Source: Pleurocapsa sp. CCALA 161 (GTDB lineage: Bacteria; Cyanobacteriota; Cyanobacteriia; Cyanobacteriales; Xenococcaceae). Taken from it: a stretch of DNA of 64,000 nucleotides. The stretch is taken from contig NZ_PVWF01000010.1 in the NCBI RefSeq assembly GCF_003003995.1, positions 1 to 64,000 of the forward strand. Reading direction: 5' to 3'. The notes beneath the pieces were generated by a model. The model saw only the letters and a list, made by a program, of their open reading frames with translations. It had not been told where the DNA came from and searched no databases. Positions 1-64,000 of the stretch are shown here, piece by piece. The position numbers and the translations under genes are program-made. Each line of letters starts with the position of its first letter. Within the stretch, counting starts at the first letter, position 1.

Positions 1-87
1 ACTTGTTACTTGTTACTTGTTACTTGTTACTTGTTACTTGTTACTTGTTACTTGTTACTTGTTACTTGTTACTTGTTACTTGTTACT
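1..87. repeat. Tandem heptamer array, unit ACTTGTT
   Basis: About 12.4 perfect head-to-tail copies of a 7-bp unit run from the left window edge, so the true left end is unseen. This matches the short tandemly repeated repetitive (STRR) heptamers known from cyanobacteria. The array abuts an element (74-123, minus strand) that is repeated at 6140-6188. Confidence 0.95.
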
Positions 88-123
88 CAGTTTTTCAAGT
101 AACCTATCTAAAACGGATTTAGT
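74..123 (-). repeat. Interspersed repeat, copy 1 (ACTAAATCCGTTT element)
   Basis: Read on the minus strand, this 50-bp stretch starts ACTAAATCCGTTTTAGATAG and runs into the heptamer array. It matches 6140-6188 (plus strand) at roughly 46 of 50 positions, so the two copies form a long-range inverted pair. The first 13 bases recur at 58581-58593. Confidence 0.85.
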
Positions 124-954
124 CTAGCAAGCATCTTGAGCCTTTTGATTATAGCTAAATGAGCTACCAAACCATTGATTTGATAAAGCTTCTGCCTCTG
201 GACTATCAATTACCGAATTAACAAACTCTTGCCATTGCGGATCATTGCTATGAATAATCATGCCATAGCGATCGCAAGTTAGAGGAACATCGGGAACTAA
301 AGGATATTCTGCCGATGATAAATTCTGTTGTTGAGCTTCGGCGCGCAATAAAATTCCATCGCTAATCATTGCGTCTATCTTGCCTTGTGCCACCGCCTGT
401 ATACCTCGAATTCTGGCAGTCACTCCTTGGTATTGTTTGAGAGTTGCCTGAGGATAGCGTTGAGCAATAACTTTAGCCGTCGTGGTATTAGCAATCACGC
501 CTAAAATATCACCATTTAAATCACCTCCAGGATCGAGAGAATTATCCTGTTTGACCAAAAATTGCGTCCCTGTGAGAAAAAAGCTGTCAGAAAAATTAGT
601 GTTTTCTGGAGGAGTGGGGCGAATTGTGTTGGGACCACATTCAAGATCGATGAGGTTATCTGCCACTAAGCCAAAACGATTACTCGCGGTTGACTTAAGC
701 AGCTTTACACTCAGAGTATTTCGTTCTAGATCTGTAATTAATTGTGATTTCAACAGAGCAAAAAAATCTAAACAGTATCCCTGCAAATTTTCCCTAGCGT
801 CAAGATAGCCAAAAGGAGGAGCATCTTCTCTAATAGCAACGTTTAACACTCCTGTACGTTGGATTTTTGCTAAAGTATCCTCTGCCTTGACTGGAGATAT
901 AAAACTTAGAAGATACAGGCTACTAGCAAATAAAAATACTAAGTTACGATTCAT
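124..954 (-). CDS. Periplasmic amino-acid ABC transporter substrate-binding protein (family 3)
   Basis: The product (276 aa from ATG at 954; an upstream GTG at 966 would add four residues) has an N-terminal signal peptide, with a hydrophobic core at about residues 4-18 ending near VKAED. The mature part opens with the typical LAKIQRTGVLNVAIREDAPPF segment of polar amino-acid binding proteins (SBP_bac_3), which bind glutamate, glutamine or related amino acids in the periplasm and deliver them to a membrane permease. Two cysteines, near residue 110 and in the RY-containing C-terminal lobe, may form a disulphide. No permease or ATPase gene lies next to it, so it is an orphan component here. The ligand cannot be told from sequence. 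The stop codon is just beside the repeat at 74-123. Confidence 0.85.
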   Translation of the reverse strand: MNRNLVFLFASSLYLLSFISPVKAEDTLAKIQRTGVLNVAIREDAPPFGYLDARENLQGYCLDFFALLKSQLITDLERNTLSVKLLKSTASNRFGLVADNLIDLECGPNTIRPTPPENTNFSDSFFLTGTQFLVKQDNSLDPGGDLNGDILGVIANTTTAKVIAQRYPQATLKQYQGVTARIRGIQAVAQGKIDAMISDGILLRAEAQQQNLSSAEYPLVPDVPLTCDRYGMIIHSNDPQWQEFVNSVIDSPEAEALSNQWFGSSFSYNQKAQDAC

Positions 955-1080
955 CGTTAAAAACACTCATAAAGGCTGATAAGTAAGCAAGCATAATTGT
1001 TGATCAATCATTATCGGAATTAGTAACTAGCAGCCAAATTTCAGATCTTTAATTTAACCGATAAATTTTTAACTTTTTGA

Positions 1081-1103
1081 GGGGACGAACAGCCGTTCGC
1101 CCC
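1081..1103. repeat. Short GGGGC-type palindromic hairpin
   Basis: GGGG(A)CGAAC-AGCC-GTTCGCCCC forms a hairpin with one bulged A. It lies downstream of argC (minus strand) but has no T-run on either strand, so a terminator role is unclear. It resembles the hairpins at 17547-17569 and 20023-20065, members of the dispersed 'GGGGC...GCCCC' palindromes common in cyanobacteria. Confidence 0.7.
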
Positions 1104-1181
1104 ACTTTTGACCTTACGTTGTACCCTTGGAGTACTTACATTTCAATGATTATTTTCGATTTGTGCAAAATAGCTAATAGA

Positions 1182-2240
1182 TCAAGGATAGAAACCCAGC
1201 TTGGGTAAACCCAAAGATTCTGACCAACCCATCATCAGATTTAAGCATTGTACTGCTTGACCTGCCTGACCTTTAATTAAATTATCGATCGCCGACAAAA
1301 CAATTACTCTACCTGTGCGAGAATCTACCTGAATGCCAATATATGCCAAGTTAGTACCACATGCCCACTTAGTTTGAGGATAAATACCGCTGGAGAGAAT
1401 TTTTACAAAAGGAGAGGAGCGATAAAAAGCATTGTAGATGGTGATTAAATCTTCTCTAACTAGTCCAGGATCTCTCAAAGTGGCATAGACGGTAGATAAG
1501 ATCCCTCTGACCATGGGAATTAAATGAGGAGTAAACTGCACAGTAACTTCCTGGCGGGCTAAAATACTGCAAATTTGCTCTATTTCAGGAGTATGGCGAT
1601 GATTGGCGACTCCATAAGCTCCTAGAGAGTTATCAGCTTCTGCTAAGAGCAGATTAATCTTGCCTTGACGACCACCACCAGAAGTACCTGATTTGGCATC
1701 AATAATCACCGTCGAGGGATCGACCAAGCCGTTCTTAAGTAAAGGCGAAAGAGCGAGTAAACTGGCAGTGGGATAACATCCAGGACAGCCCACTAATTGA
1801 GCTTGTTTAATCTGTTCACGGAAGAGTTCTGGTAAGCCATAAACCGCAGATTTTGCTGTATCCTCGTCTGTGCGCTCTTTTTTATACCAGTCAGTGTAAG
1901 TATCTAAATTACTAAAACGATAGTCTGCCGAAAGATCTAAGACTTTACAGCCTTTGGCAATTAAAGCAGGAGCAAGATCGCAAGCTAAACCATTGGGTAG
2001 ACCCAGAAATACGGCTGCACATCGTTGAGCAATAACATCTACATCAATTTTTTCTACTGTTAGATCTACACAATGATCTAGGTGAGGATAGATCGAACTA
2101 TATTGCTTCCCTGCGCTGCTATCACCACCTAAATAAGCAATATCTACTTGCGGATGTTCTAATAAAAGTTTGACTAACTGAACTCCCCCATATCCAGATG
2201 CTCCTATAATTCCAATCGGCTTGTTGGCTGTCTCACTCAT
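1182..2240 (-). CDS. argC: N-acetyl-gamma-glutamyl-phosphate reductase
   Basis: ArgC reduces N-acetyl-glutamyl phosphate to N-acetylglutamate semialdehyde with NADPH, the third step of arginine synthesis, in the cytosol. The 352-aa product has the N-terminal nucleotide-binding signature [15 protein letters not shown] (about residues 11-25), the catalytic-cysteine motif [10 protein letters not shown] (near residues 150-159) and the HRHTPEIEQ segment of the dimerization domain. Length and motifs are those of the intact family. ATG at 2240 is used. It stands alone, as amino-acid genes often do in cyanobacteria; no other arg gene is adjacent. Confidence 0.97.
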
Positions 2241-2393
2241 GTTGCTGTGCCTCTGACTAATCTTTAACTACGTTAATTTGATACCTTCTCTGAAGATCTA
2301 TAGTTTAAGCACAAGTGAACAATATACAACAATAATTTTTGCTGTACAGCGTATATTAAGTCAATAGTTGTTGAAAATTCTGGATTTTTGCAG

Positions 2394-3506
2394 ATGAAAC
2401 GGCAGTTTACTCGATGGTTTGTAGTCGGAGTGGTTTGTATTTTTATTCTTGGCTATCTAACAGTTGAGCATAATCGAGCAGTAACTAGCAACTTAGACTC
2501 GGTACAAACAGCGCTAATCGCTAAAAACTTAGATCTGCCTCCTCGTCAGGATTTTCGCCTGGTTGTAATTAGCGATCTCAATAGTCAGTATGGTTCGACA
2601 GAATATGAGCCAGAAGTAGCCCAGGCGATCGCCTTAATCCCTCAATGGCAGCCCGATCTAGTCCTCTGTGGGGGAGATATGATCGCAGGACAAAAAGCCA
2701 GTTTAACCAAGTCCCAGATTGAGTCGATGTGGGCAGCTTTTGATCTGCAAATAGCAGCACCTCTGCGTAAACGAGGTATTCCCCTTGGCTTGACTATCGG
2801 CAATCATGATGGATCTGGAGCGATTAAAGACCAAACTTTGATTTTTCAAGATGAAAGAAACCTTGCTCAAGCTTATTGGCAACAGCAGCATCACTTTTTA
2901 AATTTTGTCGATCGCGCTAATTTTCCTTTCTACTATAGTTTTCAGCAAAATAAAATCTTCTTTCTCGTTTGGGATGCTTCGACCTCGCAAATCTCCCCCC
3001 AGCAGTTAGAGTGGATTGAGCAGACATTAGAGACTCCAGCAGCACAACAGGCAACCGCTAGAATAGTTTTAGGACACCTTCCGCTCTATCCTGTGGCAAC
3101 GACGAAGAATAAGCCAGGAGAGTACTTGGAGCAAGGAAATAAACTGCGATCGCTGCTGACAGAAAATCGTGTGTTGATGTATATCAGCGGACACCATCAT
3201 GCATACTATCCTGGTCAGGTTGAAAACTTAAAAATGCTTCATGCAGGTGCATTGGGACAGGGAGCAAGACAGTTAATTAATAGTCAATTATCACCCCGTC
3301 AAACAATTACCATCATTGATTTGAATCTGCCTAAATCAACATTTATTTATACTACCTACGATGCCACCACTTGGCAGAAAATTGCCCTAGAAGAATTACC
3401 AGCCTCGATTCCTACTAAGAATGTCACCATCTGGAGACACGACCTCACAATTCCTGATGGCAAGTCAATTAATATTCCAAAAAATAGCAACCAGTCGATC
3501 TTATAA
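2394..3506 (+). CDS. Membrane-anchored calcineurin-like metallophosphoesterase
   Basis: A 370-aa protein with an N-terminal hydrophobic segment (about residues 8-26) that is either an uncleaved anchor or a signal peptide, placing the catalytic domain outside the cytoplasm. The metallophosphatase blocks appear in order: a degenerate first block (VVISDLN), GGDM, GNHD, GHLPLYP and SGHHH, which together bind two metal ions in this superfamily. The first block reads D-L-N rather than the usual D-x-H, a small deviation. ATG at 2394 is preferred over the in-frame TTG at 2388. The substrate is unknown. It is divergent from argC, with about 150 bp between them. Confidence 0.85.
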   Translation: MKRQFTRWFVVGVVCIFILGYLTVEHNRAVTSNLDSVQTALIAKNLDLPPRQDFRLVVISDLNSQYGSTEYEPEVAQAIALIPQWQPDLVLCGGDMIAGQKASLTKSQIESMWAAFDLQIAAPLRKRGIPLGLTIGNHDGSGAIKDQTLIFQDERNLAQAYWQQQHHFLNFVDRANFPFYYSFQQNKIFFLVWDASTSQISPQQLEWIEQTLETPAAQQATARIVLGHLPLYPVATTKNKPGEYLEQGNKLRSLLTENRVLMYISGHHHAYYPGQVENLKMLHAGALGQGARQLINSQLSPRQTITIIDLNLPKSTFIYTTYDATTWQKIALEELPASIPTKNVTIWRHDLTIPDGKSINIPKNSNQSIL

Positions 3507-3606
3507 CGAAGTAGCAAGAGCAAGTAAGATTCACCATGATCATTAATACAAAATAACCATCTCTGAAATTAATTGAAATGACTTTAAGGGTAAATTCTTA
3601 CACCCA

Positions 3607-4377
3607 CTACTGTCGATTGATCATCGTGGCGCTTGATTGATCTGTCGCCAAGACTAAAAGTTCGCTTATATTAACATTGAGGGGACGAGTAGCGCAGAAA
3701 ACTACAATTTCGGCAATATCATTGGGAGTCAAAGGATTCATCCCCTGGTATACTTTTTCAGCTTTTTCTACATCACCGCGAAAACGCACCTTACTAAAGT
3801 CAGTTTCGACAGTACCAGGATCGACAGAAGTGACTCGAATAGGAGTACCCAACAAATCCATCTTTAACCCTTGTGATAAAGCTCTAACGGCTGCTTTGGT
3901 GGCACAATAAACATTCCCCCCAGGGTAGGCTTGATGTCCAGCAATTGAACCAATATTAATAATATGCCCTTGATTACGTTGTACCATGACTGGTAAGAGC
4001 GATCGCGTTACATATAACAAGCCTTTAAGATTGGTATCAATCATTTCTTCCCAATTTTGGATCTCTCCTGACTGGAGTTTATCTAAACCACGGCTTAATC
4101 CTGCATTATTAATTAAAATATCGACATTACGCCAAGATTTGGGTAAAGAAGCCCAGGATGTTTCTACCGCAGTGCGATCGCTCACATCCATCTCTAATAC
4201 ATAAATTTTGCTATTATAAGCTGTCTTTAATTCTGCTGCTAAAGCTTCTAGCTTTTCTCGACGACGTGCAGCTAAAATTAACGCCGTACCTTCTTTGGCA
4301 AACATTTTGGCACAAGATGCCCCAATACCGCTACTTGCTCCTGTTATTAAAACAATTTGCCCTTGAATTGAAACCAT
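3607..4377 (-). CDS. SDR-family NAD(P)-dependent oxidoreductase (YdfG-like)
   Basis: A classical short-chain dehydrogenase of 256 aa: cofactor motif TGASSGIG (about residues 13-20), NNAGLS (near residue 90), catalytic serine in the GSIAG segment and the YCATK (YxxxK) active site near residue 157. An arginine-rich AARRREK stretch after the second strand favours NADPH. Overall pattern, including VDPGTVETDFS, resembles YdfG-type 3-hydroxy acid / serine dehydrogenases, but the substrate cannot be assigned. It is convergent with the metallophosphatase gene and has no operon partner. Confidence 0.9.
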   Translation of the reverse strand: MVSIQGQIVLITGASSGIGASCAKMFAKEGTALILAARRREKLEALAAELKTAYNSKIYVLEMDVSDRTAVETSWASLPKSWRNVDILINNAGLSRGLDKLQSGEIQNWEEMIDTNLKGLLYVTRSLLPVMVQRNQGHIINIGSIAGHQAYPGGNVYCATKAAVRALSQGLKMDLLGTPIRVTSVDPGTVETDFSKVRFRGDVEKAEKVYQGMNPLTPNDIAEIVVFCATRPLNVNISELLVLATDQSSATMINRQ

Positions 4378-4444
4378 ATTGATTATTTATTTATCCAAAA
4401 ACGCTATATTTTTTAGAGTAAATTTTTCTAATGATCAATTAAAT

Positions 4445-4787
4445 ATTTTGTTTAACAAGATGTGAGAGAACTTTCAGTCTTCGGCTACGCCAAGGCTGAG
4501 TTGAATCGAACTTGACACTAAGCGAGATTAATCCTAAAGGATACCCGCGCATGACTAGCTCCGCGTCCCTGAACGGATACACTCAATGCGATAAGTGCAA
4601 GCCCTAACCCTAAAGGGTACACTCAATGCGATAAGTGCAAGCCGCTTCGCATAAGGATTAGCTCCTTGCGTCCTAAAGGATTCCTAAAGGATTAGCTCGC
4701 TTCGCTCCCGTCACCGCTCCGCATATCGCGTCCCGCTCCGCATATCGCACTTCGTTATTATCTACTACAATTCTATCATCATATGAT
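4445..4787. repeat. Palindrome- and direct-repeat-rich tract upstream of tnpB
   Basis: This gene-free stretch between the SDR gene and tnpB is packed with short GC-rich motifs: several copies of CCTAAAGGAT, two CCGCTCCGCATATCGC copies (around 4715-4748) and a 26-bp direct repeat beginning TACACTCAATGCGATAAGTG at 4578-4603 and 4618-4643. Part of it should be the left end of the tnpB element, but I cannot place the boundary. Confidence 0.7.
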
Positions 4788-6077
4788 ATGATGATAAATA
4801 TGCTTAGACAAGCACAAAAAGTAAGAATTTATCCGACTGACGAACAAAAACAGCAACTAGCAGGTGCTATGGGTTGTTCTCGTTGGTGGTGGAATTTTGC
4901 ACTTAACAAAAGTATTGAAACCTATAAAGAGACGGGCAAAGGCTTATCTCGTGCAGGACTAAATGCTTTGCTGCCTAATCTAAAAGAAGAACATGAATGG
5001 TTGAGAACAGAAGTTTATTCTCAATCCTTGCAACAGACATCACTTAATTTGTCTCGCGCTTTTATTAATTTCTTTGAAAAACGAGCTAGATTTCCTAGAT
5101 ATAAATCCAAGCATGGTAAACAATCTGTTGGTTTTCCTCAGTCAGTCAAGATTACAGGAGACGGGATTAAGCTACCTAAGATTGGATTAGTCAAGGCAGT
5201 ATTCGATCGTCGCTATTTTGGCACAATCAAGACTGTTACTATCACCAAAGATAGTTCAGATAGATACTTTGCTTCCATTCTTTATGAAATAGAAGCTTGT
5301 TTTGTATCTGGCAATGGCGATAAAATTATCGGTTTGGATCTAGGAATCAAAGATTTTTGCATAGCTCATGATGGCACTAAGACTAGCAAATATGCTAATC
5401 CTAGACACTTTAAGAAGTATGAAAGAAATCTAGCTCGTAAACAGCAGAAATTATTTAGAAAACAAAAAGGAAGTAAAACCAGGCAAAAAGCTAAAAAATT
5501 AGTAGCTAAGGTTCACGTACGCATAAGTAATGCCCGTCAAGATTTCTTACACAAATTAAGTAGGAAACTGACCAACGAAAGCAAAGTCGTTGTGGTAGAA
5601 AACCTCTTCTTGAACGGGTCGCTCATGGGGGAAACCCCCAAGACCGCGCCCGTCCGCAACGTAAAAGGCATGGTGCGCAACCACAAGTTAGCTAAATTAA
5701 TATCTGATGTTGGATGGGGGATGTTCGTTAACTTCCTGAGCTATAAACTAGAGCGTGAAAATAAACGTTTAGTTGAGATTGACAGATGGTTTCCCTCATC
5801 TCATATCTGCCCTGATTGCCTAACTCAAACACCAAAGATAGATTTGAGTATTAGAGAATGGACTTGCTTGAACACGACCTGTGGCAAAACTCATGATCGT
5901 GATGAAGCAGCAAGCCGAAACATCAGAGCAGAAGGCATCAGAATCATAAAGGCGGATGGAACAGCCGTCTCTGCTAGTGGAGGGAGCGTAAGACCCGACC
6001 GAGGACGAAAGACCAAGGTACGGCAGCACCCAGCGAAGCTAGAAACTCAGTCCTCGCCGTTAGGCAGGGCTGAGTAG
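4788..6077 (+). CDS. tnpB: IS200/IS605-family TnpB, RNA-guided nuclease
   Basis: TnpB is the transposon-encoded RNA-guided DNA nuclease related to Cas12. The 429-aa protein has the N-terminal helix-turn-helix-like segment (AQKVRIYPTDEQKQQL, GCSRWWWNFAL), then the three RuvC acidic blocks: GLDLGIKDF (Asp, about residue 185), VVVENLF (Glu, about residue 268) and HDRDEAASRNI (Asp, near residue 367), with a zinc-ribbon pattern CPDC...C...C between the last two. All catalytic residues are present, so it looks active. No tnpA transposase is adjacent, as in IS1341-type elements. The C-terminal tail (after about residue 385) is low in recognisable domain content because its DNA also encodes the guide-RNA scaffold. 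ATG at 4788, 4791 or 4800 could each be the start. Confidence 0.93.
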   Translation: MMINMLRQAQKVRIYPTDEQKQQLAGAMGCSRWWWNFALNKSIETYKETGKGLSRAGLNALLPNLKEEHEWLRTEVYSQSLQQTSLNLSRAFINFFEKRARFPRYKSKHGKQSVGFPQSVKITGDGIKLPKIGLVKAVFDRRYFGTIKTVTITKDSSDRYFASILYEIEACFVSGNGDKIIGLDLGIKDFCIAHDGTKTSKYANPRHFKKYERNLARKQQKLFRKQKGSKTRQKAKKLVAKVHVRISNARQDFLHKLSRKLTNESKVVVVENLFLNGSLMGETPKTAPVRNVKGMVRNHKLAKLISDVGWGMFVNFLSYKLERENKRLVEIDRWFPSSHICPDCLTQTPKIDLSIREWTCLNTTCGKTHDRDEAASRNIRAEGIRIIKADGTAVSASGGSVRPDRGRKTKVRQHPAKLETQSSPLGRAE

Positions 6078-6081
6078 TTCA
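5960..6081 (+). ncRNA. Putative omega-RNA (reRNA) scaffold and right end of the tnpB element
   Basis: The 3' end of tnpB and the next few bases should encode the scaffold of the guide RNA. A clear hairpin closes it: ACTCAG (6045-6050) pairs with CTGAGT (6070-6075), with inner CCT/AGG and GCC/GGC pairs around a GTTA loop. The tnpB stop codon lies inside this hairpin's 3' edge and AGTTCA (6076-6081) follows, resembling right ends of related elements. Guide sequence would start near 6082. The 5' limit is an estimate. Confidence 0.6.
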
Positions 6082-6139
6082 TCTATACAGGGTTTAATTG
6101 GGGTGGCAGCAATTTTTCCGCCAGCGATCGCCTTTTTAT

Positions 6140-6188
6140 ACTAAATCCGTTTCAGATAGGTTACTTGAAAAATTGAGTAATGAGTAAC
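6140..6188 (+). repeat. Interspersed repeat, copy 2 (ACTAAATCCGTTT element)
   Basis: Plus-strand copy of the element at 74-123, about 46 of 50 bases identical, ending in GAGTAATGAGTAAC, i.e. two heptamer-like units. The rest of the 6082-6399 gap holds no gene I can support. Confidence 0.8.
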
Positions 6189-6399
6189 AATACTTTAATC
6201 TTGCACGGCTCAAGGTTTTACAAGAAGTTATTACTATGGTGGTGTTTGCAGGATTTAGCGTTAGCTATATGAAAGTCCCCGTGACTCGCAACTATTTTTT
6301 TTGCTGCCATGCTGCTAGTAGAGGCTGCATATCTCATTTTTAGCGAGACGAAAGCATAATTACTAAATTTAGAGGCTAGATCTAGATCGTTAAATAGAA

Positions 6400-7305
6400 T
6401 TAAGTTCTTAATGAACAAGTGTAGTTTTTAAGAACATCTAAAAAGGCAAAAACTGCTGGTGTGTGTAGAGCATCTTTTAACACTGCTGCTTTAATAATCC
6501 TTTCTAACGGAACTGGCAAAGAATAAACCTTTAATTGTTCCGAAACGGGTTCGGCAGCAAGCTGAGGTAAAATCGCTGCACCTAATCCTTGCATTGCCAT
6601 ACTGGTCATGGCTGAATCCTGTTTCATTTCATAGGCAATATTTACGGGTTTTGGCGATCGCTGTAAAGATTGTCGGATTTTTAGAGAACAGCTATTATTC
6701 GCTGAGATAATTAGAGGATAGGCTGCTAATTGTTCCCAGGTTAACTGTGTTTGATTCAATTTTAGGCTACGGGGTAACAAGACCACATATTCATCTCGAT
6801 AAATTTCCCAGGTTTCAAACTCTGGGGAACAAGGTAAATCGACGATCCCAATATCTCCTTGACCAGAACGCAACCTATTTTCAATCTCAAAATTCTCCTC
6901 AAGATCGGTAACGCTGACCTTAATCAAAGGAAACTGACGGCGAAACTGAGCAATTAACGCGGGTAAGATATGAGTTGCCGCACTGCGGAAGGCTACCAGT
7001 CTCACATTTCCTCCTTTTAAACCCTTAGCGCGATTAGCTTCGGTTACCATCTTCTGTAACAATTCTAAAATCTGTTTAGCTGGCAAAATCAATTGTTCCC
7101 CTACAGGGGTCGGATCTGCCCCGTTACGCCCTCGATTAAACAAAATTACGCCTAATTCTGCCTCTAAAGTAGCGATCGCATGACTAACTGCTGACTGGGA
7201 AATTTCTAAGTGCAAAGCAGCCTCGCTAAAATTTCGGTAATCTGCCACCGCTACTAAGATGCGTAGCTGAGAAATTTTTAGTTTATAGGGATCGATTGCA
7301 CTCAT
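6400..7305 (-). CDS. LysR-family transcriptional regulator
   Basis: A 301-aa LysR-type regulator from ATG at 7305 (an in-frame TTG at 7317 is less likely). The N-terminal winged helix-turn-helix reads LKISQLRILVAVADYRNFSEAALHLEISQSAVSHAIATLE (about residues 8-47 in overlapping parts), followed by the linker helix and a periplasmic-binding-protein-like effector domain. It is not recognisably CbbR, NtcB or CmpR, so effector and targets are unknown. It is divergent from the small genes at 7559 and 7817; a perfect inverted repeat at 7424-7448 in between is a candidate operator. Confidence 0.93.
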   Translation of the reverse strand: MSAIDPYKLKISQLRILVAVADYRNFSEAALHLEISQSAVSHAIATLEAELGVILFNRGRNGADPTPVGEQLILPAKQILELLQKMVTEANRAKGLKGGNVRLVAFRSAATHILPALIAQFRRQFPLIKVSVTDLEENFEIENRLRSGQGDIGIVDLPCSPEFETWEIYRDEYVVLLPRSLKLNQTQLTWEQLAAYPLIISANNSCSLKIRQSLQRSPKPVNIAYEMKQDSAMTSMAMQGLGAAILPQLAAEPVSEQLKVYSLPVPLERIIKAAVLKDALHTPAVFAFLDVLKNYTCSLRT

Positions 7306-7363
7306 AGATCTAGGCAAAATAAAATTTTAGAACCGAAAACAGACAAGAAGCAATAGTCACTTT

Positions 7364-7391
7364 TTACTTTATACGGTTTACTTTATACGGT
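7364..7391. repeat. 14-bp direct repeat (two copies)
   Basis: TTTACTTTATACGG-type unit occurs twice in tandem upstream of the LysR gene start, in the divergent intergenic region. It could be a binding-site pair, but nothing else supports a role. Confidence 0.6.
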
Positions 7392-7423
7392 TTGCATTAC
7401 AGGTCACCTGGAGGTGCAATATT

Positions 7424-7448
7424 TAACTATGAATAAAATTCATAGTTA
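7424..7448. promoter_or_regulatory. Perfect inverted repeat, candidate LysR operator
   Basis: TAACTATGAAT-AAA-ATTCATAGTTA is a perfect 11-bp inverted repeat with a 3-nt spacer, between the divergent LysR gene (start 7305) and the small gene at 7559. LysR boxes are T-N11-A dyads near the regulator's own promoter, and this site fits that format (ATGAAT-AAA-ATTCAT). As RNA it would also fold into a hairpin. Confidence 0.5.
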
Positions 7449-7558
7449 GTATGTCTAGCTTATTTTGTAGATTAAATGCCAAATAGCTACAGTTGATTTA
7501 TCGAGAGAAAAGATACTTAAATACTTTTCTTTGTTGTTAATAACTGTAAAAATTAATC

Positions 7559-7777
7559 ATGAAAGCAATCAATTCTATTGCCAATATTCTACGTAAAGCT
7601 GTAGATAGCTTAGTCATATCCAACCACGAACCTCAAGTTAGATATAAATGCGATCGCCATGGCAATCACTATTGGCAGGTATATGATTTCAATACTAACA
7701 AATCCTATATTTTCGGTTCTGAGCAAGATGTTAGAGTTTGGATTGAAAATCGTCATTATCGTCATTACTGTTTTTAA
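7559..7777 (+). CDS. Small protein of unknown function (72 aa)
   Basis: I do not recognise a named family. The protein is soluble in appearance, begins MKAINSIANILRKAVDSL (amphipathic helix) and continues with an aromatic-rich core: RYKCDRHGNHYWQVYDF, then SYIFGSEQDVRVWIENR, and a His/Tyr-rich end. Alternating hydrophobic/aromatic residues suggest a small beta-sheet fold. It is followed 39 bp downstream by a second small gene with a good ribosome-binding site, so the two may be co-transcribed. The candidate operator at 7424-7448 lies 110 bp upstream. Confidence 0.65.
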   Translation: MKAINSIANILRKAVDSLVISNHEPQVRYKCDRHGNHYWQVYDFNTNKSYIFGSEQDVRVWIENRHYRHYCF

Positions 7778-7816
7778 CTGGGTTGGAAAATTGACCAAGC
7801 AAATTAGGAGAAAAAA

Positions 7817-7987
7817 ATGAATCATGTTAATCCAGAGATTACTTCAACTATTGATAATAACCAAGTGGAGTTGGTAGAAAACAAGCTAATTTTAGGACTC
7901 AATAAGTTCTGGCGATTTTGTCTCTTTTATGGTGACTATTTGGCTAGTTTACATGCCAAGCAAAAGATTAAAAAGGTTAAGTCCTAA
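7817..7987 (+). CDS. Small protein of unknown function (56 aa)
   Basis: ATG at 7817 is preceded by AGGAG (7806-7810) at ideal spacing, which is the main reason to believe this short frame. The product starts MNHVNPEITSTIDNN, has a hydrophobic/aromatic centre (LNKFWRFCLFYGDYLASL) that could be a short amphipathic or membrane-touching helix, and ends in a lysine-rich tail (KQKIKKVKS). It does not show the ExxNGRxAM chlorophyll-binding motif of Hlips. No named family recognised. Probably co-transcribed with the 72-aa gene upstream; dnaB follows 92 bp downstream. Confidence 0.55.
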   Translation: MNHVNPEITSTIDNNQVELVENKLILGLNKFWRFCLFYGDYLASLHAKQKIKKVKS

Positions 7988-8079
7988 CTTGTATTTAAGT
8001 AATAAAATACTTTCTGATCATCTCGAAGCTTAGTAGAATATATGTTCTATAGTGATGCTGTAAGAGTTGAAAGTAATTA

Positions 8080-9414
8080 ATGGCAGAAATAAATAACTTA
8101 CCACCAGCGAGTATTGAGGCGGAAGAAGCAATCCTGGGTGGCATTCTGTTCGATCCTGAAGCAATTACCAGGGTGGCGGAACTAGTCGTTAAAGATGCTT
8201 TTTATGTTAAGGCACATCAAGAGATCTATTACGCTGCATTGTGTCTCAATGCCAAGGGCAAACCAACGGATTTTATCTCTGTTAGTACATATTTAAGCGA
8301 TCGCGATTTACTCGAACAGGTGGGTGGGACAACTAAGTTGGCGCAGTTACTTAACCGCACAGTGTCAGCGGTTAATGTGGATCGTTATGCCAACTTGATC
8401 ATGGAAAAATATGTCCGTCGTCAGTTGATTACATCAGGGCATGAAATTGTCGATCTAGGATACGATAATACTTCAGAATTAGAAGTTGTCTTAGACGCTG
8501 CGGAACAGAAAATATTTCGTCTCACTCAAGAACGTCCTCAAGAGGGTTTAATTTCTATCGCCGAAACTTTGATCAATACTTTTAATACGATTGAAGAACT
8601 ACACCAGGAAACGGCTTTACCTGGTATCCCTTCTGGCTATTATGATTTAGATGCCATGACCAGTGGTTTTAGTCGTTCTGACCTAATTATTATTGCGGGT
8701 AGACCATCAATGGGAAAAACGGCTTTTGCCTTATGTGTCGCTTCTAATATTGCGAGGAATTCTGAGTTACCCATTGCCGTTTTTAGTTTAGAAATGTCGC
8801 GGGAACAGTTAACTCAAAGACTATTATCTGCTGAGGCGAGAATTCCTAGTAACCGTCTGCGTTCGGGGAGAATTGCCCAAAACGAGTTTGGACAGCTAAT
8901 TGATGGCGTAGAAAGACTTTCGGAACTGCCGATTTATATTGACGATACGGCTAACTTAACGGTAATGCAGATGCGATCGCAAGTACGTCGTCTCCAAGCG
9001 CAGCAAAAAGATCCTCTGGGTTTAGTGATGATTGATTATCTTCAATTAATGGAAGGGGGAGATAATGACAACCGCGTACAGCAGCTATCAAAAATGACAC
9101 GCAGTCTAAAGGGTTTAGCCAGAGAGTTAAACGTACCGATTGTGGCATTGTCTCAGTTAAGCCGAGGAGTGGAACAAAGAACCAATAAACGCCCAATGCT
9201 GTCTGATTTACGTGAGTCAGGATCAATTGAGCAAGATGCGGATCTTGTCATGATGATCTATCGGGATGAATATTATAATCCTGACACCCCAGACAGAGGC
9301 ATCACAGAAGTAAGTATCGTTAAACATCGTAATGGCCCTGTCGGCACAATTAAGCTGTTGTTCAACGCCGAATTAACTAGATTTGAAAGTCTAGCTCAAC
9401 CTGGTAAATATTAA
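8080..9414 (+). CDS. dnaB: Replicative DNA helicase DnaB
   Basis: DnaB is the hexameric ring helicase that unwinds DNA 5' to 3' at the replication fork. The 444-aa protein has the N-terminal primase-interaction domain (PPASIEAEEAILGGIL), the linker helix and the RecA-like ATPase domain with Walker A GRPSMGKT (near residue 207), the SLEMSREQL motif H1a, Walker B LVMIDYLQLM and the LSQLSRGVE motif H3 followed by SDLRESGSIEQDAD. Length is normal and no intein interrupts it, though dnaB is often intein-bearing in cyanobacteria. rplI, a common upstream partner, is absent. Confidence 0.98.
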   Translation: MAEINNLPPASIEAEEAILGGILFDPEAITRVAELVVKDAFYVKAHQEIYYAALCLNAKGKPTDFISVSTYLSDRDLLEQVGGTTKLAQLLNRTVSAVNVDRYANLIMEKYVRRQLITSGHEIVDLGYDNTSELEVVLDAAEQKIFRLTQERPQEGLISIAETLINTFNTIEELHQETALPGIPSGYYDLDAMTSGFSRSDLIIIAGRPSMGKTAFALCVASNIARNSELPIAVFSLEMSREQLTQRLLSAEARIPSNRLRSGRIAQNEFGQLIDGVERLSELPIYIDDTANLTVMQMRSQVRRLQAQQKDPLGLVMIDYLQLMEGGDNDNRVQQLSKMTRSLKGLARELNVPIVALSQLSRGVEQRTNKRPMLSDLRESGSIEQDADLVMMIYRDEYYNPDTPDRGITEVSIVKHRNGPVGTIKLLFNAELTRFESLAQPGKY

Positions 9415-9540
9415 TTAGTCTTAATTACTTAATTAGTCGTGTAAAATGAATTTCCTGGTGGAAAATTTTAGCTAAAATTCAGCCTGATTGAGTAGATATG
9501 TGACTTAATAAAGTAAGGTGAATTTAGATTCTAAGAGAAA

Positions 9541-9726
9541 ATGATGGAAGGACAAGGCGTAAAGATCGGTAGTACCGCAATTATTTGGAGTTTAGCAACT
9601 GGAATGATGGCGATCTCAATTCCTATCGTTAAAATGACCGAAACGGGGATTATTTTGCCTGTAGCGGTAGTTATTGGAGTCAGTTTAAGCACGATCGCTA
9701 TTTGGTTAAGCAGTTGGTTTTCTTAA
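9541..9726 (+). CDS. Small two-helix membrane protein, cyanobacterial hypothetical (61 aa)
   Basis: Product of 61 aa with two hydrophobic segments (about residues 9-27 and 37-58, the latter ILPVAVVIGVSLSTIAIWL) separated by a short KMTETG turn; both ends probably on the same side of the membrane. It resembles short conserved membrane proteins of cyanobacteria, but I cannot name a function. It lies 126 bp after dnaB on the same strand. The short hairpin ACGAGC-GAA-GCTCGT at 9727-9741 follows the stop codon without a T-run. Confidence 0.65.
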   Translation: MMEGQGVKIGSTAIIWSLATGMMAISIPIVKMTETGIILPVAVVIGVSLSTIAIWLSSWFS

Positions 9727-9997
9727 ACGAGCGAAGCTCGTAGCTGTAGGCTATAAGCTTAATCAAAAGTTGATTTGGACTACTCTTGATTCAAAACTCT
9801 TCATCTCTTCAAGATAGAAGAGGGGACTTAAACCCGTTTAGCTTAGAGCTTAGAGCTTTTGTTAAACTCTTTCAGAATGAGGTTTGGTATTATAAATTTA
9901 GCCAACTCAGGACAATCGCGCTAGCTAAACTAGCTGCCAACCACAAATCGAGTTGTTTATCATCAAGTCATCCGCTAAGTCTAGAGAATATAAGTTA

Positions 9998-10756
9998 ATG
10001 ATCTCTGCCACTGCTAAAGTACCTAGTTTCAACCTATCTCAAGTCAATCAACAATTAGAAAATGCTGAAGCTTCATCAATAGTGGAGTGGAGTGCCGAAA
10101 CCTTTGGTGACGGCTTGGTCATGAGTACTAGCTTTGGTATTCAAGCAGCAGTAATGCTTCATTTGGTGACTAGAATTGTTCCTAAGATTCCAGTAATTTG
10201 GGTGGATACAGGCTATTTACCACCCGAAACTTATAAGTTCGCCGAAAATTTAGCTACCAGATTAGAGCTTAATCTGAAGGTATATCAGTCAACCATGTCT
10301 CCCGCTCGTATGGAGGCAATCCACGGTAAGCTTTGGGAACAAGATGATGTGGAAGCTTTTAATTACTACGATCGCATCCGCAAAGTTGAACCGATGCAGC
10401 GCGCATTACAAGAATTACAGGCTACTGCTTGGTTGGCTGGGTTACGTCGCGATCAAACTTCCCATCGTGAAGGTTTAAACAGAATCGATCGCCAAAACGA
10501 TCTGTATAAAATTCATCCCATTTTAGATTGGAATGCCAAAGATATTTATTTATATCTGCTTAAGTATGATTTGCCCTATCACCCATTCTTCGATCAAGGT
10601 TATGTTACCGTTGGCGACTGGCATTCTAGTCGCCCATTCACTACCGACGATCATAATGCCAGAGATACCCGTTTTCGTGGCTTAAAACAAGAATGTGGCT
10701 TACATCTGCCTCAAACTAAGGCAGAGGAAGAGAGTCTTAATTCTAGTAGTCTTTAA
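9998..10756 (+). CDS. cysH: Phosphoadenosine phosphosulfate (PAPS) reductase
   Basis: CysH reduces activated sulfate to sulfite with thioredoxin as donor, in assimilatory sulfate reduction. From ATG at 9998 the product is 252 aa; the longer frame from TTG at 9953 adds 15 unconvincing residues. Motifs: [14 protein letters not shown] (adenylyl-binding loop), [24 protein letters not shown] and the C-terminal catalytic ECGLH, which holds the only cysteine visible. The CC...CxxC cysteines of Fe-S-type APS reductases are absent, so PAPS is the expected substrate. CysQ, which removes the by-product PAP, is encoded at 18498-19364. Confidence 0.96.
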
Positions 10757-10914
10757 CCTTGCCGTTCCTACTATTTTAATCTGTTAACGTAGCGTATTTA
10801 TTCTTCGTTTTCAAGCGATCGCCACCTCTTCTTTAATTACAAAAAGAGCGTGCGATCGCCAAGCTATAATCTTTTTTAATTGGTTACTGATAACAGCTAG
10901 TCAAAAGATAAACT

Positions 10915-11748
10915 TTAAGGCAAAATTGTCGCGTAGGCGGTGTTTTCTGGCTCTAATAACTGCTCATCCAGCAGATCGATATATACGTTCATATTGTTTA
11001 ATTCAATAGCACCAAATACTGTAGCAAAAGCCGTGTCTGCCGCGTCTTTTCCCGTACCAATCCGCACTAGTCCATTAGTAGGCGCAAGACGAGTAGCATC
11101 AAATAAATACCATTGACCACCCAAATAAGCTTCAAAACAGGCATGAAAATCGGGTGGCTGTAACTGCCAGGCATAGGCAGAGACAAATCGAGCGGGAATG
11201 CTTAAAGCTCGACAAAAAGCAATTCCTAAATGAGCAAAATCTCGACATACGCCTACTCTTTCACTCGCCGTATCATAGGCTGAAGTTTGAGAGTCACTGC
11301 TTCCTGAAAGATAATCAATTTTATGATAAATCCAGTCGCAAATGGCTTGGACTCTTGCATACCCAGATTCACCGTTGCCAAATTCGTCTTGAGCTAACTT
11401 CATCAGGCGATCGCTTTGGCAATAGCGGGAAGGATATAAATAAGGAATAATCTCCAGAGGCAATTGATCGACAGAGGTTTCTTGAATTTTAGTTGTCTGA
11501 TCAACGCGATGAGATAAATCTACGGTTGCCTGATAGTCGATAACTAGTTTTCCTGTCGGCGCAATTAGGCGAAAATAGCTGTTTTCATGATCTGAGTCGA
11601 TATATTCTTCTATCTCATATTCAGGAGTGATTTTGAGATTTTGCCCTAAAATTTGCTGATACTCATTTGCTAAAACTCGAATATTGAAAATGAAAGTACT
11701 GCTACTAAAAAGATTGTAGTCTAGGTGGCAGCCAAGTTTAAACTTCAT
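10915..11748 (-). CDS. Transglutaminase-like cysteine peptidase superfamily protein
   Basis: The 277-aa protein has an N-terminal beta-rich domain typical of bacterial transglutaminase-like proteins and then the core: GVCRDFAHLGIAFCRALSIP (catalytic Cys near residue 168), ARFVSAYAW, DFHACFEAYLGG (catalytic His) and WYLFDATR (Asp), giving a complete Cys-His-Asp triad. No signal peptide is seen, so it is probably cytosolic. Bacterial members act as peptidases or amidases; the substrate here is unknown. It stands alone, divergent from csbD across a 416-bp gap. Confidence 0.88.
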   Translation of the reverse strand: MKFKLGCHLDYNLFSSSTFIFNIRVLANEYQQILGQNLKITPEYEIEEYIDSDHENSYFRLIAPTGKLVIDYQATVDLSHRVDQTTKIQETSVDQLPLEIIPYLYPSRYCQSDRLMKLAQDEFGNGESGYARVQAICDWIYHKIDYLSGSSDSQTSAYDTASERVGVCRDFAHLGIAFCRALSIPARFVSAYAWQLQPPDFHACFEAYLGGQWYLFDATRLAPTNGLVRIGTGKDAADTAFATVFGAIELNNMNVYIDLLDEQLLEPENTAYATILP

Positions 11749-12164
11749 AATGTTTAGTTGATATTAATATTTTTATGTATTGTGTATTTTCCTCTAAAAA
11801 CTGTCCTTTTGTTTTAGTTTATCAAGGTTAAAAGATAAAGTTTAAAAACTAAGGGTATTTAAAGTCAAAAGTCTTAAAGTCAAAAGCCAAAACTTGCTAA
11901 TTGCTACCTACGAAATTAAGCTTCAATTCAGCTATTTTCAGTCTATGAAGGGTGATTTGCCAAAACATCTATCAAGAGAATGAGTATACATAATTAATGT
12001 CAACAAATATCCATGATTACTGACAAACTCAAACTAAATTTTTCTTCAAATAAAATCTACTAATTATTTAAAAATAGCTATTCAAATCCATCAAAAGATG
12101 GATATACTTCACTGCTTAAGGTAGATATACTAATGACAATTTTAATATAGGGAGATTAATTTTC
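11749..12164. other. Divergent intergenic region with no gene seen
   Basis: AT-rich region between the transglutaminase-like gene and csbD. It contains an imperfect duplication (AAAGTCAAAAG at about 11862 and 11876) and the csbD ribosome-binding site AGGGAG (12149-12154). I see no ORF, RNA gene or terminator. Confidence 0.6.
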
Positions 12165-12350
12165 ATGAGCATAGAAGACCGTCTGAACGCTACTGCCAAA
12201 AATATTGAAGGCAAGGTACAAGAGGCTGTAGGAGAAGTAACAGGAAATCCTCAAGATAAAGCCGAAGGTCAGCAAAAGCAGGCAGAAGCTCAAGTTGAAC
12301 ATAGCGTTGAAAACGTCAAAGATGATCTAAAAAAAGCGATCGATGGATGA
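12165..12350 (+). CDS. CsbD family stress-response protein
   Basis: A 61-aa, highly charged, cysteine-free helical protein with the CsbD repeat pattern: LNATAKNIEGKVQEAVGEVTG followed by NPQDKAEGQQKQAEAQ. CsbD is a sigma-B-controlled general stress protein in Bacillus; cyanobacterial members are also stress-induced, but the molecular role is unknown. The start is supported by AGGGAG 10 nt upstream. A strong terminator follows at 12380-12415, so the gene is a single transcription unit. Confidence 0.93.
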   Translation: MSIEDRLNATAKNIEGKVQEAVGEVTGNPQDKAEGQQKQAEAQVEHSVENVKDDLKKAIDG

Positions 12351-12379
12351 TTTTGCTTAATTAGTTATTCATGGTGAGG

Positions 12380-12415
12380 GGAAGTTTATTGTAGTTAAGC
12401 TTCCTTTATTTTTTT
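12380..12415 (+). terminator. Rho-independent terminator of csbD
   Basis: GGAAGTTTA (12380-12388), a 7-nt loop, then TAAGCTTCC (12396-12404) form a 9-bp stem with one G-U pair, followed by TTTATTTTTTT. Confidence 0.85.
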
Positions 12416-12543
12416 AAGCAGAATGAATTTAGTATAAGGCGATCGCCATACGGCAAACTGGAAGTTTATTTTCTAAAATATAAAGAACACTTTACATTTC
12501 TTGATATTCTTTCTGAACAGGATTGCTTAAAAACACAACTACC

Positions 12544-14028
12544 ATGACCAATACTATTGCTCAAACAACCAATAGCCAACCCTATAATCTTGAAGAATGG
12601 AGGCGGGGTTATGATTCCCAGCCCAACGAATATGAATACGAAATTACGGACATTGAAGGTGAAATTCCTGTCGAATTATCAGGAACTCTGTTTCGTAATG
12701 GGCCAGGCTTACTAGATATTGGTGGTTCGGCAATTCATCATCCTTTTGACGGTGATGGTATGATTAGCGCCTTTTCGTTTAAAAATGGCAAAGCACATTA
12801 CCGTAATCGCTTTGTGCAAACCGAGGCTTATGTTAAAGAGAAAGACGCGGGAAAAATTCTCTATCGGGGTGTATTTGGGACGCAAAAACCTGGAGGACTT
12901 TTTAGTAATATCTTTGACTTTCAGCTGAAAAATATTGCTAATACAGGAGTAATTTATTGGGGCGGAAAGCTTTTGGCACTTTGGGAAGCAGCAGAACCTC
13001 ATCGCTTAGATCCTAAGACATTAGAAACTATGGGGATTGATTATCTTGACGGTGTTTTATCTCCAGGAGATGCTTTTGCAGCACATCCTTGGATAGATCC
13101 CAGCTGCGAATTCGACAATGGCGCACCCTGTTTGGTTAACTTTCGAGTCGATCCAGGGCTTTCGAGTAAAATTACTCTGTTTGAATTTGCCCCTGATGGT
13201 CAGTTATTGCGTCGTCATGCCCATAGTGTTCCTGGATTTTCCTTTATCCACGACTTTATCATTACTCCCCACTACGCGATCTTTTTTCAAAATCCAGTTA
13301 ACTTTAATCCTCTTCCTTTTCTGTTGGGAATGCGTGGCGCGGGAGAATGCGTCGAGTTTCAACCCCATAAACCCACTAACGTAATTGTAATTCCTCGCGA
13401 TCCTCAGAACAAAGAAATTAAGACCTTTAGCGTTGAATCAGGCTTTGTCTTCCATCATGCTAATGCTTTTGAGCAAGATAACCAAATTCTCGTTGATTCC
13501 ATTACCTATCAAACCTTGCCCCAGGTACAGCCCAATTCTAATTATAAAGAAGTAGATTTCGACAGTCTCGATCCTGGTCAACTGTGGCGATTTAAGCTCA
13601 ATTTTGATAATGGTACTGTTGAACGAGAGATGTTAGAGAGTCGCTGCTGTGAATTTCCTACCCATAACCCGAATCAGGTTGGTCGAAAATATCGCTATTT
13701 ATATATTGGTGCTGCTGCTAATGAAAATGGGCGAAACGCTCCACTACAGGCAATTTTAAAACTAGATCTAGAGACGGGAGCAAGACAACTGCATTCTTTT
13801 GCTTCTAGCGGATATACTAGCGAACCAATTTTCGTCCCCAAACCTCACGCTGAATCAGAAGATGCTGGCTGGGTCTTAACTTTAGTTTATGACGGGAGCA
13901 AACACCGTTCAACCTTAGCTATCTTAGATGGAGAAGATTTAGCAGGAAAAGCGATCGCCTTATTACATCTTAAGCATCATGTTCCTTATGGACTACACGG
14001 GAGTTGGTGCGATCGAGTCTTTATTTAA
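12544..14028 (+). CDS. Carotenoid oxygenase (apocarotenoid cleavage dioxygenase family)
   Basis: A 494-aa non-haem iron enzyme of the RPE65/carotenoid-cleavage family; the ATG at 12544 is preferred to the in-frame TTG at 12523. The four iron-binding histidines lie in AAHPWIDP, FIHDFIITP, FHHANAF and the C-terminal LHGSW, and the family motif GTLFRNGPGLLDIGG is near residue 48. Enzymes of this family cleave carotenoids or apocarotenoids with O2 to give aldehydes such as retinal; similarity in layout to the Synechocystis apocarotenoid oxygenase is likely but the exact substrate is not deducible. There is no signal peptide. It is monocistronic. Confidence 0.94.
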   Translation: MTNTIAQTTNSQPYNLEEWRRGYDSQPNEYEYEITDIEGEIPVELSGTLFRNGPGLLDIGGSAIHHPFDGDGMISAFSFKNGKAHYRNRFVQTEAYVKEKDAGKILYRGVFGTQKPGGLFSNIFDFQLKNIANTGVIYWGGKLLALWEAAEPHRLDPKTLETMGIDYLDGVLSPGDAFAAHPWIDPSCEFDNGAPCLVNFRVDPGLSSKITLFEFAPDGQLLRRHAHSVPGFSFIHDFIITPHYAIFFQNPVNFNPLPFLLGMRGAGECVEFQPHKPTNVIVIPRDPQNKEIKTFSVESGFVFHHANAFEQDNQILVDSITYQTLPQVQPNSNYKEVDFDSLDPGQLWRFKLNFDNGTVEREMLESRCCEFPTHNPNQVGRKYRYLYIGAAANENGRNAPLQAILKLDLETGARQLHSFASSGYTSEPIFVPKPHAESEDAGWVLTLVYDGSKHRSTLAILDGEDLAGKAIALLHLKHHVPYGLHGSWCDRVFI

Positions 14029-14105
14029 ACAATCAAAGAGCTTTAAACTACAGTTTTTACCCTTTGGTTGAAATACCTAGAAATTACCTATAAATCTTTA
14101 AAAGT

Positions 14106-14125
14106 CCCCCATTATTTAATGGGGG
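14106..14125. terminator. Hairpin between convergent genes
   Basis: CCCCCATTA-TT-TAATGGGGG is a perfect 9-bp inverted repeat. On the minus strand it is followed by ACTTTTAAAG, so it probably terminates the small gene at 14152-14349 and may also stop read-through from the carotenoid oxygenase gene. Confidence 0.6.
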
Positions 14126-14151
14126 GGGATACATACAAAATAAATACCAAG

Positions 14152-14349
14152 TTAACTGTTTAAGTCATCAAGTTTAGTATCAAAATTAATAATTGCTTTA
14201 CGAGGCAATAAACTTACAATAAAATGATTTAGATTAGTTTTCAACTGCTTACTACTGCTACGATAAGGCTGAGGCAGAAACAGATCTCCTGCAATTAAAT
14301 AAATAATTAACACGGTAAAACAGAACTCTACAAAAAGTTTCCAGCGCAT
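14152..14349 (-). CDS. Small membrane-anchored protein, cyanobacterial hypothetical (65 aa)
   Basis: One N-terminal transmembrane helix (about residues 6-22, FVEFCFTVLIIYLIAG) is followed by a basic, soluble tail (SSSKQLKTNLNHFIVSLLP). An AAGGA motif sits just before the ATG at 14349. It resembles a family of short single-helix proteins conserved in cyanobacteria, without known function. A hairpin terminator at 14106-14125 lies just downstream. Confidence 0.6.
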   Translation of the reverse strand: MRWKLFVEFCFTVLIIYLIAGDLFLPQPYRSSSKQLKTNLNHFIVSLLPRKAIINFDTKLDDLNS

Positions 14350-14590
14350 TTTCCTTAAGCCAAATTGTAAGATTAATTATCCAAAATAGACAAGTCAGAC
14401 CTCTACTTTTGAGTAGTGGACTCATTTAAAAAATGAAGACTTGATAAATTAGAATTGCTATTAATCTCAGTTTAATCACTCTAGCCACTCAACAACTTCC
14501 GTATTCTTGCTAATCTTTTCTTGAATCTAATTTTATTGACCTAAATCAATCATTTTAAATATCTATATTTCTATTTATTACCAACAAAAA

Positions 14591-14614
14591 CCGCCTCAGA
14601 ACAACTAGAGGCGG
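14591..14614 (-). terminator. Terminator of the BI-1 family gene
   Basis: CCGCCTC (14591-14597) pairs with GAGGCGG (14608-14614). On the minus strand the stem is followed by TTTTTGTT, a standard intrinsic terminator 30 bp after the stop codon at 14646. Confidence 0.9.
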
Positions 14615-14645
14615 ATTAATATAATTATTTAATTTCTAGCAACAA

Positions 14646-15374
14646 CTAGTCGCGACTATTAATTGCGATCAATAGTCGGAGAATAAATATAAAGAGGTTG
14701 ATGTAGGTTAGGTACATCGAAAGCGCCGCAGGTAAATATTGCTCGTCGGTATAGGTACGAGGGAGAACATAAAAGTCTACTACCGCTACTCCAGCAAATA
14801 TGGCTACTCCCACACCCGAGATCGCAACTTCAAGCCAGCTTGGCGTGTATACACCAAAAACAGAAAAAAGTAATTGTCCGATTAAAACAACGAACAATGC
14901 CATCACGCCCAAACGGACTGTCTGCGCTAAAGCTAAACCATCTTCTTCTGATAGGTTAGAGCCAATTTTACGACCCACAATAAAAGTTACACCACAACCT
15001 AGGGCTGCAATACCGACTCCCTGAATACCCACTCCAGAACTACTGAGGGCAAGATAAACAATACCACTCAAGGTATAGCCTGAAAGCAAACTATAAAGAG
15101 CAAGTAAAGGTAAGGCAGTGGTATTGTTTCCCTGACTGGCAACTCCACGGGCAACAAAAAAGAGAACCAATTCGGCGATCATCGCCCCAATAAAGGTGGG
15201 CATGAATAAGTCGGGGCGAGCAGCAATTACGCCCAAGCCACCGTAAGTACCTAAAGCGGTTAAAACTAAACCCCCGCCAAGATAAGGTAGCGCATTGGTA
15301 ATAACATTAGGGCCAAGGACTGCCTGTCCTTTAACCTCCTGCATCGCCTTTTTAAAGTTACTAGTATTACTCAT
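14646..15374 (-). CDS. Bax inhibitor-1 (BI-1/YccA/TMBIM) family membrane protein
   Basis: A 242-aa, seven-helix integral membrane protein. After a short hydrophilic N-terminus, hydrophobic segments follow almost without loops, and the C-terminus has the family hallmark ALSMYLTYINLFIFILRLL. The aspartate in AVVDFYV lies at the position of the di-aspartyl pH sensor region in bacterial homologues such as YetJ. Family members are proton-sensitive calcium leak channels or modulators of membrane proteases; in cyanobacteria the role is not established. The FtsH-type protease gene begins 407 bp upstream in the divergent direction, notable because E. coli YccA is an FtsH substrate and inhibitor. Confidence 0.85.
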   Translation of the reverse strand: MSNTSNFKKAMQEVKGQAVLGPNVITNALPYLGGGLVLTALGTYGGLGVIAARPDLFMPTFIGAMIAELVLFFVARGVASQGNNTTALPLLALYSLLSGYTLSGIVYLALSSSGVGIQGVGIAALGCGVTFIVGRKIGSNLSEEDGLALAQTVRLGVMALFVVLIGQLLFSVFGVYTPSWLEVAISGVGVAIFAGVAVVDFYVLPRTYTDEQYLPAALSMYLTYINLFIFILRLLIAINSRD

Positions 15375-15567
15375 TATTTTTGATTGAGATCTATTTAATT
15401 AGTTTAAGCTTGCTGATTTATTTTGATCTTAATTCAATTAATAATCTTAAGGTGGTGAGAAATTACCGAATCTTTAAACGAGAGAAAATTGTAAGCGATC
15501 GCCATATTTTTCCATTTTGCACAATATGGTATATTTTAAAATCAAGTTTTAGAGTGAATAGTACCTG

Positions 15568-15714
15568 ATGGCAGTCAAAATCACCGAGGTAAACCGATCC
15601 CCAATTAGCGTAACAACCGTATCTGAATTTATTGACCTAGGGAAAAGCCGAAAAAACAGTGTAGCAATCCGTTCTGGTGTAGTTAAAAGAGTTAGCAGAA
15701 GATGTATTCAGTGA
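15568..15714 (+). CDS. Possible small basic protein (48 aa)
   Basis: An open frame from ATG at 15568 would give MAVKITEVNRSPISVTTV..., a 48-aa basic, polar peptide with no hydrophobic segment. No convincing ribosome-binding site precedes it, and I recognise no family, so it may be a chance frame or a gene remnant. It sits in the 406-bp gap before the FtsH gene. The frame at 15380-15568 is less plausible. Confidence 0.25.
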   Translation: MAVKITEVNRSPISVTTVSEFIDLGKSRKNSVAIRSGVVKRVSRRCIQ

Positions 15715-15780
15715 GAAGTTCGCTAGATGGTAATTAATTCTTAAACTTCTTAATGTTGTTTCAACTACTTTACTTCTGAA

Positions 15781-17538
15781 ATGCCAACTCAATCCAGCGC
15801 ACAAACTGCTTACAGTATCTTTGTTAGTCATCTTCAAGCGGGTAAAGTCGAGCAGGTGACAATTAAATCTCGTTTGCTTGAATATCGTCTTAAGGACGAA
15901 TTTGGTGGTCAACGCTATAGCATTCAGAAAACTGGTTCTCAAGCTGATTTAATTAGCTTACTCAATAGTCACAACGTACAATTTGACACGGTTAGCGATA
16001 ATTCAGATACTGCTACTGCTGCTGGTTTAATTACGCTGCTACTTTCTTCTGGGCTATTAGTTGGCGCTTTGGCTTGGCTGGCAAAATTTAGCACCGAAGG
16101 CGGAATAGGTTTGGATATGGGAGTCGGTAAAAGTAACGCCAGAGTATATCAAAAAGGCAAAACTGGGATTACCTTTGCTGATGTTGCAGGGGTAGATGAA
16201 GCAAAACAGGAATTACAAGAAGTAGTAGATTTTCTACAAAACGGGGATAAATACCGCAAAATCGGGGCAAAAATACCCAAAGGAGTACTATTAGTTGGTT
16301 CTCCAGGCACAGGTAAAACTTTACTAGCTAAAGCAGTGGCAGGAGAAGCAGAAGTACCTTTCCTGAGTATGTCTGGTTCGGAATTTGTCGAATTATATGT
16401 TGGCGTAGGTGCATCAAGAGTAAGGGATTTATTCAATAAAGCTAAACGTCAAGCACCCTGTATTATTTTTATTGATGAGCTAGACGCGATCGGCAAATCG
16501 CGGGGGAACAATCCCAACGGGGGCAATGATGAACGAGAACAGACTCTTAATCAGTTATTAACGGAGATGGATGGATTTGATGGTAACGAGGGAGTAATTC
16601 TGCTTGCTGCTACTAATCGTCCCGAAATACTCGATCCTGCTTTACGTCGTCCTGGTAGATTTGACCGACAGGTATTAGTCGATCGCCCTGATAAAAGTGG
16701 CAGAATTGAGATCCTTGGGGTTCATGCTCGTAAGGTAATCTTAGGCGAAGATGTCAATCTAGAAGAAATTGCTGCCCAGACAGCAGGATTTGCGGGGGCA
16801 GATTTGGCAAACTTGGTTAATGAGGCTGCATTGCTAGCTGCACGCCATAACCGTCAAGCAGTCTTGATGGTAGACTTTGGCGAAGCCTTCGAACGGGTAA
16901 TAGCTGGACTAGAAAAGCGATCGCGTGTTCTTACTCTTCGAGAACGTCAAACCGTAGCTTATCATGAAGTTGGTCATGCTTTTGTGGGGGCATTAATGCC
17001 TGGAGGAGATAAGGTTGCGAAGATTTCTATTGTGCCTCGTGGTCTTGGTGCATTGGGCTATACGTTACAAACTCCAGAAGAAGATCGCTTTTTGTTGCTA
17101 GAAGATGAACTACGGGGCAAAATTGCTACTCTTTTAGGTGGAAGGGCAGCAGAATTAGTAGTCTTTAATAAGATTTCTACTGGTGCCAGCGACGACATTC
17201 AAAAAGCCACGGAATTAGCTGAAAAAGCTATAACTCAATATGGTATGAGTACTGTTGGTCCGATCTCCTTTGCCAAAGATGAAGGGCAGTTTTTAAATAG
17301 TTCAACCTCTAGACGTACTGTCAGCGGAGAAGTAACCGCGGAGATAGATCGCCTAGTTCAACAAAGCATCAATCAAGCCTATGAAATAGCGCAAAAGATT
17401 CTAGAACTCAATCGCGATTTACTAGAATCCACTACCCAAACATTGTTAAAGCAGGAAGTGTTAGAAGGTAGCCAGTTAAAAATGATCCTCTCACAGGTTA
17501 AAGCGCCTACAGAGTTAGCAGAATTTTTACAAGGTTAA
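15781..17538 (+). CDS. FtsH-type membrane AAA protease, short N-terminus
   Basis: FtsH proteins are membrane-bound ATP-dependent zinc proteases that degrade damaged membrane proteins. The 585-aa product has an N-terminal extracytoplasmic-type domain, one hydrophobic helix (about residues 80-100), the AAA domain with Walker A GSPGTGKT (from residue 173), Walker [11 protein letters not shown], the SRH segment RRPGRFDRQ, and the protease site HEVGH (residues 395-399). Compared with usual cyanobacterial FtsH (about 610-630 aa, two helices), the first transmembrane helix is missing at the predicted start; in-frame stops precede ATG 15781. It may be a distinct paralogue or have lost its first helix. 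Catalytic parts are intact. Confidence 0.92.
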
Positions 17539-17546
17539 AAATGATC

Positions 17547-17569
17547 GGGGCAAGGCAGTATCTTGCCCC
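17547..17569. repeat. GGGGCAAG...CTTGCCCC hairpin
   Basis: An 8-bp perfect stem with a 7-nt loop just after the ftsH stop codon, between convergent genes. It belongs to the same GGGGC/GCCCC class as 1081-1103 and 20023-20065. No T-run follows, so termination is uncertain. Confidence 0.7.
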
Positions 17570-17593
17570 TACAAATAATCGTACAAATATTTA

Positions 17594-18379
17594 TTAAAGA
17601 ACAATTTCATCCCCAATTTGAATAACCTTTCCTGCTTCAGTAGGAGATAAGCGAGTATTTACGGCAAGACGGAAATAATGATTAAAGCGCGATCGCTCTG
17701 TCCATTTTGGCAGGGTATTTTTTCTTTGCGTAATAAAGATTTTTTGAAACTTAGGCAGAGGTTCTCCTGTGTGCGGATCGCGGGTGACGACAACGCAGCG
17801 TTGGCAGGGATTAACCCCCATAAATTCAACGTCACCTATTTTAAACTTAACAGTAGAGTCTGGTGTAGTAAACAGTCGATCTTCCCAAAAAGCAGGTACT
17901 CCAGCAAGCTCAATATTGGCACGGAAACGCCGACGAATATCCCCTGTTTCTAGTTCAGGATACCAGGAGGCGATCGCTTCTAGAGTAGCAGTACTCACAA
18001 TGGTTGCTCCAGGAGAAACTATATCATCAGGAAAACCCATGGTTAGATTCTGCTGCAACTCTACAGGAAAGCCAAAATATGACTCTAACCAATTACAAAG
18101 CGCTGCTTGTTCGAGCAGATTAAATTTTACCGTTTGATCTGTTCCCTGTATTTTTAAAGTTAAGGCGTTAGTATCCAGATCAAATTCTGAGCGCAGAGCA
18201 TGAATTTTGGAGTTACGCTTACCATTAACAAAATTACCGTCGAGATCGCTAATCGCCCAAGTGCGATCGCCTTGTAATGCTCCAGATGCTAAAACAGTAA
18301 CGCGATCGCAATCTACCCGATCTAATGATTTAACGGGATAAACAAACAAGGCAGAGACATAAGCAGTAGTGGCAGACAT
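17594..18379 (-). CDS. MOSC domain protein (YcbX-like)
   Basis: A 261-aa protein with the MOSC N-terminal beta-barrel domain (VSALFVYPVKSLDRVDCDRV, then GDRTWAISDLDGNFV) and a C-terminal MOSC domain with the conserved VNPCQRCVVVTRDPHTGEP segment, whose cysteine is the expected molybdenum-cofactor or sulfur ligand (about residues 188-206). Such proteins act in Moco-dependent reductions of N-hydroxylated compounds or sulfur transfer. No ferredoxin domain is fused at the C-terminus, unlike E. coli YcbX, so the electron partner must be separate. It lies just downstream of cysQ on the same strand. Confidence 0.9.
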   Translation of the reverse strand: MSATTAYVSALFVYPVKSLDRVDCDRVTVLASGALQGDRTWAISDLDGNFVNGKRNSKIHALRSEFDLDTNALTLKIQGTDQTVKFNLLEQAALCNWLESYFGFPVELQQNLTMGFPDDIVSPGATIVSTATLEAIASWYPELETGDIRRRFRANIELAGVPAFWEDRLFTTPDSTVKFKIGDVEFMGVNPCQRCVVVTRDPHTGEPLPKFQKIFITQRKNTLPKWTERSRFNHYFRLAVNTRLSPTEAGKVIQIGDEIVL

Positions 18380-18497
18380 AATTCATCATTGCCAATTGTC
18401 CTCTAATTGTCTCGCAAAAAAAAGACCGAATCAAGTAAGTTACTCAATTCAGCCGTTCTACAACCTTCAATCACAATATTTAATTAACTTAAGCATA

Positions 18498-19364
18498 TTA
18501 TCTGCAATCAATTTCGTCGAGAACAGCAGTAGCTTTTGCACACAAAGCTTCATGACACTTACCGTTAGTGGCGACAATACAACCCCAACGCTTGACATCT
18601 CCTTGGTTATAGTAAACGGGCTTGCCATTGAGATAGCTAAATTTACCACCAGCTTCAGTGAGAATTAGCTCTGGCGCTGCAAAATCCCAGTCTTTAGCTG
18701 CCGATTTTCCTGATAAAGATAGATAAACATCAGATTCTTGCTCTAAAAGAGTAGAAATTTTTCCGCCCACGCCACCCATATATTTTTTATCCGCAAAGGG
18801 TAGGCGATCGATTAAAGCTTTAAAGCGATCGTCTCGATGAGAGCGACTGACAATCAAATAGAGATCTTCAATCTGTTGGCGATCGGATACCTTCATAGGA
18901 GTAATCTGACCATCTTTGGTTTCGACAAAAGTACCATTATCTTTCGACGCGAAATAAACTTTGCCCGCTTCAGGAATTGCCACAATACCAATTACAGGAC
19001 GACCTTGATAGGCTAGGGCAATATGCATTCCATATTCTCCTGTTTTATCGATAAAGTCTCTTGTGCCATCTAGGGGATCGATAATCCATACCCAATCTTT
19101 AGGGATTGGTTCGGCTTTTTTGACATCAAAAGTTTCTTCAGACAAATAACCAAATTCTTCTGTTCCTAACTTCTCTTGGAGACTACTGAGAATGTATTTA
19201 TTGGCTGCTAAATCAGCTTCGGTAACAGGCCCATCTTTCTTATCGTCAATATCTAAATCAGAGGTATCCTTGTGATAAAAAGAACTGAGAATATCCGCTG
19301 CACCCCAGGCAACAGAACGAGCAATTGTGAGAATTTCTGCTAATTCGGCTTGATTTTTGTCCAA
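18498..19364 (-). CDS. cysQ: 3'(2'),5'-bisphosphate nucleotidase CysQ / inositol monophosphatase family
   Basis: The product (288 aa) is a lithium-sensitive-type, Mg-dependent phosphatase that most likely hydrolyses PAP, the by-product of CysH and of sulfotransferases, to AMP. Motifs: VTEADLAANKYI, the EE pair in YLSEETFDV, WIIDPLDGTRDF (metal ligands, residues 94-104) and the C-terminal WDFAAPELILTEAGG. The start is a TTG at 19364: AGGAG (minus strand, 19371-19375) lies 6 nt upstream and no suitable ATG exists. Inositol monophosphatase activity is the alternative, but the TRDF variant favours CysQ. Confidence 0.92.
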   Translation of the reverse strand: MDKNQAELAEILTIARSVAWGAADILSSFYHKDTSDLDIDDKKDGPVTEADLAANKYILSSLQEKLGTEEFGYLSEETFDVKKAEPIPKDWVWIIDPLDGTRDFIDKTGEYGMHIALAYQGRPVIGIVAIPEAGKVYFASKDNGTFVETKDGQITPMKVSDRQQIEDLYLIVSRSHRDDRFKALIDRLPFADKKYMGGVGGKISTLLEQESDVYLSLSGKSAAKDWDFAAPELILTEAGGKFSYLNGKPVYYNQGDVKRWGCIVATNGKCHEALCAKATAVLDEIDCR

Positions 19365-19502
19365 AGCTATCTCCTAAGATTCTTTTTAATTTAATTATTG
19401 CCTCATAATTTTACCTATAATACGTTTGATGTGAATTAGCTTCGTTAAAATTGGCTGATTTTAAGTTTCAAGCTTTAAAAATTTACTTAATCTTTCACAG
19501 GG

Positions 19503-22500
19503 CTATTTCATTGCTTCAATGATTTTCATTGTCTCCACACTAACAGTACAGACACGCTGAAGTAAATCAATAACTTGTTCTTTATAGTCAGCAAAGCGAT
19601 AAGTATTAAATTTCTCGGCGATAGTTTTGTCTTTGGGTTTTTTCTCCTTGTATTGATCTAAAATCCATTCCAACGCGCTACGATTGCCTAATTTATAATC
19701 CCACGCTTCAGGAGGAACACCATGTAAACTGGTATCTGTATCTAAGATAATCGTTCCTTTGTCTTGATCTGCTTTTAATTTTACTGTGGGCGATTTGGCT
19801 TTAGTTGAGGAAATATCAATGCGCTTTAATGTATATGGTTCGACGGTTTCGTAGTTAATATGTAAATCCATTAGTCGTCTTCCCCAGGCTACCCATTGTT
19901 GGAAATTGTCATAGAAAGGAATGCGAGGAAAATCTCGTTTCAAATTTTGTTCGTATTTTTGTCTGTAGGCGGGGTTATGTAAGACAGCGTAGGTGTAATG
20001 AAAGATATCCAGTTTTGTAATCGTAGGGGCGATTCGCGAATCGCCCTTACAGGAATCGCCCCTACAATAATGATTATGGAATTGTTGTAATCCCCAGTCG
20101 GTTATGTTATCGGTTCTATTTCCTGATTTATCGTAGCTGTAGAGAGATATACATTGACAACCTGCTGGAAGGCAATTCATATCAACTATGTATTGAGATG
20201 ACAAAATATGAAAATCTTTAGGAGAAGCAATTCCTGGAATTATTATTACTAGATTTTTTTCTTTAAGAAAATTGTCCCAAGAATAGATAAATGAATTTAA
20301 ATATTTATCAAAATAAACATATTGATTAACGTATGGTTTAATATATCCAGCAACTATATTACTCTCATCAAATATAATATCTGTGTTTTTGTTCCAAAAT
20401 CTTTTGAGTTCTCTTGACCACTTGATAGATGAGTTAATTTTCTTTTCTTTCAAACTTAATCTATATTTTTCAATGAAAAATTCTATTTTTGTTTTCAGAT
20501 TATATTTGGACAAATCATAAACCCAGTCAGCACGATTTGTTTCTAATCCTCTAGAAAAAAGTTTAAATACAGCTTGTTCTGATTTACCTGCTTTAACATC
20601 CTTATCAATCGACGGTAGTAGTTCATTAAAATTATTATCAGTTTGATTGAGCCAATTATTTTGTTTGTCAGAAATTATATGAGTAAAATTGACTTCAGTA
20701 AATTTAGTAGTAGCTAAGAACTGTAGTTTATCTTTAGCAATTTCTAACTCTGGACGACGAAAATAGAATACTTTACAAGGCGAAGTATTTTTATCTTCTT
20801 TTTTTACCATAAAGAAAATAGCCACCCCTGTTTGAATGCCAAAAACATTATTAGTAGTACCTGATAGCTTAGGATTAGCTCGAACATCTCCACCTAAGTC
20901 AATTATATATATATCACTAAATTCATCTGAAACTACTTTTCTAAATCCGTCATAAATTCTTTTATCTAGATAAGATCTATTGACAACATAAGCTACAATT
21001 CCATCATTGTTTAATCGATCTAAAGCCCAACGAAGAAAACGAGTACAAGGATCGTAAACGCTATTTTGATTTTGCGCTGTTCCATGTTTAATATATGTAT
21101 CTTTTATTCTTTTATCTATACCGTCTTTGTAGCTGCGGTTAGCATTATTGTCATTAAAATTTTCTTGTTTAGCATTATATGGCGGATTGCCAAGTATTAC
21201 GGATATAGAGTTGCTATTTTGACGACTAATTCTTTCGGTATTTTCAACGCTTAAATGAAATAAATTTCCCTGTTTATATTGAAAATAAGTATGTTCAAGT
21301 GTATCAACTAAACAGATATTATTAAACTCCTCATACTCACCCATTTTTTGTTTATAGGTGTATTCAATATTGAGATTAGCAATATAGTAAGGAAGAATTG
21401 AAATCTCATTACAGTGAATTTCATTTTGATATTTATGCTTGAGTTTATGTTTGGGAATATGCTCAATTAACTCAGTAACGAAAGTACCTGTGCCGACTGC
21501 TGGCTCAATTATGTGAACATCTTTATCTTCAAGTAGTTTTCCAAAGTGTTTGTGGGTTAAATAATCAACGCTTTGTACCATAAAGCGAACTATTTCATTG
21601 GGAGTATAAACGATGCCTAATCTATCCGCAGCTTTTGGATTATAAGCCTGATAAAAATTTTCGTATATAGCTTTTAGAAACTTTTGCTTCTCATGATGAT
21701 TACCAATATTAGCAGCAGTTCGCTTAATAACTTTGTAATATCTTTGGATAGTCAAAAAAATATTTTTCTTTGTCTTGCCACTAAAAAAAGTATTAACTAC
21801 ACTCTGTAATTCTCTGGCAATATTATTCTCTTGATGAAATTGCGACTCATTAAAAATATTGATAAAAATATCTTCTGTCAAAATGTGCTGAATAATCATT
21901 TCTCGCACATCCAATAAACTAACTTCTGGATTAATTGAATCTCGACAGATCTGTAAAAACTTATCTCTATTCGCCAAAAAATTTGTATTCGTTTCCGACT
22001 CTCGATCAATTAAATCTCGCAGAGTTTCTAGAAGAGTAGGTAAATCTTCCTTAAAAGAAATAATTGCCTTACGAAAATCTGTTACTTCTGGCGGAACATA
22101 ATTAATAAACCGAGCTATTAAACCATCCAAACCAGACGCATCTTTCATGTCAATACGTCCAGTTTCATCCCCATGCTGAATTAAAACAGCAGTAAGTGAA
22201 TCTTCAAAAAGAATATTTCGATCTGGATATCCTTTGGCAAATTTCTTTTCTATCTCTTCATCAAGATTGTCATATTTATCTTTTGCTTCCCAATAACCAT
22301 AATCAAGCCTAATTGCATCTTTAACCGTGCCATCTGGACGAATAGTTTTCCCAGCTTTAGTTTTATAATCAAGTTCGGGAATCAGTAAAAAATCTTTTGG
22401 TTTACAATATTCATTTAGTAAATTTTGAAAAGCAGTTCTAATTGCAGTTTCCTTACGCGATCCACCGTATTGAATGATTTTTTCTACTTCTGATTGATAT

Positions 22501-22523
22501 TGAGTTATTAATAATCTAGACAT
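19503..22523 (-). CDS. Single-chain restriction-modification enzyme (Type IIG / ISP-like)
   Basis: One 1006-aa polypeptide combines nuclease, N6-adenine methyltransferase and target recognition. The N-terminus shows a PD-(D/E)xK nuclease: PD at 63-64 and EAK at 79-81. The methyltransferase has motif I (EPAVGTGTF, near 340) and motif IV NPPY (near 446). The C-terminal third holds the recognition region and ends like Type ISP enzymes (FHYTYAVLHNPAYR, FPRIPFY). There is no SF2 helicase block, so cleavage is probably ATP-independent, as in Type IIG. Residues about 820-833 (RGDSCKGDSRIAPT) are encoded by an inserted palindromic repeat, in frame. It is AT-rich relative to neighbours and stands alone, consistent with horizontal acquisition. 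Confidence 0.9.
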   Translation of the reverse strand: MSRLLITQYQSEVEKIIQYGGSRKETAIRTAFQNLLNEYCKPKDFLLIPELDYKTKAGKTIRPDGTVKDAIRLDYGYWEAKDKYDNLDEEIEKKFAKGYPDRNILFEDSLTAVLIQHGDETGRIDMKDASGLDGLIARFINYVPPEVTDFRKAIISFKEDLPTLLETLRDLIDRESETNTNFLANRDKFLQICRDSINPEVSLLDVREMIIQHILTEDIFINIFNESQFHQENNIARELQSVVNTFFSGKTKKNIFLTIQRYYKVIKRTAANIGNHHEKQKFLKAIYENFYQAYNPKAADRLGIVYTPNEIVRFMVQSVDYLTHKHFGKLLEDKDVHIIEPAVGTGTFVTELIEHIPKHKLKHKYQNEIHCNEISILPYYIANLNIEYTYKQKMGEYEEFNNICLVDTLEHTYFQYKQGNLFHLSVENTERISRQNSNSISVILGNPPYNAKQENFNDNNANRSYKDGIDKRIKDTYIKHGTAQNQNSVYDPCTRFLRWALDRLNNDGIVAYVVNRSYLDKRIYDGFRKVVSDEFSDIYIIDLGGDVRANPKLSGTTNNVFGIQTGVAIFFMVKKEDKNTSPCKVFYFRRPELEIAKDKLQFLATTKFTEVNFTHIISDKQNNWLNQTDNNFNELLPSIDKDVKAGKSEQAVFKLFSRGLETNRADWVYDLSKYNLKTKIEFFIEKYRLSLKEKKINSSIKWSRELKRFWNKNTDIIFDESNIVAGYIKPYVNQYVYFDKYLNSFIYSWDNFLKEKNLVIIIPGIASPKDFHILSSQYIVDMNCLPAGCQCISLYSYDKSGNRTDNITDWGLQQFHNHYCRGDSCKGDSRIAPTITKLDIFHYTYAVLHNPAYRQKYEQNLKRDFPRIPFYDNFQQWVAWGRRLMDLHINYETVEPYTLKRIDISSTKAKSPTVKLKADQDKGTIILDTDTSLHGVPPEAWDYKLGNRSALEWILDQYKEKKPKDKTIAEKFNTYRFADYKEQVIDLLQRVCTVSVETMKIIEAMK
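20023..20065. repeat. Palindromic repeat inserted inside the restriction-modification gene
   Basis: The core GGGCGATTCGCGAATCGCCC (20027-20046) is a perfect 20-bp palindrome flanked by GTAG/TTAC, and is followed by GGAATCGCCCCTAC, which repeats the outer arm. It lies wholly within the coding sequence and reads through without a stop, adding about 14 codons. Confidence 0.85.
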
Positions 22524-23114
22524 AACTATTAAAGGAAAAATATAAAGTAGTTTTAATAAACTTATTCTTCCCTTTATAATTTTCGTAATCTTCTAATGAT
22601 TTCCCACAATTAGATAAAGATTTGATAAAGATATTAACTTATAGACAAATCACAGATAAATAGTAGTAAATGGCAAATGAATAATTAGTCAACTCTAGAT
22701 GTAGCGTATAAATTTTAGTTTTTATTAATTAGCAAGATTGGAAATATATTTAAACCTTAAACTTACTTAAGTAAAAACAAATACCAACATTTAATTATTG
22801 ATGAAATGTCGGCTATTTTACACAGGTTTTTTATCTAGATATTATATAAGCTAAGTAATTTTACTTTTAACTTAAGTACCTAGCCGAAATTAATTACACA
22901 TTTGATTTTCTTTTTCCCTTTTTTCCTGAGCTAAACTAGAAAATTTATTTTGCAGGACTACTTAATACTTATGTCATCTATGTCATCAAGAAATAATTTT
23001 TATTCCATTAAAGCAATGAAGTTCAGAACCCTTCACTATAGCTATTAACAATAACCAATGAATTTTGGTAACTTAAGCTTTCTCCAGCTATTTTTAAGCA
23101 TTGGTATTATTTAT
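22524..23114. other. Long AT-rich intergenic region, no gene seen
   Basis: 591 bp between two minus-strand genes. It should contain the promoter of the restriction-modification gene (near 22524-22700). No convincing ORF, repeat array or terminator was found; the longest frames are around 25 codons without ribosome-binding sites. Confidence 0.55.
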
Positions 23115-25202
23115 TTATGTGTCTAAATTTTTAAATAACTTGCCTACTTCGGGATTATAAATCAGCATATAGTTCCAATAGTTTTCAAACACCGACTCTA
23201 CATAGCCTTTGGTTTCTGGATAGGGAATTTTCTCGACAAAATCATCAGCATCCTGCAAACCATAACGCTTAACCCATTTGGCTACCGCATTAGGGCCAGC
23301 ATTATAACTAGCCACTGCCAACATCGAGTTATTGTTATATTTCTGGTGGGTAAAGTCGAGATAGTAAGTGCCAATATTGATATTATCTTCAGGATTGGTC
23401 ATGGAATAGTTAGACAAACCAATGTTTTGGGCTGCGGTTTTGGCTGTTGGAGGAATTACCTGCATCAAACCCATTGCCCCCGCTGAGGATTCGATTTCTG
23501 GTTCAAACCGCGATTCTTGGCGAATTAAAGAAGTAACTAATAAAGGGTTGAGTTGACGCTGTTTTGACCATTTTAAAATAGTTGACTCAAACGGAAGGGG
23601 ATAGAGAGCTTGCCAATACTCAGGAGTTTGGCGCAACTGTTGCCATTGTTGTTTGTCTTGGGGAGTATCCCTATCTTGAAGCTCGGCAATTTGGTTGATG
23701 CCTCGAAGATTTTGTCCTTGGTGGAGTTGCAGTAAACCTTTGGTGAAGTCATCGGCAACGGTTAAGTTTGAGCGATCGCTGATTTCTGTCTGGAATTGAG
23801 TCCAGGCTTCCTGTTCTAGACCTAATTTATATAGCTCCTGGAAGGTTGCCGAACCTCCAGTCGGGGTGATTTTCTCTACCTGGAGTACTTGAGGAACTTG
23901 CTGACGTATTGTGGTAAAGTTGCCCACATCCCAACCTAAAGCTACCGCTGAACGCCAAGCATAATAAGATCTAGGGAATCTACCTAGTACAGATTTATAG
24001 GCGGTAGTGGCATCCTGGGGACGATTAAGTTTAGTTGCCCACTTGGCAATCCAGAAACCTGCTTGGGGTGCTAGTTTACTCTCAGGGTTATTGATCACAA
24101 TTGGTTGCGCCCATTGCCAAGCGCTCACTAAATCTCCTGATTGGGCTTTATTGCTGGCAACCTTCCAGCGATATTCGGCTGCTGCTGCGGAAGATTTGTA
24201 GTCAGTTAAAAGAGTGTTTAGAGCTTGGGTAGCCCCTTGAGGGTTTTTTAACGCCTGTAAATATTGTGCTTTTTCTACTAAAGCTTCTGGTGCTTGTTGG
24301 GGAAATTGGGCGATCGCCCGATCGAGATAAGTTACTGCTTCTTTTGGTTGGACTAGAGTAGCCATCCGTCGTAGACCCCATCCCGTATCGACCGATTGGG
24401 GGTACTGTTGGATCAGCTGAAGATAGTATTTTTTGGCGGTAACTTGATCATTACCCAGGTGATATCCTCTCCCCGCGCGATATAGATTACGGGAGGTATC
24501 TGGTGCTTGAGCATAGGCTTGACCTGCTTTGCCATAATCCCACTTAAGCCAGTAGCTATCGGCGATCGCTTCCCACTCTGTTGGAGTCAACTGAGAAGCA
24601 TATTCTTTGACCAAGCGATCGCGCATTTTGTCTACCCCAGGTGCATCAGGAGTATATTTAACCAAAATCGCCATGAGCTTTGGTTGATTGGGGTTTTTGC
24701 TTAATTGCTGCCGAATAATTTCTTGAGTTCGGGGATGAGTGGGAAATTGGGCGATCGCCTGTTGCCAATATTCAGGCTGAGATTTACCCAGAAGATATAA
24801 TGCTTCTCCTGTCACAGCAGAGGTGGGATATTTCGCTACTACCTGTTGCCAAGTTTCAGTTGCTGCTCGATTGTCTTGTTCTAGCTGATATGCCTTACCT
24901 TTAGCCAGTAGAATATGGGCTGCCAAAAGAGGATATTCTTGCTCTAAACCCTCAAGTTCGGCTAATGCTGCTTTACCCTCGTGGCGATCGAGCAAATCTG
25001 AAGCCAAGAGGAAACTATGTTGAGTACTCGCTGGCGGATTACCCATAGCAAGGGACGTTTTTTTTGATGATAAATCGTTTGTATGCTTGGAAGTGTCGGC
25101 AACAGATTTATGTGCATCAATCAAAATTTTTAAACCGATTACTGTTGATATTGAAGCAAGAAGAATTAATAAAAAAACTTTGCTATTAAATAATTTCCAC
25201 AT
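23115..25202 (-). CDS. Soluble lytic murein transglycosylase with TPR repeats (Slt-like)
   Basis: The 695-aa protein has an N-terminal hydrophobic segment (residues about 8-24, a signal or anchor), a long alpha-helical region of TPR-like repeats (for example AETWQQVVAKYPTSAVTGEALYLLG in overlapping parts), and a C-terminal SLT domain with catalytic glutamate in LIRQESRFEPE (near residue 562), SSAGAMGLMQVIP and ASYNAGPNAV. It cleaves the MurNAc-GlcNAc bond in peptidoglycan to give 1,6-anhydro products in the periplasm. Layout matches E. coli Slt70, with a weakly conserved helical domain. Single-gene unit. Confidence 0.93.
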   Translation of the reverse strand: MWKLFNSKVFLLILLASISTVIGLKILIDAHKSVADTSKHTNDLSSKKTSLAMGNPPASTQHSFLLASDLLDRHEGKAALAELEGLEQEYPLLAAHILLAKGKAYQLEQDNRAATETWQQVVAKYPTSAVTGEALYLLGKSQPEYWQQAIAQFPTHPRTQEIIRQQLSKNPNQPKLMAILVKYTPDAPGVDKMRDRLVKEYASQLTPTEWEAIADSYWLKWDYGKAGQAYAQAPDTSRNLYRAGRGYHLGNDQVTAKKYYLQLIQQYPQSVDTGWGLRRMATLVQPKEAVTYLDRAIAQFPQQAPEALVEKAQYLQALKNPQGATQALNTLLTDYKSSAAAAEYRWKVASNKAQSGDLVSAWQWAQPIVINNPESKLAPQAGFWIAKWATKLNRPQDATTAYKSVLGRFPRSYYAWRSAVALGWDVGNFTTIRQQVPQVLQVEKITPTGGSATFQELYKLGLEQEAWTQFQTEISDRSNLTVADDFTKGLLQLHQGQNLRGINQIAELQDRDTPQDKQQWQQLRQTPEYWQALYPLPFESTILKWSKQRQLNPLLVTSLIRQESRFEPEIESSAGAMGLMQVIPPTAKTAAQNIGLSNYSMTNPEDNINIGTYYLDFTHQKYNNNSMLAVASYNAGPNAVAKWVKRYGLQDADDFVEKIPYPETKGYVESVFENYWNYMLIYNPEVGKLFKNLDT

Positions 25203-25633
25203 ATTAGTTTCTTAAAGACGGACAGTCAGAGCTATAGGATGATTGTTCCCTGAAAAAATATTTTTTATATCATCTAAATAACTGATTAATGATAATTATC
25301 AACTGGGCAAAACAGTAAGTAACAGTAATCTAAATACTTAGATTAAGATTACGTAATAAGTTTATTTTATTATGTTTTCTCTCGTTAAAATATACAGTTA
25401 TATTAAATTTTTGATAAAGCCTTCAAAAAGTAAATTTATTTAAAGAAAATGAACTAAAAATATTAAATTCAATTACAATATAATTTGTAAAATTTGATTA
25501 GAGCTTAATACTAAAAACCCAAATTTATCTAAGCTTAAGCCCCAAACTTTGAAGTTTCATTTTCACAGTTTATTACTACTTTGCAAGTCCCAAAAATCTT
25601 CTCTTTTGGCGATCGCGCAATTGATCTCAAACG
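25203..25633. other. AT-rich intergenic region, weak dyad only
   Basis: 431 bp between two minus-strand genes. The perfect dyad TGATAATTATCA (25290-25301), about 90 bp upstream of the lytic transglycosylase start, is loosely Fur-box-like, but the match is too weak to call. Nothing else seen. Confidence 0.45.
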
Positions 25634-26314
25634 TCAGCAGTAACGATTCAATTCTGCTTGATACTGTTTCCACTGAGGCATAAACAGAGTAACATAGCTC
25701 CAAAAGCGCTCGTTGTGTTGGCGCTCTAATAAATGAACTAATTCATGAACAATTACATATTCTAGACAGTGTTTTGGTTTAGTGATCAACTCTAAATTGA
25801 GCCAAATCCTTTTGGCTTGGGTATTGCAAGTTCCCCATCTAGTCTTCATTTTTTTGACTCCCCAATCGTTGACACTGACACCGATAATCCGTTCCCATTT
25901 ATCAATTAAACCAGGAAGTTCAGCCTTAAGCTGCTGACGATACCATTCAATTAGCACCTGTTCTCGCTGTTCTTTAATGCTACCGTATCGCACATATAAA
26001 TTTAGTTTGGTTGGCTCAAGGACAACTTTGGGCGCTGCCTGGTGATAGATAATCTTGAGCAGATAGCGATCGCCTTGGAAATAGCAACTTTCCCCTGTAA
26101 TGTATTGCCTGGGAGACTTCAAGTGTTGAGCTTCAAATTTAGCTTGTTTTTGTTTAATCCAGTCGATTTTTGCCCCGACAAACTCTCGAATAGTTAATTC
26201 ATCAAGCTTTTGGGGGCAAATAAGACATACCTGACCATTGGGGGGATGAACTTTGATATAGAGATTTTTAATATTTTTGCGGACTACATCAACTTCTAGA
26301 TTACCAATTCTCAT
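25634..26314 (-). CDS. YgjP-like (SprT/M48-related) metallopeptidase, DUF45
   Basis: A 226-aa protein of the YgjP family. The zinc-binding active site is VIVHELVHLLERQHNERFW (HExxH near residue 190, third ligand in the following His/Glu segment), preceded by the family's MKTRWGTCNTQAKRIWLNLEL block. Members often accompany Type I restriction systems or act alone; substrates are unknown. It follows por by 45 bp on the same strand, so may share its transcript, though functional linkage is not obvious. Confidence 0.9.
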   Translation of the reverse strand: MRIGNLEVDVVRKNIKNLYIKVHPPNGQVCLICPQKLDELTIREFVGAKIDWIKQKQAKFEAQHLKSPRQYITGESCYFQGDRYLLKIIYHQAAPKVVLEPTKLNLYVRYGSIKEQREQVLIEWYRQQLKAELPGLIDKWERIIGVSVNDWGVKKMKTRWGTCNTQAKRIWLNLELITKPKHCLEYVIVHELVHLLERQHNERFWSYVTLFMPQWKQYQAELNRYC

Positions 26315-26359
26315 GCTAAATCAGATTACTTTACTCGCCTCAGTATAAACAAAGCAAGA

Positions 26360-27649
<1,290 letters not shown>

Positions 27650-28738
27650 ATGACCAAGCAACACCGCATAACTTTACTTCCTGGGGATGGTATAGGGCCC
27701 GAAATTATTGCCGTAGCGGTAGAAGTATTAGAGGCGATCGCCCAAAAACATGAGCTAAAGTTTAGCTTTACCGAAGCTTTAATTGGTGGTGCGGCGATCG
27801 ATGCCACAGGCGAACCTTTACCAGAAGAGACTTTAACCGCTTGTCGTCATAGTGATGCGGTATTACTGGCGGCGATTGGCGGTTATAAATGGGATAATCT
27901 CCCTCGTCACCAACGTCCTGAAACGGGACTACTGGGAATGCGGGCAGGATTAGGATTATTTGCTAATCTTAGACCTGCAACAATTTTACCTCAGTTAATC
28001 AATGCTTCCTCCCTCAAGCCAGAAGTGGTGGCAGGAGTGGATATTATGGTGGTGCGTGAATTGACGGGGGGGATCTACTTCGGACAGCCTAGAGGAGTGT
28101 TTACCACCGAAACTGGTGAACAAAGAGGCGTAAATACCATGGCATATAGCGTTAGTGAAATTGATCGCATTGCTAAAGTTGGTTTTGAAACTGCTCAAAA
28201 ACGCAGCGGGAAACTATGTTCTGTGGATAAAGCTAACGTGCTAGATGTTTCTCAACTATGGCGCGATCGCGTCACAGCAATGGCAGAGAATTATAGGAAT
28301 GTGGAATTAAGTCATCTTTATGTAGATAATGCGGTCATGCAGCTAGTGCGCGCCCCGAAACAGTTTGATACTATCGTTACGGGCAATTTATTCGGTGATA
28401 TTCTTTCTGATGCAGCAGCAATGCTCACGGGTAGTATCGGCATGTTACCTTCTGCTAGTTTGGGTGAGGCTGGTATGCCTGGGGTATACGAGCCTGTTCA
28501 TGGCTCTGCCCCTGATATTGCTGGTCAAGATCAGGCTAACCCTCTAGCGCAAGTATTAAGTGCAGCCATGATGTTACGCTACAGTTTAAACGAGCCTGAC
28601 GCAGCGACGGAAATTGAAACGGCGGTCAATCGAGTTTTAGACCAGGGTTATCGTACCGGAGACATTATGTCCCCTGGCATGAAAGCTATTGGGTGTAAAG
28701 AAATGGGGCAAGTTTTATTAGCCGCCCTGAGTGAATAA
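27650..28738 (+). CDS. leuB: 3-isopropylmalate dehydrogenase
   Basis: LeuB oxidatively decarboxylates 3-isopropylmalate with NAD+ in leucine synthesis. The 362-aa protein has [14 protein letters not shown] at the N-terminus, the substrate arginines in [33 protein letters not shown], the catalytic YSVSEIDRI and KANVL segments, [19 protein letters not shown], and the NAD-binding loop [12 protein letters not shown]. All are as expected for an intact enzyme. Three TATCAGC heptamers follow the stop codon. Confidence 0.98.
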
Positions 28739-28763
28739 TCTTGTAAGGCTGATCTGGAGTAGT

Positions 28764-28784
28764 TATCAGCTATCAGCTATCAGC
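28764..28784. repeat. Heptamer repeat, three TATCAGC copies
   Basis: Three perfect head-to-tail copies just downstream of leuB; a short member of the 7-bp-period repeats in this window. Confidence 0.8.
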
Positions 28785-28877
28785 TTTTAGAACCCAAACA
28801 ATCAAGTTCCTAATTCCTATAATATTGTTCAAAACTCTTGTTCAAAGTCATTTGATCAATTAATTAAGACTTGATGC

Positions 28878-29456
28878 CTATCGTCTTTTTTTTGGGTATA
28901 GCCACCCAGAAAAAAGTTTGGTCATTCTGGGCATCAATACATAGGTCATCAGCAATACCAAGATGGCAGTAATTATTAAACTTTTGACCAACAACGGCAA
29001 GAATAATAATTCTAGCAGAGGTGCAAGAGTCAAATTTGCTAATTGAATTGAGGGAAAGAGCGCTAGCAAAGTAACGGTTGCCATCTTGTAACGCGGTGGT
29101 GGATGAATTTGCGGGGAAGAAGAAGGCAAAGTAAACCAAGTTTCTAAGCCTGTAATCACCCTAATTCGTGCAGGTTCTAAACGCAAGCTCTCCGCGCGGG
29201 CTAGCCACTGACGACGACATTCTGATTGTTCCCAAATCTGTAAGTTGCTGGCACGATCAAATTTAAAAATAATGCGATATTCGTTATCTGTTGGACTGCT
29301 AGGACGAAAAACGTTAGTGCCTAAATGCCCTTCAAAGGTCATCGCAGCAGCGGTAATTCCTGAAATAAACTTCTCAAATGCTACTTTACACCCAGGCTTT
29401 ACTTTGCGCGAGATAACTACCGTGACGGGGGGATCGATTAAGTCTTTATCTCTCAT
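28878..29456 (-). CDS. Antibiotic-biosynthesis-monooxygenase (ABM) domain membrane protein
   Basis: A 192-aa protein. Residues about 10-95 form an ABM-type dimeric alpha/beta barrel (VVISRKVKPGCKVAFEKFI, then FEGHLGTNVFRP and EYRIIFKFDRASNLQIWE), followed by two hydrophobic helices (about 130-150 and 158-178, ending YVLMPRMTKLF). This ABM-plus-two-helix layout is widespread in bacteria, including cyanobacteria, with no settled function. It is divergent from the Rieske gene of the purine island; nothing suggests it belongs to that pathway. Confidence 0.85.
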   Translation of the reverse strand: MRDKDLIDPPVTVVISRKVKPGCKVAFEKFISGITAAAMTFEGHLGTNVFRPSSPTDNEYRIIFKFDRASNLQIWEQSECRRQWLARAESLRLEPARIRVITGLETWFTLPSSSPQIHPPPRYKMATVTLLALFPSIQLANLTLAPLLELLFLPLLVKSLIITAILVLLMTYVLMPRMTKLFSGWLYPKKRR

Positions 29457-29595
29457 ACTATTACTGCTAACTGTTTGTCTTTCAGTTTTTGAATAAGCTT
29501 ATCTTGGCTCAAATTATAAAATCAAAAGATAACATCATAATTTGGTGATAAAAGACTAATTAGTAACTAAAAATACAAACTTATTATGGTTAACT

Positions 29596-29608
29596 GTATA
29601 CAGTATGC
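29596..29608. promoter_or_regulatory. Palindromic operator, copy 1 (Rieske gene promoter)
   Basis: GTATACAGTATGC, one mismatch from GTATAC-A-GTATAC, ending 42 bp before the Rieske gene ATG. See also 37091, 39136 and 41045. Confidence 0.7.
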
Positions 29609-29650
29609 AGTATTAACAAACTAACTATTAATGACTAGGGCTTAACCTTT

Positions 29651-30643
29651 ATGCTAGTCACCAAAGAAAAAGTATTCAAGCAATTTTGGTATCCTGTGAT
29701 GCCTGTCTCTCAGATGTCAGGACAACCCGAGGGATTCGAATTATTGGGGCAAAAACTGGTTTTATGGCTAGATGATTCTGGTAGAGCAATAGTAGCAAGC
29801 GATCGCTGTTGTCATCGTTCAGCACAATTATCCAAAGGCAAGATTATTGATGGTAATATTGTCTGTCCCTATCATGGTTGGCGGTACGACGGACAAGGAG
29901 TCTGCGTAAAAGTTCCTCAGTTAGAAGACAGCAGCCAGATACCTAAAGGTTATCAAATAAATACCTATTTAGCTCAAGAACGTTATGGATATATCTGGGT
30001 ATGCTTGGGCGAACCTTTAAATGAAATTCCCGAAATACCCGAAGCGAACGATCCTAATTTTCGCTTAATTCCTGAATTTTATGAAACCTGGTATTGTGCG
30101 GGGTTGAGAGTGATGGAAAATGAGTTCGATCTAGCTCATCCTACCTTTGTTCACACTACTACTTTTGGTAGCCAAAAGCATCCGATTCCCGATGCGATCG
30201 AGGTTAGCGAAACTGATTATGGGGTCACGGGAAAAGCAATTCTGGGTGTATTTAATCCCGAACAGCAACAGCAGAATCTCAAAATGGATGAAGACATAAC
30301 CACAAGAAATTTAGATTTAGATTGGTATTTACCTTTCACCTGCAAGCTAAGAATAAATTATCCCAATGGTTTAGTCCACATCATCGTTAATACCGCTACA
30401 CCGATTAATGATTCTTCTTCGCAGATTGTTCAGTTTTGCTTGCGCAACGACACCGAAGCAGAAACAAAAGCAGCAGATGTGGTGAAATTTGATCGCGCTG
30501 TGACTTTAGAAGACAAAGCCGTATTAGAAACTACGGATTATGACGTGCCGTTGGATTTAAAACAAGAACAACACATGATGACAGATAAGCCAGGAATTTT
30601 GATGAGGCGGAAGTTAAGCAAGCTGTTGGCAAGTAATAAATAA
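29651..30643 (+). CDS. Rieske non-haem iron oxygenase, first gene of the purine island
   Basis: The 330-aa protein has a complete Rieske [2Fe-2S] centre (CCHRSAQL with C-x-H, then CPYHGW with C-x2-H, residues about 53-76) and a catalytic domain with NEFDLAHPTFVH (Asp and two His forming the mononuclear iron site, residues about 157-168). It therefore hydroxylates or demethylates a small organic substrate with O2, using electrons from a separate reductase or ferredoxin. Family alone does not give the substrate. Its place ahead of two purine permeases and hpxO suggests a purine, as for the HpxD oxygenase that replaces xanthine dehydrogenase in Klebsiella; no HpxE-like reductase is present. The operator at 29596 precedes it. 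Confidence 0.88.
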   Translation: MLVTKEKVFKQFWYPVMPVSQMSGQPEGFELLGQKLVLWLDDSGRAIVASDRCCHRSAQLSKGKIIDGNIVCPYHGWRYDGQGVCVKVPQLEDSSQIPKGYQINTYLAQERYGYIWVCLGEPLNEIPEIPEANDPNFRLIPEFYETWYCAGLRVMENEFDLAHPTFVHTTTFGSQKHPIPDAIEVSETDYGVTGKAILGVFNPEQQQQNLKMDEDITTRNLDLDWYLPFTCKLRINYPNGLVHIIVNTATPINDSSSQIVQFCLRNDTEAETKAADVVKFDRAVTLEDKAVLETTDYDVPLDLKQEQHMMTDKPGILMRRKLSKLLASNK

Positions 30644-30744
30644 AAGAAAAGATAGAGGCGAACGGTGACGGACATGCCTCCAGACACTTATCCTTTAGGG
30701 CTAGTACTAAGCGTGAATCTTTTAAGGCATTTGCCCATATAAAA

Positions 30745-32184
30745 ATGAGTATTAATCAAGACGTAATCGATCGCAAGGACATAAATCAACCTAGAGGGGA
30801 ACCGCCTCGTGGGGGTTGGCAAGGTGCAGTTTCTCGTTATTTTGAATTTGACCGATATCGGACTAATTTTCGCACCGAAATTTTGGCAGGCGTGACTACT
30901 TTTATGACGATGGCGTACATTTTGGTAGTTAATCCGTTAATTCTTTCTGATGCCATATTTCTGAATCAGCCCAAAGATTTATTTGCCGAGTTGGTAGTAG
31001 CAACGGCAGTATCGGCAGGCATTGGCACACTGATTATGGCATTGTTGGCAAAATATCCTTTTGCCCTTGCCCCGGGAATGGGGATTAATGCTTTTTTTGC
31101 CTATTCGGTAGTTCTGGATTTAGGTATAAATTGGCGTACCGCCTTAGCTTGTGTATTTGTCGAAGGCTTGGTTTTTATCCTGCTGACAGTTAGCGATATT
31201 CGTCGCCATCTAATTACTGCTGTCCCCAGTTCGATTAAATCAGCAACTACGGTAGGAATTGGTTTATTTTTAGCCTATATTGGCTTAGGAGGGGCAACAG
31301 AAGTAGGCGGCGCGGGTCTAATTGTCGCTAGCGAAGTTACTAAAACCGATTTTGGTAGTTTAGCTCAACCTCAAGCTTTGATGGCAATTTTTGGTATTTT
31401 CCTGACTGCTTTCTTTATGGTGCGACGGATCAAAGGAGCATTGTTATGGGGAATTATTGGTACTGCTAGCTTGGGGTGGATCTTTGGTGTGACCAACACA
31501 CCTCAAGGATTTGCTTCTATTCCAGCCTTTCCCAAAGATTTATTTGGGGCAGCATTTGTGGGTTTAGGAGGAATCAATGGCAGCAACTGGATTGATTTTC
31601 TGGCTGCACTGTTGGTGTTTCTCTTTGTGGATCTGTTCGATACTATCGGCACATTGGCGGGAGTGGGAATGCAGGCAGGATATATCGATGAGAATGGCGA
31701 ATTACCAAGGGCTAATCGAGCCTTAACCGCAGATGCGATCGCCACTACGGCTGGGGCAGTCATGGGAACATCTAGCGTTACTACCTTTGTGGAGTCGGCT
31801 TCAGGCGTTGCTGAAGGAGGGCGTACTGGTTTTGCATCAGTCATAGTTGCAGCCTTGTTCTTTATTTCTTTAATCTTTACACCGATTTTTGAAGCTATAC
31901 CGGCCTTTGCTACTACTCCAGCCCTAACCATTGTGGGTGTATTGATGATGGCAAGCATCACAACTATTAACTGGGAGGATTTAACCGAAGCCATACCAGC
32001 TTTTTTAACTATATTCTTTATTCCCTTTGCCTTTTCCATTGCAGCAGGATTATCTATTGGCTTAATTGCCTATCCCCTATTAAAAACCTTTAAGGGCAAA
32101 GCGCAAGATGTACCTTTAGTCACTTGGATTCTGGCAGCTATATTTGTCGCTCGCTTTATTTTTATGACTTTGCGCTTTGGCTAA
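30745..32184 (+). CDS. AzgA-family purine permease (hypoxanthine/guanine/adenine)
   Basis: A 479-aa, 12-14-helix membrane protein of the nucleobase-cation symporter 2 fold, AzgA subfamily. Signature segments are FRTEILAGVTTFMTMAYILVV (in overlapping parts), ALAPGMGINAFFAY, FVDLFDTIGTLAGV and GTSSVTTFVESASGVAEGGR. Characterised members import hypoxanthine, guanine and adenine with protons. The N-terminal 40 residues are soluble and contain a proline/glycine-rich stretch (QPRGEPPRGGW). It lies 101 bp after the Rieske gene and 54 bp before a second permease, probably in one operon. Confidence 0.93.
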   Translation: MSINQDVIDRKDINQPRGEPPRGGWQGAVSRYFEFDRYRTNFRTEILAGVTTFMTMAYILVVNPLILSDAIFLNQPKDLFAELVVATAVSAGIGTLIMALLAKYPFALAPGMGINAFFAYSVVLDLGINWRTALACVFVEGLVFILLTVSDIRRHLITAVPSSIKSATTVGIGLFLAYIGLGGATEVGGAGLIVASEVTKTDFGSLAQPQALMAIFGIFLTAFFMVRRIKGALLWGIIGTASLGWIFGVTNTPQGFASIPAFPKDLFGAAFVGLGGINGSNWIDFLAALLVFLFVDLFDTIGTLAGVGMQAGYIDENGELPRANRALTADAIATTAGAVMGTSSVTTFVESASGVAEGGRTGFASVIVAALFFISLIFTPIFEAIPAFATTPALTIVGVLMMASITTINWEDLTEAIPAFLTIFFIPFAFSIAAGLSIGLIAYPLLKTFKGKAQDVPLVTWILAAIFVARFIFMTLRFG

Positions 32185-32238
32185 CCGTACAGGCAAACGG
32201 CTATTCACCCCCACCACAAATAATCAACAATTAACAAA

Positions 32239-33630
32239 ATGACCAATCAAGAATTGACTTTAGCAGAAGAAATTAAAACAGAAGCACCTGCTTCAATTGA
32301 ATCCGATTTAATTTATGGTTTAGAAGCCCGTCCCCCTTTTGTCGAATCTATCTTTGTCGCGTTGCAGCACGTATTTGCCTGCTTCGTCGGAATTATTACT
32401 CCTGGCTTAATTATCTGCGGAACATTAGAAGTGTCGCCAGCCGATACTACCTTTATTTTGAGTATGTCCTTGGTAGTATCAGGTATTGCTACTTTTATTC
32501 AAGCAAAAAGGTTTGGGCCAGTGGGTTCTGGATTATTAAGTATCCAAGGAACTAGCTTTGCTTTCTTAGCTCCAATTATTGCTGCGGGTTTGGCAGTCAA
32601 AGAAACTGGAGGTTCTCCCACAGATGCACTAGGTCTAATTTTTGGGTTATGTTTTTTTGGAGCTTTAATTGAAATTATTATTAGTCGTTTTTTGCACTTG
32701 GCAAATCAATTAATTACACCTTTGGTTACGGGGGTAGTCGTGACTTTGATTGGTTTGACCTTAATCAAAGTTGGGATCACTTCTATGGGTGGAGGAGTAG
32801 CCGCCCAAAATAATGACACTTTTGGCAGTTGGACTTATTTAGGTGTTTCTCTGTTGGTGTTGGCGGTAATTGTTATTCTCAATAGTCTCAACAGTAACTT
32901 TTTGCGCATGTCATCGGTAGTTATTGGTTTAGCTGTAGGCTACATAGTTTCAATTCCCTTGGGATTAGTCGATTTTAGTAATTTATCTCAACTGCCTTTA
33001 ATTGCTTTGCCGATACCGTTTAAATATGGCTTAAAATTTGATTTTGGGGCATTTATTCCCTTTGCTTTTTTATATGTAATTACTGCCATTGAATCAATTG
33101 GCGATTTGACCGCAACCTCGGCTATTTCTGGCGAACCGATTAAAGGGCCAATATACTTTCGTCGACTTCAAGGCGGAATTTTAGGGGATGGAATTAATTC
33201 CATGATTGCTGCTGCTTTCAATACTTTTCCCAACACTACTTTTAGTCAAAATAATGGTGTTATTCAATTGACGGGAGTAGGTAGTCGCTACGTGGGCTAT
33301 TTTATTTCGGTAATTTTTGTGGTTCTTGGTCTTTTTCCGATTATCGCGGGAATTTTTCAGGCTTTACCCCAACCAGTCTTGGGTGGGGCGACCATTATTA
33401 TGTTTGGAACTGTGGCGGTAGCAGGAATCAAAATTCTGTCGATGGTCAATCTAACTAAACGTAATTCAATTATTTTGGCGGTTGCTTTAAGCATGGGTTT
33501 GGGGGTAACTTTTGTTCCTGAAATTCTCGAGGCTTCACCTGAACTAATTAAAAGTATTTTTTCTTCAGGTATTTCAACAGGAGGACTCACTGCTTTAATT
33601 TTGAATATGATTTTGCCAGGAAGAGAATAA
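32239..33630 (+). CDS. NCS2 xanthine/urate-type permease (XanQ/UapA-like)
   Basis: A 463-aa polytopic permease of the nucleobase-ascorbate transporter family. The NAT signature reads SQNNGVIQLTGV (residues about 335-347); a glutamine-asparagine here, rather than glutamate-asparagine of uracil permeases, is characteristic of xanthine and urate transporters such as XanQ and UapA. Other landmarks: the QHVFACFVGI segment (the TM1 histidine), IQGTSFAFLAPI and AIESIGDLTATSAISGEP with the substrate-binding glutamate. Together with the AzgA permease it would let the cell import oxidised and unoxidised purines. Next to hpxO, matching the hpxO-hpxP pairing in Klebsiella. Confidence 0.92.
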   Translation: MTNQELTLAEEIKTEAPASIESDLIYGLEARPPFVESIFVALQHVFACFVGIITPGLIICGTLEVSPADTTFILSMSLVVSGIATFIQAKRFGPVGSGLLSIQGTSFAFLAPIIAAGLAVKETGGSPTDALGLIFGLCFFGALIEIIISRFLHLANQLITPLVTGVVVTLIGLTLIKVGITSMGGGVAAQNNDTFGSWTYLGVSLLVLAVIVILNSLNSNFLRMSSVVIGLAVGYIVSIPLGLVDFSNLSQLPLIALPIPFKYGLKFDFGAFIPFAFLYVITAIESIGDLTATSAISGEPIKGPIYFRRLQGGILGDGINSMIAAAFNTFPNTTFSQNNGVIQLTGVGSRYVGYFISVIFVVLGLFPIIAGIFQALPQPVLGGATIIMFGTVAVAGIKILSMVNLTKRNSIILAVALSMGLGVTFVPEILEASPELIKSIFSSGISTGGLTALILNMILPGRE

Positions 33631-33745
33631 TTACTGATTTTTGGTGGTCTTTCGATGAGCATTAGTAGCAGAGTATTTTGATGTAAACGTAATTATGTTC
33701 CTGCCCACAATACAACTAACGACTAATAACTAAAGACTGATTAAT

Positions 33746-34909
33746 ATGTATCAACTTAAAGCAATTATTATTGGCGCAGGGATGGCTGGATTAGCTGCTG
33801 GTATTGCAATGCGTCAAGCAGGATACGAAGTAGAAATTTACGAAAAGACAAAGAAGTTACGTCCTGCGGGGGCGGGGATTTCTCTGTGGTCGAATGGGAT
33901 TAAAGTTCTCAATAAATTAGGACTAGGGAAGCAAGTCGCTGCTATTGGCGGACAGATGAACCGCATGGAATACCGTAATAGTCAGGGAGAAGTTTTAAAT
34001 GATGTCAACTTGATTCCTTTAATGGAACAGGTAGGACAAAGACCTTATCCTGTATCTCGAACTGATCTACAAGAGATGATGCTCAACGCCTTCGGTAAAT
34101 CAGATGTACAGATGGGAATGCGCTGTATAGAAGTTAAACAGGATGCAGATAGTGCCACAGCTATTTTTGAGGATGGGACTATTGCTACAGGAGATGTGAT
34201 TATTGGTGCAGATGGAATTCATTCAGTAGTGCGTAGCTATCTTGCTTGCGGAAAGATAGAATCTCGCTATGCAGGTTATGTTAACTGGAATGGATTGGTT
34301 GAAGCTAGCCCCGATTTGGCAGAAAGTGATGTTTGGGTAATTTATGTAGGCGAAGGGAAACGCGCCTCGATGATGCCTGTGGGGGGAAATCGGTTTTACT
34401 TTTTTATGGGCTGTCCAAAACCTCAAGGAACAACCCCACCTAATGGAGATATTCGCGCCGAGTTAAAAGAAATCTTCGCAGGGTGGGCGCAGCCAGTACA
34501 GAACCTAATTGAGAAGCTCGATCCTGAACAGGTAAACCGTCTGGAAATTGGCGATATAGATCCCTTGCCTAACTTAGTAGAAGGTCGAATTGCCTTAGTC
34601 GGAGATTCGGCACACGCAACTACTCCAACTTTAGGACAGGGAGGCTGTCAGGCGATGGAAGATGCAGAAGTACTTTGTCGCTATTTGATTACAACTAATA
34701 TTAGCGTCGAAGATGCCCTCAAGCGTTATGAAGCAGAACGAAAAGAAAGGGTGGCGCAGCTAGTATTGAAAGCCCGCAAGCGGACTGATACTATCTATAA
34801 CAAAGAGCCAGATTTAACCCAGCAGTGGTACGAACAATTAAAGCAAGAAAATCCTCAAGATGTTACAGGTGCGATCGCAAAAATCATTCTTGGAGGCCCT
34901 TTGCATTGA
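33746..34909 (+). CDS. hpxO: FAD-dependent urate hydroxylase, HpxO type
   Basis: HpxO converts urate to 5-hydroxyisourate with NADH and O2, the job of uricase elsewhere. The 387-aa flavoprotein has the FAD dinucleotide motif GAGMAGLAAG (residues 9-18), GADGIHS (near 155) and GDSAHATTPTLGQGG (from 286). Stretches such as RPYPVSRTDLQ, YAGYVNWNGLVE, GEGKRASMMPVGG and the C-terminal LVLKARKRTDT...ILGGPL match Klebsiella HpxO closely from memory, much better than salicylate-type hydroxylases. It is flanked by a purine permease and by the HIU-hydrolase remnant and uraD, which supports the assignment. No uricase gene is visible. Confidence 0.9.
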   Translation: MYQLKAIIIGAGMAGLAAGIAMRQAGYEVEIYEKTKKLRPAGAGISLWSNGIKVLNKLGLGKQVAAIGGQMNRMEYRNSQGEVLNDVNLIPLMEQVGQRPYPVSRTDLQEMMLNAFGKSDVQMGMRCIEVKQDADSATAIFEDGTIATGDVIIGADGIHSVVRSYLACGKIESRYAGYVNWNGLVEASPDLAESDVWVIYVGEGKRASMMPVGGNRFYFFMGCPKPQGTTPPNGDIRAELKEIFAGWAQPVQNLIEKLDPEQVNRLEIGDIDPLPNLVEGRIALVGDSAHATTPTLGQGGCQAMEDAEVLCRYLITTNISVEDALKRYEAERKERVAQLVLKARKRTDTIYNKEPDLTQQWYEQLKQENPQDVTGAIAKIILGGPLH

Positions 34910-34922
34910 ACATTGAACAGAC

Positions 34923-35078
34923 ATGCCAGGTAAATTAATGACTCACGTATTAGATACGGTAAATGATTGTCCAGATCAAGGAGTTGCGATCGCAAATTAT
35001 GGAAACCTAATCTCAAATATAGATTCTAAAATCTTCTTCTCTTGCTTTAAAGACACTATTCTAATCGCCAGTGAATAA
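34923..35078 (+). pseudogene. Remnant of 5-hydroxyisourate hydrolase (transthyretin-like), N-terminus only
   Basis: ATG at 34923 opens a 51-codon frame. Its first 24 residues read GKLMTHVLDTVNDCPDQGVA, the canonical N-terminal strand of HIU hydrolases (compare GKLTTHILD in PucM). After about residue 26 similarity stops: the rest, including the C-terminal YRGS active-site tail, is missing and the frame continues in unrelated sequence to TAA at 35076-35078. The enzyme would hydrolyse 5-hydroxyisourate to OHCU, between HpxO and UraD. Its position exactly between hpxO and uraD shows it was part of the operon. The stop overlaps the GTG start of uraD (GTGAATAA), so translating the remnant could still help start uraD. 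Confidence 0.75.
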
Positions 35079-35574
35079 TAAATATGCGATCGCAAAATTA
35101 AATAATCTGTCTCAGGAAGAGTTTACTGCTGTTTTGGGGAAGATTTGGGAAGAAACACCCGAAATTGCTGAGAAAGCTTGGCAAGATAAACCTTTTGAGA
35201 ATTTAGAAGCTTTATATCAGGCTATGCTTGCCGTGGTCAACCAGATGAGTGAAGCTAAACAGGTAGCGTTAATTAAAGCTCATCCCGATTTGGGTAGCAA
35301 AACTAAGATGGCAGAAGCTTCAGTGCAAGAACAAGCAGGAATAGGCTTAGATCGCTTATCTAAATCAGAATATCAGCGTTTTCAATTTCTCAACCAGGCT
35401 TACAAAGACAAGTTTGGTTTTCCTTTTATAGTTGCGGTGAAGCATCACACCAAAGAAAGTATTTTAGAAGCATTTGAAACTCGTTTAAATAATACTCAAG
35501 AACGAGAAAAACAACAGGCTTTAACTGAAATTAGTAAAATTGCTCGACTACGTTTAGACTCTTTAATTGATTAA
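35071..35574 (+). CDS. uraD: 2-oxo-4-hydroxy-4-carboxy-5-ureidoimidazoline (OHCU) decarboxylase
   Basis: UraD decarboxylates OHCU to (S)-allantoin. The 167-aa protein has the family landmarks LNNLSQEEFTAVLG at the N-terminus, AHPDLGSK with the catalytic histidine at residue 71, GLDRLSKSEYQRFQFLN, and the substrate-binding FGFPFIVAVK near residue 115, ending in a helical tail. Length is normal. GTG at 35071 is the only start that keeps the conserved N-terminus; it overlaps the remnant's stop codon. It follows hpxO and the remnant and precedes the amidohydrolase by 63 bp. Also called hpxQ in Klebsiella. Confidence 0.93.
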   Translation: MNNKYAIAKLNNLSQEEFTAVLGKIWEETPEIAEKAWQDKPFENLEALYQAMLAVVNQMSEAKQVALIKAHPDLGSKTKMAEASVQEQAGIGLDRLSKSEYQRFQFLNQAYKDKFGFPFIVAVKHHTKESILEAFETRLNNTQEREKQQALTEISKIARLRLDSLID

Positions 35575-35637
35575 AGTATATGTAAGTATTTCATATATCT
35601 ATACGGCTTATTGCTCATCCTTCTTCCCTTAAAATAA

Positions 35638-36999
35638 ATGTCTACCTTACTGGTCAACAACATTCATACTCTTGTGACAATGGACAACGAACGTCGCGAA
35701 ATTCGGCGTGGCGCGCTATTGGTTAGGGATAATGTCATCGAACAGATAGGAACAACCGAAGAATTACCTGATACTGCCGATGAAGTTCTAGACTTACAAG
35801 ACAAGCATATTGTATTACCAGGGCTAGTAAATACCCATCATCATTTCTTTCAAAATCTAACCCGTGTAACTCCCGCAGGACAAAATGGTGACTTATTTCA
35901 ATGGCTGACTGCACACTATCCTTTGTGGTCTAATCTAACTGGAAAAGGGATGTATTATAGTTCTCAGTTAGCAGCGACAGAATTAATCTTGTCAGGCTGC
36001 ACTACCGCCAGCGATCATCACTATATATTTCCTAATGACTGTACCCTTGATGAGCAAATTAGAGGAGTGAGGGAAATTGGTTTGCGGTTTCATGCCAGTC
36101 GGGGAAGTATGAGCGTCGGGGAAAGTAATGGCGGTTTGCCTCCAGATTCTCTGGTAGAAAAAGAAGCCGATATTTTGAAAGATTCTCAACGGTTGATTGA
36201 AGAGTATCATAATAGCGATCGCTATTCTATGCTGAGAATTGTCCTAGCCCCCTGTTCCCCTTTTTCTGTATCTACAGACTTAATGCGCGAGTCGGCTGCA
36301 ATGGCGAGAAGTTACAAAGGAGTGAGATTACATACTCATCTGGCAGAAAATAAAGGAGATGTGGAATATAGTCTATCTAAGTTTAATCTCACTCCTGGAG
36401 ATTATGCCGAGTCGGTGGGTTGGCTAGGGGATGATGTCTGGCACGCTCATTGTGTAAAATTAAGCGATCGCGCGATCGATAAATTTGGTCAAACTAGTAC
36501 GGGAGTCGCCCATTGTCCCTGTAGTAATATGCGTCTGGCTAGCGGTATTGCCCCGATCCGCAAAATGCTCAACAAAAATGTGCCTGTTGGTTTAGGAGTG
36601 GATGGGGCAGCTTCTAACGATGCTACTAACTTATTCCATGAAGCCCGCCAAGCTTTCTTACTCGCTCGCGTTAGAGATGAAGATGCTTCGGTAATGACTG
36701 CCCGCGATGTCCTAGAAATTGCCACTAGAGGCGGTGCCAAAGTTTTGGGCAGAGATGATCTCGGCTATCTCGCCCCAGGAATGGCAGCAGATTTTATTGC
36801 AGTCGATCTAGATAAACTTGGATATGTGGGAACACAAGCCGATCCTGTATCGGCATTAATTTACTGTCAAACCGATCGCATCGACTACAGTTTTATTAAC
36901 GGTAAAAAAGTTGTAGATCGAGGCAATTTAACTACCATTGAGCCTGAAAATTTGATCGCAAAAGCTAATTTAGTTGCGATCGCTTTAGCTAATGGTTAA
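35638..36999 (+). CDS. Amidohydrolase, 8-oxoguanine deaminase-like
   Basis: A 453-aa member of the amidohydrolase superfamily (cog0402). Metal ligands are in NTHHHF (residues 65-70), HTHLAEN (near 231), the HAHC segment and GVDGAASND (near 322). The stretches SRGSMSVGESNGGLPPDS, LAPCSPFSVS and HCPCSNMRLASGIAP resemble Pseudomonas PA0142, which deaminates 8-oxoguanine to urate, more than guanine deaminase proper; related triazine hydrolases (AtzB) are the alternative. Producing urate right beside hpxO makes 8-oxoguanine, or guanine-type, deamination the natural reading. Last gene of the presumed operon starting at 29651. Confidence 0.82.
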   Translation: MSTLLVNNIHTLVTMDNERREIRRGALLVRDNVIEQIGTTEELPDTADEVLDLQDKHIVLPGLVNTHHHFFQNLTRVTPAGQNGDLFQWLTAHYPLWSNLTGKGMYYSSQLAATELILSGCTTASDHHYIFPNDCTLDEQIRGVREIGLRFHASRGSMSVGESNGGLPPDSLVEKEADILKDSQRLIEEYHNSDRYSMLRIVLAPCSPFSVSTDLMRESAAMARSYKGVRLHTHLAENKGDVEYSLSKFNLTPGDYAESVGWLGDDVWHAHCVKLSDRAIDKFGQTSTGVAHCPCSNMRLASGIAPIRKMLNKNVPVGLGVDGAASNDATNLFHEARQAFLLARVRDEDASVMTARDVLEIATRGGAKVLGRDDLGYLAPGMAADFIAVDLDKLGYVGTQADPVSALIYCQTDRIDYSFINGKKVVDRGNLTTIEPENLIAKANLVAIALANG

Positions 37000-37090
37000 G
37001 GCTTTACTCTGTTAACCTCCGACTCAAATCTTTTTTTGTTACCTAATTGTAATCTAAAGTAAATTTTACCAAATCACTTAAATTTGATTT

Positions 37091-37103
37091 GTATACTGTA
37101 TAC
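37091..37103. promoter_or_regulatory. Palindromic operator, copy 2 (porin promoter)
   Basis: Perfect GTATAC-T-GTATAC, 66 bp before the porin ATG at 37170. Flanks extend the dyad (TTTGTATAC...GTATACATT). Confidence 0.75.
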
Positions 37104-37169
37104 ATTAATACGATGGCATCAAGATAATAATGATAATTTTGCTTATGATCAACAGGTGTGAGTTTGGAT

Positions 37170-39032
37170 ATGAACGATAGAAAAACTGAGTCTTGGTGTC
37201 CTAATTTTATTCAGAATTTTAATTTAATTAAAAATTCAATTTGGTTATTTTTCCCTGTTACCTTGCTATCAATTTCTACTATTGAAACCTCGGCATCAGA
37301 AGAATTATCTAGCTTGGACGATACGAATAGAATGTCTCAAGTTAATCATGTCCGACAGTTGAAATCACCTCAAAATTTGCCTAATCTCGAAAAAAATAAC
37401 GGGATGTCTCAAATTACCAACGTGAAACAGTTACGAGACGTTGCTCCTACAGATTGGGCTTATGAAGCGCTGCGTTCATTAGTAGATCGTTATGGTTGCA
37501 TTGCGGGGTTTCCTAACCAGACTTATCGTGGCAGTCAAGCTTTATCTCGGTATGAATTTGCTGCGGGTTTAAACTCTTGTCTCAATCAAATCGAACGTTT
37601 AATTGCCTCAAGGGACAACGTATCTCAGGAAGATCTAGAAACCGTACAGCGGTTGAGTCAGGAATTTGAAGCAGAATTAGCAACCCTTGGTGGCAGAGTT
37701 GATAGTCTTGACAGCCAGGTAGCTGTTTTGGAAGATAATCAATTTTCTACTACTACCAAATTTACAGGTGACATCTTTTTAAACGCTACAGGTGCAACTG
37801 CCAGTGATGATGTTTTAGCAGAGACAGTTAGTCTTGATACACCTCTTAGTCTTCGTCGCGCAGGGCGAGATGCAAATAATAATCCGATCATTAGTAATAT
37901 TACCGAAGATCCTGAAATAACCTTTAGTTACTATACTTGGCTCAACTTCAACTCTTCATTTACAGGAAAAGATAACTTTACTATTCAATTAGTAGCAGGC
38001 AACGGTGATTCTCCTGCTAATAATTATGTTTCCGCAGGGCTTTATAACACTTTTGGCACTCCTTTTACCGATCAAACTGGTACAGCTTCAGGAACAAATA
38101 GCGTTGAACTACGAGAATTGTTCTATGATTTTCCGATTGGCGAAAAGCTCAGAGTTATAGTAGGACCAAGAATTAATTGGTATCGCTATTTTGATAACAA
38201 TAACTATACTTTCTTTCTGACTGGTGCAGGTAGCTATAACTCTAGTGGGGGAACTCTAGTAAATCCAGTCGATCGCGGTTCGGGCGCAGTAATAACCTAT
38301 GATTTTAATGATTCACTCAGCTTTAAAGTTGGTTATTTGGGAGAAAACACCGAATTTTTACCATCACAGTTCTTTAATACCTCTTCTGATCCTAATCAAG
38401 GATTATTTAGTGCAACTCAAAGTCTCACTGCCGAATTAGATCTGGCGATCGCCGAACGAGCTAACATCCGTTTAATGTACACTAGAGCTACGGTGGATAA
38501 TAATCAACCTATCCTAGATGCAAATGGCAACGTCACAGGCTTTGGTGTTGGTGGGGCAACAGGTGAACCCATCTATGGAATAGCTGATGATGGTTTTGGT
38601 GGCACAATCGGCGATGCTCCTTCTGATACTTTTTCTGTTAACTTTGACTGGGCAATTCTCGACAAGCTGGGCATATTTGGTCGCTATAATTATGGCAGCA
38701 CCAGCATTAGACCGACAAATCCCGCTCTGGACAATGGCGAAGTAAATGCCCAGGCTTTTCAAGCTGGAGTAGCTTTTCCTGACTTGGGGAAAGAAGGTGC
38801 ATTAGGGACTTTATCTTTTGTAATTCCTTTCGATGTACTTGATGGAGAAGAGTTTCTCGTATCTGGGGCGGGGGATGATGGTACTCAATACGAGTTGGAA
38901 GCTACCTATAATTTCCCTGTCAATGATAATCTATCAATTCTTCCTGCCTTTTACTTCGTAGCTAATCCTAACAATTTTGAAGATAATCCTAATATTTACG
39001 TGGGTAATGTGCGAATGCAGTTTAGATTGTAG
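37170..39032 (+). CDS. Cyanobacterial SLH/OprB-type outer-membrane porin
   Basis: About 620 aa from ATG 37170 (an in-frame GTG at 37158 is possible). An N-terminal hydrophobic segment (IWLFFPVTLLSIS) ending near SAS is the export signal. An SLH-like domain follows (DVAPTDWAYEALRSLVDRYG, GFPNQTYRGSQALSRYEFAAG, residues about 90-145), then a coiled coil with heptad spacing (VSQEDLETVQRLSQEFEAEL...DSLDSQVAVLED in overlapping parts), and a beta-barrel ending in a terminal aromatic-type strand (VGNVRMQFRL). Such porins admit small solutes or ions across the outer membrane. Its operator and position within the purine island suggest purine or ureide uptake, by inference only. Confidence 0.88.
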   Translation: MNDRKTESWCPNFIQNFNLIKNSIWLFFPVTLLSISTIETSASEELSSLDDTNRMSQVNHVRQLKSPQNLPNLEKNNGMSQITNVKQLRDVAPTDWAYEALRSLVDRYGCIAGFPNQTYRGSQALSRYEFAAGLNSCLNQIERLIASRDNVSQEDLETVQRLSQEFEAELATLGGRVDSLDSQVAVLEDNQFSTTTKFTGDIFLNATGATASDDVLAETVSLDTPLSLRRAGRDANNNPIISNITEDPEITFSYYTWLNFNSSFTGKDNFTIQLVAGNGDSPANNYVSAGLYNTFGTPFTDQTGTASGTNSVELRELFYDFPIGEKLRVIVGPRINWYRYFDNNNYTFFLTGAGSYNSSGGTLVNPVDRGSGAVITYDFNDSLSFKVGYLGENTEFLPSQFFNTSSDPNQGLFSATQSLTAELDLAIAERANIRLMYTRATVDNNQPILDANGNVTGFGVGGATGEPIYGIADDGFGGTIGDAPSDTFSVNFDWAILDKLGIFGRYNYGSTSIRPTNPALDNGEVNAQAFQAGVAFPDLGKEGALGTLSFVIPFDVLDGEEFLVSGAGDDGTQYELEATYNFPVNDNLSILPAFYFVANPNNFEDNPNIYVGNVRMQFRL

Positions 39033-39135
39033 TTAATCCTGAGCTTATATCTAAATAGCTGTATAGCTAGCGATCTCCTAAGTAGTATACGAGTTATCTA
39101 ATCAGTACGAAACAATATGATAGGTTAGAGTAACC

Positions 39136-39148
39136 GTATACAGTATAC
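39136..39148. promoter_or_regulatory. Palindromic operator, copy 3 (M20 hydrolase promoter)
   Basis: Perfect GTATAC-A-GTATAC only 25 bp before the ATG at 39174, so binding would cover the core promoter or the transcript start. Confidence 0.75.
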
Positions 39149-39173
39149 TTATTTATCTTCGGCTGCTTAATCT

Positions 39174-40415
39174 ATGAAATCAATAACTATTGCTAACCTG
39201 ACGATCAATGGCGATCGCCTGAATCAAAGCATTGCGACCTTAGCAAACATCGGTCAACTACCTAACGGTGGTGTAAAACGGATCGCCTATAGCCAAGAAG
39301 ACATAGAAGCTCGAAATCTAATTCAGCAATGGATGAGAGAGCTTGAGCTGGAGATAATTATAGATGCAGCAGGAAATATAATTGGCAGATATACTGGTAA
39401 AAATCCAGTCGCTTCGGCGATCGCCACTGGTTCGCATATTGATACTGTTCCCTGTGGCGGACATTATGACGGTGCTTATGGGGTGTTGGCAGGATTAGAA
39501 GTAGTCAGAGTTCTTCAAGAAAACCAAATTAAGTTAGACCGAACGATAGAAGTGATTGTTTTTACCGATGAAGAAGGCAGTATGATCGGCTCAAAAGCAA
39601 TGTCCGACAGAGTCGTTGGCGATCCTGAATATTATCGTCGTCCCGATGGTACAGATATTCAAACCTGTTTAGAAAGAGTTGGAGGTAATTGGGATAAGCT
39701 TACTCAAGCTCGTCGTAATCTTAATGATATATCTGCCTTTGTTGAACTTCATGTCGAACAAGGTCCTGTTTTAGAATCTATGGGCAAACAAATCGGTGTA
39801 GTAGAAGGTATAGTCGGACAAAGACGGTTCAATATTACAGTTAAAGGTAGTGCCAACCATGCTGGTACAACTCCAATGCAAATGCGCTGTGATGCATTAG
39901 TTGCAGCTTCTCAAGTTGTCTTATTGGTCAATCAAATTGGCAACAGTCCTGGTCAACAGGTAGCTACTGTCGGCAAAATTGAAGTATTCCCTAATGCTGC
40001 TAATGTTGTTCCTGGTTGGGTAGAAATGAGCTTGGATATTCGCGATCTGTCTAGCTTACACATAGATAGCTTGCTAAAGCAATTACGTGTTCATCTCGAA
40101 GAAATTGCCGTCACTACTAACACCCAAATTCGTTTAAATTCCTGTCTGCATAACGAACCAGCTTTAGCCGAATCCTATATCCAAAAAGCGATCGCCCTAA
40201 GCTGTGAAAATCTCAATTTAAGTTATACTCATTTGCCCAGTCGCGCTAGCCATGATGCTCAAGAATTAGCTTTAATTAGCGATATGGGGATGATTTTTGT
40301 TCCCAGCAAAATGGGAGTTTCCCACGATGCCAGCGAATATACTTCTCCTGAACAGTGTATTCAGGGGGCAAACGTATTATTGCAGACATTAATTAGATTA
40401 GGAAAAAGCAAATAA
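39174..40415 (+). CDS. M20-family amidohydrolase (allantoate amidohydrolase / carbamoylase type)
   Basis: A 413-aa zinc or manganese hydrolase of the hydantoinase/carbamoylase subfamily. Ligands: GSHIDTVP (His88), GHYDGAYG (Asp99), TDEEGSM (Glu133-Glu134), HVEQGPVLE (His near 199) and the C-terminal SHDAQE and GVSHDASEY histidines; the dimerization-domain sequence NHAGTTPMQMRCDAL is also typical. Family activities are allantoate amidohydrolase (AllC), ureidoglycolate amidohydrolase and N-carbamoyl-amino-acid hydrolase. In a purine-degradation island the ureide activities are the natural choice. No allantoinase gene is visible. The gene has its own operator copy. Confidence 0.87.
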   Translation: MKSITIANLTINGDRLNQSIATLANIGQLPNGGVKRIAYSQEDIEARNLIQQWMRELELEIIIDAAGNIIGRYTGKNPVASAIATGSHIDTVPCGGHYDGAYGVLAGLEVVRVLQENQIKLDRTIEVIVFTDEEGSMIGSKAMSDRVVGDPEYYRRPDGTDIQTCLERVGGNWDKLTQARRNLNDISAFVELHVEQGPVLESMGKQIGVVEGIVGQRRFNITVKGSANHAGTTPMQMRCDALVAASQVVLLVNQIGNSPGQQVATVGKIEVFPNAANVVPGWVEMSLDIRDLSSLHIDSLLKQLRVHLEEIAVTTNTQIRLNSCLHNEPALAESYIQKAIALSCENLNLSYTHLPSRASHDAQELALISDMGMIFVPSKMGVSHDASEYTSPEQCIQGANVLLQTLIRLGKSK

Positions 40416-40434
40416 TTATTGATCCCTATTGAAT

Positions 40435-40845
40435 TTAAGATCTAATTGTTTCGTTCATTGATTTATAAGCTGCCCAACCGCCTAAATCAGAAATATCGGG
40501 CCAGTTATACTTTTCAATTAACTCTTGGGGATATAACATTGCGATCGCATTTTCTTCTCCTTCTAAATTTACTGTCTCTGGATACATATGAGGAGGTTCG
40601 TTAGCCAAGAGATACTCATACTGGTCGTTAGTCATTTCATAGATTTCTCCAGGAATGCTAATACCATTTGTTTCGGTTGCATAAATAGCGGGATGCCAGC
40701 CGTTTTCTGCTGCATGAAGACGGTATTGAGGAAGAGTTTTGGTAGTTTTCATAAACTTCGCCGACTGAAGGTTTTGATGGTCTGGTTGTCCTTTCAAAGC
40801 CGAACCACAGATGAAAACTTGTTTGCTCTCTGATTTTGTTGTCAT
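40435..40845 (-). CDS. Gamma-glutamylcyclotransferase-like / allophanate-hydrolase C-domain-like protein
   Basis: A 136-aa stand-alone protein. It begins like the GGCT/AIG2 fold (VFICGSALKGQPDHQNL, where GSAL lines the active-site loop), continues with YRLHAAENGWHPAIY and GEIYEMTNDQYEYLLANEPP, and ends DISDLGGWAAYKS. That ending and the general pattern match the small C-terminal domain of allophanate hydrolase, whose role in urea and ureide breakdown is not catalytic amide hydrolysis of allophanate itself. Function here is unknown. It faces the M20 gene (convergent) and has the fourth operator copy 200 bp upstream, so it is likely part of the island. Confidence 0.75.
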   Translation of the reverse strand: MTTKSESKQVFICGSALKGQPDHQNLQSAKFMKTTKTLPQYRLHAAENGWHPAIYATETNGISIPGEIYEMTNDQYEYLLANEPPHMYPETVNLEGEENAIAMLYPQELIEKYNWPDISDLGGWAAYKSMNETIRS

Positions 40846-41044
40846 GATGTTAATTATGATGTGTGTAATTCAGGATTCTTGATAATTGTTAATTCCTCGA
40901 ACATTTTGGCTTTACTAGCAATTAAATGTTTTTAAATAGTTGTTCGAGCCAAATCTGAGTTTTTCAAAGCATCGCTTTACAATTTCTCGATGTTCTCAGC
41001 GGAAGAGATTAAGAACTAAATGTTTGAATGAGCTGGTTATTTTA

Positions 41045-41057
41045 GTATACAGTATAC
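41045..41057. promoter_or_regulatory. Palindromic operator, copy 4 (GGCT-like gene promoter)
   Basis: Perfect GTATAC-A-GTATAC in the 327-bp gap upstream of the minus-strand gene at 40435-40845; nothing else is seen in that gap. Confidence 0.7.
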
Positions 41058-41172
41058 AATAATTAACTTTGAATTTAGAGTATTTTAAAATTTTTTAGCA
41101 CAAGAATTTTGGCTATTGAGCGTAAAATTTATTTTGACAATTAATCATTTTCACTGGGCAAAACAGTTATAG

Positions 41173-41853
41173 TTAGGCAAAATTTTGACAAGTTTGTTGT
41201 GTCAGTAGATTGCAGACTTCTTGATCTGTGGTTTGGGTAAAGTCTTTATACCAAAAACCTACTCCATTAAGAGTTTTGGGAGTTACTAGACAGGTGATTT
41301 GATCTACTTTGGGTTGCAAATTGGCGATCGCCTGTTGAGAAGCCACGGGAATGGAAATCATAATTTTTGCGGGGTGGTGTTGACGTAATACTTCCACCGC
41401 AGCTTGCATCGTTAAACCAGTAGCCATACCGTCATCAACTAAAATAATTGTGCGATGCTCGATTGTCAGCATTGGGCGAGAATGACGATAACAAGATTCA
41501 CGCCATTTTAATTGCGCTTTTTCCTTAGCAGCGATCGCTTGTATTTGGCTGGCAGTTACTCCACTGGCTTGAGCTGTATCTTGATCGACAATAGTTATGC
41601 TGCTGCTAGAATTGTCTGCTAGAGGAGCCTCAGCAACTGCTCCCATGGCTATTTCTGGATAGTTGGGTAAGCCGAGTTTTCTAACTAAACAAACGTCTAA
41701 AGGAATGTTGAGATTCTTAGCTATTTCGTAAGCTACAGGTACGCCACCGCGAGGTAGTGCCAAAACTATAGTTTGAGCTTGGTGTTTATAGGCCAAAAGC
41801 TGTTGAGCTAATTTTTTACCTGCATCATGTCGATCAGAAAAAACTGCATTCAT
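41173..41853 (-). CDS. Phosphoribosyltransferase-domain protein
   Basis: A 226-aa protein with the type I PRTase fold: an N-terminal loop (LALPRGGVPVAYEIAK), and the PRPP-binding motif IILVDDGMATGLTM (about residues 133-146). It belongs to the broad group (COG1926) of uncharacterised PRTase-like proteins found alone or fused to dienelactone hydrolases, not to a known salvage enzyme such as HPRT. Despite adjoining the purine island there is no shared operator on its 5' side, so a purine-salvage role is not supported. Confidence 0.85.
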   Translation of the reverse strand: MNAVFSDRHDAGKKLAQQLLAYKHQAQTIVLALPRGGVPVAYEIAKNLNIPLDVCLVRKLGLPNYPEIAMGAVAEAPLADNSSSSITIVDQDTAQASGVTASQIQAIAAKEKAQLKWRESCYRHSRPMLTIEHRTIILVDDGMATGLTMQAAVEVLRQHHPAKIMISIPVASQQAIANLQPKVDQITCLVTPKTLNGVGFWYKDFTQTTDQEVCNLLTQQTCQNFA

Positions 41854-41928
41854 TTTACATTCACGAGCTTTTACTTATCATTATTCTAAGGCTTGTATAG
41901 CGATACGCAGTTATATTAAGACAATCAT

Positions 41929-41949
41929 TACTCGTTACTCGTTACTTAC
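41929..41949. repeat. Heptamer repeat TTACTCG (two copies plus a variant)
   Basis: TTACTCG-TTACTCG-TTACTTA between the phosphoribosyltransferase gene and mutS2; another short 7-bp-period repeat. Confidence 0.65.
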
Positions 41950-42106
41950 GAGCAAATAACTATAATATGTCCTAACCTAATCTTGTACGGCTTAAGTTTA
42001 CAGCTTAAAACAAATGAGTCTGACTTTTCATTGACACAGACGGACAATAGCGATCGCTAAAATTCTAGCTGATTCCAGAGCAAAATGATTAAAATTATTC
42101 AAGAAT

Positions 42107-44497
42107 CTATTTCAGATATACCAAAGTTACCCCTGCACCACCTTCTTTTTGGGAAGCAAGTTCAAACTTTTCTACCTGGGGATGACGCTGAAGATATTCA
42201 TGAACACCTTGGCGTAAACGTCCTGTACCTTTACCATGGATGATCCATAATACTCCTGCTTCAATAGCTTTGGCGATCGCATTATTAATTTCCAACTCGG
42301 CATTATCTACCCTTTGACCACGAATATCAAGGGTGTTATTGGATGTTCTAACTAACACCACTGTTTTTTTGCGTTGCTCCTGGGACAAAGGTTTTTTCTT
42401 CGTCTCTTTGGGTTTCGTATCCGCTTTTTGTCCGCTCAAAGATTCTATCTCGCCGATTCCGACATTCATTTTCATAATGCCAAAGCGGACAGTTAATTGT
42501 TCTGTCTCCTCATCAATACTCAACACATCTGCTGTTTGATTCAGACGAGGAATTCTGATTTTTTCCCCCACCTTAGGTTTATAACTGAGTTTAGCTGTTT
42601 TTGCAGCTTGGGTTTTGGCTAGTTCCTTGCTAGTAATCAGATCTAAGGCTTCTGTGGCTTGCTGGGTTTTCTGCATGGTTTGCTCTCCCTGCTGTAGCCG
42701 ACGAATAACGTTTGCCACCTCTTTTTTTGCTTGGGCGATCGCATCCTGTACCGCCTGTTCCTGATATGCTTTTAAAGACTGTTCTCGTTCTTGCAATAAA
42801 GAGGCTTTTGCTGATACTTCGGCATAGAAACGCTCGGTTTGTTCTAATAGCTTACCCGCTTGATTAGCTTTCTCTTCCTGTTCTCTCTTTTGGGCTTCTA
42901 GAGCAGCAATTACTTGGTTTACGTCTTCTGCCGATCCTGTTCCCACTAAAGAATGTGCTTCTTCAATGATGTTTGGATCTAAGCCTAAACGTTGAGCAAT
43001 AGTCAGAGCATTAGAACGCCCAGGTATTCCCCATAAAAGCTTGTAAGTTGGCTGAAGGCTACTATCATCAAACTCTACCGAAGCATTCTCAAATCTGGCA
43101 TCTTGGTACTTGAGAGCTTTTAATTCGCCATAGTGGGTAGTAGCAATGGTTAATAAGCCATGTTCCGCTAAATATTTTAATAAAGCGATCGCCAAAGCAC
43201 TACCTTCGGCGGGATCTGTCCCTGCACCAACTTCGTCTAAGAGAATTAAAGAATTACCCTCATGATCGCGTAAAGCTTGAATGATTCGACTAATACGGCG
43301 TATGTGTCCTGAAAAAGTCGATAAACTTTGCTGTAAAGACTGTTCATCCCCAATATCAGCCAAAATCACCTCAAACCAGGGCAATTCTACGGGTATCTGA
43401 GCGGGTACAAACATTCCTGCTTTTGCCATCAGGGCAGCTAACCCCATAGTTTTCAGGGTAACGGTTTTTCCTCCCGTATTTGGTCCTGTGATCGCTACTA
43501 CCTTAGTTTCCGACTTAACTAACACATCAATTGGGACTACTTCTGTTCCTTCTTCATGACGCTGCTGCCACACTAGCAAAGGATGACGTAAACGACGCAG
43601 GATAGTATCTTCCTCATTGATAAACCGAGGCGGATTTGCCTCTAACCATAAGCCATAACGCGCTCTGGCAGTGGCTAAATCTAAGATCGTGGCGGCAATC
43701 AAAACTCGTTCCAAGTCTTCCTGTACCCCTGCCACCTTGTCTGACAATCCCTTTAAGATAATCTCTTCTTCCCGCTGTTCTTGACGTTCTTTTTGCCGTA
43801 GCTGATTACCCAAATGAATAATTACATTCGGCTCAATATAATAAGTTGAACCTGTACTGGATACATCATGCACAATCCCTTTAATCGTCTCTTTTTGACC
43901 AGGTTTGACCGAGAGTACAAAGCGATCGCCTCTTTGAGTAATTACCGCCTCCTGAATCGCTGTGGGGTTACGCTGTATAATGCCTTGCAGTACTGTATAG
44001 ATTCGACTGCGTAAATTTTTGATCTCACTGCGAATACCTGCCAGTTTTGGGTTAGCGCGATCTGTTATTTCCGCGCGATCGTCAATGCAATGATAGATCT
44101 CTTGCTCTATCTCAGGATAGGTACGCACATCAGCTACTAGCTCCGCCAGAGTTACCAACTCTTCGTTGGCATCAATCAAACGTCGCAGATAACGCATTCC
44201 TGCTAGGGTAGTTGCTATATCTAGCAATTCTTGGGCGGATAAGATACCGCCAATTCCTGCTCTTTCTAAAGCCGCGCCAACATCTTTAATCCCTTTAAAA
44301 TTCCAACCAGAATCTAGCTGCTGTTCTAAGTTATAAATCTCCTTGGTTTGAGCCAGTAAATTCTCGCTTTCGGCTTGGGTAGTAGGCAATTTTAACTGAC
44401 GCGCTGCCACCACACCTAACTTAGTTGCTGCAAAGGTAGATAAATGCTGGCATAAACGTTGCCATTCCAATAAGTTTAAAGTTTCAGTGGTAATCAC
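42107..44497 (-). CDS. mutS2: Endonuclease MutS2
   Basis: MutS2 is a MutS-like ATPase with a C-terminal nuclease, acting on recombination intermediates and, in Bacillus, on collided ribosomes, not in mismatch repair. The 796-aa protein has a core/clamp region, Walker A GPNTGGKTVTLKT (near residue 335), the Walker B LILLDEVGAGTDP, a long charged coiled coil (about 530-610), and a C-terminal Smr domain with LDIRGQRVDNAE and the HGKGTGRLRQGV nuclease motif. The N-terminal mismatch-recognition domain of MutS1 is absent, as expected. Start is GTG at 44497. Confidence 0.97.
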   Translation of the reverse strand: MITTETLNLLEWQRLCQHLSTFAATKLGVVAARQLKLPTTQAESENLLAQTKEIYNLEQQLDSGWNFKGIKDVGAALERAGIGGILSAQELLDIATTLAGMRYLRRLIDANEELVTLAELVADVRTYPEIEQEIYHCIDDRAEITDRANPKLAGIRSEIKNLRSRIYTVLQGIIQRNPTAIQEAVITQRGDRFVLSVKPGQKETIKGIVHDVSSTGSTYYIEPNVIIHLGNQLRQKERQEQREEEIILKGLSDKVAGVQEDLERVLIAATILDLATARARYGLWLEANPPRFINEEDTILRRLRHPLLVWQQRHEEGTEVVPIDVLVKSETKVVAITGPNTGGKTVTLKTMGLAALMAKAGMFVPAQIPVELPWFEVILADIGDEQSLQQSLSTFSGHIRRISRIIQALRDHEGNSLILLDEVGAGTDPAEGSALAIALLKYLAEHGLLTIATTHYGELKALKYQDARFENASVEFDDSSLQPTYKLLWGIPGRSNALTIAQRLGLDPNIIEEAHSLVGTGSAEDVNQVIAALEAQKREQEEKANQAGKLLEQTERFYAEVSAKASLLQEREQSLKAYQEQAVQDAIAQAKKEVANVIRRLQQGEQTMQKTQQATEALDLITSKELAKTQAAKTAKLSYKPKVGEKIRIPRLNQTADVLSIDEETEQLTVRFGIMKMNVGIGEIESLSGQKADTKPKETKKKPLSQEQRKKTVVLVRTSNNTLDIRGQRVDNAELEINNAIAKAIEAGVLWIIHGKGTGRLRQGVHEYLQRHPQVEKFELASQKEGGAGVTLVYLK

Positions 44498-44618
44498 AGG
44501 CCGTCTGTTATGCTTCTACTTAATTATGGTCAGATTAAAACAAAATATGTCATGAAGTTACGCTATATTAAGAATACTTGACACAAGTAAACCTCGCAAT
44601 AAGGAGATAACCGTAACC

Positions 44619-44762
44619 ATGGAAAAAAAAGAAGGCAAATTTGGCTTTACCAACTATGCAGAGATTTGGAATGGTCGCCTAGCAATGATTGGTTTTGTTA
44701 CGGCGATTATCGTAGAAATGAATACTGGACACGGTGTTTTAAAACAGCTAGGCATTTTGTAA
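44619..44762 (+). CDS. High-light-inducible polypeptide (Hlip / SCP)
   Basis: A 47-aa single-helix chlorophyll-binding protein. The motif [20 protein letters not shown] (residues 14-33) is the first-helix CAB signature: Glu and Asn/Arg residues bind chlorophyll and pair two subunits in the thylakoid membrane. Hlips protect the photosystems and chlorophyll-synthesis enzymes under high light and assist photosystem II repair. AAGGAG at 44601-44606 precedes the ATG. It is too short for standard ORF length cut-offs but unmistakable. Divergent from mutS2, single-gene unit; exact paralogue (HliA-D) cannot be told. Confidence 0.95.
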
Positions 44763-44837
44763 TCACTAGCTTAATTAATATAGTCATTTTAATTAATTTC
44801 CCTATGGTTACTTTGTATTAATGATGATGGTGAATTT

Positions 44838-44928
44838 TACTTGTTACTTGTGAGACAGTTGCGTTGCGGAGGTTTCCTCCGTTGAGCAAACTGTCGAACC
44901 CGAAGGGTTACTTGTTACTTGCTACTTC
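44838..44928. repeat. Heptamer repeats interrupted by a palindromic insert
   Basis: TTACTTG x2 (44838-44851), then a 56-bp palindromic segment (44852-44907) whose core is CGGAGG-TTT-CCTCCG (44867-44881) with outer arms GACAGTT and AACTGTC, then TTACTTG x2 plus CTACTTC (44908-44928). The same register on both sides suggests insertion of the palindrome into a pre-existing heptamer array. Confidence 0.8.
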
Positions 44929-45074
44929 GTTATAAGATCCACTGGTTGCTATTTGAAATGACTATATGTTACTTATTTACCCCTCTGATAAATAAATTAG
45001 TTTTATTTATTGGAGGTTTTTTGTACAAATGCTTAAACTAATGTAGCTGGAAGTGCGTTTTGAGTATTTACCAT

Positions 45075-45102
45075 CTACTTGCTACTTGCTACTTGCTACT
45101 TG
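45075..45102. repeat. Heptamer array CTACTTG, four copies
   Basis: Four perfect head-to-tail copies between the Hlip gene and the CPBP protease gene, close in sequence to the TTACTTG units at 44838. Confidence 0.85.
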
Positions 45103-45108
45103 TGAAAT

Positions 45109-45711
45109 TTAATCTTCAGGATTAGTTTGCTGCTTCTGTCTGTGGTTAATTTTCCACACCAAACCTGATACTAAGTTGGTAATTATATGCGCAATGACAG
45201 GAACTAGTAAGTTCCCAGTAATCAAAGCGCAGTAGCCCAGGGTAAAACCGACGATTGTTGCCCACACCACATAGGGCCATTGTCCATTACCACTCAAATG
45301 CAAAACTCCGAACAGAACGCTCGAAACCAATACCGCCAATAAATCAAACCCCAAAGCGGGTAGCATTACTCCGCGAAACAACAGCTCTTCGCTCAAACCA
45401 GGTAGCAATCCCAACCAAATTAAATCACTCCATTCTAAAGGTTTAATCACTAGTTCAAGGTAAACATCGGCGCTACGTCGATAGGCTGGCCAAAAACGAT
45501 AGACAATACCGCTGGTTAGAGTAATCCCTAAAGCTAAACCGATACTCCACAATAGAGCTTGAGGAGTAAACTGAAACGATAATAGCTGCACTCCCCCTAG
45601 CTTTTGCCAAATTTTAGCGATCGCCAATAAGAAAATGGCGGTAATGCCCATAAAAATCAGGATTTGGTTACGGCTCAGGGGTTCTAGTTCGGGGGTTTTT
45701 GGGTTGGCCAC
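45109..45711 (-). CDS. CPBP-family intramembrane metalloprotease (CAAX protease-related)
   Basis: A 200-aa membrane protein with about six hydrophobic segments and the three Abi/CPBP motifs: EELLFRG (two glutamates and an arginine, near residue 105), GVLHLSG (His) and VIAHIITN (His/Asn), which form the intramembrane metal site. Bacterial homologues process or protect against peptides, or have unknown roles. Start is GTG at 45711, 5 bp after the DUF3326 stop, so this is the last gene of a three-gene minus-strand operon. Confidence 0.92.
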   Translation of the reverse strand: MANPKTPELEPLSRNQILIFMGITAIFLLAIAKIWQKLGGVQLLSFQFTPQALLWSIGLALGITLTSGIVYRFWPAYRRSADVYLELVIKPLEWSDLIWLGLLPGLSEELLFRGVMLPALGFDLLAVLVSSVLFGVLHLSGNGQWPYVVWATIVGFTLGYCALITGNLLVPVIAHIITNLVSGLVWKINHRQKQQTNPED

Positions 45712-45716
45712 AGTTT

Positions 45717-46757
45717 TTACAAGCTCTCAAGAGCAGATATATAAGGATTTAACATGCGAAAGTCTACTCCCGCACGTCTAGCAGCGATCACGCCTAAAGC
45801 TTCTAGATAAGAATCAACTTTCGTTACCTTGATGCCCAATGGTTCGGGAGGAACTTGAATTTTAGTTGTATTATTAGTGACGGCAATAATTTGAGCTTGA
45901 TTAGCAAAGTTGAGAATAGCACTTCCACCACAGGCAGTATAGGGAACTACCACTATATCTACTTCATCAGACCAAATAGCATTGCGGGAATGAGATTGCT
46001 CAGTAATAAACTGAGGTGCGCGGCTTAAACCCACTAACACACAGGGGAGGAAGGTATAGCCCAATTCTTCCGCAGCAGCACGGGGAGATACTTCTGGATC
46101 GACTGTCAAGGGTGATAGGGCAGGGGCATGGGCAGCAGGAATTTGAAACTGACGGACAATCAAATGGGAAATCACGGCTTCTGCACCAGCTAGATGATCT
46201 ACTCCTGAACCATGACGGTAATTTTGGAGGGACTCGCTCGCATCATCGGGAAAACGAGCAACCACAGCGATCGCTTCTGCCCCTCCTTGCTTAATCAACT
46301 TTTCTGCTGCTCTAAGTAAGCTGCCAGGATTACCTAACGTACCCCAACTTGCGCCAGAATCAGCAGTGCGCAATTCTACCTCTAAAGGCGCATCCGTGAC
46401 TACATAGTTGGTTAAATCTATTCCTAGGGTTGCTCTAGCAGCATCTGCTGCCTGGAGATGTCTCAAACGTAACTCTGGTTCAATTGCGCAATCTAATAGC
46501 AGTCCGATTTTGTTTTGCCTGACAGGGCTTAAACCCCAGTCTTGAGCTGCAAAACGGTCTAAGCCATAACCTTCAACATAGTAAGTATTATCCAAGGGCC
46601 AATACAGCTGTGCGCCATTAAGAACATTGGGATGAGTAATCAGGCGATCGCTAATTTGGGCGATCGCTTTGGCAACGGGAAGAGCATCGCCCGCATAACC
46701 ACCAATAGCTGCACCTACCCCTGTGGGAACAATCAGCACAACTGTAAAGGGGGACAT
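45717..46757 (-). CDS. DUF3326 family protein
   Basis: About 346 aa from ATG 46757 (an in-frame GTG at 46772 adds five residues). It is a cytosolic-looking protein with a glycine-rich start (VVLIVPTGVGAAIGGYAGDA), a GASWGTLGNPGSLLRAAEKL segment and a C-terminal YTACGGSAILNFA. This pattern is the cyanobacterial/plant DUF3326 family, whose function is unknown. It lies between a 58-aa gene (22-bp gap) and the CPBP protease (5-bp gap), the middle of the operon. Confidence 0.87.
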   Translation of the reverse strand: MSPFTVVLIVPTGVGAAIGGYAGDALPVAKAIAQISDRLITHPNVLNGAQLYWPLDNTYYVEGYGLDRFAAQDWGLSPVRQNKIGLLLDCAIEPELRLRHLQAADAARATLGIDLTNYVVTDAPLEVELRTADSGASWGTLGNPGSLLRAAEKLIKQGGAEAIAVVARFPDDASESLQNYRHGSGVDHLAGAEAVISHLIVRQFQIPAAHAPALSPLTVDPEVSPRAAAEELGYTFLPCVLVGLSRAPQFITEQSHSRNAIWSDEVDIVVVPYTACGGSAILNFANQAQIIAVTNNTTKIQVPPEPLGIKVTKVDSYLEALGVIAARRAGVDFRMLNPYISALESL

Positions 46758-46778
46758 AGTCTGATTTGCCACTAAAAT

Positions 46779-46955
46779 TTAACTCTCTCTGGTCACAACG
46801 GCTTCTACCGTTGCCGTTTGTTGTTCTCGATCAACTTTGGTAACTGCCCAGCGGAGTGGTTTTCCTGACTGTTCTAGTCTGGTTTCAATCTCTTTATTTA
46901 ACTTAACTGGATTTTCTTGAAGATTAATTTCAGCGGTAATAAAGTGTGTAGTCAT
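46779..46955 (-). CDS. Small conserved hypothetical protein (58 aa), first gene of the DUF3326 operon
   Basis: ATG at 46955 is chosen over an in-frame TTG at 46976 because AGGTGA sits 6 nt upstream of it. The product (MTTHFITAEINLQENP...) is small, charged, with a predicted alternating beta/alpha pattern and the segment RWAVTKVDREQQTATVEAVV at its end. I recognise it as a typical short cyanobacterial hypothetical but cannot name a family. Confidence 0.7.
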   Translation of the reverse strand: MTTHFITAEINLQENPVKLNKEIETRLEQSGKPLRWAVTKVDREQQTATVEAVVTRES

Positions 46956-47048
46956 TAGTTTCACCTGAGCTATCAATACATATTTTCTAATTTAAGTTGC
47001 ACCGATGGTAAAATATAAAGCAATAATTAATATTTTTTGATTATTTAT

Positions 47049-47774
47049 TTACCTTTTGACTTGTGAAGGCTCGATTAATTTCCATGCCATAATGTCAGCG
47101 AACAAAGTTTGATAGCCTATAACATTAGGATGCAATCCGTCATCTCCTAACTGAGTATCGATCCAGTCTATACCTCTAGATAACCAAAGATCAAAAATAT
47201 CTAGGTAAGGAATATTTCTGTCCTGACAAGCCTGTAAGGTTGCTTCTTTATAGCGATATTGATCTAAATGATTGTAATAAAGACAATCCATAAAAGGCAT
47301 TTTTGCCTCGCTGACGGGAGTCATACCAATAAACATTACGGGGCAAAGATCTTGCGCCACATTTAGCAGATAATCAAGATGCTGACGAAAGCTATCTAAA
47401 TCAGTATATAGCTTGCCACTGGGCTTCCCTAGCCTCGCCGAATCATTCAAGCCAACCGAAAGCAAAATTAAGTCTGGAAGACGATTGCGCAATTCACCGC
47501 GGCAGTTAAATTCCTGCTCTAAGCGAATGGCGACTTGATTAACGCGATCGCCCCTCACTCCTAGATTATACAAAACATGTCCTGCTCCCTGGGGCGACAT
47601 CCATTCCCGTCGCAATCTTTCCACCCAGCCACCGCCGACATAGTCGCCATAACCATAAATCAAACTATCTCCCAAAGCAACTACTTTCAAAGGCTGTTGG
47701 CGCTGTAGCTTTTTGTGTAAAACCCGATCATTACTCGTGACAAAGCTAGAGTTGGGACTGAGAATAGTCTGCAT
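47049..47774 (-). CDS. SGNH/GDSL-type hydrolase
   Basis: About 241 aa from ATG 47774; a TTG at 47849 would add an unconvincing 25-residue extension. The four SGNH blocks are visible: VVALGDSLIYGYGD (nucleophile Ser near residue 37), the glycine of RGDRV, the LLSVGLND asparagine, and the C-terminal DDGLHPNVIGY with the catalytic Asp-His. No signal peptide is seen with this start, so it is likely cytosolic. Family members are esterases, lipases or acyl-thioesterases; substrate unknown. Confidence 0.88.
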   Translation of the reverse strand: MQTILSPNSSFVTSNDRVLHKKLQRQQPLKVVALGDSLIYGYGDYVGGGWVERLRREWMSPQGAGHVLYNLGVRGDRVNQVAIRLEQEFNCRGELRNRLPDLILLSVGLNDSARLGKPSGKLYTDLDSFRQHLDYLLNVAQDLCPVMFIGMTPVSEAKMPFMDCLYYNHLDQYRYKEATLQACQDRNIPYLDIFDLWLSRGIDWIDTQLGDDGLHPNVIGYQTLFADIMAWKLIEPSQVKR

Positions 47775-47902
47775 AAAAAAAGAAAATAAGATCTGAAAAT
47801 ATTTAGAGCGTTTTACAAAACAATATTTATATTTAGCAATAATACACAATTACGGCTCTGGTCTTGAAAATAGAGTATAGCCGATCCCCTAAAAATGTAT
47901 TA

Positions 47903-48943
47903 CTAATTGCTCATTGTTGTGAGCCAGTTTAAAATCCGATTCCATCCCCACCAACAATCGCGATCGCCATATTTTTGTTGGCAGTTTGGGCTACTGACAT
48001 AGCCAACATGTCCCCCTGCTTTAGTTAAAATTAGGTTTAAAGCTTCATTATGGCGACAGACGGTTTTGAGCCGAGGAATAATACTGGGAGCAAACATGGG
48101 ATCGTCTTCTGCATAAAGAATTAGAGTAGGCTTCTCAATTTTGGGCAAAATTTGAAATGGACTACTAGCAGTATAGTAATCTTCTACGGAGTCAAAACCT
48201 AAGCGAGGAACAACTAAATGATGATCAAAACCCCAAATGCTGTTGGCTTTTTCAATAGCCGATCGCTCAAAATCTTGAGGATGATATGCAGAGATTTTCA
48301 GCACTAACTTGGTTAATTCTTTAGCGATCGCCTGTTCGATATATTTGCCTAGAGGATGTTTCATTAGATAGGGCAAAGAAAGATTGGAGTCGAGATTAGG
48401 ACAAATAACTGCACCTCCCGCCACATCAGCAGAATTTAGACCATTTACCGCCAAAAACTGAGAATAATAAATTCCCCATAAAGCTAATTGTCCCCCCAGA
48501 GAATAGCCAGTCAACCAAAAGGGTGCAGGACAGCCCAAAGTTTTGCTTTCCCCCGCAATACTGACAAAATCTTTGCCCTCATTAATCCCATCTGAAGTTA
48601 GTACCGAGGATAATTTTGCCGATTCTCCATGAGCGCGCCAGTCAAACAGCACCACAGCATAGTTCTGAGCATAAGCTTTTCGGGCTAAAATTCTCAAAAA
48701 CCACTGATTGTCTAGCGTACCTGTAATGCCATAAGTGCCGACAATCGTTCCTTGAGGATTTGGAGGGATTGCTACCCAACCAGCTAAAGGTACTTCTCCC
48801 TGGGTAAATACTACCTTCTGATAATGAGGCTCTGGTTCACTAATAGTTTCTTGCCAGATCTGGCCTGAGCGCATGGCTACATAGATCGTCATCAAAAAAC
48901 CATTGTCTAAAAACCAAGGTGGGGAATAGGAACTATGCAGCAT
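47903..48943 (-). CDS. Alpha/beta hydrolase, YheT-like
   Basis: A 346-aa alpha/beta hydrolase: oxyanion region TYGITGTLDN, the nucleophile elbow TGYSLGGQLAL (Ser near residue 160), the acid in YAEDDPMF (near 285) and the histidine in AGGHVGYVS (near 320). The arrangement, including DWRAHGES, resembles YheT/COG0429 esterases. Substrate unknown. Followed on the same strand by the GDSL hydrolase 128 bp downstream. Confidence 0.88.
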   Translation of the reverse strand: MLHSSYSPPWFLDNGFLMTIYVAMRSGQIWQETISEPEPHYQKVVFTQGEVPLAGWVAIPPNPQGTIVGTYGITGTLDNQWFLRILARKAYAQNYAVVLFDWRAHGESAKLSSVLTSDGINEGKDFVSIAGESKTLGCPAPFWLTGYSLGGQLALWGIYYSQFLAVNGLNSADVAGGAVICPNLDSNLSLPYLMKHPLGKYIEQAIAKELTKLVLKISAYHPQDFERSAIEKANSIWGFDHHLVVPRLGFDSVEDYYTASSPFQILPKIEKPTLILYAEDDPMFAPSIIPRLKTVCRHNEALNLILTKAGGHVGYVSSPNCQQKYGDRDCWWGWNRILNWLTTMSN

Positions 48944-48980
48944 TAATCAAGTCTAAATCTTGTTTTTATTTATTTGTTCA

Positions 48981-49015
48981 AGCTTACAGCTCATAGCTTA
49001 TAGCTTATAGCTTAT
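48981..49015. repeat. Heptamer array AGCTTAT, five copies
   Basis: Units AGCTTAC, AGCTCAT and three AGCTTAT lie in tandem between divergent genes, directly upstream of both. It is another locus-specific 7-bp repeat. Confidence 0.85.
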
Positions 49016-49120
49016 TCAGAGTGAGATCACAGACAAATTTTACCAGAGCGTTATTTTTCAAACTAGTTTGGGAATAATAACGGTGTAAACCCTGAAATAT
49101 TTGCATAATTTCTCTAAACA

Positions 49121-49894
49121 ATGAATTTAATCAGAGTTTTTACCATCGCCAACAATGGTTTTAAAGAAGTTATTCGCGATCGCATCCTTTATTTTATTGG
49201 CTTTTTTTCCTTGCTACTAATTCTGGCTCAAAGAATTATCCCTGAAATTGCAGCAGGGACTCATGAAAAGATTTTGCTCGACATTGGTATTGGTGCAATC
49301 AATATTCTCAGCGTAATCGTGGCAATTTTTATAGGTACGGCGCTAATTAACAAGGAAATTGAAAAACGGACGTTATTGATGCTCATTCCTAAACCAATTA
49401 GCCGTGCTGAATTAATCTTAGGTAAACATCTAGGACTTACTGCCGTGTTAGGGGTGATGATTGCCATTATGATGGTCATCTATCTAGCTATGCTCAGTCT
49501 TTCCCAGATTGACTATCCCACAGCAGCATTGATTACTGCATCCGTTTATCTGTTGCTCGAATTAGCCTTAATCGCTGCGGTGGCAATTTTCTTTGGCGTA
49601 TTTACCAGCTCAATTTTAGCCACCTTATTTAGCTTCGGTGTTTATTTGATGGGACACTTTAGCGAAGATTTAGTTGAATTAGGCAAACTAAGCAAAAATG
49701 CCAGTATTGAGAGCTTAACTACTAGTCTTTATTTGGTGCTACCCAATCTTTCACGGTTAGATTTAAAAAATGAAGCTGTTTATGGTTTATTACCAAGCTC
49801 AGGAGAATTAATTGCCCATGCCATGTATGGTTTACTGTATACCGCTCTACTCTTAATTATCTCGATCATGATTTTTGCTCAAAAAGAATTTTAA
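49121..49894 (+). CDS. ABC-2 type transporter permease
   Basis: A 257-aa protein with six hydrophobic helices. It starts FTIANNGFKEVIRDRILYFIGFFS and contains the EIEKRTLLMLIPKPISRAELILGKHLGL segment, both hallmarks of ABC-2 permeases. The partner ATPase is not adjacent, so substrate and direction (export is usual) are unknown. Monocistronic as far as seen. Confidence 0.88.
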   Translation: MNLIRVFTIANNGFKEVIRDRILYFIGFFSLLLILAQRIIPEIAAGTHEKILLDIGIGAINILSVIVAIFIGTALINKEIEKRTLLMLIPKPISRAELILGKHLGLTAVLGVMIAIMMVIYLAMLSLSQIDYPTAALITASVYLLLELALIAAVAIFFGVFTSSILATLFSFGVYLMGHFSEDLVELGKLSKNASIESLTTSLYLVLPNLSRLDLKNEAVYGLLPSSGELIAHAMYGLLYTALLLIISIMIFAQKEF

Positions 49895-50201
49895 GTAGTT
49901 TTACTGAGTATTAGTAACTATCTTGTTACAATAATTCTCAATATCTTCATAGCTTTTTCTAAGCTAACTATATTTAATCGCAATTTAACCTATTTTGATT
50001 GATTACTCATTTACAAAATAGCTAATTACCGATTATAAATGCCAAAGATCATCAGCTTTCGCTAAATCTTGATACTTATTGCTTAAAACGAGATAATAAG
50101 TGAAAGTTTGGATAACCGTCCAATTATCCTCGAAAGCTAATCGACATCATGAAGGCAAAATTGTTGAATACGCGCAAAACATCTAAGCAGCATTTGTCAT
50201 T
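49895..50201. other. Intergenic region upstream of the histidine kinase
   Basis: 307 bp, AT-rich, presumably holding the kinase promoter. No ORF, hairpin with T-run or repeat found. Confidence 0.5.
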
Positions 50202-51518
50202 ATGTTAGAAAGTTCTGGGTCGTTACAGCTACATTTAAAACCTGCACTCAGCAACGTGAATCTTCTTATTGTTTCCAATCAGTCAGAAAACTTTAAAGCG
50301 ATCGCCAGTTGTTTAGATGCAGCCAACATCATTTTTTGTGCCGATCTGATTAGTAATCTAGATCTAGATCAATTAAGCGACCCTGCTGACCAATATAGTG
50401 CAATTTTCTATGATTACGCTGTCAATCCTGAAAACAACCAGCTAGAATCATTAATCGACAACATTCAGTGGTGTTGCCATTTATATCCTGATATTCCCCT
50501 GATTCTAATTACTGATGTTTTAGGTGATGAAGCAGCAGCCAGATTAGTTCAATCAGGAGTCAGTTGTTATCTACTCAGACATAAACTCGCTCAATTACCT
50601 AACATTCTCAAAAAATCTTTATTCGATTTTGCCAATAAACAAGCAATAGTCAACCAACAGCAAGACTTAATTAAACAACAACAGTTTCAGCTTCAACAGC
50701 TACAGGCAGAAATTAAAATTAATCGTGATGTTGAAAAAACTCAAGCAATTAGATTAGCGCAGCAGCAAAAAGTAATTGAACAAGAACGCAATAAAGTACA
50801 GCAGCTAGAAGCAGAAATTCAATCCTGGCTTGATGGAGAAGAAGCTAAGCAAGAACATCTTTCTCACTTGAATCATGAACTGCGTAGTCCAATTTCTTCA
50901 ATGTTGGGTTTTGCAGGAATGCTCAAAGAGCAATATTATGGCGAACTGAATGAGCGGCAGATGCGATATGTTAACGCCATGCTCAGTGTCGGTCAATATA
51001 TGTTGGATCTGGTCAATAATTATCTTGATATTGCTAAGATTGACGCCAACAAACAAACCTTGGATTTAGAACGATTAGCCGTCGCTGAAGTTTGTCAGAA
51101 TGCGCTCTTTTGCCTAGAAAAGAAAGCCGAACAAAAAGGATTAGAGTTAAACTTCGACTTGGGGGATGATATCGACTTTTGTACTGCTGACTCCCGCTGT
51201 TTAAGACAAATTTTAATTAATCTATTAAGTAATGCTGTTAAATTTACCCAGCAAGGACACATTACCCTTCAGGTTCAACAGGATGCAGAGTTTCTTAACT
51301 TTGCCGTAATCGATACAGGGACAGGAATATCAGCCGAAAATATGACTAAATTGTTCAAGCCATTCCCCCAAATTAGCAATCATCAAGAAAGTACAGGTTT
51401 GGGTTTGGCACTGTCAAGAAAACTAGCTCGACTTCATGGTGGAGACATTATAGTAACTTCTGAATTAGGTCAAGGCAGTTGTTTTACTCTGAGCATTCCT
51501 CGATTCAGTGAACAATAA
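50202..51518 (+). CDS. Sensor histidine kinase with N-terminal receiver-like domain
   Basis: A 438-aa kinase with no transmembrane helix, so cytosolic. Residues about 18-145 have the fold pattern of a response-regulator receiver (VNLLIVSNQSENFKAIASC, AIFYDYAV with an Asp where phosphorylation would occur, and LILITDV), but the conserved lysine region is altered, so it may be a pseudo-receiver. A coiled coil follows (QQDLIKQQQFQLQQLQAEI, about 148-215), then HisKA with the phospho-histidine in NHELRSP (His225), and HATPase_c with NLLSNAVKF, DTGTGIS and GLGLALSRKLARLHGG. No response regulator is adjacent. This receiver-first architecture is common in cyanobacteria. Confidence 0.93.
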   Translation: MLESSGSLQLHLKPALSNVNLLIVSNQSENFKAIASCLDAANIIFCADLISNLDLDQLSDPADQYSAIFYDYAVNPENNQLESLIDNIQWCCHLYPDIPLILITDVLGDEAAARLVQSGVSCYLLRHKLAQLPNILKKSLFDFANKQAIVNQQQDLIKQQQFQLQQLQAEIKINRDVEKTQAIRLAQQQKVIEQERNKVQQLEAEIQSWLDGEEAKQEHLSHLNHELRSPISSMLGFAGMLKEQYYGELNERQMRYVNAMLSVGQYMLDLVNNYLDIAKIDANKQTLDLERLAVAEVCQNALFCLEKKAEQKGLELNFDLGDDIDFCTADSRCLRQILINLLSNAVKFTQQGHITLQVQQDAEFLNFAVIDTGTGISAENMTKLFKPFPQISNHQESTGLGLALSRKLARLHGGDIIVTSELGQGSCFTLSIPRFSEQ

Positions 51519-51585
51519 AAGCTATTTTTCTTAAGAATAGACAGTGAGTTTAACCTAATTAATAGTTTAAGTCTGAACGCTCAGA

Positions 51586-52137
51586 TTAATTAGTAACAGG
51601 AGTGGCTTTGGTTACCGAACCATTGTTAATACCCATAGTAAAGTTCAAAGGTATGTCAGGATAGCTTTTACTAACCTGTCGATAAACATCGTAATTGGTA
51701 GGCAAGTTTAATTTTTCACCATCTTTGTCAAACTTAACTCGGTATTCTATATTTTGACCTAGTTCAAGCTTGCCGATTTTCTCCACAGAATTTTTTTTGC
51801 CCGATTCGATCTCATCAACAGAAGGTTTAGGCGGTAGTTTGGGCCACCAAATATCTTTTTCATTTTCTTTCATTACTGCTCCTTCTGGCTTTTGTCCATT
51901 GACGGTAGTCAAGGAAGTGGACTCGAACTCCTCATAATGACCTCTTTTGTCGTCTGTCGGCGCATTGGTATATCTCACTCGCCAGGTATAGGTGGCTTTA
52001 GCCGTTGCCTCATATTGTCCTGCACCAGATTGACTTGTCCCACAGCTATTGATAGCGATCGCCAAACCCAGACTTACTGTGGCTAGACAAAGATGATTAA
52101 ATTTTCGTCGAGTAATTAATGGGGAAATTTTGAGCAT
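51586..52137 (-). CDS. Lipoprotein of unknown function with Tat-like signal
   Basis: A 183-aa protein whose N-terminus has twin arginines (ITRRKFNHL), a hydrophobic stretch (LATVSLGLAIAI) and a lipobox-like NSC at about residues 30-32, so it should be exported, perhaps folded, and lipid-anchored. The mature part is charged and rich in K/E (VDEIESGKKNSVEKIG), without cysteines or a recognisable domain. Convergent with the histidine kinase gene. No family recognised. Confidence 0.65.
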   Translation of the reverse strand: MLKISPLITRRKFNHLCLATVSLGLAIAINSCGTSQSGAGQYEATAKATYTWRVRYTNAPTDDKRGHYEEFESTSLTTVNGQKPEGAVMKENEKDIWWPKLPPKPSVDEIESGKKNSVEKIGKLELGQNIEYRVKFDKDGEKLNLPTNYDVYRQVSKSYPDIPLNFTMGINNGSVTKATPVTN

Positions 52138-52485
52138 AGGTATTATTTGGGTATTACGACATAAGATTTTTTCTGATTAGTAATCTAAGCTATTTTGGCA
52201 AAAAATAGACAAGATATAAACATAATGTAATGACATAATTTAAGTTTTTAAATTTCAAACAAATTACATTTTTTATATATCTGTTTTTGGATTAAATGTC
52301 AGATTAAAGCAAAAATTAGTCGCCTTTTTAAAGAAATAAAGTAAGCTATCTAAATATCTCATTTTGAGCTAAAACGTCAATCTTGACATATTTTATAAGT
52401 TTAATGTACATTAATTCGATTATTATATTATTTAATACTTAAAGTTATAAATTCTAAATTTACTACAGACTTTTTAAAAAACTCT
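52138..52485. other. AT-rich divergent intergenic region
   Basis: 348 bp between the lipoprotein gene and a glycosyltransferase gene; very A+T-rich. No gene, repeat or operator identified. Confidence 0.5.
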
Positions 52486-53622
52486 ATGCAACTAAATATA
52501 AATAATGTTGATCATCAAGAATCTCGCATTTTATTATGGTCACAGCGCAATATAGAAAATTTTATTTTTAACTCTTGTTTATTTGAATTTGAAGACATTA
52601 TTAATGATGTTGACGTAGCCGATCTTATTTCACCTCCACAATATAAGTTTATTGGTAAAATCACCAAAAAGTTTGTCAAAAAGACTACACAATACTGTCA
52701 AATTGCAGCTTATCTTAATCCATATTTTCAGCCTGTTTATTTAGAGCGAGAGTACGATATTTTCTTAACTATTTTAGACTTTTCCGATAATTTATCCTCA
52801 ATTAATTTATTAAAAAATCGACGTAAAAAATGTCAGTTTTCAGTGTGCTATTTAATTGAAATTTGGCATAAAGATCTGCCCAAGTTAAAAAATTTTATCG
52901 AATTTTTCCAAGACTTCGACTTAATTTGTCTCGGGCATTCTGAAATAGTAAATGATGTTCAGAAAATTATTGATCGTCCTTGTATCTATCTTTCTCCTGG
53001 AGTTAATGCAGTCAAGTTTTGTCCTGATTTGGCAAAAAGCGATCGCTCAATCGATCTGGTTACTTTGGGTAGACGTTCGGAGATAGTTCATGGAGCTTTA
53101 TTAGAATTAGCCGAGCAAAAAAATTTTTTCTACTATTATGACTATATTAGTGGTGCTAAACAACGCAACAATTGCCACCAAGAACATCGAACTTTGATTG
53201 CTAATTTGCTTAAAAACAGTCGTTACTTCATTGCTAATTATGCCAAAATAAATCAGCTTCAAGAAACTCATGGACAAAGAGAAATTGGCTATCGTTTTTT
53301 TGAAGGAGCAGCAGCAGGATGTGTTTTACTTGGCTGTTCTCCCGATAATGTAGCTTTTAAGCATTATTTTGATTGGGATAATGCGATAATTCCCATTGAC
53401 TTTGATGAATACAACATTGTCAAAATTATTGCCGAACTCGATTCTCAGCCAGAACTTTTAAAGCAGATTCAGACTGATAACGTGGTAAATTCTTTGCTAA
53501 AACATGACTGGGTATATCGGTGGGAACAAATATTACGGAAATTAGGTATGTCAATCACCCCTGGTATAGAGCAACGCAAACATCAACTACAAGAGCTGGC
53601 GATCGCCTATTCAAAAAGATAG
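52486..53622 (+). CDS. Glycosyltransferase, CgeB / GT4-like
   Basis: A 378-aa protein with a GT-B-type C-terminal half: YLSPGVNAVKFCPD, the LVTLGRRSEIVHGALLEL Rossmann segment, then the donor-binding end REIGYRFFEGAAAGCVLLG with a Glu in the E-x7-E position. The N-terminal half is divergent and lysine-rich. The GYRFFEGAAAG part resembles CgeB/DUF3880-type glycosyltransferases that modify spores or capsule. It is low in G+C compared with neighbours, as often in surface-polysaccharide genes. Sugar donor and acceptor unknown. Confidence 0.78.
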   Translation: MQLNINNVDHQESRILLWSQRNIENFIFNSCLFEFEDIINDVDVADLISPPQYKFIGKITKKFVKKTTQYCQIAAYLNPYFQPVYLEREYDIFLTILDFSDNLSSINLLKNRRKKCQFSVCYLIEIWHKDLPKLKNFIEFFQDFDLICLGHSEIVNDVQKIIDRPCIYLSPGVNAVKFCPDLAKSDRSIDLVTLGRRSEIVHGALLELAEQKNFFYYYDYISGAKQRNNCHQEHRTLIANLLKNSRYFIANYAKINQLQETHGQREIGYRFFEGAAAGCVLLGCSPDNVAFKHYFDWDNAIIPIDFDEYNIVKIIAELDSQPELLKQIQTDNVVNSLLKHDWVYRWEQILRKLGMSITPGIEQRKHQLQELAIAYSKR

Positions 53623-53897
53623 TTACCTACTTTGAATGGTCTACTAAGTATTTTATATTACCCAAATTTTGAATTTTAAATGAATTGCATTTTTTTTATA
53701 AAAGTAGGCTTCCCAAGTGGCAATCAAAAAAAATGAAAAATCTGATCGACGAACGTTGGTCAGAAGTATGGGCAATTTGTTATAGCCAGGAAACGTTCTC
53801 ACCAAAATTCACATTAATTACGGTAGAAGTAAAAATACTTAGCAATCAAAAAGGACATCGATCGCTAAAATAAACTTAATTCCTCCCATAATTATTG

Positions 53898-54641
53898 ATG
53901 AATACTTTTCCCGAAACTCTAGACGCAGCAGTAGAACAGGCAAAAGAAGCTGCCCAAACAGCGATCGCCGATGGTTACAATCTAGTTCAGGTGGAGTTAG
54001 TTGTGCCTGAAATTGCCTTGCAGTCTGAGGCATTAGCCTTGGAGTTTGCCCAACTGTTTGCTGCCACTGGTTCACGGGTAAAGGTGATGTTTCCCGATAC
54101 AGGTGCATCTGCTCTTGCCAAACGCAATTGGGGTGAACAGCCTTTTGCTGTTACGGATATGGGTAGTCGCTTTACCTCAATTGAAACTCAAATTGCCGAA
54201 GAAGATGAAATCTTTATTGTGGCTTGTCCTTCGGCGGTAGAAGTTGACCGCGCCGAGAAACTGAGTCAGCTTGCAGGCGATCGCCCTGTACTTTTTCTGA
54301 TTCCCCAACTAGAAGATGTAGCAGTGGTGGGGATTGGTTTAGCCGCCAGACAGTTACGCGATCGCTTTATTAAGAATATTTATTCTTGTTATTATCTGCG
54401 TCCCCTTGAAGAAGGGGCAATTTTGCGCTGTCATCCCTCCCCCTGGCAAATCTGGCTAGAGCGAGATTCTGGTTATGAATTAGCCACAGAATTAACTACT
54501 AAGCCAATGGGAGAAGATTTAGAGCGATTGATGATCGACTTGACTAATCCTCAAACAGCAAACAGTGATGGGAAGTCGTCTAAGAAAAAAGTGAGCTTGT
54601 TAGGTAATTTACAAAAGTTCTTGAATGCTCTTAGTCAATAA
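53898..54641 (+). CDS. DUF1995 family protein
   Basis: About 247 aa from ATG 53898. The sequence PETLDAAVEQAKEAAQTAI at the start, FPDTGASALAKRNW, and the FIVACPSAVEVDRAEKLS segment are typical of DUF1995, which in plants includes LPA3, a photosystem II assembly factor. Cyanobacterial members are uncharacterised but a thylakoid-related role is plausible. Cytosolic by sequence. A short gap (28 bp) precedes the membrane protein gene at 54669. Confidence 0.85.
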   Translation: MNTFPETLDAAVEQAKEAAQTAIADGYNLVQVELVVPEIALQSEALALEFAQLFAATGSRVKVMFPDTGASALAKRNWGEQPFAVTDMGSRFTSIETQIAEEDEIFIVACPSAVEVDRAEKLSQLAGDRPVLFLIPQLEDVAVVGIGLAARQLRDRFIKNIYSCYYLRPLEEGAILRCHPSPWQIWLERDSGYELATELTTKPMGEDLERLMIDLTNPQTANSDGKSSKKKVSLLGNLQKFLNALSQ

Positions 54642-54668
54642 CGGGTAACTTACATTAGCTATTCAAAA

Positions 54669-56300
54669 TTGGTCAATGTGTTGAATCAATATAGGTTTTG
54701 CCTGGCTGCTAGCATTATTACGGGTATATTGTTTAGCCTGTCGGGGTTTGGGCTATCTCTACATGACTATACAATTCAAGATGATGCCAGACAGCACGTT
54801 TTTTGGCTACAGCGATTAAACGATCCCGAATTATTCCGTGATGACTTAATTGCTGATTATTTTAGTTCAGTTGCTCCTGCTGGATATAAATTTATTTATT
54901 GGCTAGCAAACCGATTGGGAGTTGAGCCATTAATCTTTAATAAGATCCTGCCTTTATTGTTGGGAATTGGCACGAGTATCTATCTTTTTCTGGTTACTCT
55001 AGAAATCTTTCCTGTGCCTTGGGCAGGTTTCTTTGCCAGTTTATTATTAAATCAAAATCTTTGGTTATTAGACGATCTGGTTTCGGGAACTCCTAGATCT
55101 TTTTTCTATATCTTGTTTTTAGGGTTTATTTACCATCTTTTACGTCAACAACTCTTACCCTGCATCTTGCTAATTGTATTGCAAGGACTATTCTATCCTC
55201 AAGCCGTCTTAATCTCGACAGGTATTCTGTGCCTCAACTTAATTACTCAAAAACAGGGTAGATATTTATATCTAACAGGATTAATTGCTGCTGTCTTTAC
55301 CGTCAGTATCTATAAACTTCAGACTGCTGAATTTAGCGAAGTAATCACTTTAGCCACAGCTAAACAGCTTCCCGAATTTTATTCCGCAGGCAGAAGCGCG
55401 TTTTTTAGCGATAACCCCTGGTATTTTTGGCTGGTGGGTAAACAGAGTGGTTTCTTTCCTTTTGAATGGCAATACTTTTTGATGTGTTCTTTTGGTCTAT
55501 TGCTGCCATTTATTGAGAAATTACCGCATATATTTCCTTTAGTAGGTACAATTAAGAGTAAATTAATTATAATTTGGCAAATAGTGCTTAATTCTTTTAT
55601 TTGGTATGCCTTATCTCATTTAATGTTATTTCAACTCCATCTTCCTAGTCGTTATTCACAACACACCAATCGAATAGCGATCGCTGTACTTTCAGGCATT
55701 ACTCTGACGATCTTAATACACAAGCTAATACAGCAAATTGCGCCGCATTCGCCGACTCGCCAGTTAATTATTATGGGGATCGCAATTAGCGCCTTGCTCT
55801 ATCCCACCTACGCTGTTCAAGCCTATCCCTATCGATTAGGATATGTTACGGCAAAAACACCAGAACTCTATCAATTTCTGCGACAGCAACCGAAAAATAT
55901 TGCGATCGCTACTCTGGGAGAGTCAGGAGATTTTATTCCCAGCTTTGCTCAACGTAGCGTGTTAACCGCCAGAGAATACAGTATTCCTTATCATTGGGAT
56001 TACTACAAACAAATTCGCCAGCGTACCCAGGACTTAATTCAGGCTCAATATAGTCCAAATCCAGCAGATTTTCGACAGTTTATCCAACAGTATCAAGTAG
56101 ACTTTTGGCTCATAGATCGTCCAGCTTTTAGTGCCGAATATCTCCAGCAGAACGACTGGCTCAATCAATTCCAGCCTGAAATACAGCAAGCGATCGCCAA
56201 TCTAGAAGATTCAGCGATCGCCAAAAAAATCGACCAGTGTAGTATTTTTCAAACCCCCACTCTTAATGTGCTAACTAGCAAATGCTTGCTTGAAAACTAG
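54669..56300 (+). CDS. Polytopic membrane protein, GT-C-like
   Basis: A 543-aa protein with about ten hydrophobic helices in the first 400 residues and a soluble C-terminal domain of about 150 residues. After the first helix a loop carries QDDARQHVFW with an acidic pair, the position of the catalytic carboxylates in GT-C polyprenyl-phosphate-dependent glycosyltransferases, so such an activity is a reasonable guess but no family is certain. There is no ATG start: TTG 54669 or GTG 54678 must be used. Probably follows the DUF1995 gene in a transcript. Confidence 0.65.
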   Translation: MVNVLNQYRFCLAASIITGILFSLSGFGLSLHDYTIQDDARQHVFWLQRLNDPELFRDDLIADYFSSVAPAGYKFIYWLANRLGVEPLIFNKILPLLLGIGTSIYLFLVTLEIFPVPWAGFFASLLLNQNLWLLDDLVSGTPRSFFYILFLGFIYHLLRQQLLPCILLIVLQGLFYPQAVLISTGILCLNLITQKQGRYLYLTGLIAAVFTVSIYKLQTAEFSEVITLATAKQLPEFYSAGRSAFFSDNPWYFWLVGKQSGFFPFEWQYFLMCSFGLLLPFIEKLPHIFPLVGTIKSKLIIIWQIVLNSFIWYALSHLMLFQLHLPSRYSQHTNRIAIAVLSGITLTILIHKLIQQIAPHSPTRQLIIMGIAISALLYPTYAVQAYPYRLGYVTAKTPELYQFLRQQPKNIAIATLGESGDFIPSFAQRSVLTAREYSIPYHWDYYKQIRQRTQDLIQAQYSPNPADFRQFIQQYQVDFWLIDRPAFSAEYLQQNDWLNQFQPEIQQAIANLEDSAIAKKIDQCSIFQTPTLNVLTSKCLLEN

Positions 56301-56387
56301 ACGTTGCTCAGTGCTTGGTAACGACGAAAAGCTTATATCCCTCTTTTGTGACTCTGCGAGATTAAAGCTTAAAGCTTTGTTGGTAGA

Positions 56388-56771
56388 TCAACTCATTTGA
56401 ACATCTAAATCTGGACGTAAAATTTGTGCTTGGCGGAGATAACGATGGACAATTGCTGATTGGTCAACAGAAGTATTGATCTGAATGAGGATTCTAATGC
56501 AGCGTTTAAGACTCCCTTTAACATTCATTTGTTGCACATCGATTAGTGGCACATGATCCCAACCAGGACGTTTTCTAGCAGCAGCAGCAGGGAAGATGGC
56601 ATCAAGATCGTCTGTGACAGTAAAAAAAGCGCAAACTATATCTTCTGGTCGAAACAAGTTATGAGCTTCAAGTTCAGCGATTAACTCATGGACTGCATCA
56701 CTCATAGCAGCCTCTGTATTTTCAGTTACAGTTGTTGCTCCACGAACTCCTCTTACTTGCCATTCAACCAT
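56388..56771 (-). CDS. aroH: Chorismate mutase, AroH class
   Basis: A 127-aa monofunctional AroH-type chorismate mutase, which converts chorismate to prephenate in Phe/Tyr synthesis. Family features: VRGVRGATTVTENT at the N-terminus (active-site Arg), IVCAFFTVTDDLDAIFPA, and VPLIDVQQMNVKGSLKRCIRILI, which supplies the second Arg and trimer contacts. A purine-rich stretch (GGGGAGAAG) precedes ATG 56771. Single gene. Confidence 0.96.
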   Translation of the reverse strand: MVEWQVRGVRGATTVTENTEAAMSDAVHELIAELEAHNLFRPEDIVCAFFTVTDDLDAIFPAAAARKRPGWDHVPLIDVQQMNVKGSLKRCIRILIQINTSVDQSAIVHRYLRQAQILRPDLDVQMS

Positions 56772-56948
56772 TTTCTTCTCCCCTTAAGTTGGTTTTTCTG
56801 TCGATTCAGCACAATTATTAAAGCAAACCCTATCCTACAGATATAAAGGTATTTCATCTACTCAAAAAATACTATAAAGCCACCGCAGCTTTAAAACCTC
56901 CTCGTTCACAAAGAAATAAACAGAAATTCTTTCCTTAGAAGAGGTAAC

Positions 56949-57137
56949 TGTTCATTGTTCACTGTTCACTGCTCACTGTTCACTGCTCACTGTTCACTGC
57001 TCACTGCTCACTGTTCACTGCTCACTGCTCACTGTTCACTGCTCACTGTTCACTGCTCACTGTTCACTGCTCACTGTTCACTGCTCACTGCTCACTGCTC
57101 ACTGTTCACTGCTCACTGTTCACTGCTCATTGTTCAT
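56949..57137. repeat. Heptamer array, 27 units of TGTTCAC/TGCTCAC
   Basis: Exactly 27 tandem 7-bp units (189 bp) mixing TGTTCAC and TGCTCAC, with TGTTCAT-type units at the edges. The apparent 62-codon frame over it is a translation of the repeat, not a gene. The last units overlap the 3' end of the FAD oxidase gene and supply its stop codon. Confidence 0.97.
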
Positions 57138-58487
57138 TGTTGAATAATAGCCTCGCATCTTACCAGGATTTAATAAGCCGTTTGGATCTACCTGTTGCTT
57201 AAAAGCTACTTTTTGCGGATCGATTTGTTTGTTCCCACCGTCTTCAATAGTATAAACATGAGGGTTAGCAATAAATGCACCTTGAGATTCATGTTCAGCA
57301 ATAATTTCCTTCAGTCTTGCTTCAGTACTGTAGCGGATTAATTGTAATCCCGCAGGTATAGCTTTATCTCCTGCACGCAAAAATTCTAGGTGAATCATAA
57401 TTTCATCTCCACCTTCCTCTTGTTGATATTGCTGATACAGTTTTTCTAGCCTTTCCAGGGTGAAATAAAAAGTTTGTAGATAGGTTAAATTGCGATCGCA
57501 GCTACGAGCATGAAGAGTTGTATGATTCCAGGTGAATTCTAGAAGGCTATTCCCTTTGATAGCTGAACCTGGCTGACTATAGGTTATTTCTCCCTGGTAC
57601 TCTTTGACTAAATCCTCAAAGGCAGCAAAATCATATGCTGAAATCATTAATAGAGCGCCATGCTTTCCTTCTGGTATATAGCTTTGCAGTGCCGTAAAGT
57701 AGCGTGGAATAGGATCGGCATGAATACTTACCAGCTTTTTAACAATACCGTTGCTGTCACTAAGAGCCTGTCCAAACTTGGCAGCAGTCATAAAATCAGC
57801 GAAAATTACGATCGCCTCTTGCCAAGGATAAGCAGGTGCAAGAGGAATTGCTAATTCTGTAATAATGCCTGTTGTACCATAAGCATGAAGTACATTTTGC
57901 ACTTCATCTCCTTGTAATTCAATCACTCTAGGTTGCTCTTCCATAGTTACCAAGCGTACCCGCTGGAGATTGCCGTGATCGCTAATTTGTCCATAATTGA
58001 TCGAACCCATCCCCACGCTGCCACCCCCAATAAAGCCACCAATGCTAGCGCTACGATAGGTAGAAGGAGCCATCCGCAACTCCCAGCCAATTTTTCGAGC
58101 TTGTTTATCAAAAGCTGCCATTTTAACTCCTGGCTGCACACAGGCGATACCTGGCTTGAGGCTCATAATCTGATTCATTTTGGTAGTATCAAGAATTATT
58201 CCTCCCTGCAAGGGAATACATTGACCATAATTTCCTGTTCCCGCACCTCTGACCGTTAAAGGAATCCTGTTTTGCACACATACTTGGGCAATTTGTAGTA
58301 CTTCATCTTCTGTAGTCGGAAATACGACTAGATCTCCGCGTTTATCTGCTAATTGCTCTTGAAGAATTGGGCTGAAGTGATAATAGTCTAAAGATAATTT
58401 AGTTAATCCCTCGCGATCGCTGGTTGTCTCAATTCCCTGTAGTTTTTCGGCGATCGCCTGATAATCGATATTTGTATTTAGCTTCAT
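57120..58487 (-). CDS. FAD-binding oxidase (GlcD/FAD_binding_4 family)
   Basis: A 455-aa flavoprotein of the vanillyl-alcohol-oxidase fold: the PP-loop motif PLTVRGAGTGNYGQCIP (near residue 78), GGFIGGGSVGMGSINYG (near 150), and a C-terminal cap domain ending in GLLNPGKMRGYY. It is related to glycolate oxidase subunit GlcD and lactate or alkyl-lipid oxidases, but lacks Fe-S partners nearby, so the substrate is unknown. The last residues (MNNEQ) and the TGA stop are encoded by the heptamer array. Confidence 0.9.
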   Translation of the reverse strand: MKLNTNIDYQAIAEKLQGIETTSDREGLTKLSLDYYHFSPILQEQLADKRGDLVVFPTTEDEVLQIAQVCVQNRIPLTVRGAGTGNYGQCIPLQGGIILDTTKMNQIMSLKPGIACVQPGVKMAAFDKQARKIGWELRMAPSTYRSASIGGFIGGGSVGMGSINYGQISDHGNLQRVRLVTMEEQPRVIELQGDEVQNVLHAYGTTGIITELAIPLAPAYPWQEAIVIFADFMTAAKFGQALSDSNGIVKKLVSIHADPIPRYFTALQSYIPEGKHGALLMISAYDFAAFEDLVKEYQGEITYSQPGSAIKGNSLLEFTWNHTTLHARSCDRNLTYLQTFYFTLERLEKLYQQYQQEEGGDEIMIHLEFLRAGDKAIPAGLQLIRYSTEARLKEIIAEHESQGAFIANPHVYTIEDGGNKQIDPQKVAFKQQVDPNGLLNPGKMRGYYSTMNNEQ

Positions 58488-58578
58488 TAATTTAACTTTA
58501 TATTTGAGTTTATTGTGGCGTAAACTCTTTCATCAAGCAAGATTGAGAGAATTGAATTTCAGATAGCCAACGTAAATA

Positions 58579-58650
58579 ATACTAAATCCGTTTCATCATC
58601 AAATTTTTACGCAGAAATTAAACATTACCTTCGCCAAGGGGATTTAGTAT
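58579..58650. repeat. 72-bp element with 11-bp terminal inverted repeats
   Basis: ATACTAAATCC (58579-58589) and GGATTTAGTAT (58640-58650) are perfect inverted repeats flanking an AT-rich centre. The left end continues CCGTTTC like the elements at 74-123 and 6140-6188, so this may be a small non-autonomous (MITE-like) member of that family. The rest of the 58488-58809 gap holds nothing else I can support. Confidence 0.65.
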
Positions 58651-58809
58651 AGTAGGCGATCGCCTACAGCCTCGCTCTCTAAATACAAGCCCTGTTCAAT
58701 AGACCATCTAGCTTAATTTATCGAAATGTTTTGCTAGCGTCTTATATCCTGATTGTGAAAGAATAAAAATAATCTAGACCTCTTGCATGAATCATATCCG
58801 AAATCGACC

Positions 58810-59136
58810 ATGACGACATACTATTACGTTGCTGCTAGCCAAAAGTTTTTATTGGAAGAAGAACCTTTTGAAGAGGTAATAGAAGAAAGAATTCGTAACT
58901 ATAAAGAGAGAAACCAGGAGATTGATTTCTGGTTTATTAAGCAGCCAGCTTTTCTTGAAGCACCTGAAATGGCAGATCTAAAACCGAAAATTCCTCAACC
59001 TTCCGCAGCAGTTGTGACCACTAATAAGCAGTTGGCTACTTGGTTGAAGTTAAGATTAGAATACGTTTTGTCAGGAGAGTTTGAAGCGCCTTCTGAAAGT
59101 ATTCCTGAGCCATTAGCCAGCTTGGAAATAGCTTAA
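58810..59136 (+). CDS. ycf54: Ycf54, cyclase-complex assembly protein
   Basis: Ycf54 is needed for assembly and activity of the Mg-protoporphyrin monomethyl-ester oxidative cyclase (AcsF) in chlorophyll synthesis. From ATG 58810 the product is 108 aa and begins TTYYYVAASQKFLLEEEPFE; EIDFWFIKQPAFLEAPEMAD, AAVVTTNKQLATWLKLRLEY and VLSGEFEAPSESIPEPL complete the family pattern. An upstream in-frame ATG at 58783 would add nine residues that look non-conserved. acsF itself lies 3.1 kb downstream. Confidence 0.96.
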   Translation: MTTYYYVAASQKFLLEEEPFEEVIEERIRNYKERNQEIDFWFIKQPAFLEAPEMADLKPKIPQPSAAVVTTNKQLATWLKLRLEYVLSGEFEAPSESIPEPLASLEIA

Positions 59137-59155
59137 ATTATTGGGCTTTGCTCGT

Positions 59156-60019
59156 TTATCTTTTAAAAAGTCCTTGAGGACGGACTAGAAGAATGACGAT
59201 CATAATTGCCAAGGCGACTCCTAGCTTATATTCCGAACCCAACAACGGAACGCTTAACTCTTGGGCAATACCGATAATAAATGCTCCAGCGATCGCACCA
59301 TAGACATTCCCAATTCCCCCTAAAATTACCGCAGCAAACATAGGTAAAATCAGAAACCAGCCCATATTAGGGCGTACTACCGCAATTAAACCATACATGC
59401 CTCCAGCAAAGGCGGTTAATGTTCCTGTAATTATCCAAGTCCATAAAACAATGCGATCGACATCGATTCCTGAAACTCTCGCCAGTTCAATATTGTCGGC
59501 TACGGCGCGCATCGCTTTGCCAATCTTAGTATTTTGCAAAATTAGATGAAGAACAACGATGGCGGCGATCGCTAATCCCACGACAATCACTCGATAGTAG
59601 GCAATTCGGAGATCCCCAAATTCCAAAGCACGGACTACAGGTAATAAATATTGCTGATTACTACCGCCGTAAAATAGCAAAATTCCGTTGCGCAAAAATA
59701 AAGCTAGTCCAATAGAAATAATAATTAGAGTAGTATCGCTTGCACGGCGATCGCGCATGGGTTTCCAGAGCAAATATTCGGCAATTAACATGGCAACAAT
59801 TGTTCCTGCTGCACCAATAAACATAGATAGCCAAATATTCACCTCGGTATCATTGACCAACCAAGTTAGATAAGCTCCCAAGGTCATAAAGTCACCGTGA
59901 GCGAAATTAGAAAGCTTGAGAATACCGTAGGTGAGAGTTAAACCAATAGCAGCTAAGGCAAGAATACTACCGATGGCGATGCCGTTAATGAGAAGCTGGA
60001 GATCGAGGAAGTCAGACAT
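59156..60019 (-). CDS. Branched-chain/neutral amino-acid ABC permease, LivH/NatC type
   Basis: A 287-aa, roughly eight-helix permease of the LivH family with LTYGILKLSNFAHGDFMTLG near the N-terminus, the AMRAVADNIELARVSGIDVD cytoplasmic loop that meets the ATPase, and GGIGNVYGAIAGAFIIG. In cyanobacteria the Nat system has such a subunit (NatD/NatC). No binding protein, second permease or ATPase is adjacent, typical of dispersed nat genes. Confidence 0.93.
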   Translation of the reverse strand: MSDFLDLQLLINGIAIGSILALAAIGLTLTYGILKLSNFAHGDFMTLGAYLTWLVNDTEVNIWLSMFIGAAGTIVAMLIAEYLLWKPMRDRRASDTTLIIISIGLALFLRNGILLFYGGSNQQYLLPVVRALEFGDLRIAYYRVIVVGLAIAAIVVLHLILQNTKIGKAMRAVADNIELARVSGIDVDRIVLWTWIITGTLTAFAGGMYGLIAVVRPNMGWFLILPMFAAVILGGIGNVYGAIAGAFIIGIAQELSVPLLGSEYKLGVALAIMIVILLVRPQGLFKR

Positions 60020-60105
60020 TGAGCTTGTTGAGATGAGTAATCGCTAAAACAGCATTTAAATTAGTTTGATGTTACGGTCAAACAATTAACCAGCAATTTT
60101 CTCTC

Positions 60106-60471
60106 TTATTCACAGTTTTGATGCTTTTCATAATGTACGCATTCATCACAAGGTCCTTCGGGATTGATAGCACAGCGGATATAGGGTGAATGAGCATTAT
60201 TAATACAGGTAGTGTCGCCAATGAAATATTTGGTTACTGGTCTACGGCGATCTGGCAAAGAATACGAATCACTACTGTAGCTATAAGAATCGAAATTTCG
60301 TCGATCTCGATAGCTATAGTGATAAACGTTTAAGTTTTGAGCGCGTCTTAACCTTGCTTGCCACCGTTTCTTAGCTTTTTGAAAGATGATCAAATAGACT
60401 AAGGACGGTAGCACACTTAATACAAGGATAAGAGCTAGCTTGATCACAAAATCGGCAGAAATATTAGCCAT
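60106..60471 (-). CDS. DUF6464 family protein
   Basis: A 121-aa protein with one N-terminal transmembrane helix (about residues 7-28), a basic segment (KKRWQARLRRAQNL), a Tyr/Ser-rich linker (YSYSSDSYSLPDRRR) and a conserved cysteine-rich end: FIGDTTCINNAHSPYIRCAI, then EGPCDECVHYE and a final Cys. The C-x-C and C-x2-C pattern with histidine suggests metal binding. Cyanobacterial DUF6464; function unknown. Confidence 0.85.
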   Translation of the reverse strand: MANISADFVIKLALILVLSVLPSLVYLIIFQKAKKRWQARLRRAQNLNVYHYSYRDRRNFDSYSYSSDSYSLPDRRRPVTKYFIGDTTCINNAHSPYIRCAINPEGPCDECVHYEKHQNCE

Positions 60472-60632
60472 ATTGAGCTAGATAAATATTGTGGAGGGCT
60501 AGTTTGATAACTTCAAAAACCCATTATCCCTGCTTAACCACATCTAGCTCAACTAATTAGAGGATAATTTTATATTTCCTCATCTCAATTTTGATTTGTA
60601 TTTTAAATTGTCTGACATGGTGATCATAAGAA

Positions 60633-61013
60633 CTAGCCTCCCCTAGCTGAAATTGTCTTGAGTGATGCTGGAATGAAACCGCGTTGAAGTTCTTGGACTT
60701 TAATTTGTCTTGCTTTCAACGCGCTTTGTAAAACCTTCGCTGCTATTTCTGGCTGACCTGCGCCACAAAAGAATAAGTCTGCAGCAAAATAACCATGCTC
60801 TGGCCAGGTATGGATTGCAATATGGGACTCTGCCAAAGTAGCCGTGGCGGTAACACCATGAGGACTGAATTGATGAACGCACATGTCAATCAAAGTTGCT
60901 TTCCCCATAGTAATCGCTTCAATCAATGCTTCACGTATCGCTTCGGGATCGTTGAGTAATTCAGCCGGTGCTTGCCAAGCGTCTATGACCAGATGAGTCC
61001 CCATTTGTTCCAT
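60633..61013 (-). CDS. speD: S-adenosylmethionine decarboxylase proenzyme
   Basis: SpeD makes decarboxylated SAM, the aminopropyl donor for spermidine. The 126-aa class 1b proenzyme (ATG 61013; a TTG at 61031 is less likely) autocleaves at the E-S bond in LAESHIAIHTWPEHG, turning the serine into the pyruvoyl cofactor. MGTHLVIDAWQAP at the start and the cysteine in LFFCGAG complete the active site. Spermidine synthase is not adjacent. Confidence 0.96.
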   Translation of the reverse strand: MEQMGTHLVIDAWQAPAELLNDPEAIREALIEAITMGKATLIDMCVHQFSPHGVTATATLAESHIAIHTWPEHGYFAADLFFCGAGQPEIAAKVLQSALKARQIKVQELQRGFIPASLKTISARGG

Positions 61014-61031
61014 TCTTTTAACCTTTATCAA

Positions 61032-61420
61032 TTACTTTACGTACTTAAATGAACTGCTTGCAATGAAAATCTTGCCAGATTTATTATGCTAGATATTTGG
61101 AGGGAATGTCCTGTTTTTGATAAAATTGTGCAACTCAATTGGCATCAATATTCGATGTATCTTGACTCTTTCTTGAGATAGGCGTATTGATGACAGTTCA
61201 CAAAACGACCCAAAACCCGATCAGCAATGCTTTTAAATGCTTTTAGCTAAATGCGATCGCCACTCCCATCTTAAATATTAAGATAACATTAAGAGAATTA
61301 TTACATTAAACATTAATTAAGAAGTATTGATTATTGCCGATATTTTGTTTAGGGCGAAAAGCCGTTAAACTGGTGCTAAATATTCAATATTTAACCTGCT
61401 AGCAAATAATAAAATAAATT
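61032..61420. other. Divergent intergenic region between speD and plsY
   Basis: 389 bp containing both promoters. AT-rich toward plsY, with one HIP1-like site near 61253; no ORF, hairpin with T-run or repeat seen. Confidence 0.5.
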
Positions 61421-62056
61421 ATGATTTCTAGTCTTGCCATTAGCACCCTGCTGATTTTGCTCGCTTATCTATTGGGATCAATTCCCACAGGATATATGAT
61501 AGGTCGCTATGCTCAAGGAATTGATATTCGTGAACATGGTTCAGGGTCTACAGGGGCAACTAATGTGTTGCGTACTCTGGGCAAACCTGCTGCGAGCATT
61601 GTCTTGGCAGTTGATCTGCTTAAAGGCTCTCTAGCACTAGCTTTAACTAATTTGGCTTACGCTTATTTACCCGATTTGCTTCCTGCTAGCTGGCACTCTT
61701 GGATAATCACGGGAGCAGCATTAGGGGCAATTATTGGACATAGCAAGTCTATTTGGCTCAACTTTACGGGGGGAAAATCCGTGGCGACAACCCTAGGGGT
61801 ATTGCTGGTAATGAATCCTCTGGTGGCGTTGGGAACTTTAGCTAGTTTTGGCGTAATTCTAGGCATTTCTCGCATTGTTTCTCTTAGTTCTATTGGTGGT
61901 GCGATCGCCGTTAATATTTTGATGTTATGGTTAAATCAGCCTACTGCTTTTTCTGTTTTTGCAGCGATCGCCGGAGTTTATGTGATTGTGCGTCACAAAA
62001 GTAATATTCAGCGTTTAATCGCTGGTAATGAGCCTAAAATCGGTCAGGCGTTATAG
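61421..62056 (+). CDS. plsY: Glycerol-3-phosphate acyltransferase PlsY
   Basis: PlsY transfers the acyl group of acyl-phosphate to glycerol-3-phosphate, the first step of phospholipid and glycolipid synthesis. The 211-aa membrane protein has seven hydrophobic segments and the three catalytic loops: REHGSGSTGATNVLR (loop 1, near residue 36), IGHSKSIWLNFTGGKSVATTLG (loop 2 in overlapping parts) and a C-terminal VIVRHKSNIQRLIAGNEPK (loop 3). Intact length. Confidence 0.96.
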   Translation: MISSLAISTLLILLAYLLGSIPTGYMIGRYAQGIDIREHGSGSTGATNVLRTLGKPAASIVLAVDLLKGSLALALTNLAYAYLPDLLPASWHSWIITGAALGAIIGHSKSIWLNFTGGKSVATTLGVLLVMNPLVALGTLASFGVILGISRIVSLSSIGGAIAVNILMLWLNQPTAFSVFAAIAGVYVIVRHKSNIQRLIAGNEPKIGQAL

Positions 62057-62199
62057 CGGTATAAAGAAAGTAGTAGTAAACATTCGTTAACAAAATGTTG
62101 AAAGACTTTCCAACTATTAGAGAATAATTACCTAGTAACCTCTGATGATGGCAATTAGGGTCACAGATTACTTTAATAGCAAAAAGTTAATTATTAACA

Positions 62200-63276
62200 A
62201 TGGTAGACAGCCTTAAAAAACAGCAGTTTGAGGAAGTACGCCCTGGAGTTAAATCTCCTGCGGAAGAAACTATTCTCACCCCTCGCTTTTATACAACCGA
62301 TTTTGAAGAGATGGCCAACATGGACATCTCTCTCAACGAAGACGAACTACAAGCAATTTTAGAAGAGTTTCGCGTTGACTATAACCGCCATCATTTTGTC
62401 AGAGATGAGCAGTTCCAAAAGTCTTGGGATAACATTAGTGGCGAAACTCGTAAAGTATTTATCGAATTTTTAGAGCGTTCCTGTACTGCTGAATTTTCAG
62501 GATTTTTGCTCTATAAGGAATTGGGCAGACGTTTAAAAGATAGAAGCCCGGTCTTAGCAGAAATCTTTACGCTGATGGCAAGAGATGAAGCTCGTCATGC
62601 AGGTTTTTTGAACAAAGCATTGTCTGACTTCAATCTTTCCCTTGATTTAGGATTTTTGACCAAAAGCCGTAAATATACTTTCTTCAAGCCCAAGTTCATT
62701 TTTTACGCGACCTACCTTTCTGAGAAAATTGGTTACTGGCGTTACATTACCATTTTCCGTCACCTTCAACAGCACCCAGAAAACGAAATTTATCCGATCT
62801 TCAGCTTTTTTGAAAACTGGTGTCAAGATGAAAATCGTCATGGTGACTTTTTCGATGCGATCATGAAGTCTCAGCCTCAGTTTTTGAATGATCTTAAAGC
62901 AAGATTATGGAGTCGTTTTTTCTTGCTGTCGGTGTTTGCCACAATGTACCTCAATGACGTACAGCGCTATCACTTCTATGCATCTTTAGGCTTAGATGCT
63001 CGTGAGTACGACAAGCACGTAATTAAACAAACCAACGCCACTGCTGGTCGGGTATTTCCTGTAGTGTTGGATGTAGAGCATCCTGATTTTTATCGACGTT
63101 TAGAAAAGTGTGTTGCCAATAACGAAAAACTCACGGCGATCGCTAGCTCTAATGCTCCTGCACCTCTTAAACTAGTGCGTAAATTACCTTACTATGTTTC
63201 CAATGGTGTAGAACTAATCAAAATGTACTTGATTAAGCCAATTCGTGTAGATCAACTAGCTGATACGGTTCGTTAA
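62200..63276 (+). CDS. acsF: Mg-protoporphyrin IX monomethyl ester oxidative cyclase
   Basis: AcsF (ChlE/CycI) forms the fifth ring of chlorophyll, using O2 and a di-iron centre. The 358-aa protein has the ferritin-like iron-ligand helices: [32 protein letters not shown] (E-x2-H) and [13 protein letters not shown] (E-x2-H). Flanking conserved stretches include DEQFQKSW and [18 protein letters not shown]. It partners with Ycf54, encoded 3.1 kb upstream. A terminator follows at 63321. Whether this is the aerobic (CycI-type) or low-oxygen paralogue cannot be decided. Confidence 0.97.
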
Positions 63277-63320
63277 AGTCTTTTTTCTAATTATTGTTTA
63301 ATTTTGAAGTTTATTTTTCA

Positions 63321-63346
63321 GCCCTGTTGTCAAACAGGGCTTTTTT
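63321..63346 (+). terminator. Rho-independent terminator of acsF
   Basis: GCCCTGTT (63321-63328) pairs with AACAGGGC (63333-63340) across a 4-nt loop, followed by six Ts. Confidence 0.95.
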
Positions 63347-63499
63347 CGCTCAAACTGTCAAACTATTCAGTAGCGTGCAGGTATTGTTTTGGTATTATTT
63401 ACTACACTACTGCCTGAATACTTCCCTAACTAGCTAAAATATCCAGACTCTGGATGACTACAAAATATATAAAGTTAGTTTTATGCAGTTTATAGCTAT

Positions 63500-63727
63500 T
63501 TACTGCGGAGTTTTTTGCAATTCTGGTCTTTCTTCGGCAAGAATCGCCCCTTCAACGGGACATACTTGTAAACAGATGCCACAGTCAATGCAGGTGGCGA
63601 AATCAATCCAGTACCATTCTGTGCCTTTAATATTTTTGCCAGGGCCATCGTGAATACAAGCGACAGGACAAGCATCAACGCAATCGGCTACTCCTTCGCA
63701 GATGTTGGTAACAATAGAATGAGGCAA
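63500..63727 (-). CDS. Bacterial-type ferredoxin with two Fe-S clusters
   Basis: About 75 aa. Cysteine patterns are CEGVADCVDACPVACI and CIDCGICLQVCPVEGA, giving one normal [4Fe-4S] site and one with wider spacing, as in 7Fe/8Fe ferredoxins of the Fdx family. The start is taken as TTG 63727 (giving MPHSIVTNIC..., the usual family start), with AAGGAG at 63738-63743 8-10 nt upstream; the longer frame from TTG 63745 is less likely. It is an electron carrier of unassigned partners, and follows the LD-carboxypeptidase gene by 14 bp. Confidence 0.88.
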   Translation of the reverse strand: MPHSIVTNICEGVADCVDACPVACIHDGPGKNIKGTEWYWIDFATCIDCGICLQVCPVEGAILAEERPELQKTPQ

Positions 63728-63741
63728 AGCTAGATTCTCCT

Positions 63742-64000
63742 TCAAGTTGGATTAGGGTGGTCTGTGTTTGAGATTCTAGCAAAATTAGACCAGCTTAAAA
63801 CTCCTGTATCGCCATCGAGGCAAACTGGTTGACCCACTGGCAAGGCTGCGTTAACTCCATCATGACCAAAAGGGAGATCGTAAATTAGAGGAATTTTTAA
63901 ATCTTCAAGGCGATCGCGTAGCACTTCAGTCAGAGTCCAGCTATTCGTTCCAGGATAGGGTTCACAACGGCTAAAACGACCTAATGCAATACCTTTAATC
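63742..64000 (-). CDS. LD-carboxypeptidase (S66 family), 3' part, runs off the window
   Basis: The last 85 codons of a muramoyl-tetrapeptide LD-carboxypeptidase-like gene; its 5' end lies beyond position 64000. The visible part reads IALGRFSRCEPYPG, then IPLIYDLPFGHDGVNAALPVG with the catalytic histidine of the Ser-Glu-His triad, and a C-terminal tail. Family members trim peptidoglycan tetrapeptides or detoxify microcin-like peptides; the active-site serine is outside the window. Confidence 0.85.
   Translation of the reverse strand, partial: IKGIALGRFSRCEPYPGTNSWTLTEVLRDRLEDLKIPLIYDLPFGHDGVNAALPVGQPVCLDGDTGVLSWSNFARISNTDHPNPT

Follow-up and report, generated by a model that had tools for sequence, protein, structure and literature searches.

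A purine gene island in the cyanobacterium Pleurocapsa sp. CCALA 161 with a candidate molybdenum-free Rieske purine hydroxylase and a predicted NtcA/GntR control

The hpx cluster of Klebsiella is the closest described system, with the gene order hpxDE, hpxR, hpxO, uraH, uraD, permease in the record used here (L168). A passage of PMC7373994 credits hpxDE with two oxidation steps, from hypoxanthine to xanthine and from there to urate. Rieske oxygenases likewise act on purines in the case of the methylxanthine demethylases NdmA and NdmB. Among cyanobacteria, the Planktothrix-type cluster (hpxO-hiuH-uraD-guaD) also uses the HpxO route, with a guanine deaminase replacing 8-oxoguanine deaminase; it lacks the oxygenase, GntR regulator and palindrome described below, and an XDH-type gene is present in G255 (taken as Planktothrix rubescens, L060). 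Marine SAR11 bacteria also degrade purines through urate and allantoin according to a passage of PMC11698098, which names xanthine dehydrogenase and the PuuD urate oxidase for this route and casts cyanobacteria as the suppliers.

We analysed a 64,000-nucleotide stretch (the window) of Pleurocapsa sp. CCALA 161, contig NZ_PVWF01000010.1, in which open reading frames of the named genes form an 11-kb island (Table 1). The gene content that an earlier note on this DNA had listed for 29596-41057 is borne out by these open frames and by Pfam/NCBIfam family cut-offs. The island shares HpxO, UraD, HIU hydrolase, an NCS2 permease and a Rieske oxygenase with Klebsiella, and adds an 8-oxoguanine deaminase and a porin. 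An HpxE-type reductase accompanies the Klebsiella oxygenase, whereas a search with HpxE of L169 as query gave no match in cyanobacterial hpxO loci; the LysR-type HpxR of Klebsiella contrasts with an FCD-type GntR in cyanobacteria. The urate/allantoin route is common to the island and to SAR11, as far as that passage describes the latter, the enzymes here being HpxO and, probably, an oxygenase. No description of such a cyanobacterial gene set came up in searches of open-licence PMC papers. New here are the oxygenase clade, which we call RO-A, the palindrome TGTATACWGTATACA, its pairing with an FCD-type GntR, and a conserved NtcA-type promoter. We consider it rather likely that the island is the core of an NtcA/GntR-controlled, nitrogen-scavenging purine regulon in which RO-A replaces xanthine dehydrogenase.

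Table 1. Features of the purine island and its flanks (window coordinates; paired bit scores are match versus cut-off).
Feature	Position	Strand	Basis
ABM-domain protein, divergent from operon, possible regulon member	28878..29456	-	PF03992, E 6e-5, 23.5 vs 23.1 bits
NtcA-type site GTAACTAAAAATAC	29563..29576	+	22 bases before TACAGT (29599-29604)
Palindromic putative operator TGTATACAGTATGCA, overlaps -10 box	29595..29609	.	motif and footprint comparison
RO-A Rieske oxygenase, candidate molybdenum-free (hypo)xanthine hydroxylase	29651..30643	+	Rieske and VanA_C domains, tree, co-occurrence
Purine permease (AzgA-like)	30745..32184	+	PF00860, 149 bits
Xanthine/urate permease (PbuX-type)	32239..33630	+	PF00860; TIGR03173 438 vs 414 bits
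HpxO FAD-dependent urate hydroxylase	33746..34909	+	NF033623 610 vs 500 bits; nearest structure 3rp6
hiuH remnant, first third only	34923..35075	+	alignment to intact copy of same genome
UraD, OHCU decarboxylase	35071..35574	+	TIGR03164 193 vs 96 bits
8-oxoguanine deaminase	35638..36999	+	NF006055 658 vs 532 bits; PDB 7ww2, 3hpa
Putative operator TGTATACTGTATACA, exact	37090..37104	.	overlaps GTAN8TAC site at 37098-37111
SLH-OprB porin	37158..39032	+	por_somb 356 vs 100 bits
Operator-like site CGTATACAGTATACT, two mismatches	39135..39149	.	motif scan
M20 ureide hydrolase, probably allantoate amidohydrolase	39174..40415	+	NF006771 441 vs 399 bits
Small allophanate-hydrolase-C-domain (AH_C) protein	40435..40845	-	PF21986 95 vs 27 bits
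Putative operator AGTATACAGTATACA, upstream of AH_C gene	41044..41058	.	motif scan

The degradation genes suggest a route whose missing steps are encoded outside the window. The equivalents of R204 and Y216, which together with D293 we take to be the active-site residues of Klebsiella HpxO, are kept in all 89 alignment rows; position 293 is T in the window protein and in 27 of the 64 cyanobacterial rows. The hiuH remnant is genuine: starting at 34923, 43 residues can be aligned with the genome's own intact copy at a score of 97, whereas none of 2000 shuffles scored above 48, and in relatives a whole hiuH occupies its slot. The earlier note saw neither allantoinase nor regulator, implied gaps in the pathway and called for genome searches for hiuH, allantoinase, uricase, xdh and a GntR/MarR/LysR regulator. 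Its observation holds for the window and fails for the genome, which encodes elsewhere two intact transthyretin-family hiuH genes, the PuuE allantoinase and, on other contigs, an FCD-type GntR as likely regulator; the sequence does not bear out the implied gaps. The genome has no match to PF01014, the one uricase family searched, or to the xanthine dehydrogenase molybdenum domain MoCoBD_2, which matched in 6 of 14 control genomes, and no guanine deaminase over cut-off. The uptake genes and the oxidative route to allantoin and beyond, with HpxO instead of uricase, are thus upheld at the level of sequence.

The first permease matches PF00860 and has no NCBIfam name, so its presumed AzgA-like character follows the earlier reader. 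The M20 protein scores below the AllC equivalog (290 versus 598 bits) and above the "allantoate amidohydrolase" subfamily NF006771, and its nearest structure is an N-carbamoylase; AH_C relatives adjoin hpxO or the GntR gene in other genomes, and the reactions of both proteins are predictions. An ABM-domain relative is an adjoining gene in L003, L005, L007 and L010, and also in L139, where operators lie alongside. The SLH-OprB porin, whose gene has its own palindrome at 37090, may be a purine gate.

The oxygenase in the window carries Rieske and VanA_C domains (Pfam/NCBIfam), and in our tree RO-A forms its own clade apart from Klebsiella HpxD, each clade having 100/100 support; the window protein is 31-32% identical to HpxD. 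The label HpxD was dropped because of this placement. RO-A also branches apart from NdmA and NdmB, which are among its top solved relatives (102-119 bits), and methylxanthine genes were not seen beside it; its best solved relatives, SxtT and SxtDIOX, were left out of the tree. The predicted RO-A structure has a mean pLDDT of 53. Orthologues of RO-A are present in Waterburya KI4 and Xenococcus PCC 7305. The number of HpxD-clade genomes is a lower bound, as only RO matches at 1e-40 or better were counted and some of these (G011, G193) lie outside the tree. The earlier note had named a Rieske oxygenase, but neither its possible stand-in role for xanthine dehydrogenase nor the operators.

Co-occurrence across 386 genomes suggests what RO-A does. 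HpxO was scored over cut-off in 25 genomes, weaker matches in 349 others being set aside as paralogs; RO-A was defined by at least 350 bits (next match 182) and XDH-type proteins by a MoCoBD_2 score of 329 bits or more (next 313), all three choices having been made once the scores were known. HpxO is present in 15 of the 18 RO-A genomes, and every one of the 25 HpxO genomes has some xanthine-oxidising candidate: RO-A occurs in 10/10 of those without another candidate and in 5/15 of those with one (p = 0.0009, or p = 0.0024 when the 205-bit match of G308 is counted as a candidate; these values ignore shared ancestry and depend on cut-offs chosen afterwards). Lower-scoring molybdenum-hydroxylase matches also occur in 46 HpxO-negative genomes, and XDH identity therefore rests on score, as it does for the XDH-like protein of G005, judged by score only. 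G070, a genome from the same genus, has no RO-A; its set of XDH-like genes lies next to an operator-like site, and its XDH-like protein scores 645 against a cut-off of 780. RO-A lies beyond about 9 kb from hpxO in 8 of the 15 genomes with both. Taken together, RO-A probably makes urate without molybdenum, in the place of xanthine dehydrogenase.

Alternatively, RO-A could remove N-methyl groups from methylated purines or be a tailoring oxygenase of some other kind, with urate arriving from outside and from 8-oxoguanine. Its kinship with the Ndm demethylases and its position outside the HpxD clade would fit, as would its presence beside XDH-type genes in four genomes and the three RO-A genomes without HpxO, where no purine genes stand beside it. 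However, NdmA and NdmB are on a separate branch as well, and a side activity does not predict RO-A in all ten HpxO genomes that have no other candidate; we regard this alternative as unlikely. A bolder version of the urate-forming role, which we hold only tentatively and think doubtful, is that RO-A is a purine hydroxylase of a new class, which would draw on ferredoxin, need no molybdenum and attack C8 first, converting guanine to 8-oxoguanine; the neighbouring deaminase would turn this into urate. Guanine would then reach urate with neither xanthine nor guanine deaminase involved, and nitrogen scavenging would be powered by photosynthetic electrons. Such a C8-first enzyme would be consistent with the window's genome, where no guanine deaminase passes the cut-off and xanthine dehydrogenase has no match. 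A simpler route is favoured because two RO-A loci (L005, L144) have a guanine deaminase instead of 8-oxoguanine deaminase, and because relatives of the latter enzyme are reported, in a passage of PMC6186785, to be active on guanine too.

The palindrome TGTATACWGTATACA occurs at four places in the cluster (29595, 37090, 39135 and 41044). Allowing up to one mismatch, we found 49 sites in 24 of 63 cyanobacterial hpxO loci, the other 39 having none, and 0 with a reversed control; 44 of the 49 sites fall at purine gene starts, which make up 7.4% of the sequence. Among sites outside purine genes, C60 stands ahead of a broken ABC permease, and the surroundings of C168 are free of purine genes out to 1.5 kb. 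No site with up to two mismatches lies near the relocated hiuH. Control by a riboswitch is not supported, the Rfam search of the window having returned nothing.

Plain motif searches among the ORFs around hpxO returned no GntR, LysR or TetR protein and only three MarR-pattern matches, all in non-cyanobacterial loci; the FCD-type GntR was identified by genome search. It occurs in 16 of the 386 genomes, all HpxO-positive, and purine genes adjoin it in 12 of these. Palindromes are found near hpxO in 12/16 genomes with the GntR versus 0/9 HpxO genomes without it (L010 serving as the locus of G070). The orthologue at L174:28353-29096 has both GntR and FCD domains, and a plasmid of Pseudanabaena ABRG5-3 unites hpxO, uraD, puuE, uraH, porin, deaminase, M20, AH_C and GntR genes with five sites. 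The GntR gene of Pleurocapsa sp. CCALA 161 is unlinked to the cluster, and a contig break divides it into two pieces that overlap by 77 bases. We infer from co-occurrence that the FCD-type GntR is a putative repressor binding the palindrome, its ligand likewise being a matter of prediction. Another regulator might instead read the palindrome while the GntR merely travels with purine genes, as its location on other contigs here, the four GntR genomes without a site near hpxO and the co-occurrence-based pairing would allow; yet the absence of sites from all nine HpxO genomes without the GntR, and the sites shortly upstream of the GntR gene itself in several genomes (here a three-mismatch site 74 bases upstream), make this quite improbable.

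The operon head also carries an NtcA-type promoter conserved in five species. Its site is identical in sequence and spacing in L003, L005, L007 and L010, and is changed in L004 within a footprint of six species. The NtcA consensus is taken here as GTAN8TAC about 22 bases before TAN3T; GTAN8TAC is not enriched over the whole window (14 versus 9.9 expected). The operon-head site is a predicted NtcA-activated promoter.

In the mechanism we propose, purines would enter through the porin and two permeases, and RO-A, probably fed with electrons by host ferredoxin, would hydroxylate oxopurines to urate as a molybdenum-free replacement for xanthine dehydrogenase. Through the 8-oxoguanine deaminase, 8-oxoguanine would join the route as urate, or guanine would join it as xanthine. 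HpxO would convert urate to 5-hydroxyisourate, from which the intact HiuH encoded elsewhere and UraD would form allantoin, and PuuE together with the M20 hydrolase would open allantoin and free its nitrogen, permitting growth on purines. Under nitrogen shortage NtcA would switch the genes on, and the FCD-type GntR, bound to the palindrome covering the -10 box at the operon head, would hold them off. Detoxification or salvage of oxidised purines and urate is a very unlikely purpose, although the 8-oxoguanine deaminase and the urate-linked enzymes might remove oxidation products; nitrogen supply is favoured because of the two permeases, the porin, the ureide-opening enzymes and the conserved NtcA-type promoter.

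These results predict a route from purines to usable nitrogen in some cyanobacteria that avoids molybdenum, and put a name to its predicted regulator and 15-base operator. One genus holding either the oxygenase or a xanthine-dehydrogenase-like set in each genome offers a natural experiment on the role of the oxygenase. The gene set suggests that some cyanobacteria can consume purines released by other cells.

The genes listed for the purine island in the earlier note were all recovered as open frames in the window, every one on the plus strand except the convergent AH_C gene. Curated models back HpxO (the FAD-dependent urate hydroxylase), UraD, 8-oxoguanine deaminase, the PbuX-type permease, the porin, the M20 subfamily and the AH_C domain, and the closest solved structures are 3rp6 for HpxO, 7ww2 and 3hpa for the deaminase, and the N-carbamoylase 3n5f for the M20 protein. 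The individual enzymes of the cluster belong to known kinds. The Rieske protein carries Rieske and VanA_C domains, and no curated model gave it a family name over cut-off. The reported HIU-hydrolase remnant is real: 43 residues between hpxO and uraD align with HIU hydrolase (score 97 versus a maximum of 48 in 2000 shuffles), and relatives retain a whole hiuH in this slot.

We searched the whole assembly (5.37 Mb, 249 contigs, the window being contig C31) for steps missing from the window. An intact hiuH of 119 residues ending in YRGS lies on C201 and a second copy, whose start resembles a signal peptide, on C118; both pass TIGR02962, and the HIU hydrolase step is therefore not lost. Allantoinase was also found, as PuuE on C150 (465 versus 425 bits), with a copy of the cluster's palindrome ∼200 bases upstream. 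The earlier note saw no uricase or xanthine dehydrogenase in the window; in the whole genome, neither uricase PF01014 nor MoCoBD_2, the molybdenum domain of xanthine dehydrogenase, found a match, while control genomes gave matches to both. No guanine deaminase scored over cut-off (control genomes gave matches), and the strongest match was to the 8-oxoguanine deaminase itself.

The window's Rieske oxygenase belongs to a clade, RO-A, that is a candidate molybdenum-free (hypo)xanthine hydroxylase. Among the best 80 of 383 HpxO relatives, 62 of them cyanobacterial, relatives of this oxygenase lie inside the hpxO locus in 7 of the 62 cyanobacterial loci, many of which are cut by contig ends; the seven include Xenococcus PCC 7305, Waterburya KI4 and Pseudanabaena. 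In a panel of 386 genomes, RO-A occurs in 18, of which 15 are among the 25 HpxO-positive genomes (p = 7e-18, ignoring shared ancestry); in 7 of those 15 it is no more than ∼9 kb from hpxO. RO-A forms a separate clade with 100/100 support, which also takes in a single long row from Variovorax. A different clade unites the HpxD proteins of Klebsiella, Paraburkholderia and Erwinia (the last a short row) with P. putida and Verticiella rows and proteins of five other cyanobacterial genomes, and NdmA/NdmB occupy a branch of their own apart from RO-A, the deep branch order being unsure. The cysteines and histidines of the Rieske center and the D-H-H residues of the iron site, as we take these roles to be, are invariant in 27 RO-A rows. 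Because Rieske proteins of those five genomes (L107–L111) lie within the HpxD clade itself, there seem to be two distinct urate-linked Rieske lineages among cyanobacteria. Tandem RO-A pairs, one of the three having the palindrome upstream, possibly serve two different purine oxidations.

Every one of the 25 HpxO genomes has some xanthine-oxidising candidate: an XDH-type match (MoCoBD_2, at least 329 bits) in 11, a fused XDH-like protein in 2, an HpxD-clade protein in 4 (two beside XDH) and RO-A in 15. RO-A is present in 10/10 genomes lacking other candidates versus 5/15 having one (p = 0.0009, or 0.0024 if genome G308 is counted otherwise, both ignoring shared ancestry). G070, from the window's own genus, has no RO-A match; in this genome, genes for a molybdenum hydroxylase, an FAD subunit and XdhC lie opposite those for a second permease and an adenosine deaminase, and a copy of the palindrome with two mismatches separates the two sets. 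The cyanobacterial loci yielded no HpxE-type reductase, and we infer ferredoxin as the electron donor of RO-A.

The palindrome, TGTATACWGTATNCA, occurs with at most one mismatch at six places in the whole genome (control, 0). The cluster holds three of these, two others precede puuE and a broken ABC permease, and the sixth is unexplained. A scan of 63 cyanobacterial loci, 1.05 Mb in all, gave 49 such sites in 24 loci, 44 of them at starts of purine genes, regions that make up 7.4% of the sequence; the reversed palindrome gave 0 sites in the same loci, and 18 non-cyanobacterial loci contained none of the palindrome. Among 64 upstream regions, the NtcA-type pattern of GTAN8TAC, 22 bases and TAN3T recurs at the operon head in the window and four other loci (L003, L005, L007, L010); the window and L007 also have it 5′ of the porin. 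The operon-head footprint spans six species despite a differing first gene, and its −10 box is overlapped by the palindrome; GTAN8TAC by itself shows no enrichment in the window (14 versus 9.9 expected). We know of no reader of the further conserved block, roughly TATAGTTTTGTGACAAAA.

Additional features of the purine loci
Feature	Location	Setting
Conserved block, roughly TATAGTTTTGTGACAAAA	window ∼29525–29555; also L003, L004, L005, L007, L010	upstream of NtcA-type site
Broken ABC permease copy (frameshift, then part of ATPase)	L130:7613-8465 (own contig C60)	palindrome 5′; permease also part of G121 purine cluster
Sodium:solute symporter, under PutP cut-off; possible ureide transporter	L087:7271-8665	directly 5′ of puuE, own genome
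Asp/Glu/hydantoin racemase family; candidate allantoin racemase	L139:4576-5226	G121 purine cluster
Cyanuric-acid-amidohydrolase family (478 vs 360 bits)	L174:17724-18794	between puuE and AH_C gene
Similar amidohydrolase-family genes	L038, L053	Pseudanabaena purine clusters
Tandem RO-A pairs	L145:9010-11129; L147:9429-11843; G005:C60	three genomes

A likely regulator, absent from the window, was located elsewhere in the genome. Of five GntR-domain matches, four over cut-off, one is an FCD-type gene split across contigs C191 and C176; since these overlap by 77 bases, the gene is probably intact. Relatives with at least 46% identity occur in 16/386 genomes, all 16 HpxO-positive (p = 2e-22, ignoring shared ancestry). 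Other purine genes lie within ∼1.5 kb of the regulator in 12 of the 16, the remainder being G000 (at a contig edge), G008, G215 and G133, whose GntR shares its contig with an XDH-type gene at a distance of ∼3 kb. In hpxO stretches of 11 to 19 kb, the palindrome (at most two mismatches, within 9 kb of hpxO) was found in 12/16 genomes with the GntR versus 0/9 without (p = 0.0005, ignoring shared ancestry), and the reversed control in none of the 25.

In Pseudanabaena ABRG5-3, a single plasmid (NZ_AP017563.1) bears hpxO, uraD, puuE, AH_C, uraH, porin, deaminase, M20 and GntR genes, a location that could account for the patchy distribution of the regulon. As for the amidohydrolase-family gene on this plasmid, our guess is that cyanuric acid arises as a by-product of urate.

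The earlier note knew of no cyanobacterial description of this gene set; likewise, we found none in the mostly open-access literature searched, including passages of PMC7373994, PMC11698098, PMC6186785, PMC5270733 and PMC4562309. Judged by that literature, both the separate oxygenase clade in the putative place of xanthine dehydrogenase and the candidate GntR-palindrome pair over purine genes appear not to have been described before.
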